DNA from: Candidatus Hinthialibacter antarcticus | GTDB lineage: Bacteria; Hinthialibacterota; Hinthialibacteria; Hinthialibacterales; Hinthialibacteraceae | Direction: 5' to 3' | NCBI GenBank assembly: GCA_030765645.1 | Contig: JAVCCE010000037.1 | Location: forward strand, 1-42,179 | Length of the DNA stretch: 42,179 bases | Shown: positions 1 to 42,179 of the stretch, piece by piece | How the letters are laid out: every line of letters starts with the position of its first letter | How positions within the stretch are numbered: the stretch's first letter is position 1 | The notes under the pieces: generated by a model | What the model was told of the DNA's origin: nothing | The model's database searches: none | What the model saw: only the letters and a program-made list of their open reading frames with translations | Program-made: the position numbers and the translations under genes

Positions 1-255
1 CGATTTTTGGATCAATGGATCGCCGAAGCCAAGGCATCCGACGTTCGAATGCTGTATGGAATGGCGAAGACGCTGGAACGGCATCGAGACGGCTTGTTGA
101 ACTATTACCGCTTCCCGATTTCAACCGCTCCACTCGAGGGAACCAACAATAAAATCAAAACCATGAAACGCCAAGCCTATGGATTTCGAGATCAAGAATT
201 CTTTAAACTCAAAATCATGGCCATCCATCAATGTAGGTACTCATTTACCGGATGA
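1..255 (+). CDS. ISL3-like transposase, C-terminal fragment
   Basis: The frame is open to the left edge, so this is only the last 84 codons of a transposase. The segment APLEGTNNKIKTMKRQAYGF followed by FFKLKI is the typical end of the ISL3-type DDE transposase domain: the E of LEG is the likely last catalytic acid, and the NNKIK..KR..YGF block is the family signature. The stop codon lies three bases before the apparent end of the element at 258, so the gene runs into the terminal sequence. The rest of the gene and the other element end are outside the window, so activity cannot be judged. The family call is from recognition of the motif. Confidence 0.8.
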   Translation, partial: RFLDQWIAEAKASDVRMLYGMAKTLERHRDGLLNYYRFPISTAPLEGTNNKIKTMKRQAYGFRDQEFFKLKIMAIHQCRYSFTG

Positions 256-258
256 ACC
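219..258 (+). mobile_element. Right terminus of an ISL3-like element
   Basis: The last 40 bases of the transposase region end in ACCGGATGAACC. Read on the other strand they match, with about four differences, the first 40 bases of the two repeats at 6514 and 42003. Shared sequence that ends at the same base in three places marks 258 as the element boundary. A target duplication cannot be seen because the other end is missing. Confidence 0.65.
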
Positions 259-260
259 AT

Positions 261-277
261 AAATCTAGTCTAGATTT
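261..277. promoter_or_regulatory. Perfect palindrome between IS end and response regulator
   Basis: AAATCTAGTCTAGATTT is a perfect inverted repeat: two 8-base arms around one central base. It lies 3 bases after the IS end and 46 bases before the ATG of the sigma-54 activator. It could be an operator for that gene or a preferred IS target. Its function is not known. Confidence 0.4.
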
Positions 278-323
278 TATCCGATATTCTAATCGCACAG
301 CGACCTTTTAGTTGGACAATGTT

Positions 324-1772
324 ATGTTAAGCAAAATTTTAATTATTGATGATGACGAAACAACCCGGCTTCTTTTGGAAAGCCACTTAGCCGGTTCGGG
401 CTACGAAGTACGGTGTGAAGGCAGCGCAGAAGGGCTGCGGACCGCTCTGACTGAAGACGACTTCCAGGCAATCCTCCTCGATGTGCAGTTGCCTGACGGC
501 GACGGCATAGACCTGTTGGATGAAGTGAAACAACTGTCGTCTACAACGCCAGTCATTATGATTACGGCCCACCGCAGCGTTGAAAAAGCGGTCGAGGCGA
601 TACGCAAAGGCGCGTATAATTACTGTCCGAAGCCAATCGACCTCAATCGTCTCACGGTGTCCGTCAAAAATGCGTTAGACCGCTATGACCTGCTGCAAAA
701 GGTTACGCAATTCGAGCGGGCTAAGCGCAACCATTTTTACGAAATGATCGGCGGTAGCGCCGCCATGCAGGTCATTTATCATATTATTGAAAACGTCGCG
801 CCAACAAAAGCAAATGTTTTAATCACGGGCGAAAGCGGCACGGGTAAAGAACTCGTCGCCCGCGCGATCCACGATTTGTCTGACCGAAAAGGCAAAGAGA
901 TCATCGACGTCAATTGCGCCGCCATCCCCAAGGATTTGCTGGAAAGTGAACTCTTTGGACATGAAAAAAGCGCATTCACCGGCGCAGCCAAACGTAACAT
1001 TGGACGTTGCGAACAAGCCCACCAGTCAACGCTTTTTTTAGATGAAATCACCGACATGAATATGAATTTGCAACCGAAACTTCTTCGGTTTTTGCAAGAT
1101 TATTCTTTCTATCGCGTAGGCGGAAAAGACAAAATCCAAGTGGACGTTCGCGTTGTATCAGCGAGCAACCGCGATCCCATGGAAGCGATCGAACAAAGCC
1201 GCTTACGTGAAGATTTATATTACCGATTAAATGTCGTAAATGTTCCCATTCCCCCGTTGCGTGACAGAAAAGAAGATATTCCTGAATTGGCCGAAATATT
1301 TTTACAGCGCTACTCCCAGGAAAATCAAAAATCGTTTGAGGAGTTATCATCAGACACTCTCGAAGCGCTCTGTAATTACGATTGGCCGGGCAACGTACGC
1401 CAACTCCAGAATTGCTTGCAACAATGCGTGGTGTTAGGCGATAACAAAATATTAGAAGCGGACATGCTACCTGATATAGTACGCAACTCCGCCCCCACTC
1501 ATTTTTATAGCAAATCTCTCGTGGATGACGACTATAGCGATCTCGATGAAGCCTCGACCGGGCATCTCTCAACAGATGCGCCAAGACGCGGCGGCAAAAT
1601 TCGTCCGCTAATAGACATGGAGCAAGAAGCCATCGACGGAGCATTGCAAATCACGCATGGAAATGTTGCCCTAGCTGCTTCTGCATTACAAATCAGCACA
1701 GCAACCTTGTACCGCAAAGTTCGCGAGTACGGCTTCCAAATTAAAAAATACAAAGATGTGGTACTCGATTAG
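324..1772 (+). CDS. NtrC-family sigma-54-dependent response regulator
   Basis: A 482-residue cytoplasmic activator that should remodel sigma-54 RNA polymerase when phosphorylated. The receiver domain (about 1-120) has the acidic pocket D9-D11, phosphoacceptor D53, T81 and K103. The AAA+ domain (about 140-370) has Walker A GESGTGKE at 169-176 and Walker B LFLDE ending at 241. The sigma-54 contact loop reads SAFTGA at 216-221 instead of the usual GAFTGA. The C-terminus has a Fis-type helix-turn-helix (NVALAASALQISTATLYRKV). I chose the ATG at 324; an in-frame TTG at 312 adds four residues, and neither has a strong ribosome site. A short-chain dehydrogenase follows after 18 bases, probably in the same transcript. 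No partner kinase is adjacent; the only histidine kinase here is at 32.5 kb. Targets are unknown, but flgK has a sigma-54 promoter at 40.3 kb. Confidence 0.92.
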   Translation: MLSKILIIDDDETTRLLLESHLAGSGYEVRCEGSAEGLRTALTEDDFQAILLDVQLPDGDGIDLLDEVKQLSSTTPVIMITAHRSVEKAVEAIRKGAYNYCPKPIDLNRLTVSVKNALDRYDLLQKVTQFERAKRNHFYEMIGGSAAMQVIYHIIENVAPTKANVLITGESGTGKELVARAIHDLSDRKGKEIIDVNCAAIPKDLLESELFGHEKSAFTGAAKRNIGRCEQAHQSTLFLDEITDMNMNLQPKLLRFLQDYSFYRVGGKDKIQVDVRVVSASNRDPMEAIEQSRLREDLYYRLNVVNVPIPPLRDRKEDIPELAEIFLQRYSQENQKSFEELSSDTLEALCNYDWPGNVRQLQNCLQQCVVLGDNKILEADMLPDIVRNSAPTHFYSKSLVDDDYSDLDEASTGHLSTDAPRRGGKIRPLIDMEQEAIDGALQITHGNVALAASALQISTATLYRKVREYGFQIKKYKDVVLD

Positions 1773-1790
1773 GAATAGAGAGATTTCCCC

Positions 1791-2495
1791 ATGAGAGTCA
1801 TCGTCACCGGAGCCAGCAAAGGAATCGGGCGTGGAATCGCAACCTACTTGGCAAAACAAGGGTACAGCGTTGGCCTTTTAGCCCGTTCTCAATCCTTACT
1901 TGATGAACTCCGCAATGAAATTATTCAAGACGGCGGCAAAGCGGAATCAATTGACGCTGATTTGCGAGACCCGAACCGCGTAGAAGAAGCCATCGACGGC
2001 CTTGTGAATATCCTGGGCGGAATTGATGCGCTGATTAATAACGCGGGGCTGGTCATTCGCAAAGATGTGTTTTCACTGTCTCCGTCCGAGTGGACCGCAA
2101 TGATGGAGACTAACGTCAACGGTCTGTTCTATTGCACGCAATCAGCGCTCCGATATATGAAAAAGCAACAGAGTGGTCATATCATAAACATCTCATCAAT
2201 TTCAGGTTATGTCCCTCTCCCTGGTGGAAGCGGCTACGCTGCGTCTAAGTATGCCGTCACAGGGTTTTCTGAATCTCTCTTCCATGAAGTGCGCGACTTC
2301 AACATCAAAGTTTCAACCGTATTCCCCGGTTCGGTAGATTCTGAGTCACACCGCCATGACGCTGAACAAAACCATTCCTGGAAGATTTCGCCGGAAGAAG
2401 TTGGTCAAGCATGTTTTAATATCTTAAATACTGAGCCAGGCAACTGCATTAGCCGCGTAGAAATTCGTCCTTTAAAACGACCTGTCAAAAAATAA
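1791..2495 (+). CDS. Short-chain dehydrogenase/reductase (SDR)
   Basis: A classical SDR of 234 residues, NAD(P)-dependent and cytoplasmic. The cofactor motif TGASKGIG is at 6-13, NNAG at 83-86, the catalytic Ser in the ISSISG region (135-138), and the YxxxK pair is Y149/K153. The length is slightly short for the family, and the end (EIRPLKRPVKK) resembles the 3-ketoacyl reductase-like group. The substrate cannot be read from the sequence. The start ATG is preceded by GAGAG. It lies 18 bases after the sigma-54 activator and is probably co-transcribed with it; no terminator is visible between them. Confidence 0.88.
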   Translation: MRVIVTGASKGIGRGIATYLAKQGYSVGLLARSQSLLDELRNEIIQDGGKAESIDADLRDPNRVEEAIDGLVNILGGIDALINNAGLVIRKDVFSLSPSEWTAMMETNVNGLFYCTQSALRYMKKQQSGHIINISSISGYVPLPGGSGYAASKYAVTGFSESLFHEVRDFNIKVSTVFPGSVDSESHRHDAEQNHSWKISPEEVGQACFNILNTEPGNCISRVEIRPLKRPVKK

Positions 2496-2540
2496 ATTTT
2501 TTGATACTTTCTATTTTATCACTCCCTTTTATTTAAATTG

Positions 2541-2559
2541 CGGTTATTATTAATAGCCG
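2541..2559. promoter_or_regulatory. Near-palindromic operator candidate upstream of nagA
   Basis: CGGTTATTATTAATAGCCG is symmetric except at the centre and one pair of positions. It lies about 60 bases before the nagA start, where a repressor site for an amino-sugar operon would be expected. The protein that binds it is not identified in this window. Confidence 0.35.
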
Positions 2560-2617
2560 TAATAAATTCAAATCTAATGTGGTTGTTCCCACAAATCTCG
2601 AATGATGAGAGCGCTGA

Positions 2618-3832
2618 ATGCATACTGATAACGCACGTCCATTGATTTTAAAAGGAGCCGTAGCAATCACGCCGTTCAGGCGCGAGGAAGGCGTTACTCT
2701 TGTTCTTAAAGAAGGCAAAATTGACCAGATGGGGCGTCCCGAAGACGTCTCGATCCCCTCAAACGCCCAAGAACTCGACTTGCATGGCAAGTATATCCTG
2801 CCTGGATTTATCGACATTCACGTCCACGGCGGCAAAGGATATGACTTCTGTGATAATGATACTCAAGGGTATGAGGAAATCAGCCAGTTTCATGCCTCGC
2901 ATGGAACCACTTCAATTATTGCAACCATCTACCCTCAACCGAAAGAGTCGCTGATTGAATCTGTCGTATGCCTTCGTGATTATTGCGAAGCGCAAGGCCC
3001 CGAACGAATCATTGATGGAATTCACTTGGAAGGGCCGTTTTTAAACCCAGAGATGCACGGCGCCATTCGCCCTGATTATATGTGGGAAGCAACCGAAAAT
3101 TCCTACGAGGAATTGTGTAAGATAGGCGGCAGATGGATCAAGGTCATGACGATTGCGCCTGAAATTCCCGGGGCGATTGAAGTCATGCGCGCTGCCTCTC
3201 TCCGTGCGGTATCCAATGGCTCTCATCATCCGATACACTTGTCGATTGGCCATTCAAACGCCAATTATGAACAAATCGCCGAAGCCATCGATAACGGCCT
3301 CGAAGGCGTTACTCATATCTTTAACGCAATGCCGAGTATGCACCACCGCAAACCGGGCGTCTTAGGCGGAACGCTTTTGCGCGACGAACTCTTCGTCGAA
3401 GTCATCGCCGATGCGGTTCACGTACACCCGGCCATTTTGCAGTTACTGTTGAAAGTGAAAAAATATGACCGCATTATCCTCGTCAGCGACGCGATCCGCG
3501 CAGCGGGACAACCAGACGGCGTCTTCGATTTCAGCGGTCAAAAAGTCCTGATGAAAAACGGGCGCGCTTATCTAGAGCACGCTCCTGAAACATTAGCGGG
3601 AAGCACATTGACAATGGACCAAGCTTTACGCACGATGGTAGAGTTTGGCGGCGCCAAATTGGAAGAAGCAGCCCAAATGGCGTCGCTAAACGCAGCCCGT
3701 ATCCTGGAATGGAAATACAAACGCGGTATCCTTGCAGTCGGTAAAGACGCCGACTTGGCGATTCTTGATGAGAATCTGTCAAACCGTATGACCATTAAAT
3801 CAGGACGTATCGTGTGGAGCGCAACTGAATGA
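2618..3832 (+). CDS. nagA: N-acetylglucosamine-6-phosphate deacetylase
   Basis: A 404-residue amidohydrolase that removes acetate from GlcNAc-6-phosphate, feeding amino sugar from peptidoglycan recycling or chitin into glycolysis or back to cell wall synthesis. Family landmarks are present: H68/H70 in the DIHVHGG strand, E138 in HLEGPF, H212 in IGHSNA, H233 in VTHIFNAM, H268 in ADAVHVHP, and catalytic D291 in LVSDAIRAAG. The length is normal. The gene overlaps the next one by ATGA, so translation is probably coupled. No nagB, kinase or amino-sugar transporter lies next to it. Confidence 0.93.
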   Translation: MHTDNARPLILKGAVAITPFRREEGVTLVLKEGKIDQMGRPEDVSIPSNAQELDLHGKYILPGFIDIHVHGGKGYDFCDNDTQGYEEISQFHASHGTTSIIATIYPQPKESLIESVVCLRDYCEAQGPERIIDGIHLEGPFLNPEMHGAIRPDYMWEATENSYEELCKIGGRWIKVMTIAPEIPGAIEVMRAASLRAVSNGSHHPIHLSIGHSNANYEQIAEAIDNGLEGVTHIFNAMPSMHHRKPGVLGGTLLRDELFVEVIADAVHVHPAILQLLLKVKKYDRIILVSDAIRAAGQPDGVFDFSGQKVLMKNGRAYLEHAPETLAGSTLTMDQALRTMVEFGGAKLEEAAQMASLNAARILEWKYKRGILAVGKDADLAILDENLSNRMTIKSGRIVWSATE

Positions 3833-5175
3833 ACGATGTAGACAGCACAACGGCAACTCGAATTTCATGGCTTTCACTTTTTTTCCGTTCTGACATTTTC
3901 ACCTTTGGCTTCGGTATTACCGTTTCCATGTGGTCAATCGGGTATGTCTTTCACCTACCCGGGCTATCGCTGCCAAGCCCGGTGATGTTTTTCCTTTTTC
4001 TTTCTTGCCTTTTCTTTGGCGGATTCTGGGCGTCGCGTCGAACGCCTGCTGGATGGCGCGCGGGTCTGGCTTCCGGCTTTCTATCGTCCATTCTCAATCT
4101 GTTGGTGCTTGGAAGCGTACTGAGCGACGCTACGTCTAGCGCAATCGTTCCGTCTGCGGCGATTTTTATTCCCGGGTTTATCCTGGCTTCAACCCTAATC
4201 GCCGCGATTGGCGGCGTAATCGGCGCCGTCTGGGGGCTTGCTAAAGAACCAACGCTCAAAGGTGACGCGGGCATAGCAATCGTCAGTTGCCTTGCGACGT
4301 TTGTCTTATTAATCGCTGGCGGATTGGTGACCAGTTATGACGCCGGATTGGCCGTTGTTGACTGGCCTAATACGTTTGGCAACAACATGTTTCTGTATCC
4401 ACTCTCGCGCATGACCGGCGGCATCTACTACGAACATACGCACCGCTTGATTGGCTCATTAGTCGGACTGACGACAATTGCGGTTTTCATCAGCGTGATT
4501 GCCCGTGATTCACGCAAGTGGATTATCAGCCTCGCGGGTTTTGCGCTACTTCTCGTCATCGTCCAGGGAATCATGGGCGGACTGCGCGTTACTGGCAATT
4601 TCACTATGAGCAATAATGAAGCCGACATGGCGCCGAGTATCGTTCTTGCCATCATTCACGGCGTAAACGGACAATTGTTCTTCGGTTTGATGATTGCCTT
4701 GTCCGCTTTTTTAAGCCTCAGATGGTTATCCGATGAGAAGCCTGCGTACCATTCATCATCCAGCATTGACCGTTGGCTAACGATTATCACCCTAATTATC
4801 ATCGTCATACAATTGATCTTTGGCGCCGTGTTGCGCCATGTTTCATCGCTTTTGCTGCTTCACATAACTTGGGCGGGAATTGTTCTGACTCTCGTGTTAG
4901 TTGTTGGAATCCGCGCTTGGGGACTCTATCCACAAAAGACACTCATCACCCGGTTGGGGCTTGGGCTTATCGCAGTAACATCACTGCAACTGGCGCTTGG
5001 GTTTGTCGCTTTAATGGCGATCCATGAAAACGAAGAGACCAAGGCCTACACCGCGTTGGAAGTCATCGCGCCAACCGCTCACCAAGCCGTCGGCGCCATG
5101 GTGCTTGGAATGATTGTCTTGCTCGCTGTTTGGATTTTCCGCCTAACGACCTCAAACCAAGAAGCGTCTAGTTAG
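3829..5175 (+). CDS. COX15/CtaA-family heme A synthase-like membrane protein
   Basis: A polytopic protein of 448 residues. The region from about residue 148 matches the COX15/CtaA family: EHTHR at 202-206 (H203, H205), H277 in IIHGVNGQLFF, H345 in LLHITWAG and H418 in TAHQAVGAM. These sit where the paired heme ligands of heme A synthase lie. GGLVTSYDAGLAVVDWPNTFG is the usual first-helix exit loop. The family reaction is oxidation of the heme O methyl group to give heme A for cytochrome oxidase. The first 145 residues form about four extra membrane helices not found in B. subtilis CtaA. The start overlaps the nagA stop. No oxidase subunit or protoheme farnesyltransferase gene is nearby. The family call is firm; the exact reaction is inferred. 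Confidence 0.85.
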   Translation: MNDVDSTTATRISWLSLFFRSDIFTFGFGITVSMWSIGYVFHLPGLSLPSPVMFFLFLSCLFFGGFWASRRTPAGWRAGLASGFLSSILNLLVLGSVLSDATSSAIVPSAAIFIPGFILASTLIAAIGGVIGAVWGLAKEPTLKGDAGIAIVSCLATFVLLIAGGLVTSYDAGLAVVDWPNTFGNNMFLYPLSRMTGGIYYEHTHRLIGSLVGLTTIAVFISVIARDSRKWIISLAGFALLLVIVQGIMGGLRVTGNFTMSNNEADMAPSIVLAIIHGVNGQLFFGLMIALSAFLSLRWLSDEKPAYHSSSSIDRWLTIITLIIIVIQLIFGAVLRHVSSLLLLHITWAGIVLTLVLVVGIRAWGLYPQKTLITRLGLGLIAVTSLQLALGFVALMAIHENEETKAYTALEVIAPTAHQAVGAMVLGMIVLLAVWIFRLTTSNQEASS

Positions 5176-5554
5176 ACAGCGCAGCCGTTGCATCCATTTC
5201 GACTTCAACGCCTTTCGGTAGCGCCGCAACTTCAACGGTTGCGCGCGCGGGTTTGCTTTCGCCAAAATACTCTTCATAGATGGCGTTCAGTTCGCCGAAT
5301 TTCCCCAAATCGGTCACAAAAATCGTTACCTTAACGACATCGTCCAGAGAGGCGCCGCCTGCTTTGAGAACACAACGCAAGTTATCAAGCGTTTGTCTAA
5401 CTTGGGCTTCGAATGAATTCAACACCAGTTCCCCGCTCTTGGGATTTAAGGGGATTTGGCCGGAGACAAACAAGAATCCGTTTGCCGCAACGGCGGGCGA
5501 ATACGGGCCGACGGCGGGAGGGCCGTCTTTTGGAATAATCAATTTTTTTGACAT
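5168..5554 (-). CDS. ridA: RidA family enamine/imine deaminase
   Basis: A 128-residue protein of the RidA/YjgF/UK114 family, which hydrolyses reactive 2-aminoacrylate-type enamines formed by PLP enzymes. Family marks are GPYSPAV near residue 16, FVSGQIPL at 29-36, the substrate-carboxylate Arg R104 in PARATVEV and E119 near the end. The start chosen is the ATG at 5554, which has a clear AGGTGAGG site. A longer in-frame extension to 5647 lacks family similarity. The gene converges with the heme A synthase-like gene, and the two stops overlap by 8 bases. Confidence 0.93.
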   Translation of the reverse strand: MSKKLIIPKDGPPAVGPYSPAVAANGFLFVSGQIPLNPKSGELVLNSFEAQVRQTLDNLRCVLKAGGASLDDVVKVTIFVTDLGKFGELNAIYEEYFGESKPARATVEVAALPKGVEVEMDATAALSN

Positions 5555-5872
5555 CGAAAACACCTCACCTGTTGAAACGATAGAATCTATATTGTTTATG
5601 TTGTGATTTCTTTCTCTACGCAAAAGAGCAAAACAATTCATAATCACTCAGAATTGACAAGAATTTATGACCGTTAAACAGAGTTGTGAAAATTTATGTT
5701 TTTTTGTTTAAAACTCCCCGAGAAAGTGCTTGCAATTATATCGTTTTCATATTATAAAATATAATGTTAGGGTCGTTATTAATTGATATTTTTTCTAGAC
5801 ATTCTGTTTAAGTTCACATTCAATCAAACTTAACCAAAGTTTGTCATTTCATAAGATATTGGGGAAGATGAC
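5555..5872. other. AT-rich divergent intergenic region
   Basis: This 318-base stretch separates ridA and the first pseudopilin, which are divergently transcribed. It is strongly AT-rich. It carries the pseudopilin promoter at 5730-5758. I see no reading frame worth calling and no clear RNA structure. Confidence 0.5.
5730..5758 (+). promoter_or_regulatory. Sigma-70-type promoter of the first pseudopilin
   Basis: TTGCAA at 5730-5735 and TATAAA at 5753-5758 are separated by 17 bases. Transcription should start near 5765, leaving an untranslated leader of roughly 105 bases before the ATG at 5873. Confidence 0.55.
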
Positions 5873-6454
5873 ATGAGAAAAGGCTTTACACTTATCGAAC
5901 TGTTGATTGTTGTTGCTATCATCGGCATACTCGCGGCGATTGCGGTACCGAATTTTTTGAATGCGCAAATGCGAGCGAAATTGGCGCAGGTTGAATCGAA
6001 TTTCAAAGCCCTGGGCACGGCTTTTGAATTATACCGCGTCGACCACGGCATGTACGCCCTTCATGATCCAAACCATGTTCAAAACATTTTAGGCAATGGT
6101 CTCACGACCCCGGTTGCGTATATCGCGCGCATACCGGTAGATATCTTCCAATCGGGTTCGCTCGCGCAAACAACGTCGATGGCGACAAATGCGCCGCGTG
6201 AACTTCACCCGGAACCTTTCTACTACCCCGCATTTGGCGCACCAGATTTAGATACAATCCCACAGCGTGGATCAAATGACTTAACCTTGCGTTTTATTGA
6301 TGACAAAGAGCAATATCAAAAAGCGCAGGCCATGTGGCCTTGGGGCCGTTACTGCGTTAGCGTCGGGCCGGATGAAATTCACAACTATCCCGGCGTATAT
6401 CGTGTAAGTAACGGCATGAATAGTTCTGGAGACATTATAAAAGTTCTGCCTTAA
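5873..6454 (+). CDS. Type II secretion/type IV pilus-like pseudopilin
   Basis: A 193-residue prepilin with a class III leader: MRKG then F5, E9 and the hydrophobic helix. Cleavage by prepilin peptidase is expected after G4. The mature N-terminal helix ends in VPNFLNAQMRAKLAQVESN, the style common in GspG-like pseudopilins of Planctomycetes-like and candidate-phylum bacteria. The globular part has no family I recognise. The start has a GGGGA site. The gene stands alone with its own promoter and terminator; no secretion ATPase, platform protein or peptidase gene is near it. It shares its first 40 or so residues with the pseudopilin at 15115, but the C-terminal parts differ. Confidence 0.88.
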   Translation: MRKGFTLIELLIVVAIIGILAAIAVPNFLNAQMRAKLAQVESNFKALGTAFELYRVDHGMYALHDPNHVQNILGNGLTTPVAYIARIPVDIFQSGSLAQTTSMATNAPRELHPEPFYYPAFGAPDLDTIPQRGSNDLTLRFIDDKEQYQKAQAMWPWGRYCVSVGPDEIHNYPGVYRVSNGMNSSGDIIKVLP

Positions 6455-6475
6455 AACCGAATTATCTCTAAATTC

Positions 6476-6511
6476 AAAACGCTCAGGCCGGTTGGTTTGA
6501 GCGTTTTTTTT
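6476..6511 (+). terminator. Rho-independent terminator of first pseudopilin
   Basis: The arms AAAACGCTCA and TGAGCGTTTT enclose a 12-base loop and are followed by a run of T. It begins 22 bases after the pseudopilin stop. Confidence 0.85.
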
Positions 6512-6513
6512 AG

Positions 6514-6690
6514 GGTTCATCCGGTAAGTGAGTAATTACCTTGATGGATGGTCATTTTTTTGATTCAGAAACGGGCTCCGTCATATCAAAAATTGACAAA
6601 CCAATCAAGCATGGGGGCAACTCTGGGAGCGCCTGTGCATAAGGGCCTGAAAGACCGCACTGAAGCGAGCAGAGTTGTACCCATGCCTGA
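6514..6690 (-). repeat. 177-bp composite repeat, copy A (IS end plus hairpin)
   Basis: This copy matches 42003-42179 at all but 7 of 177 positions, without gaps. Its first 40 bases are the reverse complement of the ISL3-like element end at 219-258. The next stretch is similar to the last transposase codons but carries stops and a small deletion. The remainder contains a long imperfect hairpin at 6609-6686. It could be a decayed or non-autonomous derivative of the insertion sequence. The true right boundary may extend past 6690, since the other copy runs off the window. The strand given is that of the implied transposase remnant. Confidence 0.75.
6609..6686. repeat. Long hairpin inside repeat copy A
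   Basis: The outer arms are CATGGGGGCAACTCTG (6610-6625) and CAGAGTTGTACCCATG (6670-6685), which pair at 14 of 16 positions. An inner GGGCC-TGAA-AGACC element lies at the tip and is imperfect here; copy B has the perfect stem GGGCT-TGAA-AGCCC. It could fold as RNA or as cruciform DNA. Confidence 0.6.
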
Positions 6691-6830
6691 TACAGCAAAA
6701 GATCAAGGATTCACGAAAAAGCATCAAAAAACGCAATTCAATTTGTGATAAAGTACCCAAATACCAGAAGAACCTTTTTTAGTATCCTGAACAGACTTCA
6801 AATTCTAAATAATAACCAAGAAGGTTTTCG

Positions 6831-8030
6831 ATGAAACGTAAAATCCAAATTACCACACTCTTTTCCATATTTCTCTCTCTGATGTGTGCAGCGCAAACGC
6901 CCCGAATCGAGAGCGTTGTAATGCTTGATCCTCAACCGCATGAAAATGACGACGCGGTGATCTGGTACGACGACTTTGATACAACGCAAAAATATGGCGA
7001 ATCCAGCGGTACCATCACAAACGAACAACACTTCGGCGAATCAGGGCAATCAAAGCTCAGCCATTATGAAAAAGGCTCGCGCGGCAGCGGCGGCTGTAAA
7101 GTCTTTTTCGGCGACAGCCCCACCGGAAACCCAACCATTAACCGTGGCAAGACCTATCAGGATATCTACTGGCGCATCTATGTCAAACACCAGGACGGAT
7201 GGCAAGGCGGCGGCCCGGCGAAACTTTCACGCGCAACCAGCCTAGTCACGCCGAATTGGGCGCAAGCCATGATCGCCCATGTCTGGAGCCAAGGCGAGTC
7301 ACTAACGCTCGATCCAGCGCGAGGCGTCGATGGATCAACAATCGTTACCGAACGCTACAACGATTTTGATCATTTGAAATGGCTCGGTAATCGGCCACCG
7401 GCGAAGATGCAAATCCACAGCACGGAAGAATCCGGCTGGTGGGTGTGCGTCGAGTCACGGGCAAAATTAAACACCTCAGGCTTAAGCGACGGTCTCAACC
7501 AACTTTGGCTTGATGGACGCTTGGAAACCGAACGCAGGAATCTCAACTGGCGCGGCTCCTATACGAAACATGGAATCAACGCTGTCTTTCTTGAATCCTA
7601 TTGGAACGACGGTTCGCCTGTGACCCAATCGCGCTGGCTTGATAACTTTGTTGTTTCAACGGAACCCATCGGCCCGGTCGTTTGCCCCCGCAATCCAGAA
7701 CTAATGAAGACGGCGTTTCGCGGCGAAGGTGAACAGGGCGGTTGGGAACTAGAAGTGTCATCTGACGAACAAGGTAATGAAGTCGTTTGGAAATCTCAAA
7801 TCATCACAGGCGGCAATCAGGTTCGCGTCAGCAATGAAACCGGGCAATTCGTCTCATCTCTATCAGGCGAAAACCAGTTGACGCCGTCGGCGGTTTATTA
7901 CTCCCGCGTACGCGAACAAAGCCAGTCAGGCGCTTGGTCTGACTGGAGCGGTTGGCATCAACCCATCAAAACCACGAATGAAAATTCCAGCATCGGCTTA
8001 TGGAAAGTCGATGCTGCAACAACGGAATGA
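6831..8030 (+). CDS. Secreted polysaccharide lyase-like protein with C-terminal beta domain
   Basis: A 399-residue exported protein with a Sec signal peptide (about 1-21, ending CAAQ). Residues about 45-280 resemble the PL14-type jelly-roll family: paired strands such as DIYWRIYVKHQDGW, GGGPAKLSRAT and a later ESRAKLN..GLSDGLNQLWLDG. These match the architecture of alginate or glucuronan lyases, but the catalytic residues cannot be assigned with confidence. The last 100 residues look like a fibronectin type III-like domain (YYSRVREQSQSGAWSDWSGW). A site AAGAAGG precedes the ATG. It converges with the sugar-isomerase-like gene 16 bases away, and more carbohydrate genes follow. The exact enzyme activity is inferred. 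Confidence 0.6.
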   Translation: MKRKIQITTLFSIFLSLMCAAQTPRIESVVMLDPQPHENDDAVIWYDDFDTTQKYGESSGTITNEQHFGESGQSKLSHYEKGSRGSGGCKVFFGDSPTGNPTINRGKTYQDIYWRIYVKHQDGWQGGGPAKLSRATSLVTPNWAQAMIAHVWSQGESLTLDPARGVDGSTIVTERYNDFDHLKWLGNRPPAKMQIHSTEESGWWVCVESRAKLNTSGLSDGLNQLWLDGRLETERRNLNWRGSYTKHGINAVFLESYWNDGSPVTQSRWLDNFVVSTEPIGPVVCPRNPELMKTAFRGEGEQGGWELEVSSDEQGNEVVWKSQIITGGNQVRVSNETGQFVSSLSGENQLTPSAVYYSRVREQSQSGAWSDWSGWHQPIKTTNENSSIGLWKVDAATTE

Positions 8031-8046
8031 GGTATCTTTTCACGCT

Positions 8047-9600
8047 TTAAACATCGGTTATGTTGTCCCATTGAATGTCTAATTTTCTGGCAGCGAATCC
8101 AATTTCCTTCAGGTGGTCGCCATAACACATCAACCAGTGCGAGTCGCGTACTTCATTCAATAGTTGTTTCCAGTTCCCCTGAATATGGACATCCTGCTGG
8201 GAGCGGCAGATTGGCAGAAACGGATTGTCGATAACATTGCCCCGGAACCCCACCCAACGGCCTGTCGTATATTCAGGGCTGATGAAACTCAATTCTTGTC
8301 CAATTGGAATTTCAACCTTTGGCGCGGCGCCATAGTCGGATTCTTCATGGGTCAGAACTGTTGTCGGTTCATAACGGCTTCCGTTCATGCGCCGGGGCGC
8401 GGAACAGTGCGCGCAAGTGACGGTCCCCTGATGAGGAAACGTAGAATTGTGAAGAAAAACGGGGGCGTCAACAATATGGCGCACCAGGATACCCGCTGGA
8501 ATCACGACAAAGTCTGACTCGCAGAATGCAATCACGCCTTCATCGCATAATAAGCCCAATGTTAAACAGGCGGTCGTTTTTGCCATCGGAATAATGGTGC
8601 TCATGCACTCTTTGATCGTAAACGCAGGCGCATCAGCTTCGATCATCAGTTCTTTAAATAGACCATAAAGAAGAAACGCATTCACAACGAATTGCTTGTC
8701 TGTTTGCAATTTGGTATTGGGCAAATTCAGGTATTGCGCCGCCTGCTTCTCTGCGAGAGCAACTTTTTGGGTATCTTTTAATGCGCTTTGAATGCGCGGT
8801 TCGATGTGGTCATAACCAACATCAATGATTTCGATTCCATATTTTTTTCTTGCGATGTCCGGCGCATCGGCTGCGTACTTTCCCCACGGGCCGCCGACGG
8901 CGACGATACGGCTGTTCTTCATATTGCGAATGGCGTAACACGAACGCAGCCGCCAAAGCAATTCGTCATAATCATCGACGACAACGTCATCAACATGCGT
9001 TTTCCCTAACCGGGTTTTTCGTTCGGATGTATCGGTTTGCAAATAATCAACACTGAGCGCTTCATACCAGTAATAGGTGGGGCCTGAGCGATGGCGAACA
9101 AACAGCAATGCGTCGCGGTCATCTGGAACGCACGCCTGCAACAACTGCCCGGAACCAGACGCAGGATAGACTAACGCAAGATCAAATTCCCTTTTCAGCG
9201 CATTGCCCGCTTCTTCTTCCGTTTTGACTTTTTGGACATCAAGAATTTCGATTGGAAACGACGCCCTCTCTTTCAGCTGGCTTAACTCACGCTGGATGCG
9301 TTGCGCTTCTTCATTGGCGGATTCATCATCGAGAACGCCGCCCCAGGAACGCCATGAAGTCATCTCGCGAGGCTGCGCAACCTTATACTGCAAGATGGGC
9401 TGGATTCGCAGCGGTTTTCCCCATAAATGAAAAGCGCGTTCAGGGTTCCAGCCGTTGCTTTCTGCGTCAATCGCATTCGAAGTTGATGCCGCGAATGTAT
9501 TTGAAGTAGAAAATGTCTTTACTCCAAACATTGATGCGACGCACAATCCCTTTTGAATAAATAGCCGTCTGTTTGGATTCGATGGTTGGTAATCGTTCAT
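8047..9600 (-). CDS. Tat-exported sugar isomerase-like protein
   Basis: A 517-residue protein with a twin-arginine type leader (NRRLFIQKG followed by a hydrophobic stretch). The body resembles the L-fucose/L-arabinose isomerase fold: an N-terminal Rossmann-like part with LALVYPASGSGQLLQA, a central domain, and a C-terminal segment with HNSTFPHQGTVTCAHCSAPR. Family members are usually cytoplasmic ketol isomerases; an exported version is more likely a sugar-binding or modified enzyme. The metal ligands were not aligned, so activity is uncertain. The start at 9600 has a strong GGGGGAG site. The gene stands alone and converges on the lyase-like gene. Confidence 0.65.
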   Translation of the reverse strand: MNDYQPSNPNRRLFIQKGLCVASMFGVKTFSTSNTFAASTSNAIDAESNGWNPERAFHLWGKPLRIQPILQYKVAQPREMTSWRSWGGVLDDESANEEAQRIQRELSQLKERASFPIEILDVQKVKTEEEAGNALKREFDLALVYPASGSGQLLQACVPDDRDALLFVRHRSGPTYYWYEALSVDYLQTDTSERKTRLGKTHVDDVVVDDYDELLWRLRSCYAIRNMKNSRIVAVGGPWGKYAADAPDIARKKYGIEIIDVGYDHIEPRIQSALKDTQKVALAEKQAAQYLNLPNTKLQTDKQFVVNAFLLYGLFKELMIEADAPAFTIKECMSTIIPMAKTTACLTLGLLCDEGVIAFCESDFVVIPAGILVRHIVDAPVFLHNSTFPHQGTVTCAHCSAPRRMNGSRYEPTTVLTHEESDYGAAPKVEIPIGQELSFISPEYTTGRWVGFRGNVIDNPFLPICRSQQDVHIQGNWKQLLNEVRDSHWLMCYGDHLKEIGFAARKLDIQWDNITDV

Positions 9601-9850
9601 TCGATGCTCCCCCGATGATGTCTTATACTTGCAAACCGAACATTGACTATCCTCTCAATAGAACCCATGCGCTGTCAAGTCATTTTTTCTTGGATGAAAC
9701 TTGAACAAAATAGTCAACAATCGCGACTCATTTATTCAAATATCTGAATTCATCCTGCTTGTCGAAACTTTCTTTACCGTAATAAAACTCTAATAAACGT
9801 ATGAAATAATTTCTACTACGTTAATTACCAAAATCATTGTAGGAGATGAA

Positions 9851-11209
9851 ATGAAACATTTAAAATATTCGTTCATGATTGCTTTACTTGCTATGATCGC
9901 CCTTCCTTCATCCGCCGCGCCGACGCCGAAAAACGTCATCATTATGATCGCCGACGGCATGGGCTTTCTTCACACCGAAGCCGCGAGTTTATATCGCTAT
10001 GGCAAAACCAAAGGCCAAATCTATTGGGATTTCGACCATTACGCCGTCCAGACCAGTTCGTTAAACACAAAACAAGGTTACGACCCAAATGTCGTTTATG
10101 ATGATTTTAAGAATTTACTGAAAGACCCGACCGACTCCGCCTCGTCCGCCACCGCATTATCAACCGGCGTTAAAACGCTAAACGCCATGCTAGGCATGAC
10201 GCCGGATAAAAAGCACCTTCGGCACATCATGGAAGACGCCGAAGAGATGGGCAAAGCCACTGGCGTCCTGACGACGGTCTATTTTGCTCATGCAACGCCA
10301 GCGGGATTCATCGTCCACATCGACAGCCGAGGCAAATATAAGGAAGTCGCCAACCAAATGCTGTGGGACAGCAAGACGGACGTCATCATCGGCGCCGGAC
10401 ACCCCTGGTATAACGACGACGGCGAGAAAGTCGGCGGCTACCAACCCGACCCATTCTCTACACCGCTGAAATATGACCGCGTCGGCGGTTTGGCCAGTTG
10501 GAAGAAAATCCTCGATGGAACACCCGGAGCAGACGCAGACGGCGACGGCGAACCCGACGCATGGACGCTGGTGGATTCAAAGCAGGATTTTCGCGCCTTA
10601 GCCAGTAAAAAAAGCGGCTTGCCCAAACGCTTATTTGGTCTTGCCCCCCTCTACAGCACGCTGCAACAGAGCCGATCCGGCAACCAGTTTCTACCGCCGT
10701 ATGAAGAAGCGCTGATTTCCGCCTCGCCGACGATGACCGAACTGATGGCGGCTGCGTTGAATGTTCTCAATCAGGATGAGGACGGCTTTGTCTTGATGGC
10801 GGAAGGCGGCGCGGTGGATTGGGCGTCTCACGGCAACCAACCTGGACGCATGATCGAAGAGCAAATCGACTTCGACCGCGCGATTGAATATACCGTCGCA
10901 TGGGTGGAAAAACACAGCAGTTGGGACGAGACCGCGCTGCTCATCACCGCCGACCATGAATGCGGTTATTTGTGCGGCCCGGGTTCAGACCCGACCTGGC
11001 AGCCGTTGTTTTCGTATGGCGCGGGCAAAATGCCGGGCATGGAATTTCACAGCGGTGGACACACCAACCAATTGGTTCCGCTGTTCGTCAAAGGCGCCGG
11101 AACGGAAAAGTACAAAGACAAGGTCATCGGCAAAGACCCCGTCCACGGCCCCTTCATCGACAACACCAGCATCCCGACGGTTGTTCGTGAACTTTGGGAA
11201 GCAAAATAA
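9851..11209 (+). CDS. Alkaline phosphatase (PhoA family)
   Basis: A 452-residue exported phosphomonoesterase with a Sec signal peptide (about 1-23). Catalytic elements are visible: metal-binding D35 in IMIADGMG, nucleophile S96 in PTDSASSATALSTGVKT, HATPAGFIVH, EGGAVDWASHGN, TADHECGY and SGGHTNQLVPLF. The domain order is that of the E. coli PhoA/bacterial alkaline phosphatase family. A DADGDGEPDAW loop near residue 226 resembles an EF-hand calcium loop and is not typical of PhoA. The start has an AGGAG site. It is a single gene with its own terminator at 11231. No PhoB box was recognised. Confidence 0.9.
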   Translation: MKHLKYSFMIALLAMIALPSSAAPTPKNVIIMIADGMGFLHTEAASLYRYGKTKGQIYWDFDHYAVQTSSLNTKQGYDPNVVYDDFKNLLKDPTDSASSATALSTGVKTLNAMLGMTPDKKHLRHIMEDAEEMGKATGVLTTVYFAHATPAGFIVHIDSRGKYKEVANQMLWDSKTDVIIGAGHPWYNDDGEKVGGYQPDPFSTPLKYDRVGGLASWKKILDGTPGADADGDGEPDAWTLVDSKQDFRALASKKSGLPKRLFGLAPLYSTLQQSRSGNQFLPPYEEALISASPTMTELMAAALNVLNQDEDGFVLMAEGGAVDWASHGNQPGRMIEEQIDFDRAIEYTVAWVEKHSSWDETALLITADHECGYLCGPGSDPTWQPLFSYGAGKMPGMEFHSGGHTNQLVPLFVKGAGTEKYKDKVIGKDPVHGPFIDNTSIPTVVRELWEAK

Positions 11210-11230
11210 ACAGAAGTAATCACTAAAACC

Positions 11231-11268
11231 AAAACCGCCCTGAGATATTATTTCGGGGCGGTTTTTTT
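11231..11268 (+). terminator. Terminator of alkaline phosphatase gene
   Basis: AAACCGCCC pairs with GGGCGGTTT and is followed by seven T. It lies 21 bases after the stop. Confidence 0.88.
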
Positions 11269-11307
11269 ATTCACTTAATGCTGATATTGGGGTTGGGGCA
11301 GACACAC

Positions 11308-11340
11308 AAAAAAAGACGCTAGGCGAAGCACCTAGCGTCT
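11308..11340 (-). terminator. Terminator of the tRNA-Gly transcript
   Basis: On the minus strand AGACGCTAGG and CCTAGCGTCT form a 10-bp perfect stem followed by T7. It sits 10 bases past the tRNA 3' end. Confidence 0.88.
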
Positions 11341-11349
11341 GGGGTTTGC

Positions 11350-11425
11350 TGGAGCAGGAGACGAGATTCGAACTCGCGACCTTCTCGTTGGCAACGAGAA
11401 GCTCTACCAGCTGAGCTACTCCTGC
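11350..11425 (-). tRNA. tRNA-Gly (anticodon GCC)
   Basis: A 76-base tRNA on the minus strand with acceptor GCAGGAG paired to CTCCTGC, an encoded CCA end, D-arm AGCTCAGCTGGTAGAGCT, anticodon stem TCTCG/CGAGA around loop TTGCCAA, and T-arm GTTCGAATC. The anticodon GCC reads GGC and GGT glycine codons. No other tRNA is beside it. Confidence 0.97.
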
Positions 11426-11458
11426 TTAAGGAGTCATACGGCTGTCAACCGAATTGTA

Positions 11459-11486
11459 ATATTATCCCGACAATCATTCCTGTCAA
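11459..11486 (-). promoter_or_regulatory. Promoter of tRNA-Gly
   Basis: On the minus strand TTGACA (11481-11486) and TAATAT (11459-11464) have a 16-base spacer. Transcription should begin about 25 bases before the tRNA 5' end. Confidence 0.6.
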
Positions 11487-11537
11487 GCGATTCTCGCGGG
11501 AGTGTGAGCATTTTTTTTACTTTTTCCGCCCTAACTC

Positions 11538-12839
11538 CTACGCCTCCGGGTATTTCCAAGGGTCACGATATTCACGCTTTAGCATCGAATTGGCCTCGTC
11601 GTCGCCGACGATCATTTCCTTGTCGCCGTCCCATTCCACACTACGCCCTAATTTGAGTGAAAGCATCCCCAACAGGCTCAAACTGGTCGAGCGGTGGCCG
11701 ATCTCGATATCGCACACTGAGCGCTTATTGTTCTTGATCGAATCGAGAAAATCAGCAAACAGTTCGGGGATATTCTGCTGGTCAGGCTCATGCAACTGCG
11801 GCTGGACGTTGATGATGTCCTTGTTTTTGTTCGCCGGGTAGAAGGTTGAGCCGTCGCCGACCCAGCCGATGTGCATCGTGCCCTCGGTTCCATAAAAATA
11901 GATGCCCAGGTTGTGTTTTTCGGCGTTGTTGGCGGCGTATTGGCGATGTTCCCAAACCGCAGTAAAGGTCTCGTAATCAAACTGCGCGATTTGCGTATCG
12001 GGGGCGTCGGTGTTGTCGCGCTTGATGTGACGTCCGCCAAATGAACTGACCTTCTTCGGATACGGTTCTTCCGACCACCAGGTGATATGGTCCATCCAGT
12101 GGATGCCCCAGTCGCCCAGAGTGCCATTCGCAAAATTAAGGAACGAGCGGAAGCCTTTGGGGTGCATTCGCCGGTTATACGGAACCAACGGGCCGGGGCC
12201 GCACCACATATCCCAATCTAAATGTTCCGGCGGTTCTTCATCGGGCGTTGGCGAGCCTGCACCACCGCCGTAATGGACAAAGGCGCGGATCATACCGATT
12301 TCGCCGAGTTTGCCTTCCTTCATATAGTTAATTGCCCATTGGTTGTGCGGCGAGACGCGGCGATGGGTCCCCACCTGAACAATGCGTTCGTTTCCGCGCG
12401 CGGCGTTGACCATAGCGCGGCCTTCTTTGATGGTATGCGCGACCGGTTTTTCGACGTACACATGGGCGCCGGCGTTCATCGCGGCGATGGCGATCAGCGG
12501 ATGCCAATGGTCGGGCGTACCGACGATCATGATTTCTGGTTTGATCTTTTCAATCATTTCACGGTAGTCGCCGAAGATTTGCGGGCGTTTCCCGGTCATG
12601 GTTTCGATCTCATCCGCAGCGGCTTTCGACTGGTTTGTATCGACGTCGCAAATGGCAACCACGTCGCATTCTCCCGATTGAATCGCGACGCGGGTGATGT
12701 TCATTCCCCACCAGCCAGTTCCAGCGGTGGCGGTCACATACTTCTTATCGCGCGCTTGCGTCCTGACGACAGGAGCGGTCAACGCGCCGACAGCAGCGGC
12801 GGATTGTATAAATGAGCGGCGGCGCAACATAGAATCCAT
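11538..12839 (-). CDS. Gfo/Idh/MocA family oxidoreductase with Tat signal
   Basis: A 433-residue NAD(P)-dependent sugar oxidoreductase family member. The leader MLRRRSFIQSAAAVG (from residue 4) is a twin-arginine signal, so it is likely exported already folded. The nucleotide-binding fold follows (AGTGWWG near 39-45, a variant of the glycine-rich loop), with DVVAICDVD, GTPDHWHP and the family EKP motif at 130-132. The C-terminal domain has HWMDHITWW and YGTEGTMHIG. The start at 12839 has GGGAGG eight bases before it. It is divergent from the xylose-isomerase-like gene, and a perfect palindrome lies in the shared promoter region. The sugar substrate is unknown. Confidence 0.88.
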   Translation of the reverse strand: MDSMLRRRSFIQSAAAVGALTAPVVRTQARDKKYVTATAGTGWWGMNITRVAIQSGECDVVAICDVDTNQSKAAADEIETMTGKRPQIFGDYREMIEKIKPEIMIVGTPDHWHPLIAIAAMNAGAHVYVEKPVAHTIKEGRAMVNAARGNERIVQVGTHRRVSPHNQWAINYMKEGKLGEIGMIRAFVHYGGGAGSPTPDEEPPEHLDWDMWCGPGPLVPYNRRMHPKGFRSFLNFANGTLGDWGIHWMDHITWWSEEPYPKKVSSFGGRHIKRDNTDAPDTQIAQFDYETFTAVWEHRQYAANNAEKHNLGIYFYGTEGTMHIGWVGDGSTFYPANKNKDIINVQPQLHEPDQQNIPELFADFLDSIKNNKRSVCDIEIGHRSTSLSLLGMLSLKLGRSVEWDGDKEMIVGDDEANSMLKREYRDPWKYPEA

Positions 12840-12871
12840 TTCATTCCTCCCATGAAATTTAGCGGTTTTTT

Positions 12872-12880
12872 AGTATACCA
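12872..12880 (-). promoter_or_regulatory. Extended -10 promoter for the Gfo/Idh/MocA gene
   Basis: On the minus strand TGGTATACT is an extended -10 (TGn plus TATACT). The expected -35 position overlaps the palindrome at 12886-12901, so a protein bound there would block it. Confidence 0.45.
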
Positions 12881-12885
12881 TATTT

Positions 12886-12901
12886 GATAGTCATGACTAT
12901 C
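12886..12901. promoter_or_regulatory. Perfect 16-bp palindromic operator candidate
   Basis: GATAGTCATGACTATC is a perfect inverted repeat in the 108-base gap between the divergent oxidoreductase and isomerase-like genes. The position suits a repressor acting on both. No regulator gene lies beside it. Confidence 0.55.
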
Positions 12902-12947
12902 TCGCTTGGTCGATTATTACCAGGTAGATTGGGAAGGAAACGAAACG

Positions 12948-13859
12948 ATGTCACAAACCTTAAACCGCCGCACGTTCATTCAATCCAGCATCGCTGCGGC
13001 AGGCGCCGCTGCGACGATCACCGCTCCAAACGTACAGGCCTTTGACCCGATCAAAAGACCGTTTGGCGCAAAGATGAAATCGAGTTGCGCGGCGTATTCG
13101 TATCGCAAGTATCTTCAAGAAGAAAAAAGCATGACGCCGCTGCAGTTCCTCGAAGAATGCGCCAAAATGGGGATCGACGCCGCCGAACCGACATCCTACT
13201 ATCTTCCTGCTGATGCTCCTGATGGATATTGGACTGAATTTCGCCACAAAGCGTTTATGTTGGGATTAGACATTTCCGGCACGGCGATTGGCAATACGTT
13301 CACGTTCCCTTCCGGTCCCGACCGTGAGAAAAACCTGGAGCTCACTCGCACCTGGATCGACAATTCCGTCAAAATGGGCGCTCCAGTGATCCGCATATTC
13401 GCCGGGAAAATCCTGGACGGACAAAACAAAGAAGCTGCGGTCAAAAACACCATCGAAACCACTCAGATCGCGCTTGAATACGCCGCGAAAAAAGGCGTCT
13501 TTCTTGCGCTCGAAAACCACGGCGGCATCGTTGCAGAACCGGACGAGATGTTGGACATCATCAAGCAAATTGATTCGCCCTGGTTCGGCGTTAACTTCGA
13601 CGGCGGCAACTTCCACGGAGAAGACCCGTACAAAGAATTAGAACAGATCGCGCCGTATGCCATCAACGCGCAGTTGAAGATTCATGTACGGCGTAAGGGC
13701 GGCGAGAATGAGCCTGCCGACTTTGACCGCATCATCGGCATTCTGGCGGAAAGCGACTATCGCGGTTACGTCGCGTTAGAATATGAAGGCGCCGAAGAAC
13801 CGAAGGAAGCGATCCCGCGCCACATGGAAAAGATGCTGAAAGCACTGGAACGCGTATAA
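12948..13859 (+). CDS. Xylose isomerase-like TIM barrel protein with Tat signal
   Basis: A 303-residue sugar phosphate isomerase/epimerase family protein. The leader LNRRTFIQSSIAAAG is a twin-arginine signal. The AP endonuclease 2-type barrel follows, with likely metal ligands E189 in LALENHGG, D218 in GVNFDGGNF, H246 in LKIHVR and E278 in VALEYEG. I chose the ATG at 12948, which has GGAAGGA upstream; a TTG at 12906 would add an unlikely extension and sits in the promoter region. It is followed 24 bases later by the alginate-lyase-like gene, probably as an operon. The reaction is unknown; exported members are common beside Gfo/Idh/MocA proteins in Planctomycetes-like genomes. Confidence 0.88.
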   Translation: MSQTLNRRTFIQSSIAAAGAAATITAPNVQAFDPIKRPFGAKMKSSCAAYSYRKYLQEEKSMTPLQFLEECAKMGIDAAEPTSYYLPADAPDGYWTEFRHKAFMLGLDISGTAIGNTFTFPSGPDREKNLELTRTWIDNSVKMGAPVIRIFAGKILDGQNKEAAVKNTIETTQIALEYAAKKGVFLALENHGGIVAEPDEMLDIIKQIDSPWFGVNFDGGNFHGEDPYKELEQIAPYAINAQLKIHVRRKGGENEPADFDRIIGILAESDYRGYVALEYEGAEEPKEAIPRHMEKMLKALERV

Positions 13860-13883
13860 AAATCCACAAGTGGAGTGAGGAAA

Positions 13884-14972
13884 ATGACGAAACGAATCGT
13901 TGTCGTTTTATTGCTTATTTTTGCATTTCAAATACAAACGTTCACGAATGAACAGATTGTATTTGGTGAATCAGTTTTCCTCACTCCAAGCCGCATTGAG
14001 TTAATCAAAGAGAGGATCGAGAAGAAGCAGGAGCCGCAGTACACGGCATTTCTCTCTTTGAAGAACTTCGTTAGCGAAAACAAAAACCGAAAACCTCATG
14101 CACCAAATGAATGGTATGTTCCTGGATATTACAGAGACGCAGAAGGACACGTCAAAGCAAAAGAAGGCTTGCAAGACGACGCCAATACTGCCTATGGCTT
14201 CGCGCTCTATTACCAACTCACGGGCGATGAGACCTATTCAGAAGCAGCAGCCCGATTGATCGACGCTTGGACGCAAACGGTCAAAACGATGAGCGATAAA
14301 GACGACTCGACGTTATCGTTCAGTTATCACTTCCCTGCTCTGATATTCGCAGCGGATTTGATTAAAACGTCTCCCCGCTGGCCGAAGAAGAACCAAATAC
14401 AATTCAATGAGTTTGTCCGTAAAAAAGCCTTACCAATGAACACGATGAGCAGAGAAAACAATTGGGGCAATTGGGGATTGGTTCTCGTCATGGCTTCGGC
14501 GTCTTACTTAGACGATAAGCCATTGTTTGAGCGGGGAGTAAACCGCTGGAAAGAGTTTATTGAATCACAAATTGCAGAAGACGGTCACCTGCCTCACGAA
14601 GTAACCCGTAGCGAAGGCCAACGCGGAATCTGGTATTCGCATTTCTCTCTCATGCCGCAAACCATCGCCGCTGAAATTGCCCGCGTGAACGGCGTTGATC
14701 TGTATGAGTATGTTTCACCAAACAATCGAAATCTCAAAAGCGCTTATGCAAAAATTGCCCAATGGACGTTGAAGCCTGAAGAGTTCCCTTACTACAAAGG
14801 AAAACCGGGCGATATATTAGGCATCAACTATTATGGCTATTTTGAAATCCTGTTGCCGCATTGGGAAAACAAAAACGCGCGCGAACTGATTGCCACCAAT
14901 CGCCCTCAAACCGCCCGTCATTGCACACCATTTCAAACGCTAACTCATGGGGATATTTCACCAGAACTTTGA
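13884..14972 (+). CDS. Alginate lyase superfamily protein
   Basis: A 362-residue exported protein with a Sec signal peptide (about 1-22). The all-alpha barrel of the alginate lyase superfamily (PL5-like) is suggested by DDANTAYGFALYYQLTGDETYSEAAARLIDAW and SRENNWGNWG, where PL5 lyases have an Asn/His catalytic segment. LPHEVTRSEGQRGIWYSHF fits the later conserved Arg/Tyr region. The family cleaves mannuronate-rich polysaccharide by beta-elimination, but homologues of other specificity exist. I chose the ATG at 13884, which has GGAGTGAGG before it, over a GTG nine bases upstream. It probably shares a transcript with the isomerase-like gene. Confidence 0.72.
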   Translation: MTKRIVVVLLLIFAFQIQTFTNEQIVFGESVFLTPSRIELIKERIEKKQEPQYTAFLSLKNFVSENKNRKPHAPNEWYVPGYYRDAEGHVKAKEGLQDDANTAYGFALYYQLTGDETYSEAAARLIDAWTQTVKTMSDKDDSTLSFSYHFPALIFAADLIKTSPRWPKKNQIQFNEFVRKKALPMNTMSRENNWGNWGLVLVMASASYLDDKPLFERGVNRWKEFIESQIAEDGHLPHEVTRSEGQRGIWYSHFSLMPQTIAAEIARVNGVDLYEYVSPNNRNLKSAYAKIAQWTLKPEEFPYYKGKPGDILGINYYGYFEILLPHWENKNARELIATNRPQTARHCTPFQTLTHGDISPEL

Positions 14973-14982
14973 GCCAAATATA

Positions 14983-15012
14983 TTGCAAGACGCGATTGCA
15001 AGTTCTTATATA
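14983..15012 (+). promoter_or_regulatory. Promoter of second pseudopilin with direct repeat
   Basis: TTGCAA (14983-14988) and TATATA (15007-15012) are spaced 18 bases. The -35 lies in ATTGCAAG, which recurs 13 bases later (14982 and 14995), so an activator or repressor site is possible. The other pseudopilin promoter also uses TTGCAA. Confidence 0.4.
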
Positions 15013-15114
15013 TATAGATAGTTGTGGAGTTGCTTTTTGGAGTTTGCTTTGCTTTACTTTATGGGTAGCGGTTTCAATTTTCATTTAAACAATCATCTTA
15101 GGGGAGTCATTTGT

Positions 15115-15687
15115 ATGAAAAAGCCGTATGGGTTTACTTTAATTGAATTGCTTATCGTTGTTGCCATTATCGGAATCTTAGCCGCAATCGCTGTCCCGAA
15201 TTTTCTCAATGCTCAAATGAAAGCCCGAATCAGCCGCGTCCAAGCAGATCAAAAAGCGGTATCAACCGCCTTGGAAATGTATTTTCTCGATCATAACTCG
15301 TATGTAGAAGACCATGATTACCCTTCAGACACCTCTCAACGTGGGCTATTTCGTTTAACGCACCCAACGTCCTATATGGCGTCTTTGCCGCTTGATCCAT
15401 TCCCCTCTAATGCATTTCAAACCAGCGAAGAAAATCCCAATTTCGAATTTGGGTCAGGGAACCCCCAGAACAGCGCTGAATTGCCGAATGTTGCTTATAT
15501 TATCATTTCACCCGGCCCGAACCTGCAAGAAGAAGTTGATGGCAATGACAGTTTCCCTGTCGGGACAACAATTTTCAGTTTTGACGTGAGTAATGGCTTA
15601 ACCAGCAGGGGCGATATTGTCCGAATGGGCGGCAACTATAATTCGGGCCGAATCTTCATGGATGGAAAAATGATTGTTGGAAATTAA
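15115..15687 (+). CDS. Second GspG-like pseudopilin
   Basis: A 190-residue prepilin. The leader MKKPYG is followed by the F-T-L-I-E helix start, with expected cleavage after G6 and E five residues into the mature chain. The helix and NAQMKARISRVQADQKAVSTALEMYFLDH region match the first pseudopilin, but the C-terminal part (about 60-190) differs and ends in a Gly/Asn-rich stretch. I chose the ATG at 15115 for its AGGGGAG site; a longer frame from 15022 is not needed. It stands alone like the first one, away from secretion machinery genes. Confidence 0.88.
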   Translation: MKKPYGFTLIELLIVVAIIGILAAIAVPNFLNAQMKARISRVQADQKAVSTALEMYFLDHNSYVEDHDYPSDTSQRGLFRLTHPTSYMASLPLDPFPSNAFQTSEENPNFEFGSGNPQNSAELPNVAYIIISPGPNLQEEVDGNDSFPVGTTIFSFDVSNGLTSRGDIVRMGGNYNSGRIFMDGKMIVGN

Positions 15688-15776
15688 AATATCTCCAAAT
15701 GGTCTATGCCCGGTTGCTTTTTTCTTGTCTCAAGTATAATTAGTCGATTAGTCAACTATCTATACAGGAGATTCAA

Positions 15777-15977
15777 ATGCCACTTCAAGCAACCGATTTA
15801 GTTTGCGATGTTCTTTCTGAACATAAAGCAGCATGGGACGTATTTGAAAAACACGGAATCTGCGCCGATTGTAAACAATCCCCGCCGCCGGTTCCGATTC
15901 AACACTTTGTTGATACCCATTGCGATGGACGTATTGATGAATTTTTAAGTGAACTCAACCAAGCAGTGAGCCTATAA
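15777..15977 (+). CDS. Small DUF1858-like cysteine protein
   Basis: A 66-residue protein with a CAGGAG site. Its layout of a short helix pair (TDLVCDVLSEHKAAWDVFEKHGI), then CADC and a later C, resembles the DUF1858/ScdA N-terminal type domain found fused to iron-sulfur or hybrid-cluster proteins. Here it stands alone. The CxxC and the later Cys could bind metal or carry redox activity; that is inference. It lies between the second pseudopilin and a convergent asparagine synthase gene and has its own terminator. Confidence 0.65.
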   Translation: MPLQATDLVCDVLSEHKAAWDVFEKHGICADCKQSPPPVPIQHFVDTHCDGRIDEFLSELNQAVSL

Positions 15978-15980
15978 CAC

Positions 15981-16010
15981 AAACGGCCCATCAAAATAGA
16001 TGGGCCGTTT
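15981..16010. terminator. Bidirectional terminator hairpin
   Basis: AAACGGCCCATC and GATGGGCCGTTT pair perfectly over 12 bases around a 6-base loop. It lies between the convergent DUF1858-like gene and the asparagine synthase gene and can serve both. Confidence 0.85.
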
Positions 16011-16035
16011 CTTTATTCATGCTTTCGTTTATACA

Positions 16036-17907
16036 CTAATCAATATATTGGCGATGCCATTCTTCCAGCGTCAATAGGTTCCACAAATAAAACCCTTTGT
16101 TTTTATGGCGCTGATGTTCGTTCCACAGTGACTCGACGGCTTCCCGCTTAAAATATCCACGCTTTAAAAACCGTTCGCCAAGTAGATAGTCTTTCGCCCA
16201 ACCGCTAAGCTCGCCCAAAAACCATTCGTGAATCGGAATACCGAATCCCCTCTTAGGCAAGTCGATAATCTCATTGGGAATCAAATCCCGGATCGCTTTT
16301 TTGAAAATATATTTTTTGATTCCGTTGTGTAATTTAAGTTCTGCGGGAATTTTCGCCGTTAGTTCTAAAAACTCATGGTCAAGCAATGGAGAGCGGCCCT
16401 CCATCGACTGGGACATGGTTGCAATGTCTATTTTCACCATTAAATTTTCTGGTAAGTAGGTATTGAAATCACAGTACAAGGCTTTCTCTATTATGTCGCG
16501 GCCTGATTGGGGGCAATCAAAAAACGGCTGCATGGCTTGAACAGGATCAACCAACCCAACCTGCCGCCGAAATTCATCTCCGTAATACCCTAAAAACCGC
16601 TTTGAATCAAAGCAAGTCATAAAGGTTAAATAAAAGGGCAATACATTCGGGTCGAATAAACTTTTTCCTGCTTGAATTTTCCGTTTGATATTGGCGGGAA
16701 ACAAAAACTCCGGCAAGCATTTGATAAATGGCTTCAACATGCCGAGTTGCTTCCGGCGCGCAAGAAATTGATCGAGAACCGAATATCGTTCGTACCCCGC
16801 AAAATTTTCATCGCCGCCGTCGCCATTAAGCGCAACGGTTACATGTTGCTTGGTCATTTTTGAAAGAAAGTAAGTCGGCAACGCGGAACTATCGCTGTAG
16901 GGTTCTTCATATTGCCGGACAAGAAATTGAAACGTGTCCAACAGGTTGTCCGGTTCGACAATAAATTCATGGTGGTTGGTGTTATACATCTCAGCGCTTT
17001 TACGCGCTTGTGGAAGTTCATTGTATTCTTCCACGCTGAAACCAATCGAAAATGTATTAATGGGCTTGCTGCTGTTTCTAGCCGCCAGCGCTGCGATGGC
17101 GCTTGAGTCTAATCCGCCAGAAAGAAACACGCCTAAGGGCACGTCGCTAATCAAGCGAAGTCGTACGCACTCATCGAGTTTTTCGACAATCGCACGCGAC
17201 CATTCCTCTTCACTGCGCTCTTCTTTTTCGGCATAAGACAATTGCCAATAACGATGAGTAGATAGGCTTCCGTTTTCCAATAACAAATAATGGGCGGCAG
17301 GCAGTTTTTGAATTCCGCGAAAGCCCGTGTACGGCGTTGGACAATAGCCGTAGTTGAGGTAGTGATGAATTGAAAGTGGGTCAACTTCGCGTGAAACGAA
17401 GGGCAACGTCAACAACGCTTTGAGTTCTGACGCGAAGGCAAAGCGCTGACCATCATAATAATATTTCAGCGGCTTTTTACCAACACGGTCGCGGGCAATA
17501 AACAAGCGTTGACGCGGGCGGTCCCAAATGGCGAATGCAAACATGCCGCGCAAATCCTGCAAGCAGTCGACGCCCTTCTCCTCATACAAACGCAGAATCA
17601 CTTCGGTATCTGTGTTGGAATGAAACCGATGACCGCGTTGCTCTAACTCTGCGCGAATAGATTGAAAATTGTATATCTCGCCATTGAAAATCAGGCAGAT
17701 ATCGCCCGATTCATTCGACATGGGCTGGTTGCCCGAGTCAGACAAGTCGATAATCGAAAGCCGCCGATGAGCAAGCCCCACGTAGCCGTCGCGCCAAACG
17801 CCCTGATGGTTGGGGCCGCGATGCGCCAGAGATTCAGCCATACGATGCAATTGGCTTTCATCGACGGGTTGATGGTTTGTATGAAGAATGCCGCAGATTC
17901 CACACAT
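16036..17907 (-). CDS. asnB: Asparagine synthase, glutamine-hydrolysing
   Basis: A 623-residue two-domain enzyme. The class II glutaminase domain begins with C2 after Met removal (MCGICG), with FNGEIYN at 74-80 and NTDTEVILRLYE near 98-109. The synthetase domain has the PPi-loop SGGLDSS at 263-269, ALNGDGGDENFAGYERY, and the SMEGRSPLLDHEF segment. It amidates aspartate with ATP, or modifies another carboxylate in members used for envelope polysaccharides. The start is fixed by the catalytic Cys. Only 10 bases separate the ATG from a terminator hairpin upstream, and no ribosome site is seen. The regulator gene lies just upstream on the same strand. Confidence 0.92.
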   Translation of the reverse strand: MCGICGILHTNHQPVDESQLHRMAESLAHRGPNHQGVWRDGYVGLAHRRLSIIDLSDSGNQPMSNESGDICLIFNGEIYNFQSIRAELEQRGHRFHSNTDTEVILRLYEEKGVDCLQDLRGMFAFAIWDRPRQRLFIARDRVGKKPLKYYYDGQRFAFASELKALLTLPFVSREVDPLSIHHYLNYGYCPTPYTGFRGIQKLPAAHYLLLENGSLSTHRYWQLSYAEKEERSEEEWSRAIVEKLDECVRLRLISDVPLGVFLSGGLDSSAIAALAARNSSKPINTFSIGFSVEEYNELPQARKSAEMYNTNHHEFIVEPDNLLDTFQFLVRQYEEPYSDSSALPTYFLSKMTKQHVTVALNGDGGDENFAGYERYSVLDQFLARRKQLGMLKPFIKCLPEFLFPANIKRKIQAGKSLFDPNVLPFYLTFMTCFDSKRFLGYYGDEFRRQVGLVDPVQAMQPFFDCPQSGRDIIEKALYCDFNTYLPENLMVKIDIATMSQSMEGRSPLLDHEFLELTAKIPAELKLHNGIKKYIFKKAIRDLIPNEIIDLPKRGFGIPIHEWFLGELSGWAKDYLLGERFLKRGYFKREAVESLWNEHQRHKNKGFYLWNLLTLEEWHRQYID

Positions 17908-17916
17908 AATTTGTTT

Positions 17917-17944
17917 AATAAAAAACCCTCTCTAAGAGGGTTTT
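17917..17944 (-). terminator. Terminator between regulator and asnB
   Basis: On the minus strand AAAACCCTC and GAGGGTTTT form a stem followed by T6. It ends the regulator transcript but lies only about 10 bases before the asnB ATG. Confidence 0.75.
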
Positions 17945-17981
17945 GTCTGATTGATCTATGTCCATTTGACAGTCGCTATAA

Positions 17982-18608
17982 TTATTCAATGGAGAAGAAT
18001 TTCATCCCTTTTTCTACCGCCATTATCTTAAGATCAGTTGTTTTAAGATTTCCCTTTGCACTCGAATTCAGCACGATTAATACATCCGCCGATCCTTGAG
18101 ACTGCAACCAGTCTAAATCCAAAATATCATGATCGACGCAACGCTCTCCCGCATTTTCCGCATCGACGATCCCATGTAAATCCATGTCCAATTCACGGAT
18201 CGCAATGTACGACAACTCAGCCATTTCGCCACTGCCGATCAATATAACGCTCTTGCAGCCCTCTTTTTGAAGAGACAGTAACTGATGTTTGACTTTACGG
18301 CGTACTAACATCACATATTGATAAGAGTATTGGAGAAACTCGAAGGTCAAACGCGACTTTTCTTTGATTCCGGTTGGCGTAATCAGATATTTCAATCGCC
18401 TTCGGTCTAACTGTTTGGTTTTTACATAGCCCTTATAGATGACGCGCTTTAAATACGAATTCACCAAACCGACCGCAACGCCTAACTGGGTCGCAAGGTC
18501 TTTCTGGGTTGTGTCGGGGCTATCGTCAATTGCTTTCAGCAACGTGAGGATCATTTGATCGTCACGATCCATCATTGATGAATCTTTATCATTCGTTTCG
18601 TTTTTCAC
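17982..18608 (-). CDS. Winged-helix regulator with Rossmann-like domain
   Basis: A 208-residue cytoplasmic protein. Residues about 15-75 form a MarR/ArsR-like winged helix (TQKDLATQLGVAVGLVNSYLKRVIYKGYVKTKQLDRRRLKY). Residues about 115-208 form a nucleotide-binding type domain (KSVILIGSGEMAELSYIAIRELDMDLHGIVDAE) of the kind at the start of nucleotide-sugar dehydratases and acyltransferases in exopolysaccharide clusters. The combination suggests a metabolite-sensing regulator, but no ligand is known. The start is unsure: a GTG at 18608 has no ribosome site, and ATGs lie 33-36 bases in. It precedes asnB on the same strand. Confidence 0.72.
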   Translation of the reverse strand: MKNETNDKDSSMMDRDDQMILTLLKAIDDSPDTTQKDLATQLGVAVGLVNSYLKRVIYKGYVKTKQLDRRRLKYLITPTGIKEKSRLTFEFLQYSYQYVMLVRRKVKHQLLSLQKEGCKSVILIGSGEMAELSYIAIRELDMDLHGIVDAENAGERCVDHDILDLDWLQSQGSADVLIVLNSSAKGNLKTTDLKIMAVEKGMKFFSIE

Positions 18609-18699
18609 AATTTTTGTTTTTTAGAAAAGGAGGAGTAGGCAGGCTTCGCCCCTGTCAGCGGCGCCCGCTAATCAGGAACAATTAAAATTCATAATATGA
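18609..18699 (-). other. GC-rich structured leader of the winged-helix regulator
   Basis: The predicted leader is about 85 bases. It has a GC-rich core, AGCGG-GCG-CCGCT (5-bp stem), then CAGG/CCTG arms around GGCGAAG, and ends in a pyrimidine tract without a clear ribosome site. Most flanking sequence is AT-rich, so the core stands out. No named riboswitch was matched. Confidence 0.35.
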
Positions 18700-18728
18700 T
18701 TTATACGTTATATCTGCTGAAACGTCAA
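18700..18728 (-). promoter_or_regulatory. Strong promoter of the winged-helix regulator
   Basis: On the minus strand TTGACG (18723-18728) and TATAAA (18700-18705) have the optimal 17-base spacer. Transcription should start near 18693. Confidence 0.7.
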
Positions 18729-18751
18729 GCGGTTTTCACATAGAAACAATA

Positions 18752-18783
18752 AGGCCCCCAGCAAAAACACTGGAGGCCTTGTA
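18752..18783 (-). terminator. Terminator of the PPC-repeat protein gene
   Basis: AAGGCC-TCCAG and CTGG-GGGCCTT pair on the minus strand with a short T-rich tail. It begins within 10 bases of the stop at 18792. The tail is weak. Confidence 0.65.
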
Positions 18784-18791
18784 AATCGTCG

Positions 18792-21700
18792 CTATTTTAT
18801 CGAGAGATCAAACAGGCTTGCGGGATAACTGAGCGATGGATCGAGCAAGAATACCTCCAGTTTATCCACCCAAACAATAACCGGGCCTGTTGCGGCGGCG
18901 GATGCGGCGACCTGAATAATCGGCGTAACTGGAATTTCGGGGGTTTCGAGTCTTCCCGTCAGAATATTCAACCGTTCAGGGTCTGCCGGGAACATGCAGG
19001 TTACGTACATCGGCGCATCGGTGAACGCTTTGGCGCTGGCTGGATTGGTAACCACCAAGGAACCTTCAACATCAAAGGTCGCAAAATCGGCTTTCATGCC
19101 GGCAATAAACACCGCAACGTCCGGCTCGCTTGCGCGCACCGTCATTCTCATGTAGACATGCTTCCCGGTCGTTTTAACGGCATTAGCGCCGTACAAGAAG
19201 ACATAGTTTACTTGTTCACCCGCTTCAGGATCAAACGGGAACACCGTCAACGCAAACCCCTTGCCATCCGCTGAGTCGGGAATAAATGAATCAATGAAAT
19301 CAATGAGTTGAGTTTGTCCTGGAGGATTTTGTACGATTTCTCCCCAACCGCAAGCGGCCAAATCGGCGCCGTCAAACTCATAGACATAGTCTGGGACTAA
19401 ATCTTGCGGAACCACTGGCGTTGCTGTTGGAACAACGACGATAGGAGGCGTTGGCGTCGCTGTTGGGACAACGATTGGGGGCGTCGGCGTCGCGGTTGGA
19501 ACCACTACACCCGGAGTCGGCGTCGGCTGTCCTGGAACGGGAGTCGCAGTCGGTGGAACCGGCGTCGGAGTCGGCTGGTCAGGACCGTCGCTATTTGGCG
19601 TTAAATAGAGCGTCTTGCCAGCGCTCTCATTGTCAAACTTATCATAAACCGTCAGCCGAAGTTCATAGGGTACGCCATTGCTGAATTCGTGTTGACGGAA
19701 GAACAACGCCGTCCCCAAATCAAATTTATCGCCATTAATGTATAAGTTATACCCGCCGCCATCCGCCACATCCGGGCTGACCGTCGGGTCCCAGAATAAA
19801 TGTAAGGTTCCATTGCCTGCGAAACCGTAGAAATGTTTGACTTCAGCAGGAGGAGTCAAATTGGCTTCCTTCAACACAACGTCCATCGTTGTTGTCTGCC
19901 CTGCGGTAATCACAAACTCATTCTGTTGTTGGTAGTATTTTGCGCCCTTGCCAATGCTTGCGATGTAACGCCCCGGAGGAAGATTGGCAAACGTATACAC
20001 GCCGCCAAAGTCAGTTTTGACTGCCTGGCCATAGGCGTTTACGTCTACCTCAAATATTTCTAACTGATTTTTATCGAACACGGTACCCGTCAAAACGCCC
20101 GTCGGCGCCGCTGATTCATCGCCTACGCTAAGCGTATAAGAACCCGCGCCATTCTCACGCAAACAATAAATATAGTATGTCCCCGGCTGCAAAGTAATAT
20201 CTCGACTGAACAAGTTGGAATGATAATAGACGCCGTCTGATGACAACCGGTTCAGCGAAGACGCATCAAAGATACGTACGGTAGACCATAGGGCGGTCTC
20301 GGTTTGATAGGTCAGTTTATAACTGGCCTCAGTTGTAACCGTCAATTGATACCAGTCAATAGAATCAATTGTTGTGCGGTTATTAAAGCCAAGGCTGCCT
20401 TGCATCACTTGATTGATGGCCAATGGCTGCGCCATAGGCGCGAAGTTATTCAGGTCAACATCAGGCGTCGCATTCGGAGTAAACGTAGTGAACAGGTGAT
20501 ATGCGCCGTACCCGTTCTGGCGTATCACGCGAATGTAATTTACACCCGCTTTGACTTGAACATTCTTCAACCGAACCGGGTTGTTGGTGTAATACGAACC
20601 AGACGACTCAAATCTCGCCTGTGCGTCGTTTCTTAGAAAATGAACGTCATACCACAGAGTCGCTTCACCCTGGGCGTACACTTCAAGCGTACCGTCAGAC
20701 GGCGTGATGATTTTGTACCAATCAACAGTATCTGTATTAAAACCGCCCGTATAACCTAAATGCCCTGTTACGCCCTCTTCGGATTGAAGCGAAATCGCTT
20801 GATAGTAGTGGTTATTCGCTTCGTAATCTCCCGTCTGATTCGGCGTAAAAGATACATCAAGTTCATAGTCGCCATAACCATTTTCACGTTGAACTTGGAC
20901 AAGATATGTCCCCGCTATTAAATTGGGGCTGGAAACCGTTTTAATCACTGTCTCGTCTGTGTAATAGAGACCTTCGCGTAAAGTTCTCTTCCAGGTTGAG
21001 CCGTGGTATTCAGCCATTTCCACGCTGAACCAAAGCGTCGCTTCCCCATGAAAATCAATCTTGATTGCGCCATCAGAGGGAAGGTCAATCCGGTAAGTAT
21101 CAGTGGTATCAGTCCAGCGGCTATTGGTATGGCCCAGATGCCCCTGGATGAGCGTGTCTGGCGGAAGTACATCTACGGCCTCATTCCATACGTCGTTTGG
21201 TTCCGCATCATGATAAAGCGATGGCGTGACAGCGCTTTCAAAAGTAATGTTACCCTGACCGTTATCACGGGTGATCGCAAGCAGATATCTCCCGGCAAGC
21301 ATGTTAGGAATCGTCACTTCTTTCGGATCATTTGTGTAATAAGTTCCAATGGTTCCTAGAGAATTCAATCCATTGGGACCATATATTCTTGCGGTAACCC
21401 ACAAAGTGTCTACTGCCGACATTTTAAACCAAACGGAGCTGTCTTGCGGGATGTCGAACCAGTAGTACGCGGCGGTCGAATCGGCGTTGATGGCGATGCC
21501 GGACAAAGTCTGGCCTAATGCGTATGACCCGGCAGGCGCAGAAAACGGTTCTGGTTGGTTTTCAGGATAAAACCTTATATTCACCGTATAGGCGCCATGA
21601 TTGTTGCGGCGGTATAGATTCAGATAATAGGTTCCCGCTTCAAAGGTTCCCGCGTTGAATTTAGTGCTGGTTGAACCTGTCAGATAGCGTTTTTGGGGCC

Positions 21701-22736
21701 CATAGATTCCATATCCCAATTCAGGAGACCCATAGTCTTGCGAATATTCAAACTCGACCCTGCTGTATTGAGGAACCTGGAACATATAACAATCACGGTC
21801 ATCGCGATACTGGTTTCCAAAATACCCCGTATGCCCGCTCATAGACGTCAATAAAAAATCGCCGCTTTGAACAGCCGTGGGGAAAGAACCTGCTTGGCTG
21901 AATGAATCATTCGGTTCAGCATCATTCGGCATGGGGTCGGCGGTGAATTTACTCGAAAGCGAATAGGCGCCGTATCCGCCCACATTGTACAGCATGACAA
22001 AATATGAACCCGCCGCCAAATTTGAAACTGTGATTGCTTCAGATTGCCCCGCCCCACTATTGGTATCTTCAAGAATAATGTGGGTTCCATTTGTATCCAG
22101 CAAATGCAGCGAAAGGTCTAATGAAGCGTCTGGCGCCGCAGTCAGTTCTAACTCGCCATTCTCGGATACTTGAATTTGATAAAAATCAATCTTGTCGGTA
22201 TTTAAATTGCCGTGAAATCCCAAATTGCCCGCCACATCATCATCTGCGCCAATGGTAAGGGCTTGTGAAGGTATATCATTCGGCTCAACGTCAACGGATT
22301 CTACTTGTGAATATCGAAAGCGTGCTTCATATCCTCCGGCGCCGTCGACTAGATGTACAGCACAGTAATATTCACCCGCTTTAAGGTTTGAATAAATCAC
22401 GCCTTCTGTGACGCCAAGGCCGCCCGCGTTGCCCGCGCTCAATACCGAATATCCATCGCGATCAATCAACTCCGCGCGGACATCTAATTCGGGGTCGGGG
22501 ACAATCCCGAATGAAAAGTAGCCATTTTCACTAATGCTAACTTTATAAATATCAATCAAATCATAGGGACTGGCTTCGGTTAGACTCCCGGTTTCATTAG
22601 AGGGCACAGCCGCTGTTTGAGCGGTTGCGATTGTATTATTTGGTTCTGTTTCCGCATTTGCTGCAAATGGGAGCAAGCATAAGAGCAGTAAGGCAAACAA
22701 ACAAAAATTTACATTTACCTTCAAATTTGTATACAT
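18792..22736 (-). CDS. Large secreted protein with seven PPC-like repeats
   Basis: A 1314-residue exported protein. A Sec signal peptide covers about 1-28. Seven repeats of 110-125 residues fill about 29-875; most open with an (A/V)EPND or related motif, have a GxLG(F/Y) strand and DxID(W/F)Y segment, and end in GxYxxxVxxxNGYGAY, as in bacterial pre-peptidase C-terminal (PPC) domains. A carboxypeptidase regulatory-like domain follows (about 876-955, GVYTFANLPPGRYIAS), then a fibronectin type III-like domain (about 960-1048), a Thr/Pro/Val linker of VPTATPTP type (about 1049-1112), and an unrecognised 190-residue C-terminal domain. No protease or other catalytic domain is seen, so an adhesive or scaffold role is inferred. 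The start has GAGGAG. Confidence 0.85.
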   Translation of the reverse strand: MYTNLKVNVNFCLFALLLLCLLPFAANAETEPNNTIATAQTAAVPSNETGSLTEASPYDLIDIYKVSISENGYFSFGIVPDPELDVRAELIDRDGYSVLSAGNAGGLGVTEGVIYSNLKAGEYYCAVHLVDGAGGYEARFRYSQVESVDVEPNDIPSQALTIGADDDVAGNLGFHGNLNTDKIDFYQIQVSENGELELTAAPDASLDLSLHLLDTNGTHIILEDTNSGAGQSEAITVSNLAAGSYFVMLYNVGGYGAYSLSSKFTADPMPNDAEPNDSFSQAGSFPTAVQSGDFLLTSMSGHTGYFGNQYRDDRDCYMFQVPQYSRVEFEYSQDYGSPELGYGIYGPQKRYLTGSTSTKFNAGTFEAGTYYLNLYRRNNHGAYTVNIRFYPENQPEPFSAPAGSYALGQTLSGIAINADSTAAYYWFDIPQDSSVWFKMSAVDTLWVTARIYGPNGLNSLGTIGTYYTNDPKEVTIPNMLAGRYLLAITRDNGQGNITFESAVTPSLYHDAEPNDVWNEAVDVLPPDTLIQGHLGHTNSRWTDTTDTYRIDLPSDGAIKIDFHGEATLWFSVEMAEYHGSTWKRTLREGLYYTDETVIKTVSSPNLIAGTYLVQVQRENGYGDYELDVSFTPNQTGDYEANNHYYQAISLQSEEGVTGHLGYTGGFNTDTVDWYKIITPSDGTLEVYAQGEATLWYDVHFLRNDAQARFESSGSYYTNNPVRLKNVQVKAGVNYIRVIRQNGYGAYHLFTTFTPNATPDVDLNNFAPMAQPLAINQVMQGSLGFNNRTTIDSIDWYQLTVTTEASYKLTYQTETALWSTVRIFDASSLNRLSSDGVYYHSNLFSRDITLQPGTYYIYCLRENGAGSYTLSVGDESAAPTGVLTGTVFDKNQLEIFEVDVNAYGQAVKTDFGGVYTFANLPPGRYIASIGKGAKYYQQQNEFVITAGQTTTMDVVLKEANLTPPAEVKHFYGFAGNGTLHLFWDPTVSPDVADGGGYNLYINGDKFDLGTALFFRQHEFSNGVPYELRLTVYDKFDNESAGKTLYLTPNSDGPDQPTPTPVPPTATPVPGQPTPTPGVVVPTATPTPPIVVPTATPTPPIVVVPTATPVVPQDLVPDYVYEFDGADLAACGWGEIVQNPPGQTQLIDFIDSFIPDSADGKGFALTVFPFDPEAGEQVNYVFLYGANAVKTTGKHVYMRMTVRASEPDVAVFIAGMKADFATFDVEGSLVVTNPASAKAFTDAPMYVTCMFPADPERLNILTGRLETPEIPVTPIIQVAASAAATGPVIVWVDKLEVFLLDPSLSYPASLFDLSIK
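19409..19575 (-). repeat. Tandem VPTATPTP-coding repeat
   Basis: The DNA encoding the Thr-Pro linker repeats imperfectly in units of about 36 bases with the core GGCGTCGGCGTCGC on the plus strand. Such linkers vary in copy number by slippage. Confidence 0.7.
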
Positions 22737-22779
22737 TTTGGACTCCTCAAGTAAATAAAATATGGATTTTCAATAGAAT

Positions 22780-22808
22780 ACTATACAAAATAAACCAGAG
22801 ATAATCAA
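22780..22808 (-). promoter_or_regulatory. Promoter of the PPC-repeat protein gene
   Basis: TTGATT (22803-22808) and TATAGT (22780-22785) on the minus strand are 17 bases apart. The start codon is about 45 bases further on. Confidence 0.55.
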
Positions 22809-22968
22809 TAGGTTTCTTTAGTAATTACAGTGACTTAATTTTATTTTACTTGATATGATTACTAAGGTTTTATTCAATTTACTCTAAAAGAAATCCTATG
22901 AAAATATAGTACATTATTTTACATATAAAATAATTGCCTCATTTTTTCGCCTAACATTTTGCAAATAT

Positions 22969-22997
22969 TTGATTTATCACTAAAAATATGGTATGAG
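22969..22997 (+). promoter_or_regulatory. Promoter of the GAF-SpoIIE phosphatase gene
   Basis: TTGATT (22969-22974) and TATGAG (22992-22997) are 17 bases apart, giving a leader of about 80 bases. Confidence 0.45.
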
Positions 22998-23085
22998 ATA
23001 TAGAAAGAATAAAAAGATGAATTTTCAAGAACCACTTATTGCGTTACAATTAAGGGTAAGGGATTAAGCAGGGTTTAGAGGCTCA

Positions 23086-25395
23086 ATGCAATCAATTTTT
23101 AATGATACCGCACTCTTTGTGAACATGAGCAATTTGTTCAATTACGTGAACCTTGCATTGGGGTTTGCGATTTTGCTGTATTTGCGTCACTTTCTCTCTT
23201 ACCAACAAATAGCAAGCCGAAGCAGCATCGCGACGTTTGTTCCCATTTTGACCCCAGAACAGTCGTATCTATTCGTGACCGGATTTACTCTCTGGACCGT
23301 CGTACTCTTTCTCGAAACGCTGCGTGGTTCTGATTATTTGGTTTTGCCTGGCTCCATACGCTCCTTCACAACATTTTTCCTTCACCTCACCCGCCCGATC
23401 CTACTGACCGCATCCGTGATGTACATCGGGCAAGGGCTGATGTTTTTCGCCGCCTTGCCAGTCAAAGAAGGCAAAGAGCCGCCCAATTTAGACCGCATCA
23501 ATTGGATGCGCCATATCGGCGTTCTCATGCTGGGCGGTTTATGGTTGTCGGTTCTTTTCGCCGGCCCGTCGGGTTTTGATTCGGTAGCACAGTGGATTTG
23601 GCTGCAAGGGGCGCTCATTATCTGGCAATGGGGCATTATCTTGCACACGGCAATCATGATGCGCCACAGCATCCACCCCATTAAGCACATGCTGGTCTTA
23701 TTGATGATCGTCTGGGCCATCAATACGCCCGCTGAAATGGCGTGGTATTCCATTCAAGATTTTGAAGGCCGTCTGCTGCCCTCTCTTCTGACTTTGAGTT
23801 CACCGGCCAGCGCTTGGAAAACCGCTGCGGTTACGACCGTCGCGCTGATGCTGTTTCTTTCGATGCTGCTGCGCGCCAATTTCTTATATGTTCAGGAAAC
23901 ATTCCGTCGCGCCGCCTCGTTCAAACAAGAAAAAGAAGTCATGATTTCCTTTTTACAACGCATTAGTGAACGCTCTGTTTTACATACGCAAGACGCACAA
24001 TCGCCAAACGAAGTTTCTGATATTCAAGGCCATGATCTTGAACGCTTGCTGAAACTTACGCTTCAGTTTGGCAAGGAAGTCGGCGCCGCAAAATCCGGCG
24101 CCATTTTCGTACGCGACGATCTCAAAGATATGTTGCTCGAACGTACGACCGGGGTGGATAAAGGCAAGTTTCTCACCGCCCATGCGGTTTTTGGGTTGTA
24201 TCCGCCCCATTTAGATATTGGCAAACTGCCAGAATCGCCTGACCAACAGCAATCATTGATCCATGAAATGGTCAAAGCAGAAAAAGTTTCTCTTGGAAAA
24301 GGCTTTGTAGGTCTGGTCGCAAAAAACGGGCGCTCTGTGTTAATTGAGGACGCTCTCGAAGACGAAGAAACGCCAGTCGTCGCCCCTTCGCCTTTCGTGA
24401 TCCAAACCCAGTTGGCGATCCCGCTGAATGTGCAAAACCGAACAATTGCGGTCTTGTCATTGGTCAACAAAGAGAACGGCGATGAATTTTCATTTGAAGA
24501 TGAAGCCACCTTGAACGCGCTGGCCGAACAAGCGGCGATTGCGGTAATGAACTTAATCGTGCACGGGCACTTGCGAGAAACCGAACGGCTGGAACGCCAG
24601 ATTGAATTGGCGAGCGAAGTTCAAAAATGCTTGCTTCCCCACTCTTGCCCAAATACGCCGGGGTATGATTTGGCAGCGACCAGCATCCCCGCTCAAGAAG
24701 TCGGCGGCGACTACTTCGACTTTGTAAAATTGGATGAAGAGCATCTACTCATTGTCGTCGCGGACGTTTCAGACAAAGGCATCCCCGGCGCATTGAATAT
24801 GGCAACGGTCCGAAGCGTGCTCCGTTCGCTATCGTCTTCCAATATGAATGCGCGCGACTTGTTGATCGCCGTCAACCAATTTATTCAACCCGATCTGCCG
24901 CGAGGCAACTTCATCAGTATGTTATTGGGGATTTTGCATATCCCCAGCGGTCAAATGGATGTCGCCCGCGCAGGCCATGAGCCGCTAATGGTTCTTAGAA
25001 ATAAAGAAGAGAATTTTGAATCCTACGCACCGGCAGGGATCGCGCTCGGCCTCGTAAATGGTGATTTGTTCGCATCCAACATCGAATCGGAAACGGTCAA
25101 CCTCAACCATGACGACATCGCGGTTTTATATACGGACGGCATTACCGAATCAATGAATCACAATTGGGAAGAGTTCAGCCTGCAACGCTTTGAGCAGACT
25201 TTGAAACAGTCGCGGGAATGCAATTCACAAGAGATGATCGACGCCGTCAAAGAGAGAATTTCACGCTTCACCGGCGGTACGCCGCAACATGACGACTTAA
25301 CATTGGTGATCTTAAAGCGCACGGCTTTCTCACCGGATGAAATGGTATTGCAATCACAACCCGACGCGCCAGAAGGCTCGCAACCGACGTCATAG
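23086..25395 (+). CDS. Membrane GAF-SpoIIE family serine phosphatase
   Basis: A 769-residue signalling protein. The first 275 residues have about seven membrane helices. A GAF-like sensor domain follows (about 305-490; SGAIFVRDDL, LAIPLNVQNRTIAVLSLVNK). The PP2C-type SpoIIE phosphatase domain (about 505-745) carries EVGGDYFDF, VVADVSDKGIPGAL, ARAGHEPLM, YTDGITE and GTPQHDDLTLVIL, with the aspartates that bind Mn/Mg. Such proteins dephosphorylate anti-sigma factor antagonists. No anti-sigma kinase or STAS antagonist lies beside it, so the partner is elsewhere. An AGAGG site precedes the ATG. Its stop overlaps the convergent Maf gene by six bases. The ligand of the membrane part is unknown. Confidence 0.9.
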   Translation: MQSIFNDTALFVNMSNLFNYVNLALGFAILLYLRHFLSYQQIASRSSIATFVPILTPEQSYLFVTGFTLWTVVLFLETLRGSDYLVLPGSIRSFTTFFLHLTRPILLTASVMYIGQGLMFFAALPVKEGKEPPNLDRINWMRHIGVLMLGGLWLSVLFAGPSGFDSVAQWIWLQGALIIWQWGIILHTAIMMRHSIHPIKHMLVLLMIVWAINTPAEMAWYSIQDFEGRLLPSLLTLSSPASAWKTAAVTTVALMLFLSMLLRANFLYVQETFRRAASFKQEKEVMISFLQRISERSVLHTQDAQSPNEVSDIQGHDLERLLKLTLQFGKEVGAAKSGAIFVRDDLKDMLLERTTGVDKGKFLTAHAVFGLYPPHLDIGKLPESPDQQQSLIHEMVKAEKVSLGKGFVGLVAKNGRSVLIEDALEDEETPVVAPSPFVIQTQLAIPLNVQNRTIAVLSLVNKENGDEFSFEDEATLNALAEQAAIAVMNLIVHGHLRETERLERQIELASEVQKCLLPHSCPNTPGYDLAATSIPAQEVGGDYFDFVKLDEEHLLIVVADVSDKGIPGALNMATVRSVLRSLSSSNMNARDLLIAVNQFIQPDLPRGNFISMLLGILHIPSGQMDVARAGHEPLMVLRNKEENFESYAPAGIALGLVNGDLFASNIESETVNLNHDDIAVLYTDGITESMNHNWEEFSLQRFEQTLKQSRECNSQEMIDAVKERISRFTGGTPQHDDLTLVILKRTAFSPDEMVLQSQPDAPEGSQPTS

Positions 25396-27243
25396 TTGCC
25401 TACCGATGCCTTCCAATTCCGTTGATATACGACGAAGCGTTTTCGATAGGTCCGCAAACAAGTCAAGATAGCGTTGATGGGCAAGTTGGCGCTCTTTCAG
25501 CGAAGCGTTGGCGCCGAACCCCGCGTCATCCCGTTTATTGACCACACTGAAATACGATCGCGGACAAAGTGAAAGGCCCAATGTGACCGCTTGTTTATGC
25601 CTCCGAAAGGCTTGCTGAAACTCTTTCATAAATTCAGCGATCTGCGCTCGGAAGCGCTCATCATTTGGATTCAGGCGTTGCAACTTCTTTTCGCTGCGAC
25701 GTATGTCTTGCCGCGCATTTCGACATTCTTTGGCAATGGACGCGACTTGCTTCGCGAGCGCGTGGCGTTGCCCGTACAAGGTTGGATGAAGCGCTGATTG
25801 GATAAATGATTTATCAATGCGCCTGAAAGCATGACGCTCAATGATGCTCTGTAAAGTTTGATAAGGGCAGTTCTCAATTCGCGCGCCGCGCGACGAAGTG
25901 TTGATGACTACGCCGCGCGTTTCCTGAATCAAGTCGCGAAAGCCGTCTAAATAGATTTTATACAATCCATTGGTTTTGATGGTCCCGCCGTCGTTTGAAG
26001 CAACGTCCAATAAAGGCTCTGCGTCTCGTTCCGGCTGGTCTAAATCATTTTGCATTGCGCCGTCGGCGTAAAAGCGATTATTGGGGAACCCCAAATCATT
26101 GCCGACCAGAACAATGGGGCTGCATCCCATTAAACGGGCGAGATGATAAGCCGCATGGGCGGTCGAGCCTTGTGAAAGCAACTTGCCCAGCGGGCCTAAT
26201 GTGTCCAACGCTTGAATCAGAGGGTTGGCGCCCGCCGAATCTTGAACGCCCGCATGGTCATAATAATAGGCGCGTCCTTCATATCGCGCGGGGATGCCGC
26301 GAGCAATCGCCGGGAACGCGACCAGGCAGGTTGATGGGTCGCTGATTCCTTCAAAGTGTTTTTCATTGAGATCAGTGAAGTCAATGCTGACCACCAAATC
26401 CGCATGAATACCATGCTTCAGCATAATACGATGGGCGGTATCCACCGCAATCAAAAGCACGCGATCCTGGATTTCTTTTATCAGCGGCAACGCTTCATCC
26501 AAACTCGGCCCCGGCGCAATCACCAGCGCGGTTTCTCCAACGGCTTTTGATAACAAACGGTTGACTGGCGCACCGCGAACAACCGCAGGCAAGTTGGCGA
26601 TAACATTTGTGAACATGAGGTCCGCATGTTCTTCCCAGGTTTTAAATTTGACGGCCTCCATTTGAAGCGCGAGAGAAAATCCCTCTTGAAACGCCTTCAC
26701 GTATTGCGGGTAGAGATGGTTTGCAAACGCGGTTGACGCCATTTTAACGCCTTGCGCTTTGATGCGGTCTGCGTGGTCGCCTACAAACAGTTGTTGCGCG
26801 GCGTTTTGTGCGGGAAGCCCCGATACAAAGTGAATGCGCGGCGATTGGAGCAAAGCGCTTAAATCGCGTACCTGTAATGCGCTGCGCAATAAGGTCAAAT
26901 CCGGTTCAATGAGCCAAACGATGGTGTCATCATCAGCAATTTCATACAGCGCTTCGGCGTAATATCCATCGCCGAAACCGAGCAAAACAACGCACGCGCC
27001 TTTATGAAACGCCGCGCCGAGCGCTTGCGCCCACTTCATTGCTTCAGCCTGCGGCTGCTGAGGGTCGCTGAGAGAAACCGCGCGGCCGTCTTCCAAACGG
27101 ACGCCGATTAACAGCGCTCCATTCAACGCTTGCCCTGCGATATATTGCTCCGACGTTGACGGCGTCGCGATCAAAGCGTCAGCCAAGGCGGGATTCCGGC
27201 GCCGAACAGCAGCAAGATTCGCTTCCCAAAACGATTGGGCCAT
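25390..27243 (-). CDS. Maf/DUF115 motility-associated glycosyltransferase-like protein
   Basis: A 617-residue protein of the motility accessory factor (DUF115) family, which in Campylobacter, Helicobacter and Aeromonas transfers nonulosonic acids to flagellin. An N-terminal region (about 1-200) precedes the core, with APGPSLDEALPLI at 243-255, ISVDTAH-like LLIAVDTAHRI, DLVVSIDFTD and CSPIVLVGNDLGF. The C-terminus is a helical, Lys/Arg-rich segment. I chose the ATG at 27243 (GGAG upstream, family-like start MAQSFWEANLAAV). A GTG at 27309 or TTG at 27318 would add 22 or 25 residues and leave little room for divergent promoters. It is divergent from a GT4 gene and near flgK/flgL. The donor and acceptor are inferred from the family. 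Confidence 0.85.
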   Translation of the reverse strand: MAQSFWEANLAAVRRRNPALADALIATPSTSEQYIAGQALNGALLIGVRLEDGRAVSLSDPQQPQAEAMKWAQALGAAFHKGACVVLLGFGDGYYAEALYEIADDDTIVWLIEPDLTLLRSALQVRDLSALLQSPRIHFVSGLPAQNAAQQLFVGDHADRIKAQGVKMASTAFANHLYPQYVKAFQEGFSLALQMEAVKFKTWEEHADLMFTNVIANLPAVVRGAPVNRLLSKAVGETALVIAPGPSLDEALPLIKEIQDRVLLIAVDTAHRIMLKHGIHADLVVSIDFTDLNEKHFEGISDPSTCLVAFPAIARGIPARYEGRAYYYDHAGVQDSAGANPLIQALDTLGPLGKLLSQGSTAHAAYHLARLMGCSPIVLVGNDLGFPNNRFYADGAMQNDLDQPERDAEPLLDVASNDGGTIKTNGLYKIYLDGFRDLIQETRGVVINTSSRGARIENCPYQTLQSIIERHAFRRIDKSFIQSALHPTLYGQRHALAKQVASIAKECRNARQDIRRSEKKLQRLNPNDERFRAQIAEFMKEFQQAFRRHKQAVTLGLSLCPRSYFSVVNKRDDAGFGANASLKERQLAHQRYLDLFADLSKTLRRISTELEGIGRQL

Positions 27244-27365
27244 ATCTATTGTTTCTCCATTGAAACGGCTATGCAATCTTAGCCAAATCTCTTGTCTGAT
27301 CCAACGCACATCGCTCAACCTTCATCTCAATTCGATGTACGCTACATCCTTGAAAGGTAAGCGCC

Positions 27366-28508
27366 ATGCGGGTATTGGTCATCGACAAAACAGCCGGGCT
27401 TGATGCGTCGCATGAACGCCATCAAGCAATGGCGGGCGAAGACGGCGTCGAGTTGCATGTACTCGGCCCCCGCCATTGGGTCGAAAATGGGCGCGATATA
27501 ATTTGGCGTCCGCCGATTGACGCGCGTTATCAGGCGCATCGAGGCCGCGTCGTCGGCAAGGGGCATTATGCTCGGGTTTGGTATATAAACGGCATGGCGT
27601 CAGCGATGCGCCAATCCAAGCCTGACATCATTCAGTTGCTTGAAGAACCCTGGTCGCTCACCGCGCTGCAAACCATGCTATACGCCCCCCTATTTGCGCC
27701 TCACGCCAAAATACTTTTTTATACATGGGAGAACATCTACCGCCCCTGGACTTACCCTGCGCGCGCGTCCTGTTTGTATGCAATGATTGACAAGGCCATG
27801 CACTCGCGATCTTGCGCAGCGGTTTGCGCAACCGAAGGCGCCCGCCAGGTGCTAGACCAGAAAGGATACGCGAAACCTTTCGCGGTCGTTCCGTATGGCA
27901 TCCCGCACTATTTTTTTGACGACCAACCAGAACCATCGCCGCGAAAATCATTTACCATTGGCTATGTTGGACGGATGCTGGAAATGAAGGGCGTTGATCT
28001 TCTGATTCAAGCAGTGGCTCAAATTCCAGACGCGCAATTACGCCTGGTTGGAACCGGCGATGACTTTGCCTCCATTCAATCGTTATGCAAACAACTGCAT
28101 GTAGCGGACCGCGTTGAATGGATTGCCGCTTTGACGGAACGAGAGGTTCCAGCCTTTATGAGCGAATTAGATGTCTTGGTTTTGCCGTCCCGTTCAACGC
28201 CCGGTTGGATGGAACAACTGGGCCGCGTGTTGATCGAAGCGATGGCGATCGGGACGCCCGTCATCGGCGCTCGTTCCGGCGCGATTCCTGAAGTGATTGG
28301 CGATGCGGGCTTGTTGTTTAATGCAGATGATTCAGATGATTTGGCGCTTCAACTTCAATGCGTAAAAGCCAACAAAGATTTAAGAACCGAATGTCGCCGA
28401 CGGGGCCGCCTTCGGGCGCAGACGCAATTTACCTGGCCTCATTTCGCCAAACAGATGCTCCATTTCTATCGTTCGCTCTCAGCGGAAAGTAAAAGCACCA
28501 ATGAATAA
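27366..28508 (+). CDS. Glycosyltransferase family 4
   Basis: A 380-residue GT-B glycosyltransferase. The C-terminal half has GYVGRMLEMKGVDLLIQA, LRLVGTGDD, VLVLPSRSTPGWMEQLGRVLIEAMAIGTPVI and the EAMAIGTPVIGARSGAIPE signature, with the E-x7-E pair that binds the nucleotide-sugar. It adds one sugar to a glycan; donor and acceptor are not known. GAAAGG precedes the ATG. The last 8 bases overlap the flippase gene, so the two are translationally coupled. It is divergent from the Maf gene. Confidence 0.92.
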   Translation: MRVLVIDKTAGLDASHERHQAMAGEDGVELHVLGPRHWVENGRDIIWRPPIDARYQAHRGRVVGKGHYARVWYINGMASAMRQSKPDIIQLLEEPWSLTALQTMLYAPLFAPHAKILFYTWENIYRPWTYPARASCLYAMIDKAMHSRSCAAVCATEGARQVLDQKGYAKPFAVVPYGIPHYFFDDQPEPSPRKSFTIGYVGRMLEMKGVDLLIQAVAQIPDAQLRLVGTGDDFASIQSLCKQLHVADRVEWIAALTEREVPAFMSELDVLVLPSRSTPGWMEQLGRVLIEAMAIGTPVIGARSGAIPEVIGDAGLLFNADDSDDLALQLQCVKANKDLRTECRRRGRLRAQTQFTWPHFAKQMLHFYRSLSAESKSTNE

Positions 28509-29955
28509 ACACGCTGCGAACCCGGGCGTAGGGCGCCGAATTACGCGCTATGGCGCCATCCTCGCCTTGAGCGGCGCTTTGTGCCATGTGTTGCGGCTGG
28601 TTTATACCCTCATGGCCATTAATATTCTTGGTCAGGAACAATTTGGACGCATCGAATACTTTGTTGAGATGGCAGTGATTTTCACGGTACTGCTTGATTT
28701 TGGGCTAGAACAAACCCTGACGCGTGAAATCGCCCGGCGCAAAGAACGCCTAAAAACAGAACTCCCCTCGATCATCGGTTATCGCATCGCCGCCACCATC
28801 GCCGGCGCATTCGTCATGATTGGATTTTTGGTCGTGATAGCAAAGCCCGAACACAGTCTGGGCATCATCCTTGCAGCGGGCGTTTATTTTTGCGTCGTGT
28901 CCATGATTATGGTCGTCAAGGCGATCAGCCGAAGTTTTGAACTCATGGCGGCGGAGGGAATCGCCAACTTTCTCGACAAGTTCGCCCACATCAGCGCAGC
29001 GATTGTGTTGCTGCTGGTGTATCCAAACTTGCCGTTATTATTACTATGTTATAGTTTAGGCTCGCTGGTTTCTCTCCTCTTTTTTGCAGTGCTGCTTTAC
29101 CGCCGCGTACATCTCGAATCGCGCATCGTTTCATTGGGTACGGGTTGGTCATGGCAAAAACTCGCATTCCCGATTGGGCTGTCAGCCGCATGCGTCTTGC
29201 TCTTGCATCGCCAAGACACCGCAATGGTGAATTGGATATGCGGCGATGCGGAAACGGGGTTATACCGGGCGCCGTACCGGTTTTTGGAAGGGCTGTTTCT
29301 GGTCCCGCAAGTGATCGCCGTGTCAGCCTATCCAGTCTTTTCAAAACTGTTTCACCAAAACCACCCCTTTGAGCAAACCGCCTCGGTCTTAATGCGCGGG
29401 CTGCTCATTATGAGTTTGCCGATGGCGATTGGCGGAACCATAATAGGACATGACATCATGCTATGGGCCGCGCCAGAGTTGGGGCGAATGGGCGGCGATG
29501 TGTTTGTCGTCCTGGTTTGGTCGCTGCCGTTTATCTATCTGAATTTTTTATTGGGCGCCATTCTCAACGCCACCGACCGCCAGTCGAAAAACTTCAGGGC
29601 GAGCGCGATCAGCATGATGAGCAATCTGGTTTTCAACATCCCGTTTATTATTTATTTTGGCGCGATTGGCGCTGCGGTCATGACGGTTATATCGCAAGGG
29701 TTATACGCCGTGTTGATGTTATGGCACACGCGCGATTTTCAACTCATACGTGAATTCCACCGCTACGCCGCCATTCTTTTTTCTTGCGTCGTCATGGCGG
29801 CTGTGTTGATTTTAACGCCGATGCCCTGGCTGTTGGATATAGCTGTCGGCGGGATGATTTATTTCATCGTCTTACTTCTCAGCAAGGGGCTATCTTCGAA
29901 TGACCGCCAAAAATTAATGCAAGTGTTGTCTAAATCCGATCAGAAAAACGGCTGA
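28501..29955 (+). CDS. Wzx-like polysaccharide flippase
   Basis: A 484-residue inner-membrane protein of the polysaccharide biosynthesis (MOP) superfamily with about 12-14 helices. The N-terminus (RYGAILALSGALCHVLRLVYTLMAINILGQEQFG) and the LLDFGLEQTLTREIARR segment are typical. The protein is expected to move lipid-linked oligosaccharide across the membrane. It overlaps the GT4 gene by 8 bases. No polymerase or ligase is adjacent, so the glycan may be short or be used for protein glycosylation. Confidence 0.9.
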   Translation: MNKHAANPGVGRRITRYGAILALSGALCHVLRLVYTLMAINILGQEQFGRIEYFVEMAVIFTVLLDFGLEQTLTREIARRKERLKTELPSIIGYRIAATIAGAFVMIGFLVVIAKPEHSLGIILAAGVYFCVVSMIMVVKAISRSFELMAAEGIANFLDKFAHISAAIVLLLVYPNLPLLLLCYSLGSLVSLLFFAVLLYRRVHLESRIVSLGTGWSWQKLAFPIGLSAACVLLLHRQDTAMVNWICGDAETGLYRAPYRFLEGLFLVPQVIAVSAYPVFSKLFHQNHPFEQTASVLMRGLLIMSLPMAIGGTIIGHDIMLWAAPELGRMGGDVFVVLVWSLPFIYLNFLLGAILNATDRQSKNFRASAISMMSNLVFNIPFIIYFGAIGAAVMTVISQGLYAVLMLWHTRDFQLIREFHRYAAILFSCVVMAAVLILTPMPWLLDIAVGGMIYFIVLLLSKGLSSNDRQKLMQVLSKSDQKNG

Positions 29956-29976
29956 GAAAATTAAACCTCTCAGCCG
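29949..29976. terminator. Hairpin between flippase and IMPase genes
   Basis: CGGCTGAGA and TCTCAGCCG form a 9-bp perfect stem between convergent genes. The T tract is poor on the plus strand, so termination strength is uncertain. Confidence 0.55.
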
Positions 29977-30008
29977 CGTGTTTGTACTTTCAGATCAGAA
30001 TCACACAA

Positions 30009-30791
30009 TTAGAATTTTGGGTTGTGTTTGAATAACGCGCAGAGTTTTTTCACGTTTTCTGGATGTCCCAGCGCTTTAGCTTGCAGGGTTTTGGTTCCAT
30101 TTTTATGCTGCCAATAGTCGACGTCGCTGCCGTCAAAATAGCGCATCTCACCGCCAGCCGCTTCTAAGATGCAAGCGCCGCCCGCGATGTCCCATAAATT
30201 GATCGGTTCCATAATGCCTCCGTGCAACGTCCCCCGCGCAACAAACGCCAAGTGGGCGGCGGCGCTGCCGAATGCGAGCGCACGCCCTTCATATTCCGAG
30301 TCAAATTTACGGAAAGTAGCGCCAGGTGAAACAATGGTGCTTCCATAGTCCATATCGACGGGATCAGAGACAGTAATCACTTTGTCGTTCAGATAGGCGG
30401 GACCGCCTTTGACCGCCCAATAAAATTCGTCGATTGCAGGCAAGTAAACGAACCCGATTTGCGGCCCGTCTTTTGAAACCAATCCCACCGAAATCGCCCA
30501 TACCGGCAAGTGCAAAACAAACGGTTCGGTTCCATCAATTGGATCAATCGCCCAGATGTAGTCCGCTTCTTCCAAGCGGTCTCTCGCGCTCTCTTCGCCG
30601 TACACTCCATGTTCGGGATAGCGCTCATGGATGATGTTTTGCAAAAACGCTTCGACTTCACGGTCCGCAGCGGTGACGTAAGAGCGGTCAGGTTTTCGTT
30701 CCGCTGTGACCGTCTGAAAATGCTTCAGCGCAATTTTGCCTGCATCGCGAATCACAGGCGTCATATCAGCAGCAATTTGTTGCAAATCCAT
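30009..30791 (-). CDS. Inositol monophosphatase family phosphatase
   Basis: A 260-residue Mg-dependent phosphatase. The metal motif GEES (near 65) and the DPIDGTEPF segment (IMPase motif, usual form DPIDGTxxF) are seen, as is the later WDIAGGACILEAAGG. Members act on inositol phosphate, histidinol phosphate, fructose bisphosphate or PAP, and the sequence does not decide. The start has AGAGAGGA upstream. The gene follows the GT39 gene on the same strand after about 107 bases. The link to glycan synthesis is only by neighbourhood. Confidence 0.9.
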   Translation of the reverse strand: MDLQQIAADMTPVIRDAGKIALKHFQTVTAERKPDRSYVTAADREVEAFLQNIIHERYPEHGVYGEESARDRLEEADYIWAIDPIDGTEPFVLHLPVWAISVGLVSKDGPQIGFVYLPAIDEFYWAVKGGPAYLNDKVITVSDPVDMDYGSTIVSPGATFRKFDSEYEGRALAFGSAAAHLAFVARGTLHGGIMEPINLWDIAGGACILEAAGGEMRYFDGSDVDYWQHKNGTKTLQAKALGHPENVKKLCALFKHNPKF

Positions 30792-30898
30792 TTCAATATC
30801 CTCTCTGGTCTATTGCTTACAGCGTACTTCCACTGGCGGGACATTCAATCAGCGCGGCTTCGTATAATGGTTTCAAATCAAAATCAAATGCAAACGCT

Positions 30899-32470
30899 TT
30901 ACTGTTCGCCGCCTCGCACCCATTTCCAAACGGGTTCTCCATTGGGTAAAAGGATGACTTTTTCGGGCTGGCTGGAGGGCAATTCAAACGGGCGCGTGAG
31001 GTACATCGTGGCTTCGCCCTGAAACGTATAGGTTGAATTAACGCTTTGACCGAGTGGAAGGAACTCGACGCGATCAATGTTCCCATCAGGAAAATACCGC
31101 GCCGGAATGTAGCCCGAATAAAACAGAAAAAAGATATCAGGATTTTGCGCGATTCCAGTCACGACCACGCGCTTTTGCGGCAGCCAGTTTTCTTCCCACC
31201 AGTTAATCGCATCGCGGTAGCCATATTCCCAATCCGGCGCAGAATAGACGGGATAACGGACAAATAAGTCATATAAATAAATCGCGGGAAACAGAACAAA
31301 GACAACACCCCAAATGATCACAAGCGTTCGAACCAATTTTGGGGAAATATGCAAAGAAAAATACTCGCGCCAGCCTTTCAGCGCCAAGAGTCCATTGACT
31401 GCCATTAAATGAATCACCGGGACGGCGTAGACGCTCCGCAAGCCGTGCGGGATGCTTTCCCGCGTACAAGCGGCCGCCAGTGGAAAACAGAAAAACCAAA
31501 CCAACAGAAGCACATCAATTCGATTGCGCCTCCAGATTGCTTGCACAAAACCTGCGACGAGAAGCGGCGCTATATACCAATGCACTTGTCCAAACGCCAG
31601 CGTATTGTGGCGCAAATTCGCATCGCCATTGATGAATAAAAACCCCGGGGACAAATGAGACGCGTAGTTTAAGATGAACTCCAACATCAAACTCAACAAT
31701 GGCTGTCCATCAAAAATGCTGATGTCGCTTAGCCGCGAACCGCTTGCTTCAGGCTGCGAAATTAAGTGCATCGCCATAGGGATCGCACCAATGAAAAAGA
31801 CGAACACAAAACATAGGGTTGGAACCAAGAGCGCTCTTTTGTCTTTTGCAAATAAAAGTAGAACGAGTAAAAACACAACCACCAGCACAGGCGCCGTTAG
31901 ACGCGCCGTTGCATAGGTATAAAGCGCCAGAAGCAAGCACAGCGCCGACAAGACCGCGTCAAGCACGGTTGGCTTCTCTTTTTTGAAAAGAAAATACACG
32001 GCAAGCGGAACCCACAGCGTAAGCAAAATAGACTGGTTCGCCCAGCGGCTTAATAGCAAACTCCAGGGCGATAGGCAGACAAACGCCGCCGCCCACAGCC
32101 CGGCCCTGCTTCCCCACCAACGCCGGGCAATCCAATACCCGATCAAGACAGAAAGCGTCCCCGCCAAACAGGCGGGCAACCGAACACCCGCTTCGGTTAA
32201 TCCGAAACAATAAATGAAGGGAATCGTTATATATTGGTAAAGCGACGAGGTTGTGCGTTCATGTTCTTTCACAAAGAGCGGCCAGGGCGTGGCGCTCATG
32301 TCTTGACCGGTCTTCATCAGGCAATAGGAGGTATATCCCTTGCTGGCTTCATCGCGAAAAAAGCCTGAGGGATTATCGTTCAATCCAATAGAACGCAATC
32401 CAAATGCGAATAAAATGAGTAATAGTAAACTGACAACGTGAATATGCGTTTGGAACTTTTTTCCGGTCAT
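30899..32470 (-). CDS. Glycosyltransferase family 39-like membrane protein
   Basis: A 523-residue integral membrane protein (about 11-12 helices) of the ArnT/PMT type. The first periplasmic loop holds FFRDEASKGY with the acidic DE pair typical of the catalytic loop, and HERTTSSLYQYITIPF follows. It uses a polyprenyl-phosphate sugar to glycosylate a periplasmic or surface acceptor. I chose the ATG at 32470 over the upstream TTG at 32479; no good ribosome site is seen for either. It is divergent from the histidine kinase gene, whose promoter overlaps this start region. Confidence 0.85.
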   Translation of the reverse strand: MTGKKFQTHIHVVSLLLLILFAFGLRSIGLNDNPSGFFRDEASKGYTSYCLMKTGQDMSATPWPLFVKEHERTTSSLYQYITIPFIYCFGLTEAGVRLPACLAGTLSVLIGYWIARRWWGSRAGLWAAAFVCLSPWSLLLSRWANQSILLTLWVPLAVYFLFKKEKPTVLDAVLSALCLLLALYTYATARLTAPVLVVVFLLVLLLFAKDKRALLVPTLCFVFVFFIGAIPMAMHLISQPEASGSRLSDISIFDGQPLLSLMLEFILNYASHLSPGFLFINGDANLRHNTLAFGQVHWYIAPLLVAGFVQAIWRRNRIDVLLLVWFFCFPLAAACTRESIPHGLRSVYAVPVIHLMAVNGLLALKGWREYFSLHISPKLVRTLVIIWGVVFVLFPAIYLYDLFVRYPVYSAPDWEYGYRDAINWWEENWLPQKRVVVTGIAQNPDIFFLFYSGYIPARYFPDGNIDRVEFLPLGQSVNSTYTFQGEATMYLTRPFELPSSQPEKVILLPNGEPVWKWVRGGEQ

Positions 32471-32472
32471 TA

Positions 32473-32501
32473 TTGACAAAGTTTGTTCTACGCTCTAAAT
32501 A
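32473..32501 (+). promoter_or_regulatory. Promoter of the histidine kinase gene
   Basis: TTGACA (32473-32478) and TAAATA (32496-32501) with the optimal 17-base spacer. The leader would be about 27 bases. Confidence 0.65.
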
Positions 32502-32534
32502 AGATTACAGTTGCTTTCCTTCTAAGAGGATATC

Positions 32535-33980
32535 ATGTCGCTCACCTATTCGGGAGCCGTTTCTTCCATTCATTCCCAACGTCGAATTTTTTGGTTAATC
32601 GTCGCGGCATTGGCGTTGGTTTTGTCGATTGGTCTCCCCATCGCCGGATTTTATCTGGTTGATAAATTCAGGATGATTCTGTTTCAACAAGTGCGCGTCG
32701 ATAACGCCGCTCTTTCACACATGTTTGAAAATACCGTCCGCCAGCTCAAAACCCACATCAGCGACCGGGACGAATGGCTGCGCGCTGTCCAAACCAATGT
32801 TGAGAATTCATGGGACCAAGAGCGCGGCTATGTCTGCATGATCGATTCAGACCATATTTTACAAGCGGCCCCTGACCTGGAAGCGCCACGAAAAATTGAC
32901 CTCGAAGAAGTTTTTATTATTCCTATTCACAACGACGGAACCAGTTTCTTGCAAGAGCGCACCATCTCGATTGCGGAACTTTTAGATTCGAATACCATCC
33001 ATACCGCCGCAGGACGCATTGAAACATGGAACGGTCAAATGGCCGACATGCGTATGATTAAAATTGACGGCGAGCGCTGGTTGATCGGCGTTCATCAATA
33101 CGAACAAGCCGTCCAGACCCGCCTTAAAGAGCTCATTCCTTTCATTGTTGTGATCGGCGTTATTTTATTTGCTTCTATCGTCTTCCCTTTTGGATTTTTC
33201 ACGGCGTGGTTAATTCACAACCACGAGACAGAGCGGGAACAACATGTTCAGCACATCGAACAGCACTCCATCGAGTTGCAAGCTATGCAAGATCAAAAAA
33301 ACCGCTTATACGCTCGAATTTCTCACGACCTTCGCGCACCGCTGAATAGCGTTGTTGGCGCCAGCGAACTGGTTGCGGAGGGCACCTACGGCGCCGTCAA
33401 TGAGAAACAAAAGAAAGCAATGGCGATCATCGACCGCAATGTTTCGTCGTTATTGAAAATGATTGACGGGATTTTGGAATTGGCCCGACTGGAAAGCGGA
33501 TTATTTAAACTCGATGTCAAACCGCTGCAAATTACGGAACTGCTTAGCGACCTGACCGAAAATTTGCGCCCGTTAGCGGAACGCAAATCGCTTGAACTTA
33601 TTTGTTCGACAAACGGCGCCTTTCCCGCAATCAATACCGATAAAGAGAAACTCTACCTCATCCTGCAGAACCTGATTAGCAATGCAATTCAATTCACTGA
33701 AACCGGTTCCATCAAAGTGTCGGTCGAATTGAAATCAAACGATGAGTTCACCCTCTCCGTCCAGGATACGGGCTTGGGTATATCTCCAGAAGATCAAAAA
33801 AACATATTCCAGGAATTCTCGCGCAGCGCTGCGGCGTCATCCCATAGCCGCGGTTTTGGACTAGGGTTGGCGATCACAAAAGAATTGGCGCAAGCGTTAA
33901 ACGGCAGGTTAGAATTGGATTCGCAATTGGGTGAAGGCGCGACTTTCCGTTTGGTCCTCCCCAGAGAATTTACGAAATAA
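32535..33980 (+). CDS. Membrane sensor histidine kinase
   Basis: A 481-residue sensor kinase. One helix at about 17-41 and another at about 200-227 enclose a 155-residue sensor region that has no domain I recognise. A short coiled-coil linker (about 230-258) replaces HAMP. The phosphoacceptor is H264 in ISHDLRAPLNSVVG, followed by the N box NLISNAIQF, G1 VQDTGLGIS and G2 GFGLGLAITKEL. It is an orphan: no response regulator is next to it, and the only one in the window is at 324. AGAGGA precedes the ATG. It shares a strand with the TPR gene but is separated from it by 81 bases. Confidence 0.92.
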   Translation: MSLTYSGAVSSIHSQRRIFWLIVAALALVLSIGLPIAGFYLVDKFRMILFQQVRVDNAALSHMFENTVRQLKTHISDRDEWLRAVQTNVENSWDQERGYVCMIDSDHILQAAPDLEAPRKIDLEEVFIIPIHNDGTSFLQERTISIAELLDSNTIHTAAGRIETWNGQMADMRMIKIDGERWLIGVHQYEQAVQTRLKELIPFIVVIGVILFASIVFPFGFFTAWLIHNHETEREQHVQHIEQHSIELQAMQDQKNRLYARISHDLRAPLNSVVGASELVAEGTYGAVNEKQKKAMAIIDRNVSSLLKMIDGILELARLESGLFKLDVKPLQITELLSDLTENLRPLAERKSLELICSTNGAFPAINTDKEKLYLILQNLISNAIQFTETGSIKVSVELKSNDEFTLSVQDTGLGISPEDQKNIFQEFSRSAAASSHSRGFGLGLAITKELAQALNGRLELDSQLGEGATFRLVLPREFTK

Positions 33981-34061
33981 AACGCATTTACGCTTACTGG
34001 CATTACCCATCACTCATGCTAGACTGTTGTGCAATCAAATTACTCACTCGAGAGGGACAGC

Positions 34062-34388
34062 ATGTCAGCCGATCAAAAACAAGCATTTTATAATCAAGGA
34101 TTAGAGTATTACAGCCAACAAAAATACGACGAAGCCATTGAAGAATACAAAAAAGCCATCGAAGTAGACCCCCAAGATGGAGAACTCTACCTGGCGGTTT
34201 CGATGACCTATGACCGTAAGGCCGAACTAGACAATGCGTTGGAATATGCCCGCAAAGCCGTCGATTTCATGCCGCGCGAGCCGCTTGCATATACAAACTT
34301 ATCGCGCATTTTTCAGAAGAAAGGCATGATTCCCGAAGCCGAAGATGCAATGGCGATTTCAAAACAAATCGCCTCTGGAATGATGTAA
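34062..34388 (+). CDS. Small TPR protein
   Basis: A 108-residue helical protein with about two and a half tetratricopeptide repeats (NQGLEYYSQQKYDEAIEEYKKAIEVDP; LYLAVSMTYDRKAELDNALEYARKAVDFMP; AYTNLSRIFQKKGMIPEAEDAM). It is cytoplasmic and probably a binding adaptor. The start ATG at 34062 has GAGAGGGA upstream; an earlier TTG at 34029 is less likely. Its own terminator follows. Confidence 0.88.
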   Translation: MSADQKQAFYNQGLEYYSQQKYDEAIEEYKKAIEVDPQDGELYLAVSMTYDRKAELDNALEYARKAVDFMPREPLAYTNLSRIFQKKGMIPEAEDAMAISKQIASGMM

Positions 34389-34410
34389 ACCAAAGTTAGA
34401 GCAGAAATGA

Positions 34411-34441
34411 AAAAGGGGCTTTGCTTAGCCCCTTTTTTTTT
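34411..34441. terminator. Bidirectional terminator after TPR and flgL
   Basis: AAAAAGGGGCT and AGCCCCTTTTT pair over 11 bases and have T runs on both strands. It sits between the convergent TPR and flgL genes. Confidence 0.9.
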
Positions 34442-34459
34442 GAATCATTCTTATAGTTT

Positions 34460-37186
34460 TTAGATGAAATTGATGAGCGACTGCTGAACAATTCGGCCCG
34501 CTGCTTGCAGAGATGCATCAAACGCATTTTGCGACAACGTCAAATCCGTAATCAATTCCGCCAGGTCGGCGTCTTCAATTTGCGAGAGTTCTTCCCGCAT
34601 AAAATCTTCCGTTATTTGCAAACGCGCATTGGCATTTTCAAGACGATTGATCCGGGCGCCAAGCGTCGTACGCTGGCTCAAAATGGCTTCCAGGTCGATG
34701 TCGATGTCTTCCAATGCTTGGGTGATGCCTTCGGTATTGTCAGCGCGCAATGCGAGTTCGAGCTTTTCCAAAGTCAGAAACACATTGTGTTCTTCTTCTT
34801 CGTTAATGACTCCCACCGAATCAACGCCTAAGATGCTGGCGGTGTTCTGCTGGCTGATATAAGGCACCGCAGGATCAACCGCGCCCTCGGTCACGACGGT
34901 GTATCCATCTATGCCGAGAAGACGCGTGAACTGACGGGTGGGGTCGGTTTCCGTGGTGTCATTCGCCGGATCAATCACGATATTATGCGCGTCGTTATTG
35001 CCCAAAACATTGATGACGCCGCCAACGAGGTTTGCAGTAATCAAGCCGCCTCCGGGGCCTGGCTTTCCATCGGCCTCATCAATTCGGCGAACGATATCGT
35101 CTAACGTATCGTTTGGATCGACGGCGATTGAATACGTTTCCAATGTCGCGCCAGCCCCATCCCGAACTTCGATCTTAAATTCCCCGGCGTTCGCGTCCGG
35201 CGCCACGTCAGACACGAAGTCGGTTCCAGCAAAACCCGGATCAGACCGTAAGCGCATTGGCCCGGGCGGATCAAACAACCCCAAATCGCGGGCGATGGTT
35301 CCGTCATTCAAATCAACGATGCTCAGTATTTCATTTGAACCAGTCAGCGAGGTGACGGTAATCCCGGTTCTAGAAGGATTAATTTCGGCGATAACGCCTA
35401 CTTTCGCATCGTTGAATGCGTCTAAAACATCTTGAATGGTTTCAGCGTCCCGCAAGTCAATCGTGTCGCTGCGCCCATCGTTATGAATTGAGATCAGGCC
35501 TTCGTTCGTGTTACGCGGCTGCCCTGCCGGCGGCGGAACCGGTTGGCGTATGCCGAGGCTGCCGGTGATCGGGTCAATCAAAGCGCCCGGCAAGTCTGCG
35601 AGTAATGTTTCGGTGGTAATGGGTTCCGTTCGCGTGGTTGAAATGTCGCCCGTGATTGCATCAACGGCCACGCGGGTCGTGACATCGCGTCCAAATAACG
35701 CGCGGACGTTTTCAACTTTGAAAACATCGGTGCTGCCCACAGCGGTAAACCCGATGCCCGTTTGGTCTTCGTTGATAAAGGCGGTTGCGCGCCCTTTTAA
35801 CTCAGGATTGTTGTTAATCAGTTCCAACAAATCTTCGAGAGTCGAACCGGGCACGTCGTCCCCGTTCCCTAAGGTGCCGTCAAAATCGAGACCTTGCGTC
35901 AATGCGCGAAGATCAATGTCAATGACGTCATCATCAATCGTAATACGTATCGCTTCGAGATCATTGATAAATTCAGGCGTATCGGCGTCAACAAACACTT
36001 CTTCGCCGTTCTCGTCTACATTGGTTAGCGAGAGGTTGTCGCCGAATGGGTTCGCGGGGTTCGTTGAGGGGCCGCTGTTGGATACGGCAAATAGAAACGA
36101 GCTGTTCTCAACTCGAACGATGCCGCGCGCAGGCGTTGGATCCAGCGTCGAATCCGTCAATGGATTGTTTGCCGGATACCCCAGCGCCAAAGAGCGTCCG
36201 TTTTCGACGCGCCGATGCAAGCCCAGCGCCCCCAATAGATTCAGGCCTTGCGGCGGGTCTGGCTCAAAACCGACTGAATGAACGCCGTCTTGTAAATCAA
36301 GCGCATCCGAACGGTTCGACTGAATGACAAGTTGGTTGCGGTCATTAATCGTCGCGGTGACGTCTTTCACTTTGGCATTGATGCGGTCTCGAACGTCGGT
36401 CAACGAATCGACTGTAATATCAACTTTAATTTCGACGCCGTGTACAGTGAAACTGGCAAGATTATTGGGGCTGGAGCCAGGATAGTTATCGGGGTTCGGC
36501 GAGGGGCTTACCTGAGCGCCCGGCGTCTTGTCCGGCACAATCGGCAAGTTGGGAAAATCAGGATGCGCTAAGGCGATCTGTTCAATTAAAGGGCGATCAA
36601 TGTCTTCAATTGAAGTGGAACCCGTGATTGTGTTGGGAGAATGAATAAAGGTATCAAGCCCCGTCAGATTTGAAGCGAGCGTTTGCGCTTCGCTGATCGA
36701 AACGGCGCGTTGAAAGTCGTCGCCCTGAAATATGATGGCGCCGTCTTTATTAATAAAACTTTGTTCGCGCGTTTGACTGCCGCCAAAAATGTATTGCCCG
36801 TTATAATTTGCGTTGGCCAAGTCAAAGACTTCGCCGCGTAATACTTTTATTTGTTCTGCGATTGCCAAACGGGCTCCTGAATCAAAGTCGCTGGCGCCTT
36901 GTACGGTAAGAGTGCGAATTTGTTGCAACACATCCGTTACGCTGCTGAGCGTTGTCTCTGTTAATTCCAAATTGCTTTGCGCTCCTTCAACATTGCGGGT
37001 ATAACTGCGGCCGCGTTGAATTGATGCGCGCAATCCTAAATCAGTTGGAAAATCAACCGGGTCATCGGCGGCGCGGTTGATGCGGCGACCCGTTGATAGT
37101 TTTTCTTGCAGGAGCGCAACTTGCGCCATGTTGTTCTGCAAGTTATACAACGTCCGGTCATTGAGCATATTGAGCGTAACTCTCAT
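34460..37186 (-). CDS. flgL: Flagellar hook-associated protein 3, enlarged
   Basis: A 908-residue protein, about three times the E. coli FlgL (317). The N-terminal D0 helix (MRVTLNMLNDRTLYNLQNNM, then LQEKLSTGRRINRAADDPVD) and the C-terminal helix (RINRLENANARLQITEDFMREELSQIEDAD, ending in LQAAGRIVQQSLINFI) are standard. Between them (about 200-790) lie at least four modules, each with a strand pair followed by a helix such as DSLTDVRDRINAKV, ETIQDVLDAFNDA or DTLDDIVRRIDEADG, which resemble the flagellin hook IN motif. It forms the junction between hook and filament. It lies 15 bases after flgK and is co-transcribed. Confidence 0.93.
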   Translation of the reverse strand: MRVTLNMLNDRTLYNLQNNMAQVALLQEKLSTGRRINRAADDPVDFPTDLGLRASIQRGRSYTRNVEGAQSNLELTETTLSSVTDVLQQIRTLTVQGASDFDSGARLAIAEQIKVLRGEVFDLANANYNGQYIFGGSQTREQSFINKDGAIIFQGDDFQRAVSISEAQTLASNLTGLDTFIHSPNTITGSTSIEDIDRPLIEQIALAHPDFPNLPIVPDKTPGAQVSPSPNPDNYPGSSPNNLASFTVHGVEIKVDITVDSLTDVRDRINAKVKDVTATINDRNQLVIQSNRSDALDLQDGVHSVGFEPDPPQGLNLLGALGLHRRVENGRSLALGYPANNPLTDSTLDPTPARGIVRVENSSFLFAVSNSGPSTNPANPFGDNLSLTNVDENGEEVFVDADTPEFINDLEAIRITIDDDVIDIDLRALTQGLDFDGTLGNGDDVPGSTLEDLLELINNNPELKGRATAFINEDQTGIGFTAVGSTDVFKVENVRALFGRDVTTRVAVDAITGDISTTRTEPITTETLLADLPGALIDPITGSLGIRQPVPPPAGQPRNTNEGLISIHNDGRSDTIDLRDAETIQDVLDAFNDAKVGVIAEINPSRTGITVTSLTGSNEILSIVDLNDGTIARDLGLFDPPGPMRLRSDPGFAGTDFVSDVAPDANAGEFKIEVRDGAGATLETYSIAVDPNDTLDDIVRRIDEADGKPGPGGGLITANLVGGVINVLGNNDAHNIVIDPANDTTETDPTRQFTRLLGIDGYTVVTEGAVDPAVPYISQQNTASILGVDSVGVINEEEEHNVFLTLEKLELALRADNTEGITQALEDIDIDLEAILSQRTTLGARINRLENANARLQITEDFMREELSQIEDADLAELITDLTLSQNAFDASLQAAGRIVQQSLINFI

Positions 37187-37201
37187 GCCGAAATCTCCAA
37201 T

Positions 37202-40200
37202 TTACTGTCCAATTTGGTTAATCACGATGCTAATCATTTCGTCGACGGCTTGAATGATTTTCGCCGAAGCCTGAAACGCCTGCTGATATCGAATGATGTT
37301 GACCGATTCTTCATCAAGCGATACGCCGGATTTCTGTTCTTGAAAATTCACGAGTTCACGAAGTATTGCATCATTGGTTTTAAAGAATTGATTGGCGCGA
37401 CTGCTTTCGATTCCCAGCGTTGAAATGGATGAACGGTAGAATTCACTCAGCGTTCGTCCATTCAGTACGCGATTACTTTCAAGTTGGGCCATCAGCGCAG
37501 CGCCTTGGTTGTCGCCCGGCAGGCCGCTTTTTGAAGTGGCTAATAGATCGTTATCTTCTATGATTTCACTGTTCATTCGCATACTTCGCGCATCGCTGCC
37601 CTGGAACAATCCGTTAATTCCCGCAGCGGCGAGGAAGAAACTGTCGTCATTCGTGAAGGTAATTCTCTCATTGTCTGAAGTTGATATTGTCAACTGGCGG
37701 CCATCGACGATCTCCGCGCGGACCAACGCGCCAATGTTGTCGCCAAGCGCCACAGGAAATTCCGCGCCCTGGATTGGATTATCGCCGGTTGGGTCTAATA
37801 CTGCCCCCGCCGTGAATCCCAACGCAGACAAGATGGAACTATCGTCGCTGCGAAACGTGAATTCAAAATCGCCCAGCGATTCAATCTTTAAAATATCCCG
37901 CGAATCATCTTTGGGGTCGCGTTCAATCGAAGCCAAAATCGGCACATTCGAGCCGCCGGTCGCCTGATTGATTTGGTCAACGATTCCCTGCAATGTGAGG
38001 ACGCCGCCGACCGTCGATGGATCAGCCGCGATGGGGACTTCAACAATGTGCGTCACCGTGCCCGAGTCATTCGCGACGACGATTTCAAAACTGCCTTCGC
38101 TAAAGGGTTGCCCGCCAATTTGCCCAAAGCCGTTAATATCTTGAAGTCCCAGCCCTTTGATCAATCCCGTCTGGTCATTTTGAATAAAGAATTGACGGTT
38201 ATTGCTGGATGAAATGATTAATTCATTATTCGCATTCACCGAGGCGGACAAATTCGGGTCCGCCGCTTCGATTTCAGCGATAACGTCGTCGATGGTTTCA
38301 ACGGTCCCCGCCTGTATGGTGATTGTCGAAATCGTCGGGATATTGTTATTGTCTAAAACGACCAACTCAAAACTTCCCCCACGAACGACAGATGGAGGCG
38401 GCCCGGGAAACGCGGGTGAGAACGCAGGCGTTCCTCCGCCGAGAAACGATGTGTCCGAACGTCCAAAAAATCGCCCGACTGCACGCTCCGTCACTCCGCC
38501 TGCAAGCGGGATGGTGGGGTCAGTAATCGGGTAATCAAATGCTTTCATAATCCCCGATGTATCGTTGCGAATCGAAAACGATTCGCTCTCATTGATTGCA
38601 GAGAGTTGCAATACAGAAATGCCGGGATTCGCCTTGCTTGGCACCACAACCGCGCGCACCGTTTGATTGCTGGCATTCTGAATTGCGTTCGCGAATTGGT
38701 TTAAAGTCATCGTGTCATCGAAGGTGACAGTGACCGGGTCGATATCCGGCGTTGTCGGGTCTGCGTCCACTAAGCCGCCGCCTGTGTTGCGAACGTCAAT
38801 CTCCAGGGTGTAGACGCCGGGCGTTTCTGAGATCGGCGTTCCAGCCACTGACGCCAAGGCGCCGATTGCCGTCCCTGCTGTAAGTTCCGCCGCAGTCGCC
38901 CCAATCGTTGCAGTGGTGCGTTCAACAAATACGGGGTCAAACGTCAACGCCGAACGGACGCTACTGACAATGCCGTCGCTGCGATCAATACGTTCCGCAA
39001 TCTCAAACAAGGTATCATCCATGTTAACTTGCACGTCGTATGTATCACGGGTTTGATTGTCTTCATCCGCTACGCGAACAGTAAATGAACCGTTCTGCAC
39101 TCCAAACGGATAGTCGCCAAGAGGAGCGTCACTCTGCAAGCGTGGGTTATTAAACACTTCGCCTAAAGTCTGTACGGTATCGGGGGCTGTTGAACCACTT
39201 GGCATCACGAAGTGACTATCAATTTCGATATACCCATCCAAACCAGTGGATGCGCTATGAATTTTATTGACTTCATAAATGACGCCGCGCGACAGAGTAT
39301 CAATTTCATCACTAAAGAACGGAACAATTTCATCACGCGCTTGCAACACTGCGCCCAACTCTCCGCCGCGAATCAATTCATCTTTTACGTCTAAACCTGT
39401 CTCATCAATTCGTAAACGGAAAATTTCCAAATCATCCGGCGATTCGGTTGACTCTTTCAGAATTTCACGGCTGCTTACGCCGTCAACAATACGCTCGCCC
39501 GCCAAATTCACGTCAATCGCGCCGTTTGATTGTTCTTCAGTAGTGATTGGGATAATTTCTGACAACTGCGAGAGCAACAAATCGCGCTGGTCGCGCAAAT
39601 CATTCGCGTTTACCGTGCCGCCGACTTCCGACACGGCGATTCTGCGATTCAAACCGGCGATCTCATTGGTCATCCGGTTCACTTCATCAACTAGGCGCGA
39701 AGCCTGACCATTCAGGTCCGTTCGCAAAGTGCGTAGTTGATCGCCGACCAGATTAAAGGTTTGCGCAAGCGACAGCCCGCTCTCGATAGCCGCCGAACGA
39801 ACTTCCGGCGCTTCGGGATTCAACGAAAGATCATTCATCGACCGAAAGAAGCGCGAAAGCAGATTATTCAAACCGCTGCTTGAAGAGTTATCCAACGTGT
39901 CCGAAATTGGGGCCAGCGGATCATTGATTATGGTTTCAATTTGAACGTAGATGCTATCAAGTTGTTCATTAAATTTGGTATCGCTGCGAGATTCCCGAAT
40001 CTGCGATTCAATAAAGCGGTCTCTCAGGCGCTCAACGGAGATAATTTCGACGCCTTGCCCGTAGGCGCCGCTTGTCGTCACCAATGGGGTGGTTGCCTGC
40101 TGATCTATGCGCTGACGGGTATAGCCTTCCGTATTCGCATTGGCAATATTCTGACCAGTGATGTTGATCCCCGCCTGAGCAGCGCTAACGCCTCTTACGC

Positions 40201-40231
40201 CTAAATTAAGGATCCCATACAAGGAAACCAT
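37202..40231 (-). CDS. flgK: Flagellar hook-associated protein 1, enlarged
   Basis: A 1009-residue protein, nearly twice E. coli FlgK (547). The N-terminus (SLYGILNLGVRGVSAAQAGINITGQNIANANTEGYTRQR) and the C-terminus (VNIIRYQQAFQASAKIIQAVDEMISIVIN) are canonical. From about residue 375 to 860 it has at least four modules with a strand-helix-strand form, each with a short helix like DTLFEIAERIDRSDG, MTLNQFANAIQNAS, ETIDDVIAEIEAAD or LTLQGIVDQINQATGG, similar to those in FlgL. It is a junction protein of hook and filament. It heads the flgK-flgL unit behind a sigma-54 promoter. The start has a GAGG site. Confidence 0.94.
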   Translation of the reverse strand: MVSLYGILNLGVRGVSAAQAGINITGQNIANANTEGYTRQRIDQQATTPLVTTSGAYGQGVEIISVERLRDRFIESQIRESRSDTKFNEQLDSIYVQIETIINDPLAPISDTLDNSSSSGLNNLLSRFFRSMNDLSLNPEAPEVRSAAIESGLSLAQTFNLVGDQLRTLRTDLNGQASRLVDEVNRMTNEIAGLNRRIAVSEVGGTVNANDLRDQRDLLLSQLSEIIPITTEEQSNGAIDVNLAGERIVDGVSSREILKESTESPDDLEIFRLRIDETGLDVKDELIRGGELGAVLQARDEIVPFFSDEIDTLSRGVIYEVNKIHSASTGLDGYIEIDSHFVMPSGSTAPDTVQTLGEVFNNPRLQSDAPLGDYPFGVQNGSFTVRVADEDNQTRDTYDVQVNMDDTLFEIAERIDRSDGIVSSVRSALTFDPVFVERTTATIGATAAELTAGTAIGALASVAGTPISETPGVYTLEIDVRNTGGGLVDADPTTPDIDPVTVTFDDTMTLNQFANAIQNASNQTVRAVVVPSKANPGISVLQLSAINESESFSIRNDTSGIMKAFDYPITDPTIPLAGGVTERAVGRFFGRSDTSFLGGGTPAFSPAFPGPPPSVVRGGSFELVVLDNNNIPTISTITIQAGTVETIDDVIAEIEAADPNLSASVNANNELIISSSNNRQFFIQNDQTGLIKGLGLQDINGFGQIGGQPFSEGSFEIVVANDSGTVTHIVEVPIAADPSTVGGVLTLQGIVDQINQATGGSNVPILASIERDPKDDSRDILKIESLGDFEFTFRSDDSSILSALGFTAGAVLDPTGDNPIQGAEFPVALGDNIGALVRAEIVDGRQLTISTSDNERITFTNDDSFFLAAAGINGLFQGSDARSMRMNSEIIEDNDLLATSKSGLPGDNQGAALMAQLESNRVLNGRTLSEFYRSSISTLGIESSRANQFFKTNDAILRELVNFQEQKSGVSLDEESVNIIRYQQAFQASAKIIQAVDEMISIVINQIGQ

Positions 40232-40321
40232 CGCTTCGCCTCATCGATCCAGCACTATTTTTCCAGGATCGGCAAAATTTTCCGGGAAAAGCCTCATTAT
40301 CACCCAGATTCCTCTATATTG

Positions 40322-40337
40322 TGCAATCACCGTGCCG
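40322..40337 (-). promoter_or_regulatory. Sigma-54 promoter of flgK-flgL
   Basis: On the minus strand CGGCACGGTGATTGCA matches the -24/-12 consensus TGGCACG-N4-TTGCA except for the first base. The GG and GC pairs are at the required distance. Transcription should start near 40311, about 80 bases before the flgK ATG. Confidence 0.75.
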
Positions 40338-40453
40338 AAGACGCAGAGTCTTGAGTCATTGTGTGATTTTCTGAATCCGTGTTAAATCCAAAAGCACATT
40401 TTATATTGCTACCCTCAAAGTAAAACGATCAATCAACAAAGGATTCCCTCCTT

Positions 40454-41224
40454 ATGGATTTAAGTTTTTGGCTCTTGGCCGCGTCAGGCGTCATTTTAAT
40501 TGGAATCGCAAAAGCCGGGTTTGGCGGTGGAGTCGGAATTGCAGCGGTTCCTCTGTTTATTTATGCCGTTGGTGATAGTAAGGCGGCTGTTGGGATGATG
40601 CTTCCTATTTTGTGCGCCTGCGATCTTTTTTCACTGATTCACTACCGCAAAACCTTTGATATCAAAAACTTAATACACCTTTTGCCCGGCGTTGTCATAG
40701 GAATCACCTTGGCAAGTTTCTTTATTGGACGTTTTTCAAATGAGCAAATGAAATTTGGCATCGGCGTCATTTCGATTTTATTTGTCGTCTACCAATTAGG
40801 CAAAGCCTGGATTATGAAAGAGTTAACCGACTATAAACCCAAAGCATGGCACGGCTGGCTCTTCGGAGCGGGCGTCGGTCTCACGTCAACCTTTGCACAC
40901 GCAGCCGGTCCTGTCGCCACCATGTATCTTTTCCCTCAAAACCTTGGACGCCAACTGTATGTTGGAACAACCGTGGTTCTATTCACCATCGTGAACGCGT
41001 TAAAACTGGTTCCATTTGCCATTATGGGCTTGATTAGCCTGGATGGACTGTCTACAAGCGCAATGCTGTTGCCCATTGTCCCCATCGGAACGCTTTTGGG
41101 CGTCTGGATGAACAAGCACATGAACGAAACCGCTTTTAATTCAGTGATATACGTCGTGCTATTTCTTGTAGGACTTCAATACACGACCGGCTTCAATTTT
41201 GTCGGCAAACTGTTGGGAGTGTAA
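40454..41224 (+). CDS. TauE/SafE family membrane transporter
   Basis: A 256-residue inner-membrane protein with about eight helices. The repeat signature GIAKAGFGGGVGIAAVPLF at the N-terminus and GVGLTSTFAHAAGPVATMYL in the second half are typical of the TauE/SafE (DUF81) family, which moves sulfonates, sulfite, sulfoacetate or similar anions. The substrate is not shown by context. AAAGGA lies upstream. TatD follows after four bases. Confidence 0.9.
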   Translation: MDLSFWLLAASGVILIGIAKAGFGGGVGIAAVPLFIYAVGDSKAAVGMMLPILCACDLFSLIHYRKTFDIKNLIHLLPGVVIGITLASFFIGRFSNEQMKFGIGVISILFVVYQLGKAWIMKELTDYKPKAWHGWLFGAGVGLTSTFAHAAGPVATMYLFPQNLGRQLYVGTTVVLFTIVNALKLVPFAIMGLISLDGLSTSAMLLPIVPIGTLLGVWMNKHMNETAFNSVIYVVLFLVGLQYTTGFNFVGKLLGV

Positions 41225-41228
41225 TCAA

Positions 41229-41990
41229 ATGCCATTGTTTGACAGTCACCTTCATTTGAACTCGCCCCAATTTGACGGGCGCGTCGATGAAACCTGGGCC
41301 GAAGCGCAACAAGCGGACGTAACTCGCGCCGTTGTCATTGGTTATGATCTGGAAACCAGCAAAAAAGCCATTGAAATCGCAGAACAGCACAAATATTTAT
41401 ATGCAGCGGTTGGCGTATCGCCGCACGATATCTGCAAAACTCCAAAAGGCTACATTGATCAGATTCGCGACTTCGCCGCACATGAAAAAGTAGTCGCAAT
41501 TGGTGAAGCCGGGTTAGAATATCATTACCCTGTTGGACCAAAAGAAGAGCAAATTGAAGGGTTTAAACAACAAATCCAATTGGCCAACGAACTGAATAAG
41601 CCAATTGTCATTCATCTGAGGGATGCGGACGACGATTTCATCCAGATCATGAATGAAGAGCCGCCGAATTCAGCAATTTTGCATTGTTTCACAGCAACCA
41701 TGCGATTGATGGAAGCAGCGGTGGATAAAGGCTATTTTGTTTCATTTTCAGGGATTGTGACGTTCAAAAAGGCGGTAGAAATCCAACAAGCGGCGGCGGC
41801 GGTTCCAAATGAGAGCCTCCTGATTGAAACGGACGCTCCCTACCTGGCGCCAACCCCTCACCGGGGAAAGCAATGCGAACCCAAAATGGTTATTCATACA
41901 GCCGAAAAAATTGCGCAACTACGCCACAAGACGCTTGAAGACATATCAGAATTAACCTACCAAAACGCCTGCAAAGTTTTCTGTCTTTAA
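41229..41990 (+). CDS. TatD family metal-dependent hydrolase
   Basis: A 253-residue TIM-barrel hydrolase. Metal ligands are visible in FDSHLHLN (H7, H9), GEAGLEYHY (E about 94), IVIHLRDADDDF, ILHCFTAT and ETDAPYLAP. Members act as deoxyribonucleases, 3'-5' exonucleases or D-aminoacyl-type hydrolases. I chose the ATG at 41229, which has GGGAG upstream inside the previous gene's end; an earlier frame from 41199 is the tail of that gene. It is co-transcribed with the TauE-type gene. Confidence 0.92.
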   Translation: MPLFDSHLHLNSPQFDGRVDETWAEAQQADVTRAVVIGYDLETSKKAIEIAEQHKYLYAAVGVSPHDICKTPKGYIDQIRDFAAHEKVVAIGEAGLEYHYPVGPKEEQIEGFKQQIQLANELNKPIVIHLRDADDDFIQIMNEEPPNSAILHCFTATMRLMEAAVDKGYFVSFSGIVTFKKAVEIQQAAAAVPNESLLIETDAPYLAPTPHRGKQCEPKMVIHTAEKIAQLRHKTLEDISELTYQNACKVFCL

Positions 41991-42002
41991 TATCTAAATA
42001 AA

Positions 42003-42179
42003 GGTTCATCCGGTAAGTGAGTACTTACCTTGATGGATGGCCATTTTTTTGATTCAGAAACGGGCTCCGGCATATCAAAAATTGACAAACCAATCAAGCA
42101 TAGGTGCAACTCTGGGAGCGCCTGTGCATAAGGGCTTGAAAGCCCGCACTGAAGCGAGCAGAGTTGTACCCATGCCTGA
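42003..42179 (-). repeat. 177-bp composite repeat, copy B (IS end plus hairpin)
   Basis: Same orientation as copy A at 6514. It begins 13 bases after the tatD stop and runs off the window, so its length is a minimum. The IS-like first 40 bases match the transposase end at 219-258 more closely than copy A does. The hairpin (42098-42175) has a perfect tip, GGGCT-TGAA-AGCCC. Confidence 0.75.

Follow-up and report, generated by a model that had tools for sequence, protein, structure and literature searches.

A REP-like palindrome carried by an ISL3-derived MITE and also found outside it in the genome of Candidatus Hinthialibacter antarcticus

IS-derived MITEs such as RUP, Nezha, Correia/NEMIS and QMITE2 have been reviewed previously (PMC10969869), and the repeat described here resembles them in being short, non-coding and high-copy, with imperfect TIRs that correspond to the termini of a resident IS as well as target duplications and AT-rich intergenic targets. 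It differs in that its parent is an ISL3 element, a term absent from that review (PMC10969869), and in that constraint is strongest in an internal hairpin, which is also found outside the MITE. This hairpin in turn resembles the GTAG- and CGTC-tagged REP/BIME sequences (PMC2817692, PMC3733652), which are lineage-restricted, extragenic imperfect palindromes present in more than 100 copies, located near 3' ends and mostly between convergent or unidirectional genes (PMC3733652), with subfamilies that use alternative complementary stem bases. However, REPs measure 20–40 nt compared to ~80 nt here, and our hairpin lacks the GTAG or CGTC tag, flanks none of the three RAYT-like genes found in the genome and contains a long, near-invariant mismatch core. 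RAYT genes flank GTAG REPs only, CGTC REPs having none. The hairpin is outside the described GTAG and CGTC superfamilies on three features, namely length, tag and RAYT association.

Palindromes of REP type that lie regularly inside another inverted repeat have also been described (GTAG-15 of A. variabilis and CGTC-1 of H. neapolitanus; PMC3733652), but in the present case the palindrome is shared by two shells, one of which is an ISL3-derived MITE flanked by 8-bp duplications. BOX, RUP and SPRITE of Streptococcus pneumoniae (PMC3049150) are likewise high-copy, structured intergenic repeats, of which SPRITE is terminator-like; compared by description rather than by sequence, they differ in that no BOX-like order of modules was seen here. 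The element adds a new and well-preserved case to a known type of bacterial repeat; its hairpin is unusually long and constrained.

Anatomy of the type-A MITE and its ISL3 parent

The window analysed here is one whole contig of 42,179 nt (JAVCCE010000037.1, handle C37) from the 5.15-Mb, 78-contig genome. An initial annotation had described a 177-nt repeat in two gap-free copies (6514–6690 and 42003–42179), and this was borne out by an ungapped alignment with 96% identity, although the repeating unit proved larger than claimed. Because the contig ends within the second copy, 177 nt is not the unit length: when 30 copies were aligned on the IS-like terminus, similarity extended beyond base 177 as far as a second terminus (...TACCGGAAGAACC), and 6514–6690 was found to cover the left two thirds of a unit of 261 bp. 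Units of this type (type A) mostly measured 258–263 bp, with more than 20 near-full copies, and had no internal ORF of at least 90 aa. The 177 nt folded with z = -4.1. The insertion target of the unit at 6514–6774 was the T-tract in a terminator-like stem that follows a type IV pilin-like gene (Table 1).

Table 1. Coordinates of the repeat elements and their parts in the window
Feature	Position	Strand	Basis or remark
Right end of autonomous ISL3-type element	1–258	+	Last 84 codons of DDE_Tnp_ISL3 transposase (1–255); right terminus 209–258
Left 8-bp target-site duplication TTTTTTAG	6506–6513		T-tract of terminator-like stem after pilin gene 5873–6454
Complete type-A MITE, 261 bp, ISL3-type ends	6514–6774	+	Family alignment and sizes
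Segment from ISL3 right (transposase 3') end at 209–258	6514–6563	+	Consensus 49/50, this copy 43/50
Inner left arm, common to type B, not IS-derived	6564–6607	+	Comparison of AL and BL consensuses; IS comparison
Hairpin stem extension within inner left arm	6604–6607	+	Part of 6564–6607
REP-like hairpin	6608–6688	+	Covariance model R1, 94.8 bits
Inner right arm, beginning common to type B	6689–6749	+	Consensus comparison
Segment matching IS left end (GGTTCTTCYGGTATTTGRGTACTTT)	6750–6774	-	23/25 to the first 25 bp of contig C66
Right target-site duplication TTTTTTAG	6775–6782		Perfect 8-bp repeat
Second type-A MITE, cut by contig end	42003–42179	+	Hairpin at 42097–42177

The parent element is known from end fragments on separate contigs. 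Its right end opens the window, where the fragment at 1–255 matched PF01610 (E 3e-21) and the left part lies off the contig, and its left terminus is at the start of contig C66, 101 bp upstream of an ATG opening MSTSLLYH, taken here as the putative transposase start. The first 40 bases of the repeat had been read as an ISL3-like terminus in reverse; the inverse match to the transposase gene end in the window stood, with an IS-derived part of ~50 bp, but the decayed transposase 3' end said to follow it did not, as IS similarity past base 50 was at about chance level and the next ~44 bp are not transposase. The terminus match was found 0 times in shuffled sequences, which excludes chance, and a genome search with the 19-nt terminus allowing up to 3 mismatches gave 73 + 77 matches compared to 1 for the reversed control, or ~150 left termini.

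ISL3 elements typically generate 8-bp target duplications. An exact 8-bp repeat flanks the unit at 6514–6774, and among the 24 elements with both ends taken from a 2.36-Mb contiguous sample, 9 had exact 8-bp direct repeats and 15 matched at 7 or more of 8 positions (0.5% exact in the null), with no exact 7- or 9-bp duplication. The element at 6514–6774 is an ISL3-derived MITE, and this part of our reading is well supported. The initial proposal of a non-autonomous family moved by an ISL3-like enzyme is supported by the presence of both IS ends, imperfect TIRs, the 8-bp duplications and the number of termini; mobilisation presumably occurs in trans by the transposase of the parent element. The probability that this is an ordinary truncated IS relic beside a chance hairpin is close to nil: the left 50 bp do correspond to an IS end, but both IS ends, the target duplications and the near-full copies refute it, and the earlier suggestion of an IS relic adjoining a structured RNA was wrong for this copy.

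Two further arrangements were considered and rejected. The hairpin does not belong to the body of a full ISL3 element, since copies of the hairpin exist that lack IS ends, and none is present in the IS right end. A hairpin-free ancestral MITE was also not found, with 53 of 62 sampled ISL3-type left ends having a hairpin nearby; the single full-length candidate without one (C4:67244) retained a 13-nt hairpin remnant and is a deletion. Many contigs (e.g. C9, C24, C27, C36, C53, C54, C70, C73, C75 and C77) have their start ~100–150 bases away from an ISL3-type terminus. The repeats thus interrupt the assembly, and all copy numbers given here are lower bounds, and for assemblers it is of practical relevance that many of the contigs examined end within them.

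Copy classes of the hairpin and the type-B shell

About 250 full copies of the hairpin were found in the genome, and a pattern for its core gave 228 matches (up to 3 mismatches), exceeding the 150 left termini. Copies were classified in an unbiased sample of 2.36 Mb (46% of the genome, picked by contig and not by content). Among 114 full hairpins, 26 were in type-A elements, 28 in a second shell (type B), 2 were chimaeric between A and B, 21 retained the inner flanks only (core copies) and 37 were solo, meaning that they had no shared flank (1 or 2 of these resemble MITEs with diverged flanks and were excluded from flank tests). The hairpin was thus rightly singled out at the outset as a separate thing, and the contrary outcome named there, a hairpin never found without the IS end, is contradicted by these 37 copies without IS or other MITE flanks.

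Type-B units are ~188 bp long, have inverted ends (AGAAGCCATCTCAAAA...TTTTGAGATGGCTTCT) and enclose the same hairpin core. About 45 bp to the left of the hairpin and ~20 bp to its right are common to both types, so that type A resembles a type-B core with ISL3 ends. We tentatively call type B a MITE; it had no consistent target duplication, and its classification as a TA-duplicating MITE was rejected since its flanks were inconsistent.

Hairpin identity was 79% among solos and 79% between solos and type-A copies, compared to 92.6% among type-A copies, which makes the MITE copies one young branch. Certain solo pairs were 92–95% identical and had flanks with chance-level similarity. The best reading of these data is that of a REP-like hairpin family, older and independent, that two shells came to carry later. 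We regard as very probable that the type-A element is a MITE built from ISL3 ends around a non-coding core that carries an older, independently dispersed and constrained REP-like hairpin. The lineage-restricted palindrome would have been captured first by the type-B shell, after which ISL3 ends (~50 bp of the IS right end, ~25 bp of its left end) would have taken over a B-like core, giving rise to type A, moved in trans by the ISL3 transposase, and re-amplifying the hairpin. The order of B before A and the transposition in trans are what we infer, while MITE anatomy, target duplications, copy number, hairpins outside MITEs, covariation and lower hairpin divergence were observed directly. If so, a REP-like palindrome was caught and re-amplified through an IS-derived MITE in a genome where solo copies, the type-B shell, chimaeric tandems and the ISL3 shell are found side by side.

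It is possible, if rather doubtful, that the solos are instead the remains of old MITEs whose shell decayed while selection or homogenisation kept a hairpin that never moved by itself. Consistent with this, the solos had neither target duplications nor empty sites (searched inside other repeats), the 21 core copies kept inner flanks with unrecognisable ends, and constraint on the hairpin exceeds that on the shell (see below). However, the solos share a sub-variant (pair 18 G.G, pair 19 U-A) seldom seen in MITE copies, the 92–95% identical pairs lacking flank similarity are hard to obtain by decay alone, and the solos are concentrated at gene 3' ends, which type-A, type-B and core copies are not to a significant degree.

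This last difference was established with simple longest-ORF gene calls. Outside ORFs of 80 aa or more were 33 of the 37 solos, 16 between convergent, 13 between tandem and 4 between divergent genes, compared to length-expected numbers of about 6, 17 and 10 (p = 7e-5 for convergent); 28 of the 33 were nearest a gene 3' end, and 21 of these 28 were antisense to that nearest gene. A TTTT run followed the hairpin on the minus strand in 9 of 37 solos and on the plus strand in 2 of 37, and given these few runs most solos are not classical intrinsic terminators. Base counts in the solo flanks revealed an A preference on the left only and no GTAG or CGTC tag at the ends. No neighbour gene recurred at hairpin copies; a neighbour gene as mobiliser was rejected, with recurring families looking like large paralogue families of the genome.

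Structure and constraint of the hairpin

Folding of the hairpin across copies, which had been proposed as a check, revealed that stem bases covary. In 44 diverse copies, 91.9% of stem cells were paired, double changes affected 8 pairs (48 cells compared to 16.3 in shuffled alignments), and the covariation score was 0.152 compared to at most 0.065 in slid controls; the aligned hairpins are related, so the shuffled and slid controls do not translate into probabilities. The opposite pattern was seen at the internal mismatches, with G.A, A.G, G.A and C.A at pairs 20, 21, 24 and 25 kept in 35 of 36 solos. Within 21 near-complete MITEs, chosen with a mild bias by partial matches to the ends plus 15 hairpin bases, the hairpin diverged by 0.038 per site compared to 0.054–0.110 in the other segments (permutation p < 0.0002), or 2.4 times less than the rest. 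The palindrome copies have diverged enough to separate a conserved four-mismatch core from positions at which only pairing is retained, and this separable core makes the search for a binding protein practical.

The near-invariant tandem G.A and neighbouring mismatches amid covarying stems could also point to a MITE-borne structured RNA or mRNA regulator whose internal loop is non-canonical and conserved, as could the constraint on the hairpin inside MITEs and the more stable folding of the plus strand than the minus strand in 30 of 37 solos. We consider such an RNA quite unlikely. A search of the window against Rfam 15 gave only a tRNA at gathering score and no credible match at the element, strand comparison gave no clear excess of G.U (G.T in DNA) over A.C outside pairs 10 and 12, and most solos are antisense to the nearest gene; moreover, there are hundreds of copies with no recurring neighbour, and the hairpin is absent from 13 relatives.

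In solos, the stem extends into locus-specific complementary flanks by a mean of 2.84 bp compared to 0.87, above all 2000 shuffles, which may reflect selection, palindromic targets or template switching in quasi-palindromes. Mutational template switching, rather than selection, as the source of both the covariation and the complementary flanks would fit this extension and is conceivable, though we lean against it, because it should erase the mismatches at pairs 20, 21, 24 and 25, which are kept in about 97% of solos. Even less probable than the structured RNA, in our view, is that the solos form a palindrome class of their own, mobile or regulatory, with a near-invariant mismatch core and a stem reaching into locus-specific complementary flanks, for which the MITEs are secondary hijacking vehicles; here the stem extension suggests either that they inserted into the middle of palindromes already present or that copying involved a fold-back step. 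For an older REP-like hairpin later carried by MITEs, the likeliest role, still tentative, would be that of a stem-loop located at the 3' ends of transcripts, which would act on either strand as a terminator-like or protective structure; a protein, perhaps the very enzyme by which the hairpin was once dispersed, might recognise its near-invariant mismatch core.

Distribution, RAYT-like genes and side observations

A DNA search of 60 genomes gave no match, the 13 relatives (all other genomes of the phylum examined) had none by covariance model or core pattern, and the exact core pattern was not found in GTDB genome contigs; a lineage-restricted hairpin family is the best reading of these searches. 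The genome contains three Y1_Tnp (RAYT-like) genes, at C74:60111, C42:9182 and C1:146816, bordered by other palindromes of the CTTGCCCTTGCCACCC type, GTAGGGTGGGTTCTTAACCCACC and GGGGAGGGCGAACCTCCTGGTGAGCCGC, respectively. As none of the three is flanked by the hairpin, they were rejected as its cognate RAYT, although in a genome that is 96.5% complete a RAYT gene may be missing. Downstream of the Y1_Tnp gene at C1:146816, two hairpin copies follow at a distance of a few hundred bases.

The palindrome GGGGAGGGCGAACCTCCTGGTGAGCCGC that borders this Y1 transposase gene on C1 was also found elsewhere: at C76:13119–13335, a type-B shell encloses it (GGGGAGGGCGAACCTCCTGGTGAGCCGC...) instead of the hairpin, so that one shell has two unrelated palindromic cargoes. 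Chimaeric tandems occur at two loci (L060 and L065), and both these and the second cargo of the type-B shell speak for capture of the hairpin. At C74:115947–116437, a tandem array holds three hairpin units with 205-bp spacing, in which units 2 and 3 have the ISL3 left end and the array closes with a type-B right end, an apparent chimaeric stage.

Relatives of the ISL3 transposase were found beyond the window as well. A transposase fragment in a Candidatus Hatepunaea meridiana MAG was 70% identical, and the genome itself has, at C11:200538–200955, another ISL3 transposase fragment that is only distantly related (36% identical). A type-A MITE also lies at the edge (1–150) of the viral contig IMGVR_UViG_3300035698_020518, beside capsid/major head, portal and head-tail adaptor genes; the contig is possibly a vehicle of spread or a prophage of the host. 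The stretch adjoining the ISL3 fragment on C11 is 89% identical to positions 1641–1865 of the same viral contig.
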